Positions 1 through 34,407 of a DNA stretch of 34,407 nt are shown here, in pieces. Position numbers and translations under genes: made by a program. The stretch is from Desulfurococcales archaeon (GTDB lineage: Archaea; Thermoproteota; Thermoprotei_A; Sulfolobales; AG1). A model generated the notes under the pieces. The model saw only the letters and a list, made by a program, of their open reading frames with translations, was not told the origin of the DNA and searched no databases. Within the stretch, counting starts at the first letter, position 1. Every line of letters begins with the position of its first letter. The stretch is taken from the NCBI GenBank assembly GCA_015521765.1, contig WANO01000010.1, positions 1-34,407 on the forward strand, read 5' to 3'.

Positions 1-357
1 TCCAGCAGAACTGTCTACAGGATAAATACCATCGATATAGTGTCGAGGGCTATCAAAATAAGAAACTATATCAACAGCATCTCCAGGTTCAAGAAGGCTA
101 CATGCATTCAGGTGGATGAAGCATTAAAGATCTTTGAGGTGGTCTTCAACGATATCCCTTACTCAACGTATTCCGTAACCAAGAGCAAGAGTTTTGAAGG
201 GACCTACATGTTTGTTCAGGAGATCTGGATCAAGTTTCAGAGGGACAACGATAAAAGACTGTCCAATGTAAGCATTGTTCTGGGCTTCCCAAGAAGTTGC
301 ATGGAGTACATGGAGATAGACTTTGGCGAGGAGAGTCCAAGAATAAAGGTTATCTAG
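1..357 (+). CDS. 3' end of an unknown protein (5' truncated by window edge)
   Basis: The reading frame is open from base 1 to the TAG at 355-357, so the gene most likely starts outside the window. A GTG at 40 could give a 105-residue protein, but the codons before it look equally coding and no ribosome site precedes it. The visible C-terminal part is mixed alpha/beta with no signal peptide or membrane segment, and I recognise no family motif. It contains a segment reading IWIKFQRDN and ends in an acidic stretch (DFGEESPR). It lies in the same direction as the next gene but is separated from it by 190 bases holding a TATA box, so the two are probably not co-transcribed. Function unknown. Confidence 0.55.
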   Translation, partial: SSRTVYRINTIDIVSRAIKIRNYINSISRFKKATCIQVDEALKIFEVVFNDIPYSTYSVTKSKSFEGTYMFVQEIWIKFQRDNDKRLSNVSIVLGFPRSCMEYMEIDFGEESPRIKVI

Positions 358-487
358 ATCTTTATGCCCTCACAACACAGCTCTACATGTATCAGGTACG
401 TATTTTCCACGCAGTTATACATATGTGCTGGAACTATCTTCGTCTATGTAGTTTCTATATATTGTTCTCCATATGATGCTCTAAATC

Positions 488-495
488 TTTATATA
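488..495 (+). promoter_or_regulatory. TATA box for the endonuclease IV-like gene
   Basis: TTTATATA stands in the AT-rich gap between the first two genes. An archaeal start site about 26 bases downstream would lie near 515-520, giving a leader of about 30 bases before the GTG at 549. The leader carries GAGGG at 539-543. Position and composition are the only evidence. Confidence 0.45.
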
Positions 496-548
496 TCTGT
501 ATATTATGATAAGATTAAATTCAGGAGCGTCAGATTAGAGGGCTCTAG

Positions 549-1397
549 GTGGTTTACTTGATCAAGATAGATAAGCTGCATTTTGGTACAGCTGGCATAC
601 CCATATCATCGCCAAAGAAAAACTCGATCGATGGACTTAAAACAGTTAAGAGTCTCGGGCTAGATGGCATGGAGCTTGAATTCGTTAGAGGCGTTAAGAT
701 GGGCTTCTCCATGGCTGACCAGGTGAGGAGCGTTGCTGCGGAGCTGGGTATACTTCTGAGTGTTCATGCACCCTACTACATCAACTTCAATTCCTCAGAT
801 AGAGAGAAGGTTAAGGCGAGTGCGGAGAGGCTTATTCAATCAGCAAGGGTGGGCTACCGTGCTGGAGCATTCTCTGTTGTTTTCCATGCGGGTTACTACG
901 GTAGCTCTACACCCTATAAGGCGTATAATAGAATTAGGGATGCCTTGAAGGGGGTTGTTAGAACAATTGCTGATGAGGGGATCGATATATGGATCAGACC
1001 TGAAACAATGGGCGGCTTAGCCGAGTTCGGCGATCTTCAGGAAGTTATTAAGCTTTCAGAGGAGCTTGAGGGTGTTCTGCCCGCTATTGATTTTGCTCAT
1101 CTACACGCAAGATCTATAGGCAAGATAAACACATATCAAGACTTCGCTAAGGTTCTAGAGCTTCTGGAGGCCCGTCTGGGTAGGGTTGCTCTAGATCAGA
1201 TGCATATACATGTTTCGGGTATAGAGTACGGTAGTAGGGGGGAGATTAAGCATCTGAATCTTAGGGAGTCAGATCTAAACTATGAGGCTGTATTGAAGGC
1301 GCTAAAGGACTTCAGGGTTAAGGGGATACTTATATCAGAGTCCCCAAATATTGAGGAGGACGCTATACTTATGCGCGACACATACATGAAGCTGTGA
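549..1397 (+). CDS. Endonuclease IV-type (AP endonuclease family 2) TIM-barrel protein
   Basis: Member of the xylose-isomerase-like TIM-barrel/endonuclease IV family, whose classical members cut abasic sites in DNA with a three-zinc centre. The 282 residues match the usual length. Most metal-binding positions are visible: H73 (VHAPYY), H113 (FHAGYYG), E152 (RPETMGG), D181 and H184 (DFAHLH), H221 (HIHVSG) and E264 (ISESPN). The region equivalent to the DxH motif of E. coli Nfo reads GEIKH, so one zinc ligand may be changed, as in other divergent archaeal members. The longest start is GTG 549. A TTG at 558 preceded by AGGTGG is an alternative that would shorten the protein by three residues. 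There are no operon partners. A base-excision repair role is family-based inference; a sugar isomerase-type role is less likely. Confidence 0.85.
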   Translation: MVYLIKIDKLHFGTAGIPISSPKKNSIDGLKTVKSLGLDGMELEFVRGVKMGFSMADQVRSVAAELGILLSVHAPYYINFNSSDREKVKASAERLIQSARVGYRAGAFSVVFHAGYYGSSTPYKAYNRIRDALKGVVRTIADEGIDIWIRPETMGGLAEFGDLQEVIKLSEELEGVLPAIDFAHLHARSIGKINTYQDFAKVLELLEARLGRVALDQMHIHVSGIEYGSRGEIKHLNLRESDLNYEAVLKALKDFRVKGILISESPNIEEDAILMRDTYMKL

Positions 1398-1516
1398 GAA
1401 CGGTCAGTAGTGTCTGGGGGCTTATATCGATGTAGCTATTCTGGTTCTACAAGTATAGATGGTGAGCACTTATATAGTTATCTCCTGACTAAAAGTATTA
1501 TATATGGTGCAGTGGT

Positions 1517-1834
1517 TTGTCTAATGAACCAATGCTGGAGATCGAGAAAAGATCTAGAGGGATAGTTATCCATAATAGAGATAAGGTCGATGTGGCCCTG
1601 AAGAGGATAGTTATATACTACCGCTACACGGTGGCAACTAAAAGAGGAATGGGTATAATACATTCGGGCACCTCATACGCAAGTAAAACAGGCAAGGAGT
1701 ATTACGATATCAACAAAGAGCTGAAGCCTGGCGAGAGTCTTTTTATAGATTTCACACCAACAGACTCTATAGTTAGGGTAGAGATTGTCGGTGAGGTGGA
1801 GGGCAGCCGTTTCGTGGTAAATAAAACAATCTAG
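1517..1834 (+). CDS. Small unknown protein, probably beta-rich
   Basis: A 105-residue protein that I do not recognise. It has no signal peptide, no membrane segment and no cysteine. Alternating hydrophobic/polar stretches (GIVIHNRDKVDVALKRIVIY, then LFIDFTPTDSIVRVEIVG) suggest a beta-sandwich. The TTG start at 1517 follows GGTGCAGTGG; an ATG six codons in (1532) is an alternative. A TATA-like CTTATATA near 1467 could serve it. The stop is followed by GATTTTTTATT, a T-tract that probably ends the transcript before the convergent thioredoxin-like gene. Coding looks credible because no other frame is better, but the function is unknown. Confidence 0.6.
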   Translation: MSNEPMLEIEKRSRGIVIHNRDKVDVALKRIVIYYRYTVATKRGMGIIHSGTSYASKTGKEYYDINKELKPGESLFIDFTPTDSIVRVEIVGEVEGSRFVVNKTI

Positions 1835-1848
1835 ATTTTTTATTCAGG
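1835..1848 (+). terminator. T-tract terminator after the 105-residue gene
   Basis: The bases right after the stop codon read GATTTTTTATT in the short gap between convergent genes. Archaeal transcription commonly ends on such T-runs without a hairpin. No stem is visible. Confidence 0.4.
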
Positions 1849-1855
1849 TCCTCTA

Positions 1856-2401
1856 CTAGCCGCTTTTCTGCTTGATGTGCTCCGAGATCCTGTTGCTTAT
1901 AATTGATCCCACAACATCAGCCTCGATCTCTCCAGTAAATTTGATGTAGCCCATCCTAACCAGGTTCTGGTAGTCTTGTATCACATCGCTAACTATCTGC
2001 ACCTCGCCATCTCTCACCTCTATAATCAGTACAGCTGGGGATGAAGAGATCTCGAAGTACTCGAATGTTTTCTTTGCTGATGGATCATTACATCTATCGG
2101 TGAACCAGTCACACACAACCTCAACAAATCTAATGTCCTTAAAGCTATGCGAGTTCTGGGAGAGGTACTGAACCCACTTTGGATAGAACCTCTGGCAGTG
2201 GGGACAGTCGTTGTTGTGGAAATAGTATACGTAATAGCCGTCCTCCTGTGGCACGTATGGCTTGTTGGGATCAGTATCTATTTTCGTGAACTGGCTCCCT
2301 GTCCACACATATATTCCGTGCTCAAGTCTTGTGGGTGAGGGGGTAAGTAAAATAAACATCGCTAATATGCTTCCTACGGCTAGGGCAGCTAGGATAACCA
2401 T
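1856..2401 (-). CDS. Membrane-anchored extracytoplasmic thioredoxin-fold protein (CPHC)
   Basis: A 181-residue protein with an N-terminal hydrophobic segment (about residues 2-19), a short linker and a thioredoxin-like domain. The redox motif is C66-P-H-C69 inside YFHNNDCPHC, and the cis-proline region reads SSSPAV. A second cysteine pair, C97 and C104, follows the domain's central strand and may form a structural disulfide or a relay. The protein probably acts outside the membrane as a disulfide oxidoreductase. The ATG at 2401 has no clear ribosome site. An AT-rich TATA-like element lies about 45 bases upstream, so a short leader is likely. It follows the ABC permease gene by 70 bases on the same strand. 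Substrate unknown. Confidence 0.8.
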   Translation of the reverse strand: MVILAALAVGSILAMFILLTPSPTRLEHGIYVWTGSQFTKIDTDPNKPYVPQEDGYYVYYFHNNDCPHCQRFYPKWVQYLSQNSHSFKDIRFVEVVCDWFTDRCNDPSAKKTFEYFEISSSPAVLIIEVRDGEVQIVSDVIQDYQNLVRMGYIKFTGEIEADVVGSIISNRISEHIKQKSG

Positions 2402-2471
2402 GTGTATCTGTTTGATTGCTATCGGTCTGCACCTCAGGAAATATTATTTATTCGAACCTATTATTCTTCGT

Positions 2472-3287
2472 TCATGCACCCCTTCTTTCAGTCAGCTTTA
2501 TGGCTACTAGTATAAAGATGCTCAACAGTATAAGCGTGAATGTTGCGGGTAGAGCCCTAGCTAGCCCGCCTGTCTCGAATAGGTCCCAGATCAGTACTGG
2601 TGCCGGCTTAACGTTTATGAATGGTGGATTCACCACATAGTAGGCTATTATCGAGATAGATCCGAACTCGCTTACCGCTCTAGCAAATGTAGTTGCATAG
2701 GAGTTCAGTGCGTCCCTAAACACTCTGGGTACAGCGATAAACATAAATACCTTCAGTCTACTCACACCGAACGTAAGTGCCGCGATCTCGGGTTCAGCAT
2801 CGAGATTGTTGAATGCTCCCACAAGGGACCTCAAGGCTATTGGTTGAGATACCACCAGCTGGGCCAGTATCAATGCATAGATCGTGTATGCGAATCCATC
2901 GAGTCCAAAGATGTTGATGTATGGTGCCAGAGGTCCCTGGGATCCTAGAAATATGAGGAGAGCTATGCCAACTAGTGGGTGGGGGACTGTTGCTGGTAGA
3001 TCGAGGAGCGCATCCACAAACCTCAGGATTCTAGATCGGTATCTGTATCTAGATAGATAGTATGCTGCAGGAAAGCTAAGCATGATCGCTATGGCTGAAG
3101 CTATCCCCGATGAGTATATGGTTAGAAGCACGGAAAGCATGACATCGGTGCTGAATGCCTGGTTCAGGTCTCCGTATTCGCCTATAGAGCCCATATATGC
3201 TGTATATATTATAGGCAGTACCGTGACAGATATTATCAGCACTATCGAGAATACAAATATTATGGATGCGTGATCTATCCTGATCAA
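2472..3287 (-). CDS. ABC transporter permease, molybdate/tungstate (ModB/WtpB) type
   Basis: An integral membrane permease with about six segments. The cytoplasmic EAA loop that contacts the ATPase is at residues about 165-187 (EIAALTFGVSRLKVF, then AVPR). ARAVSEFG (about 202-209) and the LPATVPHPLVG segment (97-110) resemble WtpB/ModB/CysT-type permeases for oxyanions. The frame is open up to 3413, but its first 42 residues are basic and serine-rich and overlap the Glu-rich tail of the upstream gene in another frame. I therefore prefer the TTG at 3287, which gives 271 residues beginning just before the first membrane segment. No binding protein or ATPase gene is adjacent, so it must pair with subunits encoded elsewhere. 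Tungstate versus molybdate or sulfate cannot be decided. Confidence 0.8.
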   Translation of the reverse strand: MIRIDHASIIFVFSIVLIISVTVLPIIYTAYMGSIGEYGDLNQAFSTDVMLSVLLTIYSSGIASAIAIMLSFPAAYYLSRYRYRSRILRFVDALLDLPATVPHPLVGIALLIFLGSQGPLAPYINIFGLDGFAYTIYALILAQLVVSQPIALRSLVGAFNNLDAEPEIAALTFGVSRLKVFMFIAVPRVFRDALNSYATTFARAVSEFGSISIIAYYVVNPPFINVKPAPVLIWDLFETGGLARALPATFTLILLSIFILVAIKLTERRGA

Positions 3288-3369
3288 GCACTCAACCCGA
3301 GATAAAGATAGCTGTGGCAGATAATTAGCTTCTCCAATAGTATAGTCGGCTTGGTAGAGATAGATATGG

Positions 3370-3675
3370 CTACTCGAACTCCTCCTGCTCCTCCAGCTCC
3401 TCTTCCTCCTCATACCTTATCTTTCTATCCCATCCACTCCTACCCTTCTGATGCTCCCTTAAGTGATGTCCGAGATCCTCTACAGTGAAGAAGTATGTTG
3501 CTTTCTTAGGTACAACACCCACCAAGGGCTTATCTGCACTGGGACACAGCTCATTTATAGGCGTACACAGCGGGCACGAAATCAGCCCTGTTGATCTGTC
3601 ATGGCACACGTCTAAGGTTCTGCCCTCCAGATGTATGGTTTTCCTTACCCATTCAGGAACCCATCGAAGCGCCAT
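3370..3675 (-). CDS. Small Cys/His-rich protein with an acidic tail, unknown function
   Basis: 101 residues, cytosolic. It contains a likely metal-binding arrangement: C24-H25, C34-P-L-C37, C44, and then H70, H71 and H75. This is compatible with one structural zinc. The last 13 residues are almost all Glu, the product of a GGAGGA-rich tract. The start is well supported: the ATG follows GGAGAGG at 3678-3684 and a TATA box at 3713-3720. It is the first gene of a minus-strand run that continues into the ABC permease. I do not recognise the family; a nucleic-acid-binding or protein-binding role is conceivable but unproven. Confidence 0.7.
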   Translation of the reverse strand: MALRWVPEWVRKTIHLEGRTLDVCHDRSTGLISCPLCTPINELCPSADKPLVGVVPKKATYFFTVEDLGHHLREHQKGRSGWDRKIRYEEEEELEEQEEFE

Positions 3676-3712
3676 TTCCTCTCCACATACAGATTACTGG
3701 TAGCGTGGGCTA

Positions 3713-3720
3713 TATATAAA
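3713..3720 (-). promoter_or_regulatory. TATA box for the Cys/His-rich protein gene
   Basis: Read on the minus strand this is TTTATATA, preceded by a purine/T run. The predicted start near 3688 leaves a 13-base leader that includes the GGAGAGG ribosome site. Spacing fits the archaeal consensus. Confidence 0.55.
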
Positions 3721-3795
3721 AAGCCTCCAGGATCCATTGGGTTGAGGCATTAAATGATTTATCTATTCTGAACACAATCTATTTTAGGGGGGCGA

Positions 3796-4410
3796 TTGGT
3801 AGCGTTAAGAAAGACTGTAGAGGTCCCCGATATATCGATCCATGAGAGGATAGAGGTAGACTCAAGAGATAGCGCAGTTATAGTAGTTGATATGCAGAAT
3901 GACTTCGCCCATAGAGACGGTAAGCTCTTTGTTCCCTCGGCCCCAGATACTATTCCAGCCATTAAGAGGCTAATTGATAAAGCAAGAGAGAGTGGAGTAC
4001 CGATTATATATACCCAGGACTGGCATCAGAGAGAGGACCCCGAATTCAGGATCTGGGGAGAGCACGCGGTAGAGAATACGTGGGGTTCAGAGATCGTTGA
4101 GGAGCTCAAGCCCAGGGAGGGAGATATAGTTATTAGAAAACTCAGATATGATGGATTCTACGGCACCTCCCTAGAGCATATATTGTCTCATGTCCTGAGA
4201 AGAAACACACTGATCATAACTGGAACCGTAGCCAATATATGTGTTCTCCACACAGCTGGAAGCGCTGCATTGAGATGGTTCAACATAGTTGTTCCAATGG
4301 ATGGGATATCCGCTTTAAACGAGTTCGACTATCTAGCCGCTTTAAGGCAGATTGATTTTCTCTATAAGGGCACTATCGTTAAGAGTGTTGATGGGATCTA
4401 TTTTAGGTGA
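3796..4410 (+). CDS. Isochorismatase-family (nicotinamidase-like) cysteine hydrolase
   Basis: A 204-residue cytosolic hydrolase of the isochorismatase fold. The catalytic triad is visible: D32 in VVDMQNDF, K115 in VIRKLRYDGF and C149 in ANICVLHTA, preceded by the cis-peptide-type GTVAN. TQDWH at 73-77 and H90 (WGEHAV) resemble the metal-site region of nicotinamidases, which convert nicotinamide to nicotinate for NAD salvage. The exact substrate is not fixed by sequence, and other amidases share this fold. The TTG start at 3796 follows AGGGGGGCGA, a strong ribosome site. The gene stands alone between two minus-strand genes. Confidence 0.85.
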   Translation: MVALRKTVEVPDISIHERIEVDSRDSAVIVVDMQNDFAHRDGKLFVPSAPDTIPAIKRLIDKARESGVPIIYTQDWHQREDPEFRIWGEHAVENTWGSEIVEELKPREGDIVIRKLRYDGFYGTSLEHILSHVLRRNTLIITGTVANICVLHTAGSAALRWFNIVVPMDGISALNEFDYLAALRQIDFLYKGTIVKSVDGIYFR

Positions 4411-4430
4411 GCGGGCCAGAAACAGGTATC

Positions 4431-4922
4431 CTAGAGCTCTTTGAGTAGCTCCTCAATGGCGTCTTTGAGGCTTTTAAGCTTGTTTCTGAGTTCAGGAACG
4501 TGTTTTTTGGCTACCTGTTTCAGCTCTGGATCTATATCGCTGTACTTTATCTTGTGAAGTATATCTATGTGGGCCCTAAAGACCCTGGTTAGGTGCTCTA
4601 TGTTTTTATCTACAAGATCAATGATGAATTTTAGGCCCCTATCGCTCAGTGAGTATATTATGAGCGGTATTTTTCCTCTCTGCTCCATCTTTCTCTCAAC
4701 CAGACCCATGGACTCTAGTTTTTTAAGTATTGGATATATTGATCCTGCACTCGCCCTTATGTTGCCTGGAGCCATAGATCTTATTCTCTTCATTATCTCG
4801 TATCCATGTGCATCTCCCATGAGGAGTGAGAGCAGAACTAGATAGGTTATCCTGATCTTTGGCTCGAGCTCGACAACTAGGCTGGACAGCTCTGTCGAGT
4901 TGATCTCTCTAGCTATATTCAT
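4431..4922 (-). CDS. PadR-family transcriptional regulator
   Basis: A 163-residue DNA-binding protein. Residues about 26-102 form the PadR winged helix: LVLLSLLMGDAHGYEIMKRI, then GSIYPILKKLESMGLV as the recognition region and a wing ending IIYSLSDRG. The C-terminal part (105-163) is a helical dimerisation segment. A 24-residue N-terminal extension precedes the usual start. PadR proteins are dimeric repressors, commonly of transporter genes, and often bind palindromes overlapping the promoter. It is divergent from the giant MMPL gene with an 85-base gap. The candidate operator at 4996-5009, and a copy of its half-site (ATCGGTG, 4942-4948) in front of its own gene, suggest that it controls both. 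Confidence 0.88.
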   Translation of the reverse strand: MNIAREINSTELSSLVVELEPKIRITYLVLLSLLMGDAHGYEIMKRIRSMAPGNIRASAGSIYPILKKLESMGLVERKMEQRGKIPLIIYSLSDRGLKFIIDLVDKNIEHLTRVFRAHIDILHKIKYSDIDPELKQVAKKHVPELRNKLKSLKDAIEELLKEL

Positions 4923-4977
4923 TTACCTACACCCTGCCCCCATCGGTGTTTCTCGAATAAATTTAATTCCCCATACA

Positions 4978-4985
4978 TATAAAAA
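4978..4985 (+). promoter_or_regulatory. TATA box for the MMPL gene, placed for a leaderless transcript
   Basis: TATAAAAA is centred about 26-27 bases before the GTG at 5008. That is the standard archaeal distance from TATA centre to transcription start, so the mRNA should begin at or next to the start codon. Confidence 0.6.
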
Positions 4986-4995
4986 TATATTGATA

Positions 4996-5009
4996 ACCGA
5001 TATATCGGT
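4996..5009. promoter_or_regulatory. Candidate PadR operator, perfect 14-bp palindrome
   Basis: ACCGATATATCGGT is its own reverse complement over all 14 bases and spans roughly -12 to +2 of the predicted start site. A protein bound here would block polymerase. The half-site ATCGGTG (5004-5010) recurs at 4942-4948, between the probable TATA and start of padR. TATATTGATA occurs on both sides of the palindrome, at 4986-4995 and 5016-5025. Binding by PadR is inferred from position only. Confidence 0.55.
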
Positions 5010-8000
5010 GGAAGATATATTGATAGGGATAATAGCTAGAAGGCCGCTAGCTACTATAGGCTTCTGGATTATCGTGATGATCCTGCTTCTCCCGATCTTC
5101 TTTAAGATCGAGGAAGCAGTAATCTATAATGAGGAATCTATGCTGCCTAAAGACATGGAGAGTATAAGGGCTCTCGAGATACAAAGAGAGATAGCTGGTG
5201 GCGATTCGGAGAAGGAGATAATCTTTATTGATGGCGTCGACATAGGCGATCTAGAGACCAATCTCAGACTCATAGATCTTTTCAGGGATATAGAAGGCTC
5301 CGTAATAGGTAGATATGCCGAGGAGATAGACGGCTACCCCTATATTGTATCGGATATTTTTAGCTCAATCAATTCAAGCTTGGAGAGCATGATCCATAAC
5401 ATATCAAACATATCCACAGCACTATATAGCGCCAGCATAGAGGTCATCGATGGGTTATCCGGCACCGTTGAATCATTCGAATCCCTAAACGAGCTTATTA
5501 GAGGTATCAACGAGCTGATACTATCTGCCGATGCAGAATACAGCAGGCTGGTTAATGAAACAACAAGTATTTCATGGATAGCTATTCAGATTAGGGAGCT
5601 TGATCTCCAGTACAGGTATTTAACCACGCAGCTGGAGAGACTGATAAGATCTATTCCAGATATATCGGAAAGTATAGTCAGGCTGGATAGAGCATATATA
5701 GAGGCCACCGATAGATTCGCTGTTCTAGCCTTAAGGGCTAATGATACAGCTGAAGTAGTTAGGCTTGCTGATCGGGTATATATAGATCTGTACCGAGAGA
5801 TAAAGAATGTTATGGGTATGAGGTCCCAGATGCTGGATATGTTATCCGATAGAGAACGTGTAGGCAGTCTCATGCTTCTCGTATCAAAGACCTGGTGGGA
5901 TATAGCCAGGACATACTTCTACTATTCCGCAGATCCATCAAGATACTATGAGCTAACAAACTTAACCTTTATAGACGAGAGATACTCACCTCTACCTCCC
6001 GATAAAGCCTCCTACATATACGCTAGTGTAGCTGGACTTGTGAACGGATCAAACATAAGCCTCGACGACGCCGTGACCGAAACCGCCTTTACCCTTCTTG
6101 CTGGAGAGCTCGGGATAGGGGACCCCAATATAATATATATACTGAAGTACGCATGGATAGAATCCCTAAATAAATATAAGGTATCCAACAGCATTCAGTG
6201 TTTAGTCTGCATCCTAACACTTCCAAGCCAGGAAAATCCAGTTGCCCATATAGATTCTCAGCTTGCGCTTCTTAAAGCCCTGGTATTGGTGGGGTCTAGT
6301 GCGTCGGAGTCTATATCTAGCGATCCCTCCAGGTATTTTGAGATCGTTGTTTATGAGTATCTATCCAAGTCTATTGGAGATGAATTAGCTAGTTATCTAG
6401 CGCCGAGGATAGCAAGCAACAACATCTCAAAATTCGATTTAGCGCTTGCTGCATCTAGAATCGTGGAGGATGTCATTAGGATTCCTGGGGTTTCTGGCCC
6501 CCTACTTAATATCCTTATGCAGTATGATCCTTTTATCAACGGGTCGTTGCTGAAGGATAGAGATAAGCTATCTAGAGCTGTAACCGATCTACTCTATAGC
6601 CTGGATGAAAGATTGAGAAGCATCGATAAATCCATACTATATGAGATATCGTACACCAGCATCGGTGGAGAGGCTTCGAGAAATCGACTCGCCGAGCTAG
6701 CCATAAGGTATATTGAAGCCGAGATTATGGATGGGCGGGATTTAAATGCTTATCCGGTAGGGAATATTGATTTCCTTAGGGTTCTGGATCCTGAGGCTAG
6801 GGGTTTACTGATCTATAATAGATCCCTTCTTAACCAGGCTTTAAAGAGTATTGTTGTTGAGAGCTTCAGGGAGTTCAATATATCGATCAGCGACGATATT
6901 GCCAGCAGGATAATCGCCCTTGGCTACAGACAGAACGTGAATAGAGCCGATGTATCGGTTGTTTCCCTAGATATTTTAAGAGATCAATTATCCACAATAT
7001 ATCAAGATGATTCTAAATACCTGATCGATAAGATAATCGAGGTATTATCCATATATGACCCATACGCCAACGCTTCACTGGTGTATGATCGGGAGGTATA
7101 CTTCAATTCACTATACGGTTTGCTTGAGGCTATAGCTGGAGACTATATGGAGCGGAGCTATATAGCTAAACTAGCCGATCTCCTAGCAAGCGATCCAACA
7201 CCCCCAAGAAGAGTACTAGCTGGATTTATAGCTGAAATGATCTCTGATAAAGTAGCAGGATACCTAGGCGAGGAAGAATTCCCCGAGTACAACAGATCTA
7301 GGATAGCCGCCTTATCGAGGGCTGTAGAGGAGGTTTTGCTGAAATACGATCCTGCGGCATTGGGAACTATTGAGAAGAGCAGATCACTAGCGGTTAGCGC
7401 CTTACTCGATGTTGTTGAGGCGTTCGATCCTGATGTCTATAGCTTCATCGCATCCAATCTATCTAGAGCGGATCTATATGCGCTTCTAGATGATCCGTTA
7501 TACTATATAGATCTATCTAAAAAGCTGTTTAGGGAAAACATATTTGCGGCACTAGAAAAAGAGTTCGAGGAAATCGAGCTTAAAGAGGTCTATATAGATC
7601 TCGTAAACAGAATAGTTGATAGATGGCCCGATATAGATGACGAAACCATATGGCTGTGGATAGGTGTGGAGTTGAAGAACTATATGGAGGAGGTAGATCT
7701 CGGCGAATTAGCCGATCTGGATCTGCTTAATAGGTATCTAGATGATGTTGTTGATAGATCTATAGAGGTTTCTAGAGGCTTAAGCTCCCTAGATCAGGTT
7801 ATAGGCGATCTCGCCAGATCTATTTTCATAGACACGCTAGAGAACCTGCTTGATGAATTTGGCATCTTGGTTAGTAAAGATCGTGATGGATTCGTGGTTC
7901 TGTTTACCCCTATCGGGGATGATATATACAGCAAGTATGAGGCGGGTAGATCTATATACAGCACCGTGTACTTCAAACTATCTAAAGAGTTCCCCAATGC

Positions 8001-9750
8001 GGAGGTGTACTGGACGGGACAGGTAGCTATAAGTAGAGAGATAGAGGAGGCCGGTAGCGGTGAGGCCGAGAGGATAAGGCTTCTCAGCCAGGTGCTCGTC
8101 TTTATAGTTCTACTTGTAGTCTTGGAGAGTTTAGCGGCGGTGGCTATACCGTTTATAGGAATCTTTATCGCTGCAGTTGTTAGTGGTGCATTGATCTACT
8201 TTATAGCTACGGGTGGATACATGGATCTATTTAACATAACCAGGCTCCTAATGATTACCACAGCATTCGGTGTTGGAGCTGACTATACGGGTTATCTGGT
8301 CACCAGGTTCAGGGAGGAGATATCGAGGCATGGCGACCCGGTTAAAGCGGCTGAAACAAGCTTGAGGCGGAGTGGTCCCGCGATAGTTGTTAGCGCATTA
8401 ACCACTATGGCTGGTTTCGGATCATTAACTCTAGGCTGGGAATTCCCATTGTTTAGAAGTCTAGGTATAGCTCTCCCGGTAACCGTTGGTGTTGTGGCAC
8501 TTGTATCCCTAACTATTGTTCCAGCCATACTCTCCCTATTGGGTAGAGGTGGCTGGTTCTGGTGGCCCAGAAAGGTTGCCCTGTCTAAGTATGGGAGCGT
8601 TTCTGAGAGCAGATTGGTGAGGTATCTAGCTGGTAGGGCATGGATTGTTGGCGTAATATTTGTTTTACTGGCTGTTGGCAGTATTGTTGGTATCGGTTCG
8701 ATCGAGGCCTCTCATGATATTAGGCTTTTTCTATCTAGAGATAGTCCGGCTCTCTCTGTTGTTGATCTCGTTATGGGGGAGGTTGATCCAGGTGTGATCT
8801 ATCCGATCACTATAGCTATTGATTTAGGTGGTAGCAGGGTTTCGGATGAGGTTCTGGCGTATATAGAGGAACTCGCTGGCAGGATAGAGAGGCTGGACAA
8901 TATAAGGAGTGTTTTTGGGCCCACGAGACCCTCTGGGGTGCCTCTAGATAACGTATCTCTATCCAGCGTATACAGTTCTGGCGGTGACCGCTTCATTTCG
9001 GAAGCTAAAGACCTAGTTTATCTTGAGGCCGTCTTATCCATAGATCCATTCAGTGCTGAAGCCCTCGAAGTTGTGGACAGGGTTAGAGCTGTAGCCAGAG
9101 ACTGGGCCGAGGATATAGGTGCTAGAGTATATGTTGGTGGAGCATCCGCATTTTCGAGAGATCTTGATATACTGGTTAACGATATATTCTGGTTTAGGGT
9201 TCTTCCAACAGCCACGATCCTGATGATAGCTATATTCACACTGATCTTTGGAGGCTTTCCGGCATCGCTGATATCGGTGGCTATAGTTATGGTGTCTGGC
9301 CTCATAGGTATACTCTTAACGGGCTTCGTCTCCAGGGCTGTATTCGACTCTCCGATGCTGTGGTTCCTTCCCCAGGTTGTTTTCACCGCGATCATGGGTG
9401 TCGGGATGGACTACAACAGCTTCTATATGGCTAGAGCTAGAGAGGAGTGTGTCTATAGAGGGAGGTGCGGGATAGAGGGATCAGCCATGGCTTCAGGAGC
9501 TGTAGGCAGACTAGTTATAGGGCTGGCATTTATTGTTGTAGCTGCATATAGCTCACTTATACTGGCGGCCACACCAGGGAATATCCAGATAGGTGTAGCC
9601 ATCTCGATAAGCGTTATAGTGGCTTCATTCATGGCTTCATACATTGTTGCACCTATCCTTATAGCTAAGCTGGGTGTGTTGGCCTGGAAACCATGGGGTA
9701 TGAGGAGTCCTAGAGAAGGAGATAGTGTTGGGGAGGAGAAAAATATGTAG
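5008..9750 (+). CDS. Giant MMPL/RND-superfamily membrane protein with a large repeat-bearing ectodomain
   Basis: A 1580-residue putative exporter of the MMPL (RND) superfamily. Membrane segment 1 is at residues 14-33. An extracytoplasmic domain of about 990 residues follows, then five or six membrane segments (about 1027-1180), segment 7 (about 1205-1232), a second loop of only about 160 residues and a final membrane bundle (about 1395-1560). The proton-relay motifs are duplicated as expected: GVGADY with D1092 and GVGMDY with D1468. Residues about 120-285 look like coiled coil. Residues about 460-850 hold a degenerate repeat of about 90 residues around a YDP motif. Many N-x-S/T sites support an outside location. 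The frame is open from 4900, but GTG 5008 fits the TATA box, and upstream codons overlap padR. Substrate (lipid, drug or envelope component) unknown. Confidence 0.87.
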   Translation: MEDILIGIIARRPLATIGFWIIVMILLLPIFFKIEEAVIYNEESMLPKDMESIRALEIQREIAGGDSEKEIIFIDGVDIGDLETNLRLIDLFRDIEGSVIGRYAEEIDGYPYIVSDIFSSINSSLESMIHNISNISTALYSASIEVIDGLSGTVESFESLNELIRGINELILSADAEYSRLVNETTSISWIAIQIRELDLQYRYLTTQLERLIRSIPDISESIVRLDRAYIEATDRFAVLALRANDTAEVVRLADRVYIDLYREIKNVMGMRSQMLDMLSDRERVGSLMLLVSKTWWDIARTYFYYSADPSRYYELTNLTFIDERYSPLPPDKASYIYASVAGLVNGSNISLDDAVTETAFTLLAGELGIGDPNIIYILKYAWIESLNKYKVSNSIQCLVCILTLPSQENPVAHIDSQLALLKALVLVGSSASESISSDPSRYFEIVVYEYLSKSIGDELASYLAPRIASNNISKFDLALAASRIVEDVIRIPGVSGPLLNILMQYDPFINGSLLKDRDKLSRAVTDLLYSLDERLRSIDKSILYEISYTSIGGEASRNRLAELAIRYIEAEIMDGRDLNAYPVGNIDFLRVLDPEARGLLIYNRSLLNQALKSIVVESFREFNISISDDIASRIIALGYRQNVNRADVSVVSLDILRDQLSTIYQDDSKYLIDKIIEVLSIYDPYANASLVYDREVYFNSLYGLLEAIAGDYMERSYIAKLADLLASDPTPPRRVLAGFIAEMISDKVAGYLGEEEFPEYNRSRIAALSRAVEEVLLKYDPAALGTIEKSRSLAVSALLDVVEAFDPDVYSFIASNLSRADLYALLDDPLYYIDLSKKLFRENIFAALEKEFEEIELKEVYIDLVNRIVDRWPDIDDETIWLWIGVELKNYMEEVDLGELADLDLLNRYLDDVVDRSIEVSRGLSSLDQVIGDLARSIFIDTLENLLDEFGILVSKDRDGFVVLFTPIGDDIYSKYEAGRSIYSTVYFKLSKEFPNAEVYWTGQVAISREIEEAGSGEAERIRLLSQVLVFIVLLVVLESLAAVAIPFIGIFIAAVVSGALIYFIATGGYMDLFNITRLLMITTAFGVGADYTGYLVTRFREEISRHGDPVKAAETSLRRSGPAIVVSALTTMAGFGSLTLGWEFPLFRSLGIALPVTVGVVALVSLTIVPAILSLLGRGGWFWWPRKVALSKYGSVSESRLVRYLAGRAWIVGVIFVLLAVGSIVGIGSIEASHDIRLFLSRDSPALSVVDLVMGEVDPGVIYPITIAIDLGGSRVSDEVLAYIEELAGRIERLDNIRSVFGPTRPSGVPLDNVSLSSVYSSGGDRFISEAKDLVYLEAVLSIDPFSAEALEVVDRVRAVARDWAEDIGARVYVGGASAFSRDLDILVNDIFWFRVLPTATILMIAIFTLIFGGFPASLISVAIVMVSGLIGILLTGFVSRAVFDSPMLWFLPQVVFTAIMGVGMDYNSFYMARAREECVYRGRCGIEGSAMASGAVGRLVIGLAFIVVAAYSSLILAATPGNIQIGVAISISVIVASFMASYIVAPILIAKLGVLAWKPWGMRSPREGDSVGEEKNM
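6390..7470 (+). repeat. Four degenerate ~90-residue repeats inside the MMPL ectodomain
   Basis: Four protein segments share hydrophobic-LxxYDP-x-A/N-x-G/S-L-x-x-x-R followed by a helix. The D of the YDP/LDP motif is at residues 507, 594, 684 and 781, so spacing is 87, 90 and 97. Examples are MQYDPFINGSLL, RVLDPEARGLLI, SIYDPYANASLV and LKYDPAALGTIE. The DNA is not repetitive, so the duplication is old. Confidence 0.6.
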
Positions 9751-9768
9751 GGGGCTATCTATGCTTCA

Positions 9769-9782
9769 TAAAAATATTTTTA
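9769..9782. terminator. Symmetrical terminator between convergent genes
   Basis: TAAAAATATTTTTA is a perfect 14-bp palindrome giving a T5 run on each strand. It sits between the MMPL stop (9750) and the end of potD, whose TAA stop is part of it. It could end both transcripts. Confidence 0.5.
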
Positions 9783-10853
9783 GGCTAGCTTAACCTCTGT
9801 CCAGAGCTCATCTATCTTTCTTCTAACATCTTCACTCAAGGCAACCATGGGGTAGAGCTTCCACTCCTTGGGCCACTCATAGAACTTTCTGTCCTCGGGA
9901 GCTATTTTCTCTAGAGCCGCGCTACTTACGTGCTTGTATTTCTCTATCTCTATAAACTTTGCCCCTGCCTCTCCTGAGAGCGAGAAGTTGATGAACTCGT
10001 GAGCTAGATCGGGGTTCTGAGATGTTTTTGCTATGAACTGGCTATCGATCCATGTCATCGCCCCCTCTTTAGGAACAGTGAAGGTCCCAGGCCAATTATA
10101 TTCTTTAGCTGCTCTAATAGCTCTTCCAGCAGTGAGGAGGCCAACCCACACATCTTCGGAGATGAACAGCTGCATCGCCTCCTCATAGCTGCTCCAGTAC
10201 TTTTTGACCAGGGGCTTCTGCTGGATCAATAGCTCCTTTATCTCGTCCCACTTCTTGGGGTTGTAAGGGTCGTCTCCAATATACAGCGCTGTCATCTGCA
10301 CAGCATATATACCGTAGTCGGGCATAAGTATCTTTCCTTTATACTTCTCATCCCAGAGGACCCCCCAGGAATCGGGCTCGGGAGAAACTCTATTCTTGTT
10401 GTAGAGCAAGCAGTACATCCCGACAGATATGGGTACCGAGTACAATCTGCCATCCTTCTTGAAGGGTTCCAGAAGTCTAGAATCAACGTATCTCAGGTTG
10501 GGTATCTTGCCCTCATCGATAGGCTGGGCCAAACCTTCAGCGATAGCCTTCTGAACCCAGTCGGTTTCACCAACAGCTATGTCTACAGGCTGGTTACCCA
10601 CTATAGCGGTATACCACACCTCGTTGCTGTCGTATGTCGTCCAGACAACATCAACACCCGCTTTCTGCGCTTCGAATGTTTGCTCGGCCCACTGGCCCCA
10701 ATCCTCGTACCAGTTATATATGTAGAGTGTTCTTCTACCTCCTCCACCAGCACTGAACCAGTAATATAGTCCTCCACCAACGACCACAGCTGCTACTCCT
10801 GCAGCTATAGCGGCCTTTATGAAGCTTCTTCTCCCAACATCTGTCTGACCCAT
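9780..10853 (-). CDS. potD: Spermidine/putrescine-type ABC binding protein with Tat signal
   Basis: A 357-residue extracellular solute-binding protein of the PotD family. The N-terminus carries a twin-arginine signal, G-R8-R9-S-F-I-K, then a hydrophobic stretch (about 14-34) and a glycine-rich linker. The protein is therefore expected to cross the membrane folded. The mature part begins TLYIYNWYEDW, matching the PotD opening (NW aromatic motif), with VVWTTYDSNEVWY and DWVQKAIAEGL further on. Aromatic and acidic residues of this kind form the polyamine cage. It is last in the minus-strand pot cluster, 132 bases after potC. It has its own AT-rich promoter region and a GAGGTGGGTG ribosome site before the ATG, consistent with extra expression of the binding protein. 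A related cationic substrate cannot be excluded. Confidence 0.87.
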   Translation of the reverse strand: MGQTDVGRRSFIKAAIAAGVAAVVVGGGLYYWFSAGGGGRRTLYIYNWYEDWGQWAEQTFEAQKAGVDVVWTTYDSNEVWYTAIVGNQPVDIAVGETDWVQKAIAEGLAQPIDEGKIPNLRYVDSRLLEPFKKDGRLYSVPISVGMYCLLYNKNRVSPEPDSWGVLWDEKYKGKILMPDYGIYAVQMTALYIGDDPYNPKKWDEIKELLIQQKPLVKKYWSSYEEAMQLFISEDVWVGLLTAGRAIRAAKEYNWPGTFTVPKEGAMTWIDSQFIAKTSQNPDLAHEFINFSLSGEAGAKFIEIEKYKHVSSAALEKIAPEDRKFYEWPKEWKLYPMVALSEDVRRKIDELWTEVKLA

Positions 10854-10985
10854 ACACCCACCTCAAATCTATAATTTTATTGTAAGTTATAAATATATCT
10901 ATATTAAAACATTTCCAACGAGTCATTGTGGATGATATGAATTAAAATTAATCATCAGGCTATCTACTCGAACATCTAGAGATAT

Positions 10986-11768
10986 CTACCTATATCTAGA
11001 TCTAAGCATCTGGGAGACAACAGCAGCAGTTATACCGATGTAGATCACTACAGAGGCAATGGCGTTTAGAACGTTGGTTATACCGAATCTAAGCTGGCTC
11101 CATATCCATAGGGGGAGCGTCTGAAACCCAGGAGGAGCGAGAAAATAGGTTACGATGAACTCGTCGAAGGAGATTATAAATGATATCAGGAAGGCGCTAA
11201 GGATACTTGGATATACAAGCGGGAGAGTGACGTACCTCAGGGTCTTTATATTGTCTGCACCAAGATCCATGGCCGCCCACTCAAGGGTTTTATCTATCCT
11301 GCTCATGCCAGCATTGAGTATCAGCGTTGATAGAGGCAAAGCCAAGAGTGTATGCCCAACAACTATGCTCCAGAACCCTGTTTTTAGGGTTAGCACCCTT
11401 GATATGAATAGAAGCATTGATATACCAATAATGAGAGGCGGTATGAGCATTGGTAGATACACCAGCGACTCTATAATGGGCTTAAATCTAACCCTATACC
11501 TGGTTAAGGCGAATGCCAGCATGAATCCTAGCCCAACAGACAGCGCTGATGATACTACAGCAATCACTATCGAGTTCACTAGTGCTGTGACGACTGTCTG
11601 GTCTCTAAACATATCCTCATACCATTTAAGCGTGAATCCAAGGGGCGGGAAGCCGAATAGCCCCTTGGTGATGCTGAATGAGTAGAGTATGATCACTACC
11701 GATGGTAGATAGAGAAATATAAATATCAGGGCTACAGCCAGCCTAAAGATATAGTCCTTCAAACTCAT
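10986..11768 (-). CDS. potC: Polyamine-type ABC permease (PotC)
   Basis: A 260-residue permease with about six membrane segments. The EAA loop reads EWAAMDLGADNIKTLRYVTLP. The first segment (LAVALIFIFLYLPSVVIIL) begins just after the start MSLKDYIF. I chose the ATG at 11766-11768 because it overlaps the potB stop in ATGA, a normal coupled junction. The frame extends to 11867, but those codons lie inside potB and look non-coding. It forms the transmembrane pair with PotB. Confidence 0.88.
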   Translation of the reverse strand: MSLKDYIFRLAVALIFIFLYLPSVVIILYSFSITKGLFGFPPLGFTLKWYEDMFRDQTVVTALVNSIVIAVVSSALSVGLGFMLAFALTRYRVRFKPIIESLVYLPMLIPPLIIGISMLLFISRVLTLKTGFWSIVVGHTLLALPLSTLILNAGMSRIDKTLEWAAMDLGADNIKTLRYVTLPLVYPSILSAFLISFIISFDEFIVTYFLAPPGFQTLPLWIWSQLRFGITNVLNAIASVVIYIGITAAVVSQMLRSRYR

Positions 11769-12589
11769 ATAACAAACACCCTTGTAGTGAGGTATCTCCT
11801 GAATACAATCAGTATCGATAAAACAATCATTATCATGAGGACTGCAAGTGCGGAGCCGAAGGGCCAATCGATCGTTTGCTTGAACTGCCTCTCGATGATG
11901 TTTCCAAGCATTATATCGCCCGGACCTCCCAAGAGTGCCGGTGTGACGAAGGATCCGAATACCAGGACGAACACGATGATAGATCCAGCTATCACGCCAG
12001 GCTTAGTTAGTGGAAGCAGAATATTGGTGAATATCTTTAGGGGTCCCGCACCAAGGTCGCTGGCTGCATCGATATAGGACTTCTCGACATTCCTCATAGA
12101 TGAGTATATAGCTAGAAACATTAGTGGCGAGTACACATGTACGAAGCCTATTATAACGGCTATTGGTGTATATAGAATCTCTATAAACAACCACTCCAGC
12201 CCCAGAAACGACAATACACCATCGATAAATCCCTCACCCCTTAAGAGTACTATCCACCCATACATTCTGGCTAGAAAACCAGCCCAGTAGGGAACTATCA
12301 CAAGCAGGACATAGAGGTCCCTCTTCTCTTTCGGAACCTTGAACCAGATGTAGTATGCTAGAGGATACATTATGATGAAGCTAAGGATCGTTGCGGCAAC
12401 ACTGTAGCCCAGGGTTCTCACCAGGGTTGAGAAATAGATCGGCTTAAAGAACCTCATATAGTTCTCTAGAGTGAATTCCGGAACCACTACAAGCCCTTCA
12501 AGCCTATAGAAGCTATACGGGATCAAAGTAAAGAACGAGGGGATAATCATGAACACGACTAGGAAAGCCACGGGTATGGATATAAACAC
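11765..12589 (-). CDS. potB: Polyamine-type ABC permease (PotB)
   Basis: A 274-residue permease, the partner of PotC. It has about six membrane segments and an EAA loop, YIDAASDLGAGPLKIFTNILLP. The listed start is GTG 12589, but that falls at the edge of the first membrane segment and has GGAG about 13 bases upstream. The frame is open back to 12645 with a plausible hydrophilic leader (ending GDRSLWKY) but no ATG, GTG or TTG, so the N-terminus is uncertain. It follows potA by about 50 bases. Confidence 0.85.
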   Translation of the reverse strand: MFISIPVAFLVVFMIIPSFFTLIPYSFYRLEGLVVVPEFTLENYMRFFKPIYFSTLVRTLGYSVAATILSFIIMYPLAYYIWFKVPKEKRDLYVLLVIVPYWAGFLARMYGWIVLLRGEGFIDGVLSFLGLEWLFIEILYTPIAVIIGFVHVYSPLMFLAIYSSMRNVEKSYIDAASDLGAGPLKIFTNILLPLTKPGVIAGSIIVFVLVFGSFVTPALLGGPGDIMLGNIIERQFKQTIDWPFGSALAVLMIMIVLSILIVFRRYLTTRVFVI

Positions 12590-12638
12590 ATATTTCCATA
12601 GGCTCCTATCGCCAGAACCTGCTCCGCTATCTTTTTCA

Positions 12639-13724
12639 CTACTGGCTAAGGATCCTCACCCTGTCAGGTCTATAGAGAACCTTCACCCTTGCTCTACGCT
12701 CGATCCAGAAAGCCTCCCCCTTAGGTAGCCTGACCCTCAATTCACCGGAGCCTGTATCGATATAGCAGTCCACGAAGCTACCCATAAATATATAGTCCCT
12801 TACTACCCCGTCTATATGTCTGTATCCCTCAGGGACCTCGCTTCTTGATAGCATAAGCTCCTCTGGCCTTATAGCTATAATTATGTTTGAGCCCACATCT
12901 ATATCTTTGCCGGAGCTGTCTGCCCTAATCGAGAATCCACGATCCGTTTCAATAGTTATGGAATTCCTATCTATATCTCTAACAACCCCCTTAAGAATGT
13001 TGGCCTCACCAATGAAATCTGCAACGAAACCCGATGAGGGATTCTCATATATCTCCTCCGGGGTCCCCACCTGCAGTATTTTACCTCTATTCATAACCAC
13101 TATAATATCGGCCATGCTCATAGCCTCCTCCTGGTCGTGGGTAACATGGATGAACGTAGATCCAAGCTTCCTCTGGAGATCTTTAAGCTCCCTCTGCATC
13201 CTTCTCCTAAGCTTAAGATCCAGCTGACCCAACGGCTCGTCGAGAAGAAGAACAGGAGGCTCATTGACGAGAGCCCTAGCCAGAGCCACCCTCTGCTGCT
13301 CCCCGCCGCTGAGCTGCGTAGGGTACTTATTTATGTGGGAACCCATATTAACCAGGTCTAGAGCCCACTTAACCTTCCTAGCTATCTCATCCCTAGAATA
13401 CCCCTTCATCCTGAGACCAAAGGCTACGTTATCGAAAACCGTCATATGTGGGAATAGAGCGTAGTTCTGGAACACCGTATTAACGTTCCTCTTATATGGC
13501 GGCTTGTTGGTTACGTCCTCGCCCTCGAGATATACTTTACCACTATCCGGCTTCTCGAATCCGGCTATTATCTTCAGCAGCGTGCTTTTGCCAGCGCCAC
13601 TAGGCCCCAAGATAACTATGAATTTCCCCTTCTCTATAGAGAGGGAGACTCTATCCAACGCTATGTGGTCCCTGAACCTCTTACTCACGTTATCGACAAC
13701 AACACTGTAGCTTGATGTATTCAA
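12639..13724 (-). CDS. potA: Polyamine-type ABC transporter ATPase (PotA)
   Basis: A 361-residue cytoplasmic ATPase. Walker A is GPSGAGKST at 40-48, the signature LSGGEQQR at 138-145 and Walker B LLLDEP at 159-164, followed by the H-loop THDQEEA. Residues about 280-361 form the TOBE-type regulatory domain typical of PotA/MalK. The TTG start at 13724 follows AGGTGATT, a near-perfect ribosome site, and a TATA-like element lies just upstream. It is the first gene of the minus-strand potABCD cluster. Confidence 0.92.
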   Translation of the reverse strand: MNTSSYSVVVDNVSKRFRDHIALDRVSLSIEKGKFIVILGPSGAGKSTLLKIIAGFEKPDSGKVYLEGEDVTNKPPYKRNVNTVFQNYALFPHMTVFDNVAFGLRMKGYSRDEIARKVKWALDLVNMGSHINKYPTQLSGGEQQRVALARALVNEPPVLLLDEPLGQLDLKLRRRMQRELKDLQRKLGSTFIHVTHDQEEAMSMADIIVVMNRGKILQVGTPEEIYENPSSGFVADFIGEANILKGVVRDIDRNSITIETDRGFSIRADSSGKDIDVGSNIIIAIRPEELMLSRSEVPEGYRHIDGVVRDYIFMGSFVDCYIDTGSGELRVRLPKGEAFWIERRARVKVLYRPDRVRILSQ

Positions 13725-13737
13725 TGAATCACCTATG

Positions 13738-13748
13738 ATTTATAATGT
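13738..13748 (-). promoter_or_regulatory. TATA-like element in front of potA
   Basis: On the minus strand this reads CATTATAAAT, 15-25 bases before the potA TTG. The 83-base gap to the DUF1028 gene also holds a CTTTTTC run that could end the upstream transcript, so pot probably has its own promoter. Confidence 0.4.
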
Positions 13749-13807
13749 TTCTTGAGGGGTTTAAGATTATTAGCTAGAAAAAGCTTGATTATTCCATGAT
13801 CCACGAT

Positions 13808-14470
13808 CTATAGCCTTATAATCTTCATGAGGTCCCCATACTTCTCCTCAAACTCCCTTATTGTCTTCTTCGTAACCTCATATATCCTGATCAACTCATC
13901 AACAGGGTTCGGGTGATCATCAACCCTCAAATTATGCTCCCACCTAGGATTATGCTTCGAGACAACAAGCAGAGCAGCCGACTGCTTACCACGCTTATCC
14001 CCACCAGCCTCCTCACCCGACTTAATAGCCCTCAGTAGCCTCAGCGGGAACTCGACATCCTCAAGCTCCCTATAGGCCGATGCCACAGCCTCAACAACCT
14101 CTTTACCAGCAAGCATATTTCCCGCAACCACAAACGAGTCACCAACTATATGGCCTGCCCACTCAACACAGTTCTTTCCCGTGAACGCGTAGCTGGATGT
14201 ATTGTCTATTCCCGCAACCTGCCTATACTCCCTGTGCTCATCCTGCTTAAGTAGGGCCTCTAGGGCTATATCGATCCTGACACCCAGCTCAGCCAATCTA
14301 ACGGCCTTTCTGCCTAGCTCAACGCTAACAAACGATTGAGTAGTTACAGCAGCCACTCCAGGGATTGCGTGGGGAGCTAGAGCCCCAACAGCTGGGGCTG
14401 CGGTGGTTATAGCTATTCCGAAGTCTCCGGTTTTAGGATCTCTAGCAACAATTGAGAAAGTGCCTATCAA
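13808..14470 (-). CDS. DUF1028-family protein (Ntn-hydrolase-like)
   Basis: A 220-residue cytosolic protein of the DUF1028 family. It is recognised from the opening MIGTFSIVARDPKTGDFGIA and the following alanine/glycine-rich segments (AVGALAPHAIPGVAAVTTQS). The family is predicted to have the N-terminal nucleophile hydrolase fold, and a peptidase or amidohydrolase activity has been suggested but not generally proven. The TTG start at 14470 follows GGGAGGGGTG, with a TATATATA box before it. It lies on the same strand between potA and the peptide-transporter ATPase gene. This supports a role in processing an imported peptide or amide compound, which is inference. Confidence 0.85.
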   Translation of the reverse strand: MIGTFSIVARDPKTGDFGIAITTAAPAVGALAPHAIPGVAAVTTQSFVSVELGRKAVRLAELGVRIDIALEALLKQDEHREYRQVAGIDNTSSYAFTGKNCVEWAGHIVGDSFVVAGNMLAGKEVVEAVASAYRELEDVEFPLRLLRAIKSGEEAGGDKRGKQSAALLVVSKHNPRWEHNLRVDDHPNPVDELIRIYEVTKKTIREFEEKYGDLMKIIRL

Positions 14471-14524
14471 CCAGACACACCCCTCCCGAGTGTTTGTGGA
14501 TTACTGGGGTATATATAGTTGCTA

Positions 14525-15484
14525 TTATGAATATAAAAAGCAGGATACCCTTCTCCCCTTCTCAACCTCTATGGCTGGGGGCTTCCGGGATCTGCATATA
14601 TCCATAACGAATGGGCATCTATCATGGAACTTGCATCCCTTTATCTCTTTGAGCAGGCTGGTTATCTCACCCTTTATCTCGTATCTCGAACGCATACTAG
14701 GCTTGAGTGAGGGGATAGACTTTATCAATCCCTGCGTGTAGGGGTGGAGGGGCTCTCTCACAACCCTAACTGTATCCCCGCTCTCAACTATCTCGCCCAT
14801 ATACATTACGTTTACTCTATGCGATATCGCGACGGCAGATGCGAGGTCGTGCGTTATGAACAGGTAGCTAACCCCCCATCTACTCTGGAATTCCCTCATC
14901 AGGTTCAGTATTGATGCCCTAACCGATAGGTCTAGAGCGGACGTCGGTTCATCGGCCACAATGAATTTTGGCCTGTATATAAGGGCTCTAGCTATAGCAA
15001 CCCTCTGCTGTTGCCCTCCAGAGAGCTCTCTTGGGTTCTTATCCATGATCTCCTCACTAAGACCCACGCTACCGAGCATTTTGGCAACCATCTCATCCCT
15101 CTCATCTGGGGACCCTATCCCGAGCCTGTCTAGGGGCTCCCTAACGATCCTTCTAACACTCCACCATGGGTTAAACGATGACAGGGGGTTCTGGTGTATA
15201 ATGGATGAGTTTCGCCTAAGAAACGCTATGTCCTCTGCGGAGGGGTTCAAGAGGTCCCTGCCCATGAATTCGAGTTTATCAGCCTTTGTAGGCTCTATAA
15301 GCTTAAGCATAATTCTACCAACTGTAGTCTTGCCGGAGCCGCTCTCACCAACTAGGGCTAGCGTTTCTCCCTCCTCTATGGATAGCGAGACCCCATCCAC
15401 AGCCCTAAGATACTGTGAACGCCCAAGTATCGAGGAGCCAACCCTGAAGTATTTATAGATGTTTACACCCTCTACTATCGGCAT
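14525..15484 (-). CDS. dppF: Dipeptide/oligopeptide ABC transporter ATPase (DppF/OppF type)
   Basis: A 319-residue cytoplasmic ATPase of the peptide transporter family. Motifs are Walker A GESGSGKTT, the signature LSGGQQQR and Walker B FIVADEPTSALD. The C-terminal extension of this family has its cysteines (GCKFHDRCPF, CRSRKPP). I prefer the ATG at 15484, nine bases after GAGGTGA, over the GTG at 15493, which abuts the dppD stop and leaves no ribosome-site spacing. It forms an ATPase pair with DppD. Confidence 0.9.
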   Translation of the reverse strand: MPIVEGVNIYKYFRVGSSILGRSQYLRAVDGVSLSIEEGETLALVGESGSGKTTVGRIMLKLIEPTKADKLEFMGRDLLNPSAEDIAFLRRNSSIIHQNPLSSFNPWWSVRRIVREPLDRLGIGSPDERDEMVAKMLGSVGLSEEIMDKNPRELSGGQQQRVAIARALIYRPKFIVADEPTSALDLSVRASILNLMREFQSRWGVSYLFITHDLASAVAISHRVNVMYMGEIVESGDTVRVVREPLHPYTQGLIKSIPSLKPSMRSRYEIKGEITSLLKEIKGCKFHDRCPFVMDICRSRKPPAIEVEKGRRVSCFLYS

Positions 15485-15493
15485 GGCCGCCAC

Positions 15494-16456
15494 TCACCTC
15501 TTTATACATGCAACATATCTATCCCTAACTACCCTCATGTCCGGTTCCTTTATCCGGCATTCCTCGTCAGCGAGAGGGCATCTGGGATGGAATCTGCATC
15601 CTGGAGGCGGGTTAGCAAGGTCAGGGATGAATCCAGGGATAGATTTGAGTGTGGCAACCCCTCCCTCAGAGATACTGGGAACCGACTCGAGCAGGAGCTG
15701 TGTATAGGGGTGCTGTGGATCCTCAAGAACCCTGTAGACATCTCCGAACTCAACTATCTTACCCGCATACATAACGGCAACCTTATCGGCTAGCTCGGCC
15801 ACCACACCTATATCGTGGGTGATCAGCATTATCGATGTTTTGAATCTCTCTCTAAGATCCGAGAATATATTGATCAGCTGCCTCTGAATAGTCACATCAA
15901 GAGCGGATGTTGGCTCATCAGCAATAATCAATTTGGGGCTGGTCAAGGTTGCTGTAGATATAACAACCCTCTGCTTCATACCACCACTAAGCTCGTGTGG
16001 ATATGAGTAGAATCTCCTTTCCGCATCCGGTATCCTGACTAGCTTGAATGCTCTTATAACCCTCTGGAAGATCTCTCTCTTGCTTTTAATCATCAGGTGG
16101 TGCCTAAGAACCTCCCCAGACTGGTACCCAACTTTTATTGTCGGGTTCAACGAGTTGTGGGGATCCTGAAAAACATAAGCTATCTCCCTGCCTCTAAGCT
16201 TGTTCAACACGGACTCAGGAGCCTTAACAAGATCTACACCATTAAAAACAATCTCGCCACCAACAAACCTGGCATTGCTGGGTAGAAGCCTACCTATAGC
16301 CAACCCCAATGTGCTTTTTCCAGAGCCGCTCTCACCCACAATACCAACTATCTCTCCCTCATCTATAGTCAAAGATACATTATCGACTGCTCTAAGTAGC
16401 TTCCTCTCATACTCATAGTAGATTCTCAAATTCCTTATCTCCAGCAGAGGCAACAA
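15494..16456 (-). CDS. dppD: Dipeptide/oligopeptide ABC transporter ATPase (DppD/OppD type)
   Basis: A 320-residue cytoplasmic ATPase. Motifs are Walker A GESGSGKST, the signature LSGGMKQR and Walker B LIIADEPTSALD. The C-terminal PPGCRFHPRCP motif is typical of OppD/DppD. The TTG start at 16456 follows AGGTAGG, and a TATA element (TTTATATATCC on the minus strand) is near 16514-16525. It is the first gene of dppDF and is divergent from dppABC, sharing a 160-base AT-rich control region. Splitting the ATPases from the permeases is unlike the common single dpp operon. Confidence 0.9.
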   Translation of the reverse strand: MLPLLEIRNLRIYYEYERKLLRAVDNVSLTIDEGEIVGIVGESGSGKSTLGLAIGRLLPSNARFVGGEIVFNGVDLVKAPESVLNKLRGREIAYVFQDPHNSLNPTIKVGYQSGEVLRHHLMIKSKREIFQRVIRAFKLVRIPDAERRFYSYPHELSGGMKQRVVISTATLTSPKLIIADEPTSALDVTIQRQLINIFSDLRERFKTSIMLITHDIGVVAELADKVAVMYAGKIVEFGDVYRVLEDPQHPYTQLLLESVPSISEGGVATLKSIPGFIPDLANPPPGCRFHPRCPLADEECRIKEPDMRVVRDRYVACIKR

Positions 16457-16616
16457 TAACCTACCTGGACCTGGTTTTTGTTTTTGCTTATTGTAACTTT
16501 AGTTTAATCAAGGATATATAAAAAGTTTAATTATAAATGTGCTAAATTATTTTTTATTTTATCGTAAAAAATATAAACATCAAATACCAATACTATACTC
16601 ACACAAGGTGGGGTAT
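16457..16616. promoter_or_regulatory. Divergent promoter region between dppDF and dppABC
   Basis: 160 bases, very AT-rich. The plus strand has a TATA element AAATATAAAC (16569-16578) about 40 bases before dppA, with AAGGTGGGG at 16605-16613 as ribosome site. The minus-strand TATA for dppDF lies near 16514-16525. An 8+8 inverted repeat (16549-16556 with 16565-16572) sits upstream of the plus TATA. Confidence 0.5.
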
Positions 16617-18359
16617 ATGGCGAACAAAACCTTAATTATAGGAGTGATCCTCGCACTAGTAATTGTTGTCTCGGCTGTAGCCCTAATGTTCAACATGCAG
16701 CAACAACAGCCAACCCCGACACCAGCAACAACACCAAGGGAGGAGCCAGTCACCAAGACAACAATAACGACCCCGACACCAGCTAAACCTTCGCCAACAA
16801 CACCTAGGCCCTCTCCAACGCCAACACCAACCGAGACGCAGGTTGCTGAGCAGAAACCTGTGGAGGTTAGTCCATGCGTCAGGGAGGGTGGAACCCTGGT
16901 TATAGCTAATATAGCTGACGTATTGAGGCTTGATCCAGCACTGATAACCGATGTCCCAACAGCCAATGTTGCAGAGCTAATATTCGAGTTCCTGGTTGAT
17001 GTAGCGCCCAACGGAACATTCATCCCCGGCTTAGCGGAGAGATGGGAGGTTAGCCCCGACGCCAAGGAATGGACTTTCTACCTGAGGAAAGGAGTAAAGT
17101 TCCATGATGGCACACCGTTCAACGCTACAGCGGTTAAGTTCACTGCCGAGAGAACCATGGATCCTGAAACACAGTCGCCCGACGGCGAGCTGTTTAGAAA
17201 CACCATTGAGAGGGTAGAGGTTATAGATGAATACACAGTAAAGTTCGTGCTGAAGAAGCCATCTGCAGGATTCATATCACAGATCGTGAGGAACCAGGGG
17301 TTAATGATCGTTAGCCCAACAGCAGCAATGAAGTATGGTAAAGACTTCTCCAAGAACCCAGTTGGTACAGGGCCATTCATGTTTGTCGAGTGGGTTCCTG
17401 GAGATAGGGTTGTTCTAAAGAGATTCGACGAGTATTGGAAGGGTAAGCCCTGCCTGGAGGAGATCATCATAAAGCCCATACCAGAAAGCAGTGTTCAGGT
17501 CGCCTCTCTGCTAGCTGGTGATGTAGATGTTATATATGCTGTCTCTAGAGAGGATCTAGATAGGCTTGAGAGATCGCCGGATGTTGTGGTTTATAAGGTA
17601 CCTGGATTCACGGTGTTCGGAATAGTATTCAATGTAGAGCACGAGTTCTTTAAAGACGTTAGGGTTAGACAGGCGCTAAACTACGCTGTCGATAAAGACG
17701 CTATAGTTGAGACGCTGTTCAAGGGTATAGCTGTCAGAACCTACGGGCCCCTGCCGCCGTCTTCACCATACTATACCGAGAACGTGAATAAGTTCCCGTA
17801 CGACCCCGAGAAAGCTGCTCAGTTGCTGGAGGAGGCTGGGTGGAAGCTGGGTGATGATGGCATAAGGTATAAGGATGGTAAGCCGTTCAAGTTCTCCATA
17901 ATACTGCAGGAGGGTAAAGAGGCTGAGGAGCTTGTTCAGGCTGTAGCTGAGTACTGGAGAAGGATAGGTGTTATAGCTGAGTTACAGATCCTTGAGTACG
18001 GTACATGGGTCGATAAGCTCGTTTCACACGACTTCGAGGCTGGCTATATATGGTGGTCTGCGGGAAGCCCTGATCCGGATAACTTCCTGCCGTTCCTCTT
18101 CAGGTCTGATGGATGGGCTAATGTTGGGCTATACAGCAACCCCAAGGTTGATGAGCTGATAGATAAGGTTTCAGTAACGCCAGACTTCGAGGAGAGAAAG
18201 AGATACGCTGAGGAGGCCCAGAGATTGATTGTTGAGGACTCCTACTGGATATTCATATATAGCGGCCTCGACATCATAGCTATGAGGGACTATGTAAAGA
18301 ACTATGTGCACTCTCCATTTGAGAGGGACTACACGTTTGTGTATCTAGAGAAGGAGTGA
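16617..18359 (+). CDS. dppA: Peptide ABC transporter substrate-binding protein (family 5)
   Basis: A 580-residue extracellular binding protein of the DppA/OppA family. The N-terminus is a membrane segment (about 5-25), then an MQQQQ run and a Thr/Pro-rich spacer (about 30-75). The binding domain opens with REGGTLVIANIADVLRLDP and contains PEAKEWTF-like SPDAKEWTFYLRKGVKFHDG, the family signature. No lipobox cysteine or twin arginine is present, so it appears to be held by an uncleaved N-terminal anchor or type IV-pilin-like signal. The ATG at 16617, next to AAGGTGGGG, is chosen over the upstream frame extension to 16539, which encodes an unlikely leader. It is followed by dppB after 9 bases. 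Confidence 0.9.
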   Translation: MANKTLIIGVILALVIVVSAVALMFNMQQQQPTPTPATTPREEPVTKTTITTPTPAKPSPTTPRPSPTPTPTETQVAEQKPVEVSPCVREGGTLVIANIADVLRLDPALITDVPTANVAELIFEFLVDVAPNGTFIPGLAERWEVSPDAKEWTFYLRKGVKFHDGTPFNATAVKFTAERTMDPETQSPDGELFRNTIERVEVIDEYTVKFVLKKPSAGFISQIVRNQGLMIVSPTAAMKYGKDFSKNPVGTGPFMFVEWVPGDRVVLKRFDEYWKGKPCLEEIIIKPIPESSVQVASLLAGDVDVIYAVSREDLDRLERSPDVVVYKVPGFTVFGIVFNVEHEFFKDVRVRQALNYAVDKDAIVETLFKGIAVRTYGPLPPSSPYYTENVNKFPYDPEKAAQLLEEAGWKLGDDGIRYKDGKPFKFSIILQEGKEAEELVQAVAEYWRRIGVIAELQILEYGTWVDKLVSHDFEAGYIWWSAGSPDPDNFLPFLFRSDGWANVGLYSNPKVDELIDKVSVTPDFEERKRYAEEAQRLIVEDSYWIFIYSGLDIIAMRDYVKNYVHSPFERDYTFVYLEKE

Positions 18360-18368
18360 GGGGTATAG

Positions 18369-19316
18369 ATGAGCCTGGCTAGATATATACTATATAGATT
18401 TTTTCTCATGATACCCACCCTACTTATTATAACGTTCATCGTGTTCTCCCTGATCCACTTTATACCGGGGGACCCCATAAGAGCCATAGCCGGAATCAAT
18501 GCTTCACCCGAGGATATCGAGAGAATCAAGAGGGAGATGGGGTGGTACGACCCTATACATGTGCAGTATTTTAGATGGCTATCCAAGGTGGTTACCGGAG
18601 ATCTTGGAAAGTCGATCAGAACAGGCTACGAGGTTAGCGAAATTATAGCTCGCACACTCCCGAACACCCTGGAGCTAGCTGTGCTCAGCATGGCTTTCGC
18701 TTTATCCATGGGGATACCTGTGGGGATATACGCCGCCTATAAGAGGGGGTCCCCTATAGATAGGGCTATAATCCTTCTAAGCCTAACCGGATCATCGTTT
18801 CCCCAATTCCTTATAGGCCTGGTCCTAATATATGTTGTGTCAGTAGAGCTAAATCTTCTCCCGTCGGCAGGGAAGCAGGGGCCAATATATACTCTAGAGG
18901 GCTTCAAATCAGCCTTGATGCCGGCCCTAACACTAAGCCTATATAGCGCTGGGATAATCGCTAGGATAACCAGATCATCAACAGCCAAGGTCTTCTCAGA
19001 GCTCTACACCCTCTATGCCCAAGCCAAGGGTTTGCCGAAGAGAACAGTTATCTTTAGGCATGTACTGAGGAACTCCCTAATTCCGGTAATATCGATAGCC
19101 GGCATACAGTTCGGCTTTCTAATGGGTGGCGCAGTGATAGTTGAAACAATATTTGCCTGGCCTGGAATCGGCAGACAGCTTGTCGATGCAATAATATCGA
19201 GGGACTACATCCTTGTGCAGGGTATAGTGCTTGTATATACCGTGCTCTTCATGGTTCTCAACCTTATAGTTGATATAAGCTACAAGATTCTAGATCCGAG
19301 GGTCGAGCTAAAATGA
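18369..19316 (+). CDS. dppB: Peptide ABC transporter permease (DppB type)
   Basis: A 315-residue permease. It has the typical N-terminal segment LYRFFLMIPTLLIITFIVFSL, the sequence HFIPGDP and an EAA loop ending QAKGLPKRTVIFRHVLRNSL, with about six membrane segments in total. The ATG at 18369 follows GAGGGG. Its stop overlaps the dppC start in ATGA, so the two are translationally coupled. Subunit of the peptide importer with DppC. Confidence 0.92.
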   Translation: MSLARYILYRFFLMIPTLLIITFIVFSLIHFIPGDPIRAIAGINASPEDIERIKREMGWYDPIHVQYFRWLSKVVTGDLGKSIRTGYEVSEIIARTLPNTLELAVLSMAFALSMGIPVGIYAAYKRGSPIDRAIILLSLTGSSFPQFLIGLVLIYVVSVELNLLPSAGKQGPIYTLEGFKSALMPALTLSLYSAGIIARITRSSTAKVFSELYTLYAQAKGLPKRTVIFRHVLRNSLIPVISIAGIQFGFLMGGAVIVETIFAWPGIGRQLVDAIISRDYILVQGIVLVYTVLFMVLNLIVDISYKILDPRVELK

Positions 19317-20191
19317 AGGCTCTAAGAGTAAGGAGAGCATCATCGAAAGCAGGTGTGAGGGGGCCTCTAGGCCTAGCTTTCCACGCCTTATTTCGGACTA
19401 AGACAGGTCTTTTTGGAGTTGGTGTTGTTGTGTTTTTCTCTCTGATGGGTGTTTTGGCTCCTTTTATAGCTCCATACGATCCGTATGAGCAGAGCGTGCT
19501 CAACAGGCTTAAGCCACCATCATGGGAGCATCCGCTTGGAACCGATGAGTTCGGGAGGGATATACTCACCAGAATAATGTATGGTGCTAAAACAACCCTT
19601 ATGGCTGGCGTCGTAACCGTGCTGATGGCCCTCTCGATAGGGTTGCCTCTCGGCCTTATAGCTGGGTACTACGGGGGATATATAGATCATATAGTGTCTA
19701 GAGGCGCCGATATCCTTCTAGCATTCCCGGGATACCTACTTGCTTTAGCTATAGTAGCGTTCCTCGGCCCCGGACTGTTCAATGCTATGCTTGCTGTAGC
19801 TATCTTCCTGATACCTATATATATTAGAACAATCAGGGGGATCGTTCTATCCGTAAAGAACCTCGAATACATAGAAGCCTCAAAGGTCTTCGGCACGGGG
19901 TCCCTATCTATAATGAAGGACCATATATTCCCAAACGTGATACCCGAGCTTATAGTGCTTACAACATTCAGCACTGCGGACGCAATACTGGTTACGTCAG
20001 CCCTAAGCTTCCTTGGGTTGGGAGCCCAGCCCCCCGAGCCTGAATGGGGATTGATGGCTAGTTCGGGGAGATACTATCTAGCTGCTGCACCCTGGGTCTC
20101 TATATTTCCTGCGGCAATGATCTTTCTTGTTGTCCTGGCTTTCAATCTGATTGGGGAGGCGCTTGTTGATACTCTTATAAAGAGAAGATAG
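19313..20191 (+). CDS. dppC: Peptide ABC transporter permease (DppC type)
   Basis: A 292-residue permease. The family motif PLGTDEFGRDILTRIMYGA lies after membrane segment 1, and the EAA loop reads YIEASKVFGTGSLSIMKDHIFPN. FLGLGAQPPEPEWGLM near the C-terminus is a DppC/OppC signature. It is coupled to dppB by a 4-base overlap and ends the dppABC run. Confidence 0.92.
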   Translation: MKALRVRRASSKAGVRGPLGLAFHALFRTKTGLFGVGVVVFFSLMGVLAPFIAPYDPYEQSVLNRLKPPSWEHPLGTDEFGRDILTRIMYGAKTTLMAGVVTVLMALSIGLPLGLIAGYYGGYIDHIVSRGADILLAFPGYLLALAIVAFLGPGLFNAMLAVAIFLIPIYIRTIRGIVLSVKNLEYIEASKVFGTGSLSIMKDHIFPNVIPELIVLTTFSTADAILVTSALSFLGLGAQPPEPEWGLMASSGRYYLAAAPWVSIFPAAMIFLVVLAFNLIGEALVDTLIKRR

Positions 20192-20236
20192 ATCATGCTA
20201 CTTACCTGGCGTATGGGTTAATATGAACTTTTGATC

Positions 20237-20245
20237 TTTTATATC
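20237..20245 (+). promoter_or_regulatory. TATA box for the unknown gene pair at 20277-21397
   Basis: TTTTATATC is centred about 36 bases before ATG 20277. The predicted start near 20267 leaves a very short leader holding only part of the GGTGAG motif. Confidence 0.4.
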
Positions 20246-20276
20246 TCCATACCCTATATCTATGGTGAGAGTATCT

Positions 20277-20909
20277 ATGGATAAGAAAGAGGAGAGAATG
20301 CATCTTCTACAGAGGCTCTTCGACGACTTCACGTTGCTTGAGATCGGAAAAAGCATCGGGGATGAGTACGCGCTGAGATTCAACGATCTGGGATACGATG
20401 AGGCCTACAACTATTTTGATAGGTTATCGCTCCTTGAGAGGCTCGCCTCTAGACTTTCCGATGATCAGCTAGTCAGTATAGTGGATAAATATAGGGAGGA
20501 ACTCCCCCCAGATGTAGCTTTCATAGGTAGGTACTACACGTATATGCCTGATAATAGGAGGCTGTATATTAAGTCTATATGGGATCACTTGAGGAAGAAG
20601 ATCTGGGAGCTCTGCAGAGACTACGGTGATCTAGCCTACAGGGTTCTAGATAAGCTGATAAAGATGAAGCGTGACTGGAGCTACTACAGCGATGTAGAAT
20701 ACCCGAGACTCATAAGATCACTCGCGGAGGAGCATGGAATATCTAGAGACGATGCCGACAGCATAATTAGTGTTTTGAGGGAGCTATATATAGTTAGGCT
20801 TGAGGGCGACCTGATAAAGATCTTTAGAGAGGCCCGAGAATTCCTAGACGAGCTATATATTGAGCTAGATAGAAAATGCCTGAGTGCTAAACCAAGCGAA
20901 ACAGAATAG
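20277..20909 (+). CDS. Unknown helical protein, possibly with a C-terminal winged helix
   Basis: About 210 residues, highly charged and mostly helical, without membrane segments. I do not recognise the family. The C-terminal third (LIRSLAEEHGISRDDADSII, then VLRELYIVRLEGDLIKIF) has the rhythm of a winged-helix domain. The ATG at 20277 follows GGTGAG with good spacing. ATG 20262 is an alternative, but it lies at or before the start site predicted from the TATA box TTTTATATC (20237-20245). It precedes the next unknown gene by 35 bases, so the two may form an operon. Confidence 0.65.
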   Translation: MDKKEERMHLLQRLFDDFTLLEIGKSIGDEYALRFNDLGYDEAYNYFDRLSLLERLASRLSDDQLVSIVDKYREELPPDVAFIGRYYTYMPDNRRLYIKSIWDHLRKKIWELCRDYGDLAYRVLDKLIKMKRDWSYYSDVEYPRLIRSLAEEHGISRDDADSIISVLRELYIVRLEGDLIKIFREAREFLDELYIELDRKCLSAKPSETE

Positions 20910-20944
20910 AGCCTCTAAAAACAATAATATATACGGTGGGCCAG

Positions 20945-21397
20945 ATGGGTATAGAGCTCCACGAATCTAAAGAGGAGTTATCGAGGGATATCGAGAGGGT
21001 TAAAGAGTACGAGATGCTGTATCCCCAATACTACTATAGAGAGCCGAAAGTTGTGGAGGTATCTACAGGATTAATTATAGCCGCTAGATTCGCCGACAAG
21101 ATAAGAAGGATAATCTTCGCGGTGTTCGGGAAGATACTTTCGGAGGATATTATTCTTAGGGACGTGTCGGAATTCAATAGGAAGCTCTACAAGATGATGA
21201 TTGAGAGGAATATAGACAAGCTAGATATAGTTAGAATCAGGTTCAGGGTAGGCTATGACCCCGAGAATAAGAGGCTCGTGTTTGATGAGCCACAGATAAC
21301 TAGATATGTTGAGGAATCCAAGTTAAAGGAGTGCCAGGAGGCTCTAGATGCTTTGAAAAAGATCCTGGATATAGCTTCAAAGACACTAAAGCAGTAG
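20945..21397 (+). CDS. Conserved-looking small archaeal protein (DUF2258-like?)
   Basis: 150 residues. The segment STGLIIAARFADKIRRIIFA, roughly a third of the way in, resembles the opening of the DUF2258 family of crenarchaeal proteins, an assignment from memory with moderate confidence. The rest is charged alpha/beta with a helical C-terminus. The ATG at 20945 follows GGTGGG; the GTG at 20936 lies inside that ribosome site and is less likely. It probably shares a transcript with the 210-residue gene before it. No function can be stated. Confidence 0.65.
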   Translation: MGIELHESKEELSRDIERVKEYEMLYPQYYYREPKVVEVSTGLIIAARFADKIRRIIFAVFGKILSEDIILRDVSEFNRKLYKMMIERNIDKLDIVRIRFRVGYDPENKRLVFDEPQITRYVEESKLKECQEALDALKKILDIASKTLKQ

Positions 21398-21471
21398 CTG
21401 CAATAGCTCTATACGGTCCGGGCTTGGTGTAGTGATAGAGATCTTTATCCAAACCTATCTACTGATCGATT

Positions 21472-21843
21472 TTATCTCTTGGAGCAACATGGGCAGTCGA
21501 AGTCTATTTTAGATTGGTCATCTATCTCCTCTAGATCGAGCCCCCTAGCCCCAATATGTTTCTCCAGGTCGTTCAGCGAGCCCTCAAACCTATAGATCTT
21601 CAACCCAAGCTCCTTCAATGCCTTAAATCCCTCAACCCCTATCCTAGAGACTACAACTCCAGTAACCCCTATAGGTATAAGCTTCATAGCCATCTGAGAT
21701 ATCTTCGCCACACCACTAGCTCCATCGGCAAGCTTCATCGTTCTTATGGGTCTGCAGCATGATGATACATCGATAACTAGACACGCCTCAGAATCGACCG
21801 GGTTTGATATGTTGCCCCCTTTCAGCATTACGGCAATCCTCAA
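21472..21843 (-). CDS. NifX/NifB-type dinitrogenase cofactor-like domain protein
   Basis: A 123-residue protein of the NifX/NifB C-terminal-like (Fe-Mo cofactor biosynthesis) family: MRIAVMLKGG at the start, DVSSCC near 30 and the GVTGVVVSRIGVEGFKAL core. Archaeal members occur without nitrogenase and are thought to handle metal clusters. A Cys pair (C29-C30) and a C-terminal cysteine cluster (C117, C119, C120) could bind metal. TTG 21843 is the start, preceded by GGGG and a TATA-like run. It is divergent from the thioferritin gene with a 65-base gap. Confidence 0.8.
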   Translation of the reverse strand: MRIAVMLKGGNISNPVDSEACLVIDVSSCCRPIRTMKLADGASGVAKISQMAMKLIPIGVTGVVVSRIGVEGFKALKELGLKIYRFEGSLNDLEKHIGARGLDLEEIDDQSKIDFDCPCCSKR

Positions 21844-21908
21844 TTATTAACCCCGTTATTTATTTATCGTTAAATAACTATATAGCCTATAATATATGGT
21901 GGAATACA
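21844..21908. promoter_or_regulatory. Shared promoter of the NifX-like gene and the thioferritin gene
   Basis: A 65-base AT-rich gap with TATA-like runs usable in both directions: TTATTTATTTATCG near 21857-21869 and CTATATAG at 21878-21885. GGTGG at 21899-21903 is the ribosome site for the TTG at 21909. The compact layout suggests joint control, perhaps by iron or oxidative stress (inferred). Confidence 0.4.
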
Positions 21909-22436
21909 TTGTCGAGGCATATAGGACACGAGTTCTCGGGCAACCTCGATAGAGATAAGCTTGTTAAGAAGCTCCTCTCGCTATTTGCGGATGAGTGGGT
22001 TGCGGCATACTACTACATGTATACTGCCATGGCTATAAAGGGGCCAAACTCCGAGGAGATAGCTGAGCTGTTTATGAGGGAGGCTAAAGAAGAGATCAAT
22101 AAGCACGCGAACATGATCGCGCAGAGGCTGCAGGAACTGGATGTTGAGCCGCCTAAAAACTTCAAGGAGCTCTACGATATATCTGGCTGTAAGTACCCTG
22201 AGCTCCCCGAAGATCCATACGATATCGACGGGTTCATTATAGCTGCTATAAAGGCCGAGATATGCGCTATAAAGGGATATAAAGACCTATACGACTTTGT
22301 CCATGGCCCCGACCCCGTTACCGAGGAGCTGGCCGAGGAGCTGATTAAGGATGAGACTAGACATAGAACAGAGCTGTATAACCTCTTAAGTAGAGATGGA
22401 GTTAAGAGGCTTGAAAAGGAGCTCGAAAAAATATAG
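21909..22436 (+). CDS. DPSL thioferritin (Dps-like ferritin-family protein)
   Basis: 175 residues forming a four-helix ferritin-like protein. Di-iron ligands are visible as E29 (ADEWVAAYYY), E62 and H66 (EEINKHAN), E117 (KAEIC) and E149 with H152 (DETRHRTEL). C94 and C119, 25 residues apart, match the conserved cysteine pair that defines archaeal DPSL/thioferritins, which assemble 12-mer cages and oxidise iron using peroxide. The frame is open back to 21804, but those codons lie inside the divergent NifX-like gene. TTG 21909 after GGTGG is therefore chosen and gives the normal length. Expected role: protection from iron-driven oxidative damage. Confidence 0.88.
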   Translation: MSRHIGHEFSGNLDRDKLVKKLLSLFADEWVAAYYYMYTAMAIKGPNSEEIAELFMREAKEEINKHANMIAQRLQELDVEPPKNFKELYDISGCKYPELPEDPYDIDGFIIAAIKAEICAIKGYKDLYDFVHGPDPVTEELAEELIKDETRHRTELYNLLSRDGVKRLEKELEKI

Positions 22437-22504
22437 ATTTAGAAGTCTCCACATGTTTTTAGGTATCGCTTCTTTCTCCTTGCTTTGTGTGGGATGATCC
22501 GTAT

Positions 22505-23053
22505 ATGGGTCGTGAGGAAGAGCCTGAACCCAGATCTGTTTCAAGCAGCACTCTATGCAGAGGAAAGAGGTATTCGCTAAAGAGCGTAAAGGTCTATTTC
22601 GATGAGAAAACTATAGTTAGAGATCTTCTCGAGCATCCAGGATCAGTTGTGGTAATCCCACTACTAGACGGCGGCAAGGTGATTATGCTTAGGCAGTTTA
22701 GGATAGGGCCAATGAAGTGGGTCTGGGAACTGCCAGCAGGAACTATAGAGCATGGAGAGGACCCCAAAGAAACCGCTATGAGGGAGCTGATTGAGGAGAC
22801 CGGATATAGGGCTGGAAAAATGGATATAGTTTTCAAGATGTATCCTACCCCCGGGGTTAGTAGCGAGATCATGTATATCTATATAGCTAGAAACCTGGAA
22901 TATGTAGGGACCTCACACCAGGAGGATGAGTATATCAGGGTAGCCGTTCTGGAGCTCAACGATGTTTATGGAATGATTGAAAGGAACGAGATAGATGATG
23001 GCAAGACTATAGCCGCGTTGCTGTACTATAGGTTTTTTGTCGAGGGTAGATAG
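22505..23053 (+). CDS. Nudix hydrolase, ADP-ribose pyrophosphatase type
   Basis: A cytosolic Nudix enzyme of about 182 residues. The complete Nudix box is GTIEHGEDPKETAMRELIEE followed by TGY, giving G-x5-E-x7-R-E-x2-E-E-x-G. The upstream strand VVVIPLLDGGKVIMLRQFRIG and the downstream PTPGVSSEIMY are typical of ADP-ribose pyrophosphatases, which split ADP-ribose into AMP and ribose phosphate. The ATG at 22505 follows GGGATGATC. A GTG at 22487 gives six more residues and no ribosome site. It lies 50 bases or more after the thioferritin gene on the same strand. Confidence 0.87.
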   Translation: MGREEEPEPRSVSSSTLCRGKRYSLKSVKVYFDEKTIVRDLLEHPGSVVVIPLLDGGKVIMLRQFRIGPMKWVWELPAGTIEHGEDPKETAMRELIEETGYRAGKMDIVFKMYPTPGVSSEIMYIYIARNLEYVGTSHQEDEYIRVAVLELNDVYGMIERNEIDDGKTIAALLYYRFFVEGR

Positions 23054-23088
23054 CTAGCTGAATCTAAGGGCTGGAACCGTTCATCTGG

Positions 23089-24141
23089 TTATCTATATAT
23101 TTGGTTGAGTATTTCTGTGGCTATCTCTATCTGCTGGCCTATATCTAGGTTCCTGGCCAGTCCACCTACACCTGCTGGGTATAGATTGTGTGATCTGAGT
23201 TCATCAACTACTTTCCATATCTCGGTCTCGTTGGATTCTACTGGGTGGATGTAGGGTATAACATATATTCTTTCAGCCGCAACCTGGGATCTCTCCCTGA
23301 TTACTTTAGCCCATCTCAGCTCAGCTATAACCCTAGAGACTGCATCCGGCGGAGGCGGGTTTCCCTTGCAGTAGCTCAGTATTGATGAGACCACAGTGAA
23401 ACCCTTAAACGAGTATGTCTTATCTAGCCTGCTTAGATTAACCACTGTATGTATTCTGGAGGCTCTACCCCCGTGTATGCCTATATCCCACTCCATGGGG
23501 TCCCTTCTAACCCCGAGAACTATATTGAGCAGGTTCACCCATCTAACTCTATATATATCGCTCAGGCCACCCTTATCTATCTGCTTGGGGGGTATAGCCT
23601 CGACAACTAGCTCGATGGGGTAGGAGGCTATCAGATACCTATACCTCACTACTCTACCGTTCCTCAATACGGCTATTTTTCTGTATAGATCTATCCTCCT
23701 GGGCGTGTATGGGAGATACTCCACGCAGGGACCCCTAAATATACTTCTTAGATGGGGGCCCCAGCCGCCCTCCGGATAGCATAGGGGACCTCCAGAAATC
23801 ATCCCCTCCGGGATCCACCAGGGCTTTAGATCCGCATCCATCCAGCAGTTGATCTTATCTATGTATCTGCCCTGCTTAAGTATATCTATCCTTCTCTCTA
23901 TACAGCGGAGCTTTATACCCAGCTCTCCAAGGATCTCTATATACCTCTCATCTATAAACTGTGGGAACTTCTCGAACTTAAATCCTGCACCAGTTGATGT
24001 TCCATAGAATCCTCCTGGCTCCAGGGCGGAGTCCACCACCATTATCCTTCTCTCTCCTCCTCGGCATAGGTTATGTACTATCCATGCCGATGATAGATCG
24101 CTGCCTATAACTAGGTATTTCCTTTCCTCCAATAGATGCAC
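23089..24141 (-). CDS. Probable FAD-dependent oxidoreductase (amine oxidase/protoporphyrinogen oxidase-like)
   Basis: 350 residues. The N-terminus (YLVIGSDLSSAWIVHNL, then RIMVVDSALEPGGFYGT) looks like a Rossmann dinucleotide site, and the C-terminal GVGGLARNLDIGQQIEIATE is the FAD-contacting segment of the phytoene desaturase/PPOX/galactopyranose mutase group. The usual GxGxxG is degenerate here (G13-S-D-L-S-S-A), so binding may be altered. The GTG at 24141 is given as start. TTG 24132, preceded by GGTG, is equally plausible. The gene follows the 87-residue gene by only 3 bases, so they form an operon. Substrate unknown. Confidence 0.65.
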   Translation of the reverse strand: MHLLEERKYLVIGSDLSSAWIVHNLCRGGERRIMVVDSALEPGGFYGTSTGAGFKFEKFPQFIDERYIEILGELGIKLRCIERRIDILKQGRYIDKINCWMDADLKPWWIPEGMISGGPLCYPEGGWGPHLRSIFRGPCVEYLPYTPRRIDLYRKIAVLRNGRVVRYRYLIASYPIELVVEAIPPKQIDKGGLSDIYRVRWVNLLNIVLGVRRDPMEWDIGIHGGRASRIHTVVNLSRLDKTYSFKGFTVVSSILSYCKGNPPPPDAVSRVIAELRWAKVIRERSQVAAERIYVIPYIHPVESNETEIWKVVDELRSHNLYPAGVGGLARNLDIGQQIEIATEILNQIYR

Positions 24142-24144
24142 CAG

Positions 24145-24408
24145 CTACTGTGCTGATACCACTAGCACACATTTATCCTCTCTACCCACTTTCGATAGGG
24201 TATCAACCATATCTGGGTCTGTTAGGGCTATTCTGTAGAGATCATCGGGATCGTCTATACAGAGAACCTCAACTCTATAGCTGGTCGATCTTCTTATAGC
24301 CTCAGATAGAATAGAGAGGCTCTCTTTGTCTCCTATATCCAGTATTGCCGTATACGTTAGCCTCACGTATGTGCCTAGGGGTCCCTTCACGTGTGAGAAC
24401 CATATCAA
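24145..24408 (-). CDS. Small unknown protein upstream of the FAD-type enzyme
   Basis: 87 residues, soluble, unrecognised. It begins MIWFSHVKGPLGTYVRLTYT and has a helix/strand pattern ending CVLVVSAQ, possibly a small alpha/beta fold. The frame is open to 24570, but that extension would run into the divergent gene at 24470. TTG 24408 lies downstream of a TATA-like TTTTATTA and is the better start. It is separated from the FAD-type gene by 3 bases, suggesting that the products work together. Confidence 0.55.
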   Translation of the reverse strand: MIWFSHVKGPLGTYVRLTYTAILDIGDKESLSILSEAIRRSTSYRVEVLCIDDPDDLYRIALTDPDMVDTLSKVGREDKCVLVVSAQ

Positions 24409-24424
24409 GTAATTATCCCTATAA

Positions 24425-24444
24425 CTTATATACGTAATAAAACC
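24425..24444. promoter_or_regulatory. Single A/T element serving two divergent starts
   Basis: CTTATATACGTAATAAAACC lies about midway between TTG 24408 (minus) and ATG 24470 (plus), roughly 30 bases from each. It offers TATA-like boxes in both directions. Promoter function is inferred from spacing. Confidence 0.35.
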
Positions 24445-24469
24445 TAATACCCTATCTAATAGATTAATC

Positions 24470-24886
24470 ATGATTGTCATAGAGGTTGAAGGATCAATAG
24501 ACGAAAAAACAACCCAAGCACTAAGGAACGCGGTGCTAGCGGCTAGAATCCTTAGAAAGATATATGGCATAGAAGCTATCGCCTACTCATCGCCAAACCT
24601 ATTTAGCCTGACATCCAGCATAGAGCTCCTACAGGGTTCGGAGCCCATAACCATAAGAATAAACAATAAAGCAATAAGCGTCGATAGACCTCCAGATCCC
24701 CACGTGATTGTGGAGTGGGCCTTAAAGATCGATGAAGTTAAATCCAGTCAGGAAGCGGGGAGGATCGGTGCGGGTCCCGGAAGCGATAGATCTATGTTTG
24801 GAGCTGTAGAGGTGCATTCCGGTAACGGGATCGTGAGGGGTCCCCTAAACCCATTAAGATCTCTTTCAGCTCTACATTCGATCTAG
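24470..24886 (+). CDS. Unknown 138-residue protein
   Basis: I do not recognise this protein. The N-terminal 90 residues (MIVIEVEGSIDEKTTQALRN onward) look like a compact alpha/beta domain. The last 45 residues are glycine- and serine-rich and probably disordered. The ATG at 24470 lies about 31 bases after the centre of TAATAAAA, so the transcript may be nearly leaderless. It is divergent from the 87-residue gene, and a T-rich tract (24960-24968) follows it. Function unknown. Confidence 0.5.
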   Translation: MIVIEVEGSIDEKTTQALRNAVLAARILRKIYGIEAIAYSSPNLFSLTSSIELLQGSEPITIRINNKAISVDRPPDPHVIVEWALKIDEVKSSQEAGRIGAGPGSDRSMFGAVEVHSGNGIVRGPLNPLRSLSALHSI

Positions 24887-24954
24887 ATCCGAGTAAGTGA
24901 TTAGTGAAGCCTCCACAGCGTGAGTATCCGCTATCTAGTGGAACAGGTGTTTCC

Positions 24955-24968
24955 CGATTGTTTTTTAA
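24955..24968 (+). terminator. T-tract terminator before mocA
   Basis: CCGATTGTTTTTTAA contains a T6 run about 70 bases after the stop of the 138-residue gene, in the 118-base gap before the next gene. No hairpin is visible. Confidence 0.35.
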
Positions 24969-25004
24969 TTCTCTAACTAAAGTTTATTCTACGGTACCCC
25001 ATTA

Positions 25005-25631
25005 ATGAGTAGAGATAGAAAGAATATATGCGCCATAGTTCTCGCTGCAGGATCAAGCAGCAGGTTTGGCAGGAACAAGCTTCTTATCGAGCTCGACAGT
25101 AAGCCTATTATAGCTCTTGTTGTTGAGAGGCTTCTGGATCTCGATCTCTCTAAAATAGTCGTTGTTACTGGTCACTACCATAGAGAGGTTGTAGATGCTC
25201 TTAAAGGCTATGGTTCTTCCCTAGAGATCGTATATAACGAGAACTACATTGAGGGGTTGAGCACTTCGATTAAGGCTGGTATATCAGCCTGTGGTGATGT
25301 GGATGGTTATCTCTTTATGCTTGGTGATCAGCCTCTCGTGTGTGGCTCTACTATAGGTAAGTTGATTGATGTCTTTGTCTCGTCTGGGAAGGCGATAGTT
25401 ATCCCCATGTATAGGGGGAACAGGGGTAATCCTGTGTTGGTTAGTTCGAGGCTCAAAAAGGATCTTCTAGATATCTCGGGTGACGTGGGGGCTAGAGCTA
25501 TATTTGATAGGTATCTTGGTGAGATTGTTTATGTGGAGACAATGGATCCTGGGGTTGTTGTTGATGTGGATACGCCTGAGGATCTAGATAGGGTGAGGCG
25601 CCTGCTAGATAATAAATATATTAGGTGCTAA
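25005..25631 (+). CDS. MocA-type molybdenum cofactor cytidylyltransferase-like NTP transferase
   Basis: 208 residues of the MobA/MocA nucleotidyltransferase family. The nucleotide-binding loop is LAAGSSSRFGRNKLL (13-27) and the metal-binding motif is MLGDQP. MYRGNRGNPVLVS and VVDVDTPEDLDRV near the end match MocA rather than sugar nucleotidyltransferases. MocA adds CMP to molybdopterin, making the cofactor used by xanthine dehydrogenase/CO dehydrogenase-type enzymes. The ATG at 25005 lacks a ribosome site and is close to an AT-rich promoter element, so a leaderless transcript is likely. No molybdoenzyme gene is adjacent; the oxyanion-type permease at 2472 is a loose thematic link. Confidence 0.8.
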   Translation: MSRDRKNICAIVLAAGSSSRFGRNKLLIELDSKPIIALVVERLLDLDLSKIVVVTGHYHREVVDALKGYGSSLEIVYNENYIEGLSTSIKAGISACGDVDGYLFMLGDQPLVCGSTIGKLIDVFVSSGKAIVIPMYRGNRGNPVLVSSRLKKDLLDISGDVGARAIFDRYLGEIVYVETMDPGVVVDVDTPEDLDRVRRLLDNKYIRC

Positions 25632-25708
25632 CCGCTAGTATTGTTTTGGATGCTGAACCTGTTGTTTTATATTATAGTAGCCATTTATTAGCTCTATAGA
25701 CCTATCTA

Positions 25709-25727
25709 TATATAGGTTACCTATATA
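25709..25727. promoter_or_regulatory. 19-bp perfect palindrome upstream of the MFS gene (operator 1)
   Basis: TATATAGGTTACCTATATA is perfectly symmetrical around the T at 25718. It lies just upstream of the probable TATA box. Size and symmetry fit a dimeric repressor or activator site. Confidence 0.55.
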
Positions 25728-25730
25728 CAT

Positions 25731-25739
25731 GTTTATAAG
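25731..25739 (+). promoter_or_regulatory. Probable TATA box of the MFS gene
   Basis: GTTTATAAG lies between the palindromes at 25709 and 25735 and partly overlaps the second. The predicted start near 25760 leaves a leader of about 30 bases with GGGTGATT before the TTG at 25790. Confidence 0.45.
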
Positions 25740-25747
25740 TTACCTAT
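25735..25747. promoter_or_regulatory. Second operator-like palindrome (12 of 13 bases match operator 1 core)
   Basis: ATAAGTTACCTAT differs from the core ATAGGTTACCTAT of operator 1 at one position. The centres are 23 bases apart, about two helical turns, and it overlaps the TATA box. Confidence 0.5.
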
Positions 25748-25756
25748 TGAATTTAG

Positions 25757-25772
25757 ACAGGTTAAAACCTGT
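25757..25772. promoter_or_regulatory. Third operator-like palindrome near the MFS transcription start
   Basis: ACAGGTTAAAACCTGT has 7-base arms (ACAGGTT/AACCTGT) around AA. The AGGTT/AACCT core is shared with operator 1 at altered spacing. It falls at the predicted transcription start. Confidence 0.45.
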
Positions 25773-25789
25773 AGACGGGTGATTAAACC

Positions 25790-27121
25790 TTGGATATAGG
25801 AAAAGCGCTAGATAACGCTAGGTGGGGTCCCACACACTGGAGATACTTTACAATCTTCTCAGCAAACTTCTTTCTGGATGGAGTACTCTACTCCATAGCT
25901 CCACTAATACTCTATCTCATTGTTCCAAGGGAGTATGGGCTGCTGGTAGCCTCAATATCTAGTTTGGCCTTCGTTACGGGAACGCTTATTTTCGGTAAGC
26001 TCGCCGATATTTACGGAAGGAGATTCATATTTCTGCTTTCCCTAGTTATAGAGCTCTTCTCCGCAGCTCTATTGATCATGCTATATAGGGATATCGTCGC
26101 GGTAACAATCCTCGTATCGCTAATAAACTTCGGTATTGGCGGAGAGTTCGGCGCGTCCTACGCAGCTATGGCTGAGATAACCCCTTCGAGGCACAGGGGT
26201 AAGGTTATGATGCTGACCACAAATTTCTGGAATATTGGTGCAGCAGTTATAGCCGCTATATCTCTAGCTGTTGTAAGGATATCAGACGATATAGATTTCC
26301 AGATTAGGGCTATACTGCTTAGCGCCTTGGCTATGATTTTTCTGGTGGCTTTAACGCGTTTCTTTCTCCCTGAATCGCCTAGGTGGCTAATCGTTAGGGG
26401 TAGGGTTGGTGAGGCCAGGACCATGTTGAAGCGGCTTCTAATGGATGAACCGGGATCGATTAGTGAATCCGGCTCAGGCATTGGGGATCGTGGGCTTGAG
26501 TCTAGGCTCGCTTCTGCAGGATTGATCCATACGCTCAGAAAATACAGCTTCAGGGTAGTTGTACTGGCTATAGCACAGATCACCCAGCTACTCACATACA
26601 TAATGATTGCTTACTACACCCCCTACGCTCAGGGCTTCAAATACGGCATAGAGTCTGCACCCCTCATTATTCTAGCCGCCAATACAGGTGCGTCCATCGG
26701 GGCTTTTATCCTGGCCCCGCTAATAGATAAGACAAGAAGACTATCTCTATCAGCAGCATTTGCTGGTGGGCTAGCGACATCTATAGTGATACTGCTTATC
26801 CACAACACGCTATCTCTATCCCTACCTGTGTTTCTGGCTGTTGTTCTAGTGAATATGGTGTTTTCGGAGTGGGCCTGGGGGAGCCTTGTGGTTTTGGAGG
26901 GGGAGCTCTTTCCAACAAGCGTTAGGGCGTCTGTGGTTGGGTTAATAAATACATTATCGGGGCTCTCCAGCTTCGCTATACTGTATATAGCCATATACAT
27001 ATCCGCACCGCTATTCCTGGCTATCGCAACAGCTCTATGGGGTTTGGGCTTTCTGGCGGCTCTTGCCTGGCGAGTTAGGGGTATAGAGACGGCGAGCAGA
27101 TCTGTCGATGAGGTTGTGTGA
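25790..27121 (+). CDS. MFS transporter (sugar/organic-anion type)
   Basis: A 443-residue membrane protein with about 12 segments. Motif A is GKLADIYGRRF (69-79), and the second-half partner region reads APLIDKTRRL. GGEFGASYAAMAEITPSRHR and FLPESPRWLIVRGR between segments 4-5 and 6-7 are characteristic of the sugar/aromatic-acid MFS groups. The TTG start follows GGGTGATT. Substrate is not predictable. The gene is monocistronic to judge from gaps, and its promoter is unusually rich in palindromes (25709-25772), so it is probably tightly controlled by a dedicated regulator not encoded next to it. Confidence 0.88.
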   Translation: MDIGKALDNARWGPTHWRYFTIFSANFFLDGVLYSIAPLILYLIVPREYGLLVASISSLAFVTGTLIFGKLADIYGRRFIFLLSLVIELFSAALLIMLYRDIVAVTILVSLINFGIGGEFGASYAAMAEITPSRHRGKVMMLTTNFWNIGAAVIAAISLAVVRISDDIDFQIRAILLSALAMIFLVALTRFFLPESPRWLIVRGRVGEARTMLKRLLMDEPGSISESGSGIGDRGLESRLASAGLIHTLRKYSFRVVVLAIAQITQLLTYIMIAYYTPYAQGFKYGIESAPLIILAANTGASIGAFILAPLIDKTRRLSLSAAFAGGLATSIVILLIHNTLSLSLPVFLAVVLVNMVFSEWAWGSLVVLEGELFPTSVRASVVGLINTLSGLSSFAILYIAIYISAPLFLAIATALWGLGFLAALAWRVRGIETASRSVDEVV

Positions 27122-27178
27122 TTGCTATCTATGAAACAATTATATGCTCTCTAGATATTGATATTGATATGGATAGCT

Positions 27179-27697
27179 TTGAGTGAAACACCTATACCAT
27201 CTAGATACACTATAGTTAGGGAGGAATTCATACTCAACTCATCACTACTAACCGCGAGGAGGCGCGGAGGCTTTGGCGTAGGTGAGGACGAAACGGTTAG
27301 CCAGCCCGGTGGGATGGAGTACGATCCTTTTCTGGTTCTAGTTGCTGTATTGATCGTGTTTCTCGTCGCCTTGCTCATCATATTCACTATATCTGTTTCT
27401 AGAGCCGCAGGGTCTGTATCTAGACCTATATATAGCTATAGTGGCATTGCTGAACGAAGCTCCCGAAATGATGGTTTGACGTATAGCTATGAGGGTGTAA
27501 AGAGGGTTTTAAGGGACCTCATGATGCTTGTTCGCAAGAGAAATAGATGTGTCCACTGTACAGCTAGAGAGGTTTCTAGGTATCTAGCCGGGTTATCCAC
27601 GGATCATATCAGGCTGTATGAGGATATAGTTTATGGCGATAGAAACATTGAGAAGGCCCGTAGCCTTGTTGAGTTCTTGAGGAGGTTGGTGGGTTGA
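27179..27697 (+). CDS. Membrane protein with a DUF4129-like C-terminal domain
   Basis: About 172 residues: a soluble N-terminal stretch, one strong membrane segment (about 50-73: FLVLVAVLIVFLVALLIIF) and a cytoplasmic domain. The C-terminal domain (VLRDLMMLVRKRNRCVHCTA, then REVSRYLAG and LYEDIVYG) matches DUF4129, which accompanies MoxR/DUF58 operons in bacteria and archaea. TTG 27179 is preferred; a TTG at 27158 lies near the predicted transcription start (TATATG, 27141-27146). The stop overlaps the next start in TTGA. Likely a component of a membrane-associated MoxR ATPase system. Confidence 0.7.
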   Translation: MSETPIPSRYTIVREEFILNSSLLTARRRGGFGVGEDETVSQPGGMEYDPFLVLVAVLIVFLVALLIIFTISVSRAAGSVSRPIYSYSGIAERSSRNDGLTYSYEGVKRVLRDLMMLVRKRNRCVHCTAREVSRYLAGLSTDHIRLYEDIVYGDRNIEKARSLVEFLRRLVG

Positions 27698-28647
27698 GAA
27701 TCTCTGTTGTTGTGGCTTTAGTTATTCTTTTCCTTATTATTGTTGGTAGTAAAGATCTTGCTATTCCACTGCTGTATAGGTATGATCCCCCGTCCATATA
27801 TAATCCCGGCAGTGGTGGTTATTCGGAATTTTATTCGCTGGTGAGGAGGGAGTTCCCGAATATTGAGGTTGTTTTCGATCTTAGAGACATTGTTGATTAT
27901 AGAAGCGATAGATGGCTGCTTATTATTGCTAGTCCTGATGAGCCTGTGGATCCTAGGTTTAGCGAGGTTCTGGCTAGATGGATAGCTAGGGGCGGTATCG
28001 CTGTAGTTCTTGATGAGGTTGGTACCGTTAATTCTTTGCTTGAGTACTATGGTATCGCTGTATCTGGTATAGAGAGGGATGTTAGGATCGTGGAGTGCAG
28101 GATCAGCAATGGGTCCTACTCCGTGGTTTTCAATATATATTCCATCATTAGATTTATTGAGAGGAGGGGCTTTGAATACGATGTTGTATGTAGGTATGGG
28201 ATCTATCCATTAGGGGTTTCGATTCGTGTTGGTGACGGGGTGCTCTATGTATTTTCTGATTCGAGCCTGTTTATAAATAGTAATGTTGGCGATATTATGG
28301 AGCTCCACTTATCACTTTTAAGGGATATATCTGGTGATAGGGGTCTGCTGATTTTTGAGGGTGGCAGGAGCTACGTGTATCTGCATACGAGATGGCTTCT
28401 TTCTGGCCTCATGCTCTTTATTGCTGTATCTAAGCTTATGGTTGATCGTGTTCTCGCTAGCGATCTCTTTATAAAAACCCTTATAGTATCGATCGTTTCA
28501 CTAGTGTTTATCGCCTACTATATTAATCCCCTTAGCATTGAACGTATAGTAGGTTTGAGGAGAGGCGGTAAGCTGGATATCCGTGACCAGATCAGATCTA
28601 TTGAGAGGGGTGTTGAGAGGTGGAGAAGATATCTGAAGAAAAGCTAG
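27694..28647 (+). CDS. DUF4350-like membrane protein
   Basis: 317 residues: an N-terminal anchor (about 3-18), an extracytoplasmic domain (about 20-230) and one or two C-terminal membrane segments (about 232-275) ending in a basic tail. The order and the RWLLIIASPDEPVDPRFSE and GGIAVVLDE motifs fit the DUF4350 family found between DUF4129 and MoxR genes. The TTG at 27694 overlaps the previous stop, and the 3' end overlaps the MoxR gene by 28 bases. Molecular role unknown. Confidence 0.75.
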   Translation: MRISVVVALVILFLIIVGSKDLAIPLLYRYDPPSIYNPGSGGYSEFYSLVRREFPNIEVVFDLRDIVDYRSDRWLLIIASPDEPVDPRFSEVLARWIARGGIAVVLDEVGTVNSLLEYYGIAVSGIERDVRIVECRISNGSYSVVFNIYSIIRFIERRGFEYDVVCRYGIYPLGVSIRVGDGVLYVFSDSSLFINSNVGDIMELHLSLLRDISGDRGLLIFEGGRSYVYLHTRWLLSGLMLFIAVSKLMVDRVLASDLFIKTLIVSIVSLVFIAYYINPLSIERIVGLRRGGKLDIRDQIRSIERGVERWRRYLKKS

Positions 28648-29573
28648 AGATGTTCAAGGATCTATTCACAAGCATAATAGATAACGTCTCTAAGGTGGTT
28701 GTTGGTAAGAGGAAGGAAATCGAGCTGATTCTAGCGTCGATGCTTGCTGATGGCCACATACTTATTGAGGGGGTCCCCGGGGTCGCTAAAACGCTGATAG
28801 CCAGGTCTATAGCGCTGTCTCTCGAGCTAGATTTCAAGAGGGTTCAGGCGACCCCCGATCTTCTTCCAAGCGACTTTATAGGGACCAATATATTCGATCC
28901 TGTTAAGAAGGAGTTTAAATTTGTTAGGGGACCTATATTCACCAATATTCTTTTCGTGGATGAAATCAATAGGGCTCCCCCCAAAACACAGAGTGCTCTG
29001 CTGGAGGCTATGCAGGAGAGGCAGGTGACTGTTGAGGGTGTGACCTATAGGCTTGAGAGGCCCTTCATAGTTATAGCCACAATGAATCCTGTGGAGGTGG
29101 AGGGTACGTTTCCCCTTCCTGAGGCCCAGGTAGATAGGTTTCTCGCTAAGATTACTATTGGCTACCCGGATATCTTTGAGACTGTTGAGATCTTGAAGAG
29201 GATAGATCGTATAATGGATATGAAGATAGATGCTGTAGCGTCGGCTAAAACAGTGCTTGAGGCTATGGAACTTGTTAAGAGGGTTAGGGTTGAGGAGAAT
29301 ATTCTGAAGTACATAGCTATGCTTATACAGGCTATAAGGAATAGCCAGTACGTTAGGCTGGGCCCATCGCCGCGTGGCGCTATAGCCATCTACTACCTGG
29401 CTAGGAGCATAGCCCTGATTAATGGGAGGGACTACGTTATTCCAGACGATATAAAGTATGTTGCTCATTCAGCACTGATCCATAGAGTCTTCCTCAAGGG
29501 TGAGGCTAGATTAACGGGTGTAAGTGTAGATCGAGTAGTATCTGATGCGCTATCCAGTGTTGAGGTTCCATGA
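28620..29573 (+). CDS. MoxR-family AAA+ ATPase
   Basis: A 317-residue cytoplasmic AAA+ ATPase. Walker A is GVPGVAKT (51-58), Walker B ILFVDE (110-115) followed by INRAPPKTQSALLEAMQE, and sensor 1 IATMNPVEVEGTFPLPEAQ. MoxR ATPases act as chaperones that assemble or activate partner proteins, usually together with DUF58 or VWA proteins. The GTG start at 28620 lies inside the end of the DUF4350-like gene and follows a GA-rich tract. The stop overlaps the DUF58 start in ATGA. Confidence 0.93.
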   Translation: MEKISEEKLEMFKDLFTSIIDNVSKVVVGKRKEIELILASMLADGHILIEGVPGVAKTLIARSIALSLELDFKRVQATPDLLPSDFIGTNIFDPVKKEFKFVRGPIFTNILFVDEINRAPPKTQSALLEAMQERQVTVEGVTYRLERPFIVIATMNPVEVEGTFPLPEAQVDRFLAKITIGYPDIFETVEILKRIDRIMDMKIDAVASAKTVLEAMELVKRVRVEENILKYIAMLIQAIRNSQYVRLGPSPRGAIAIYYLARSIALINGRDYVIPDDIKYVAHSALIHRVFLKGEARLTGVSVDRVVSDALSSVEVP

Positions 29574-30796
29574 GGGTTTCCCTCACCGGAACAGTTGTTT
29601 TCGCCTCGTCTCTATTACTCATCCTATACTCCCTATTCTTGGAGTCCCTTCTAGTGTTGGCCGCCGCATTAACTATACTGGTTATTCTCTATCGCGAGAG
29701 AGGGGTCTTGGAGGGTGTGGATATAGATGAATCTACTCTGCGTATTGAGAGGGTGTTGAGGTCTAGGTATATTGAGGAGGGTGGCGAGATCGAGGTTATT
29801 CTGAAGGCAACCAATCTGTCTGATGAGTTCCTCTATAGCGTAGAGATCATGGATTCCACCCCTGCAGGATGTAGAGTGGTTAGGGGGGCCAGCAGAGGCG
29901 TTGTTGGCATCCCTCCGGAGTCGAGTGTTGAGTTCAGGTATGTGATTAGGGTTCTTCATCCCGGTAGGCATGAGTTTGGGGATATAGATGTTAGGGTTAG
30001 GGATCCGTTAGGCTTCTTCTATAAGGAGAACATATATAAGGCCTATGACTTTATCGTTGCATCTCCTAGAAGGCTTCTGGAGTCTCCTGAGATGGGGACC
30101 GTTAGCAGGGTTTCGGGTATCGTTGTTAAGGGTAGATCTCTTAGGGGGAGCTACGACATCTATAATATCAGGGAGTATGTTTCTGGTGATGATTTTAGAA
30201 AGATTCTATGGAAGATCTATGCAAGGACCTCCAGGCTTATGGTTCGCGAGGACTATGGGGAGTCGTATACAAGGACCCTCCTCATAATTGATTCCCATAG
30301 AGATCTCTGGGGGATCAGGGTTAATGGATCCACGCTTATGGAAGATCTGCTGAGGCTCTCGAGAGATGTTATCGAGTATATTTTAAGTAACTATAGCTCA
30401 ATAGACTGTGTAGTATGTGAGGAGCACACGGTCAGGTTTGTTCAGAGTATATCTCCAAGGTCTAAGGAGAAGATCTATAACCTATACATCAACATACCTT
30501 ATCTAGGAGGTTGTGAGACCCCTTCGCTCCTGTATAGGTATGCTAGATCCCTTGTCTCCGAGGGCTCTAGATACGACATATATATAGTGGTCACCACGCC
30601 ATTCAGCATCGTTAGGGCTGACCCCCGGGAGGTTAATGAGACGTTCAATATGATCGGCATTAAGCCCTATGTGGTTATGCCATATAGCGGCTTTAACGCT
30701 GTTCTCTCTAGGAATATAGATCTTTTTGAGATAGTGGATATGATTGGGAGATTGGGTGGTGAGATATTAGTTCATGGCTCTTTTCTAAGGGGATAG
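29570..30796 (+). CDS. DUF58-family protein, MoxR partner
   Basis: 408 residues. Two N-terminal membrane segments (about 8-42), then a beta-rich domain, then the DUF58 signature at about 200-225 (SGDDFRKILWKIYARTSRLM, then VREDY), followed by a VWA-like alpha/beta domain beginning TLLIIDSHRD. In VWA domains that region carries the metal-site DxSxS; here DSHRD lacks it, so metal binding is doubtful. Coupled to MoxR by ATGA. Expected to be the membrane-side target or adaptor of the ATPase. Confidence 0.88.
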   Translation: MRVSLTGTVVFASSLLLILYSLFLESLLVLAAALTILVILYRERGVLEGVDIDESTLRIERVLRSRYIEEGGEIEVILKATNLSDEFLYSVEIMDSTPAGCRVVRGASRGVVGIPPESSVEFRYVIRVLHPGRHEFGDIDVRVRDPLGFFYKENIYKAYDFIVASPRRLLESPEMGTVSRVSGIVVKGRSLRGSYDIYNIREYVSGDDFRKILWKIYARTSRLMVREDYGESYTRTLLIIDSHRDLWGIRVNGSTLMEDLLRLSRDVIEYILSNYSSIDCVVCEEHTVRFVQSISPRSKEKIYNLYINIPYLGGCETPSLLYRYARSLVSEGSRYDIYIVVTTPFSIVRADPREVNETFNMIGIKPYVVMPYSGFNAVLSRNIDLFEIVDMIGRLGGEILVHGSFLRG

Positions 30797-30852
30797 GGAG
30801 GCCATCGATCTATACGGCCTCTATTCTTGCCTCGTCCCTAGCCCTATATATA

Positions 30853-31554
30853 GTGTTCTCTATATCGATAGGTGCGGACCTGCTGGCTGTCGCCTCTACC
30901 TCTATAGTTGTTGCTTTATTTGTTGTTTTGTCTGTAGCTAGATCTAGCGACTATATACCTATATCCTATTACCTGATTATAGTTATCTCTATAGTATTCG
31001 GGTTTAGCCAGCTGGTTATATCTGCTGTTGCCGGCTTGCTGGCGCATGTGTCTATCCAGTATCTATCTACTATAATGCCTAGGGAGTATAGATGGATCAA
31101 GTATAGAGAGATGATATATCTAGCTACCCTCTTCATATTGATCTATCCAGCATCCATCTATGCCGAGTCGATAGCCTTGAATATCGATCCTGGCAGAGCC
31201 TTCTTTCTAGGATCACTGATAGTCTTCGCACTATACATAATGCTTCTGAACGTTGTGAGGCCTCTAGACCTGGATCAGATTGCTGGAACAATACTCGACA
31301 AGATATCTATGAGGAGCCTCATTTCATTTATAGAGGGCACCGGTAAAATCTCAATCATAGGGTTAGTGTTCTATCTGATCTTCGTTGAAGGAGATCTTAT
31401 TTTTCTGGCGGCGATACTGCCCATAGTATTTGTGCTGTATAGGGCTATATCTTCACGGGAGAGGTCCCTGGATAAATACGGATTCTACACGCCAATAATC
31501 AAGCTAGCTTTAGTGATGGCGGTTATCGCTTCATATATATTCATAGCTTACTAA
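30853..31554 (+). CDS. Multi-pass membrane protein ending the MoxR operon
   Basis: At least 233 residues with about seven membrane segments and little hydrophilic sequence. I do not recognise the family. The only standard start is GTG 30853, which has no ribosome site. The same frame is open back to about 30757 and would add another hydrophobic stretch (ASILASSLALYIVFSISIGA). A GGGAGG at 30796-30801 stands six bases before an in-frame ATC (30808). The real start may therefore be non-standard and earlier. Position suggests it is the membrane platform of the MoxR/DUF58 system. Confidence 0.65.
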   Translation: MFSISIGADLLAVASTSIVVALFVVLSVARSSDYIPISYYLIIVISIVFGFSQLVISAVAGLLAHVSIQYLSTIMPREYRWIKYREMIYLATLFILIYPASIYAESIALNIDPGRAFFLGSLIVFALYIMLLNVVRPLDLDQIAGTILDKISMRSLISFIEGTGKISIIGLVFYLIFVEGDLIFLAAILPIVFVLYRAISSRERSLDKYGFYTPIIKLALVMAVIASYIFIAY

Positions 31555-31599
31555 CCTATCCAAGCCTCTCTGGATATAGGATGCTGATATGGATCTCTT

Positions 31600-31908
31600 T
31601 CAGTATCTTTTAGGTTTTGGTGATCTAGAAATATATATTCTAGCCCTATATACACCGTCACTTACAGTTATGTGGTGTTTTCCACGATAAACCCTCAGCC
31701 TCCTTCTTCTAGCTTCATCAACCACCCTTTCAGGATCTCTGCATTCAAACTCCACATACGGTGGGTGGTAATCAATCTTCAAGAGATCCCCCGCATCTAC
31801 CGCTTCTCTAGTATAGCCTGTAGGCACACACATGTCGAGCAGAAAACCCATGTATCCTGGTATGGCGATTCCACGAACTAGCCTTATAAGCCTAGAATCT
31901 CTATGCAT
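31600..31908 (-). CDS. Small unknown protein paired with a nucleotidyltransferase
   Basis: 102 residues, basic, no membrane segment. I do not recognise it. It contains GIAIPGYMGFLLDMCVPTGY, a central acidic strand and an Arg-rich C-terminal half (DEARRRRLRVYRGKHH). The ATG at 31908 is preceded by AGGTAG and lies two bases after the stop of the nucleotidyltransferase gene, so the pair is co-translated. Two-gene modules of this nucleotidyltransferase type are often toxin-antitoxin or abortive-infection systems, which makes it a candidate partner; this is inference. Confidence 0.6.
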   Translation of the reverse strand: MHRDSRLIRLVRGIAIPGYMGFLLDMCVPTGYTREAVDAGDLLKIDYHPPYVEFECRDPERVVDEARRRRLRVYRGKHHITVSDGVYRARIYISRSPKPKRY

Positions 31909-31910
31909 AT

Positions 31911-32471
31911 CTACCTCAACCCGAGTCTACTAACGATCCTATCTAATCTCTTATCTAGACCAGCCTGTCGAGCCCTTCTATATAGATAGTCCCTGTCTAG
32001 GAAACCCCATGCTTGGTGAATTATCCTTTTGAGGTCATCTATGTCTTTCCTTTCACCTGACATGAGCTTAAGAATTATAAGATCCTCTAAGGAGGGAACA
32101 AACAGATTCTCATATATTCTTCTGGATCTTTCAATAAATTCATGGTCTAAAGTTATGGGGGCGTAATTTATATCTACATGTATATCGTTATCAACAAGAA
32201 AACCCCACTTCCTCCACTGAACCTTGAATCCCCTGTTTCTAAGTGTTCTCGTGATCCTATCACGAATTTCCTGTGTGAATGGCTTATCTATGGTTATATC
32301 CCAATCCTGTGTTTCCCTTCCAATGTCTATATTATGTATAGCTATACTTCTTGCCCCTATTAGGAAGACTCTTACGTTAAGCATATTTAGTAGCTTTATA
32401 ATCTCTAGAAGGGTTGGATGGATAAAATCGTGATACCCTTCTCGGCTCTCCGTGCGTCTTGTTTGGAGCAT
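31911..32471 (-). CDS. Nucleotidyltransferase-fold protein (MNT/AbiEii-like)
   Basis: 186 residues of the polymerase-beta-like nucleotidyltransferase superfamily. The core is FLIGARSIAIHN (37-48) with the metal ligands D56 and D58 in TQDWDIT and a third acidic D100 in HVDINY. The typical closing segment is SLEDLIILKLMSGERKDIDD (127-146). This pattern is shared by AbiEii/DUF6036-type enzymes that transfer nucleotides to RNA or protein. The ATG at 32471 is very close to CATATAAAA, but a better placed TATA-like AATAAATAG lies further up (near 32489-32497). It comes 28 bases after the M32 peptidase gene on the same strand. Target unknown. Confidence 0.82.
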   Translation of the reverse strand: MLQTRRTESREGYHDFIHPTLLEIIKLLNMLNVRVFLIGARSIAIHNIDIGRETQDWDITIDKPFTQEIRDRITRTLRNRGFKVQWRKWGFLVDNDIHVDINYAPITLDHEFIERSRRIYENLFVPSLEDLIILKLMSGERKDIDDLKRIIHQAWGFLDRDYLYRRARQAGLDKRLDRIVSRLGLR

Positions 32472-32499
32472 TTTTATATGGCCTTTATCTATTTATTCT

Positions 32500-34011
32500 C
32501 TATATCTTGATGTATTTAGATTCTAGATACTCTATATACCTCTCTGGATTGAGCTCCTCTCCAAGCGATTTCTTCATAAGTGTTTTCGGATCGTATGTTG
32601 AGCCCCACCTATGTATCTTTTCTCTTAGCCAGGTCTTTATCGAGTCGAATTTCTTGCTACTTATCACTTCGCTTAGTGGCCCGAGATCACTCTCCATAGC
32701 ATGCTTTATCTGTGCAGCCACTATTGTCCCGATCGTGTATGTGGGGAAGTAGCCTATAGATCCTCCGCTCCAGTGGATGTCTTGGAGAACCCCCTCCGAG
32801 TATGTTTTCGGCTTAATCCCCAGCTTATCCTCGTACTGCTCTGCCCACAGCTCCGGTAGATCCGACACCTTGATCTCTCCCTTAACCAGGAGCTTCTCCA
32901 GCTCGAATCTAACTACTATATGGAGATTGTAGGTCACCTCATCGGCATCAACCCTTATTAGGCCTGGCCTAACGATATTGAAGTACCTATATAGCTCCTC
33001 AGGCGTGTATTCCCTCACATACTCTAGCTCCTCGGCGACGATGCTGTATATCAGATCGACAAAATCCCTACTTCTACCAACTATATTCTCCCAGAACCTA
33101 GACTGGGACTCGTGGATCCCGAGAGAAACGCCCTTAGCTAGAGGAGTAGTGGCTAGTTTTTCGTCTATCTGAAGCTCGTATAGCGCGTGGCCATATTCAT
33201 GGATCACCGCCAGAATGCTTCTCCTGAAATCCTTTCCCTCATACCTTGTAGTTATCCTAACGTCTTTTACACCCATAGACGTTGTGAAGGGGTGGGCAGA
33301 TACATCCAGCCTCAGAGTTTTCGGGTCGTATCCTATCAGCTCGAGTATACTTTTATTAACCCTTTTAAGGGCTTCAACCCTATACTCTCTATCTTCAAGC
33401 GGATGGCTCTCAGGATAGTAGCCCTCGGACCTGACCCTATCCAGTATCTTCTTGAGCCTTGGAGTTATGACTTCTACAACGCGATCGAAGTCTCTGGTTT
33501 TTAGACCCTCCTCATAAAGATCGAGCAAGGCATCGTAGGGGTGCTCATCGTACCCCAGCTTATCGGCTACCTCTCTCATCAGATCTACAATCTTCGCGAG
33601 GTAGGGCTCAAACACCTTAAAATTGTTTTCAGCCTTAGCGTTCCTCCACACAACCGTTGCCTCCGAGGTTACGCGTGATAGCTCCTCTACTAGTTTGGGT
33701 GGGATCTTCTTTGCCTTCTCTATCTCCCTCTTCAGAACCCTTACTACTCCACGCTCATAGTCGTTTAGATCTTTCATATCCGAAGCCTTATCAACGAGCC
33801 TCACGAAGGATTCGTCTATAAGAAGTTTGTGGGCTAGAACAGATAGCTGTGATGTCGCGATCGATCTCTCCTTAACGCCCTGCTCAGGCATATAGGTCTC
33901 AAGGTCCCATCCAAGAAGGCTTAACGCGTGATTTATGCTCCAGATCAGCTTGTATCTATCTAGAATAGCCTTTATAGTATCGTTGCTGAAAAGCTCGGCC
34001 AGTTTAAACAC
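32500..34011 (-). CDS. M32 family metallocarboxypeptidase (Taq carboxypeptidase type)
   Basis: A 503-residue cytosolic zinc carboxypeptidase of full family length. The zinc site is H271-E-Y-G-H275 (AVIHEYGHALYE) with E301 in GIHESQSRFWEN as third ligand, plus the family motifs HPFTTSMGVKDVRITTRY and DIHWSGGSIGYFPTY. It removes C-terminal residues from peptides, so it could act on peptides brought in by the dpp transporter, though the genes are far apart. The GTG at 34011 follows AAGTTAG, a weak ribosome site. An AT-rich 150-base region upstream probably holds its promoter. Confidence 0.95.
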   Translation of the reverse strand: MFKLAELFSNDTIKAILDRYKLIWSINHALSLLGWDLETYMPEQGVKERSIATSQLSVLAHKLLIDESFVRLVDKASDMKDLNDYERGVVRVLKREIEKAKKIPPKLVEELSRVTSEATVVWRNAKAENNFKVFEPYLAKIVDLMREVADKLGYDEHPYDALLDLYEEGLKTRDFDRVVEVITPRLKKILDRVRSEGYYPESHPLEDREYRVEALKRVNKSILELIGYDPKTLRLDVSAHPFTTSMGVKDVRITTRYEGKDFRRSILAVIHEYGHALYELQIDEKLATTPLAKGVSLGIHESQSRFWENIVGRSRDFVDLIYSIVAEELEYVREYTPEELYRYFNIVRPGLIRVDADEVTYNLHIVVRFELEKLLVKGEIKVSDLPELWAEQYEDKLGIKPKTYSEGVLQDIHWSGGSIGYFPTYTIGTIVAAQIKHAMESDLGPLSEVISSKKFDSIKTWLREKIHRWGSTYDPKTLMKKSLGEELNPERYIEYLESKYIKI

Positions 34012-34162
34012 CTAACTTTCATATTATATTGAAGCTATAATTATTTTACGGTACAATAAAATAAAATAGAGTTATTTATTCAATACATAAGTTAAGTTAG
34101 GAGAATTAGGATAAAAGATGCGGCGAGTAAAAAAATATAGGAATCAATCTAATGATATGGGT

Positions 34163-34378
34163 CTAGTTACTTTTTATCCATCTAAAGATCCTTGATAGCG
34201 CATTCCCTTTCGCATGCTTCTCAGCGAGCTTCCTGTTTCCATCTGTATATAAAAGGTCCTCATACCTTATATTTAGATCATACTCCAGGATCCTCGCGAA
34301 GGCACTGTTTTCACTAATGGCTATCGGAAAATAGCCATTCTTATACACGTTTCTATCCTTATAGTCGGCTTTAGCCAT
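34163..34378 (-). CDS. Small unknown protein
   Basis: 71 residues, soluble and basic at both ends, unrecognised. It begins MAKADYKDRNVYKNGYF and ends in an amphipathic basic segment (NALSRIFRWIKSN). The ATG at 34378 follows GGGTGAT with good spacing. The frame reaches TTG 34393, but that lies in the ribosome site. TATA-like TATAATATATA is at the window's end. Its length and good start signal make it believable, but no function is suggested. Confidence 0.5.
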   Translation of the reverse strand: MAKADYKDRNVYKNGYFPIAISENSAFARILEYDLNIRYEDLLYTDGNRKLAEKHAKGNALSRIFRWIKSN

Positions 34379-34407
34379 CATATTATCACCCAAATATATA
34401 TTATACA

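Follow-up and report, generated by a model that had tools for sequence, protein, structure and literature searches.

An apparently undescribed four-copy helical repeat in the first extracytoplasmic loop of a predicted archaeal MMPL/RND exporter

The closest solved counterparts of the transporter considered here are the mycobacterial proteins MmpL4 and MmpL5. In Mycobacterium tuberculosis, MmpL5 carries in its periplasmic domain 2 a coiled-coil insertion of 196 residues, proposed to form a tube across the periplasm (PMC12501195). The window, a stretch of 34,407 nucleotides of DNA from a thermophilic Desulfurococcales archaeon, codes for a protein that shares their transporter core (phmmer against MmpL4, E = 2.6e-27; top Foldseek matches 9syt, 9syj and 9mvz) and their Asp-Tyr relay pairs and has, likewise, a long helical insertion with a coiled-coil hairpin in an extracytoplasmic loop. 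This insertion, however, occupies loop 1 (residues 110-950), before TM2, instead of periplasmic domain 2, which places the protein outside the MmpL4/MmpL5 coiled-coil subgroup. It is several times larger than that of MmpL5, and it adds four-helix modules that are absent from MmpL proteins. The membrane core is also significantly similar to two catalogued exporter models: it scores 107.5 bits with that of the hydrophobe/amphiphile efflux-3 (HAE3) family (TIGR00921), far below the membership cut-off of 351.9, and 195.5 bits with the ActII-type MMPL model (TIGR00833), far under its cut-off of 874.7, and neither model has a comparable ectodomain. As for the modules, they recall TPR, HEAT, ARM and other alpha-helical repeats in being short, all-helical and arranged in tandem, but each has four helices, the DP turn is invariant, and there is no significant Pfam match. 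We have a true repeat, apparently undescribed, within an already known kind of transporter.

Two MMPL domains are recognized in the protein (PF03176, 192.4 bits against a gathering score of 20.5), which also has the two Asp-Tyr pairs of an RND proton relay. TM4 contributes GADY and TM10 contributes GMDY, and the aspartates of these motifs (1128 and 1504, counted from TTG 4900) are nearly invariant across the homologue alignment. Judged by its sequence, the protein is predicted to be a proton-driven MMPL/RND exporter. Its gene is the sole MMPL gene detected in the source genome (64% complete), with two domain matches in this one gene. The longest open reading frame around it extends from TTG 4900 to 9750 on the plus strand (1616 aa). 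Translation is nevertheless likely to start at GTG 5008, because the TTG start overlaps the divergent padR gene, a TATA-like element, TATAAAAATA, lies at 4978-4987, about 30 nt upstream of the GTG, and the homologues have their N-terminus close to the equivalent residue. Residue numbers of the repeat aspartates count from GTG 5008, as they did in a preliminary description of this DNA. Downstream, on the opposite strand, a spermidine/putrescine-like ABC importer cluster (9780-13724) codes for a binding protein, two permeases and an ATPase, and is followed by a gene for a DUF1028 protein.

Table 1. Coordinates of the exporter, its neighbour, and the modules and helices of its ectodomain. Paired bit scores of modules refer first to the single-copy profile, second to the Pyrodictiaceae-copy profile.
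Feature	Nucleotides	Strand	Residues or positions	Basis or remark
PadR-family regulator, divergent from exporter	4431..4922	-		PF03551, E=5.6e-14
Perfect 14-nt palindrome ACCGATATATCGGT	4996..5009			between TATA-like box and GTG start
MMPL/RND exporter gene	5008..9750	+	1580 aa from GTG 5008	PF03176, E=1.3e-56, two stretches
Long antiparallel helical hairpin, presumed stalk	5335..5847	+	110-185 and 202-280	AlphaFold2 model
D-x-x-Y periodicity inside hairpin	5530..5781	+	spacing 24, 28, 28	Asp codons 5530, 5602, 5686, 5770
Module R1	6418..6672	+	471-555; Asp 507 at 6526	profile 13.4 and 21.6 bits
Module R2	6673..6936	+	556-643; Asp 594 at 6787	profile 11.7 and 15.7 bits
Module R3	6937..7203	+	644-732; Asp 684 at 7057	profile 12.5 and 12.8 bits
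Module R4	7204..7497	+	733-830; Asp 781 at 7348	profile 19.8 and 18.0 bits
R1 helices			475-490, 496-506, 518-532, 541-552	AlphaFold2, 1-1194 model
R2 helices			558-574, 588-593, 605-622, 629-640	AlphaFold2, 1-1194 model
R3 helices			6-25, 27-43, Asp 44, short 50-53, 55-70, 76-88	R3-R4 model numbering
R4 helices			94-113, 119-140, Asp 141, 147-150, 152-166, 168-177	R3-R4 model numbering

The ectodomain of the exporter contains four tandem copies of one module, R1 to R4. The preliminary description had recognized these segments and located their four aspartates correctly (residues 543, 630, 720 and 817 in the longest frame); the limits it gave to the array, 6390-7470, move to about 6418-7497, and the modules, which it had put at some 90 residues, measure about 85-98. 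Profile methods detect the repeat, including in a test free of circularity. A profile built from eight single-copy homologous fragments, with the window sequence left out, finds the four copies in the window protein at 11.7-19.8 bits (E-values per domain from 4.3e-8 to 1.4e-5) and no further stretch of that protein above -3.7 bits; its top score on 1000 shuffled ectodomains is 8.9 bits. The profile of Pyrodictiaceae copies returns the identical four, at 12.8-21.6 bits against a top shuffle of 4.3, plus one extra weak stretch of 4.7 bits that overlaps copy 4. In Smith-Waterman comparisons, copies 1-3 and 1-4 score above all of 1000 shuffles, copies 3-4 above 999, copies 2-3 and 2-4 above 996, and copies 1-2 above 968. 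HHalign of alignment slices gives probabilities of 95% for R1-R2, 97% for both R1-R4 and R2-R4, and 87% for R1-R3; the low values for R2-R3 (2%) and R3-R4 (40%) are explained by the fact that only the window sequence has copy 3. Indeed, R3 aligns to no homologue in the broad alignment and is, as far as seen, specific to the window. The flanks before R1 and after R4, searched for a fifth module, yield probabilities of at most 16%.

One might object that the four segments are not homologous at all, a short DP turn having recurred by convergence in helical proteins. The copies are, after all, only about 20-30% identical over their full length, and the two coiled-coil arms of the same loop match each other with an HHalign probability of 94%, which tells us that helical sequence can yield false matches with this program. 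Yet two coiled-coil stretches of the same ectodomain, used as controls, remain below 1% against the modules, the single-copy profile picks the four copies and nothing more, homologues hold one, two or three tandem copies at the same place, and the AlphaFold2 models give the copies a common helix register. Convergence is, in our opinion, scarcely credible. That the duplication operated at the protein level, as had been proposed, is borne out by these homologues, where the copies of the same module follow each other end to end (451-535, 534-612 and 616-698 in the homologue L037, for example). The DNA itself, also in line with the preliminary description, displays no direct repeat of at least 15 nt, and the duplication must therefore be old.

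A model of residues 1-1194 obtained with AlphaFold2 from 22 sequences (pLDDT 80, pTM 0.40) comprises, in this order, TM1, a porter-like strand-helix-strand unit, the helical hairpin, an all-helical domain (331-950), strands, and TM2-6. A second model, restricted to R3-R4 and based on an in-register alignment (pLDDT 89, pTM 0.71), gives both modules the same layout, helix A - helix B - DP turn - helix C - helix D, and helix C starts at D+11 in four copies out of four across the two models. The matching four-helix modules that were anticipated are thus present in the predictions, a correspondence judged by predicted helix register rather than by rmsd. The motif can be refined to L(-4)xxY(-1)D-P-x-A-x-G-x-L-x-x-[ND](+10)-R(+11). 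Its DP core, already noticed in the preliminary description, is invariant in the 42 copies collected, but the terminal Arg then included in the motif, while common to the four copies of the window, is present in only 11 of the 42. The window copies also deviate in places, with LDP in copy 2, Ile for A in copy 1, Ala for G in copy 3 and Ile at +7 in copy 4.

In our reading, DP-x-A-x-G-x-L-x-x-N would be a structural turn whose residue D+10 acts as a helix N-cap, rather than a site for metal. To be sure, with D at position 1, G at position 6 and a hydrophobic residue at position 8, the loop resembles that of an EF-hand, and a very weak match to the EF-hand protein 8fns (E=7.3) is found in the PDB, so that one could imagine a degenerate calcium site stabilising the modules. 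However, position 3 is frequently occupied by E, G, L, R or A, and position 5 by E, R, Q, K or T; position 12 lacks a conserved acid (+12 can be T, E, S, D or A, and +11 is mixed), and no Pfam EF-hand match appears at E<=0.1. We rejected the EF-hand identity, as only position 1 fits and positions 3, 5 and 12 are not conserved as ligands, and we deem calcium stabilisation of this kind very improbable. The module appears to be an uncatalogued helical repeat. Among the 42 copies, no Pfam family is significant (DUF1824 comes best, with E 0.007 in three of the 42, the rest being single weak matches); Foldseek comparison of the R3-R4 model with solved structures has nothing at E<=0.001 (best E=3), and comparison with viral models gives no match. 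Profile search of PDB sequences retrieved a single entry, 8qad, a designed coiled-coil protein (E=0.0017 over 33 positions), which we took as a composition-driven helix match. The claim of novelty made at the outset accordingly holds: the repeat has no Pfam family and no solved structure, and no paper describing it was found in open-access text.

The loop between TM1 and TM2 that harbours the repeat is also rich in N-glycosylation sequons. The window ectodomain has 15 of these where 4.7 are expected; over all homologues, ectodomains total 712 against 177 expected, about a four-fold enrichment, while outside the ectodomain sequons are hardly enriched (65 against 43). This agrees with a loop placed outside the cell and fits its being glycosylated. 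The earlier reading, an old protein-level duplication in an extracytoplasmic MMPL loop, undescribed so far, is supported as far as it could be tested.

Relatives of the exporter, proteins of 907-1505 aa, were gathered by searching 197 genomes that belong to the order of the window, and their full open reading frames were retrieved. Their copy number varies in a graded way. Four modules are found in the window protein, three in all nine Pyrodictiaceae proteins that could be read through, two in L039 and L044, relatives of the same family as the window (AG1-like), and one in the Tiamatella-like L045 and L046 and in most other homologues; the short proteins of 907-935 aa (L062, L063, L065 and L068) have none. 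With a profile of the 42 copies, the module is detected in 49 of 214 genomes of the order, and in a phylum sample of 300 genomes the 11 positives all belong to this same order, with none outside it. The frames at these matches are those of this MMPL exporter, and no other type of module-bearing protein was noticed. In a tree built from the membrane core, module columns excluded, the window protein and its two-copy relatives form a group (support 100/100) which joins the Pyrodictiaceae (97/93), the single-copy proteins being placed outside; copy-number classes require three changes on this tree, the minimum possible. Within Pyrodictiaceae, copies mostly cluster according to position (f7r2 copies are separated from all others by one branch, as are f7r3 copies, with weak support; f7r1 requires two changes), which makes the triplication older than this family. 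The tree of copies of 84 residues did not assign those of the window to particular Pyrodictiaceae positions. As side observations, one Pyrodictiaceae exporter (L041, G007:C2:24500-29700) is split into frames of about 339, 264, 142 and 811 aa, either a broken gene or a sequencing error, and family f11 of the order (G011, G032, G077 and others) carries module-free MMPL genes, several to a genome, with frames of about 750-1195 aa.

The hairpin lengthens together with the array. Measured from Pro 111 to Arg 301, both of them conserved anchors, it amounts in the clade of the window to 111, 139, 163 and 190 residues for one, two, three and four modules, respectively, a slope of 26 residues per module (r=0.9996, with 12 proteins representing only about three independent steps), that is, 13 residues per arm or about 2 nm of helix. 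In the family as a whole, hairpin length and the length of the helical domain correlate with r=0.94 over 31 phylogenetic contrasts, which include short proteins with poorly aligned anchors; the raw correlation is 0.93 once hairpins under 90 are dropped. Length can also grow by other means, since L047-L049 and L054-L057 combine hairpins of 139-167 aa and helical domains of 540-600 aa with one or no detectable module. A search for hidden modules in these proteins uncovered one per group, using a procedure that recovered all three in Pyrodictiaceae. The co-lengthening would be most simply explained by modules packed along the hairpin, each taking up about 13 residues per arm; with a pTM of 0.40, the large model leaves this packing inferred, not directly seen.

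Modules could instead make a binding platform for an S-layer protein, a glycan or a partner subunit, more copies bringing higher avidity with no role in length. Helical repeats commonly bind proteins, a sequon stands at exactly D+10 in 17 of the 42 copies, and the identity of less than 30% among copies of one protein leaves room for different partners. Pure avidity, however, does not predict strict co-lengthening with the hairpin, and the most conserved positions are structural (DP, Ala, Gly, Leu and the N-cap). Such a platform seems to us possible, on the doubtful side.

Regulation must be considered as well. Drug-efflux genes are frequent targets of PadR regulators, and relatives of the divergent PadR protein adjoin the exporter in four other loci (phmmer E 4.6e-19 to 3.7e-12), divergent in L070 and L072 and downstream in L076 and L077; no PadR gene was found beside the exporter in the AG1 locus. 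The palindrome that precedes the exporter is a candidate PadR operator, an idea that is only suggestive because shuffling the region 2000 times yields an ungapped palindrome with arms of at least 7 in 16 cases, and none with arms of at least 6 precedes the Pyrodictiaceae genes of L070 and L072, so that conservation lends it no support. PadR might repress the exporter gene until substrate or stress appears.

Taken together, we picture a proton-coupled, PadR-controlled exporter, the first extracytoplasmic loop of which would have grown via tandem duplication of a four-helix module of about 88 residues, the modules stacking side by side along the hairpin, sheathing it, and each added one lengthening the stalk by about 2 nm. 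We hold the chances of this scenario to be about even. Its observed elements are the repeat with its graded copy number, the joint lengthening of array and hairpin, the sequon signature of an extracytoplasmic loop and the linkage to PadR; packing, a role as conduit, regulation and substrate are inferred. Pyrolobus fumarii, a member of the Pyrodictiaceae, has a quasi-periplasmic space of 40 nm (PMC3156397). It is this wide space, together with the coiled-coil tube of MmpL5, that leads us to interpret the ectodomain as a stalk with a sheath, along which exported substrate would move away from the membrane. By analogy with MmpL5, the stalk may conduct a membrane-derived substrate to the wide quasi-periplasm beneath the S-layer, or all the way across it; at the 11-12 nm or so estimated from its helices, it could not bridge 40 nm on its own. 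A bolder version, which we advance tentatively and think rather unlikely, makes of the modules, with a new fold, a molecular ruler, each bound to two stalk heptads per arm, the reach being tuned to the width of the quasi-periplasm and lineages gaining or losing modules and heptads together. Whatever its function, a series of one, two, three and four modules with matching stalk lengths allows a direct test of how ectodomain length relates to envelope geometry and to export, and bears on how single-membrane archaea with a wide space under their S-layer export bulky or greasy substrates. The module could also enter family libraries, where these exporters currently show their membrane core only.

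The hairpin has a periodicity of its own. Over the homologues, 59 D-x-x-Y motifs are found against 12.3 expected, and their most frequent spacing (18 of 32) is 28 residues, i.e. four heptads. This periodicity is also present in L034, L036, L037 and L043, and in several Pyrodictiaceae proteins the spacing is exactly 28/28/28.
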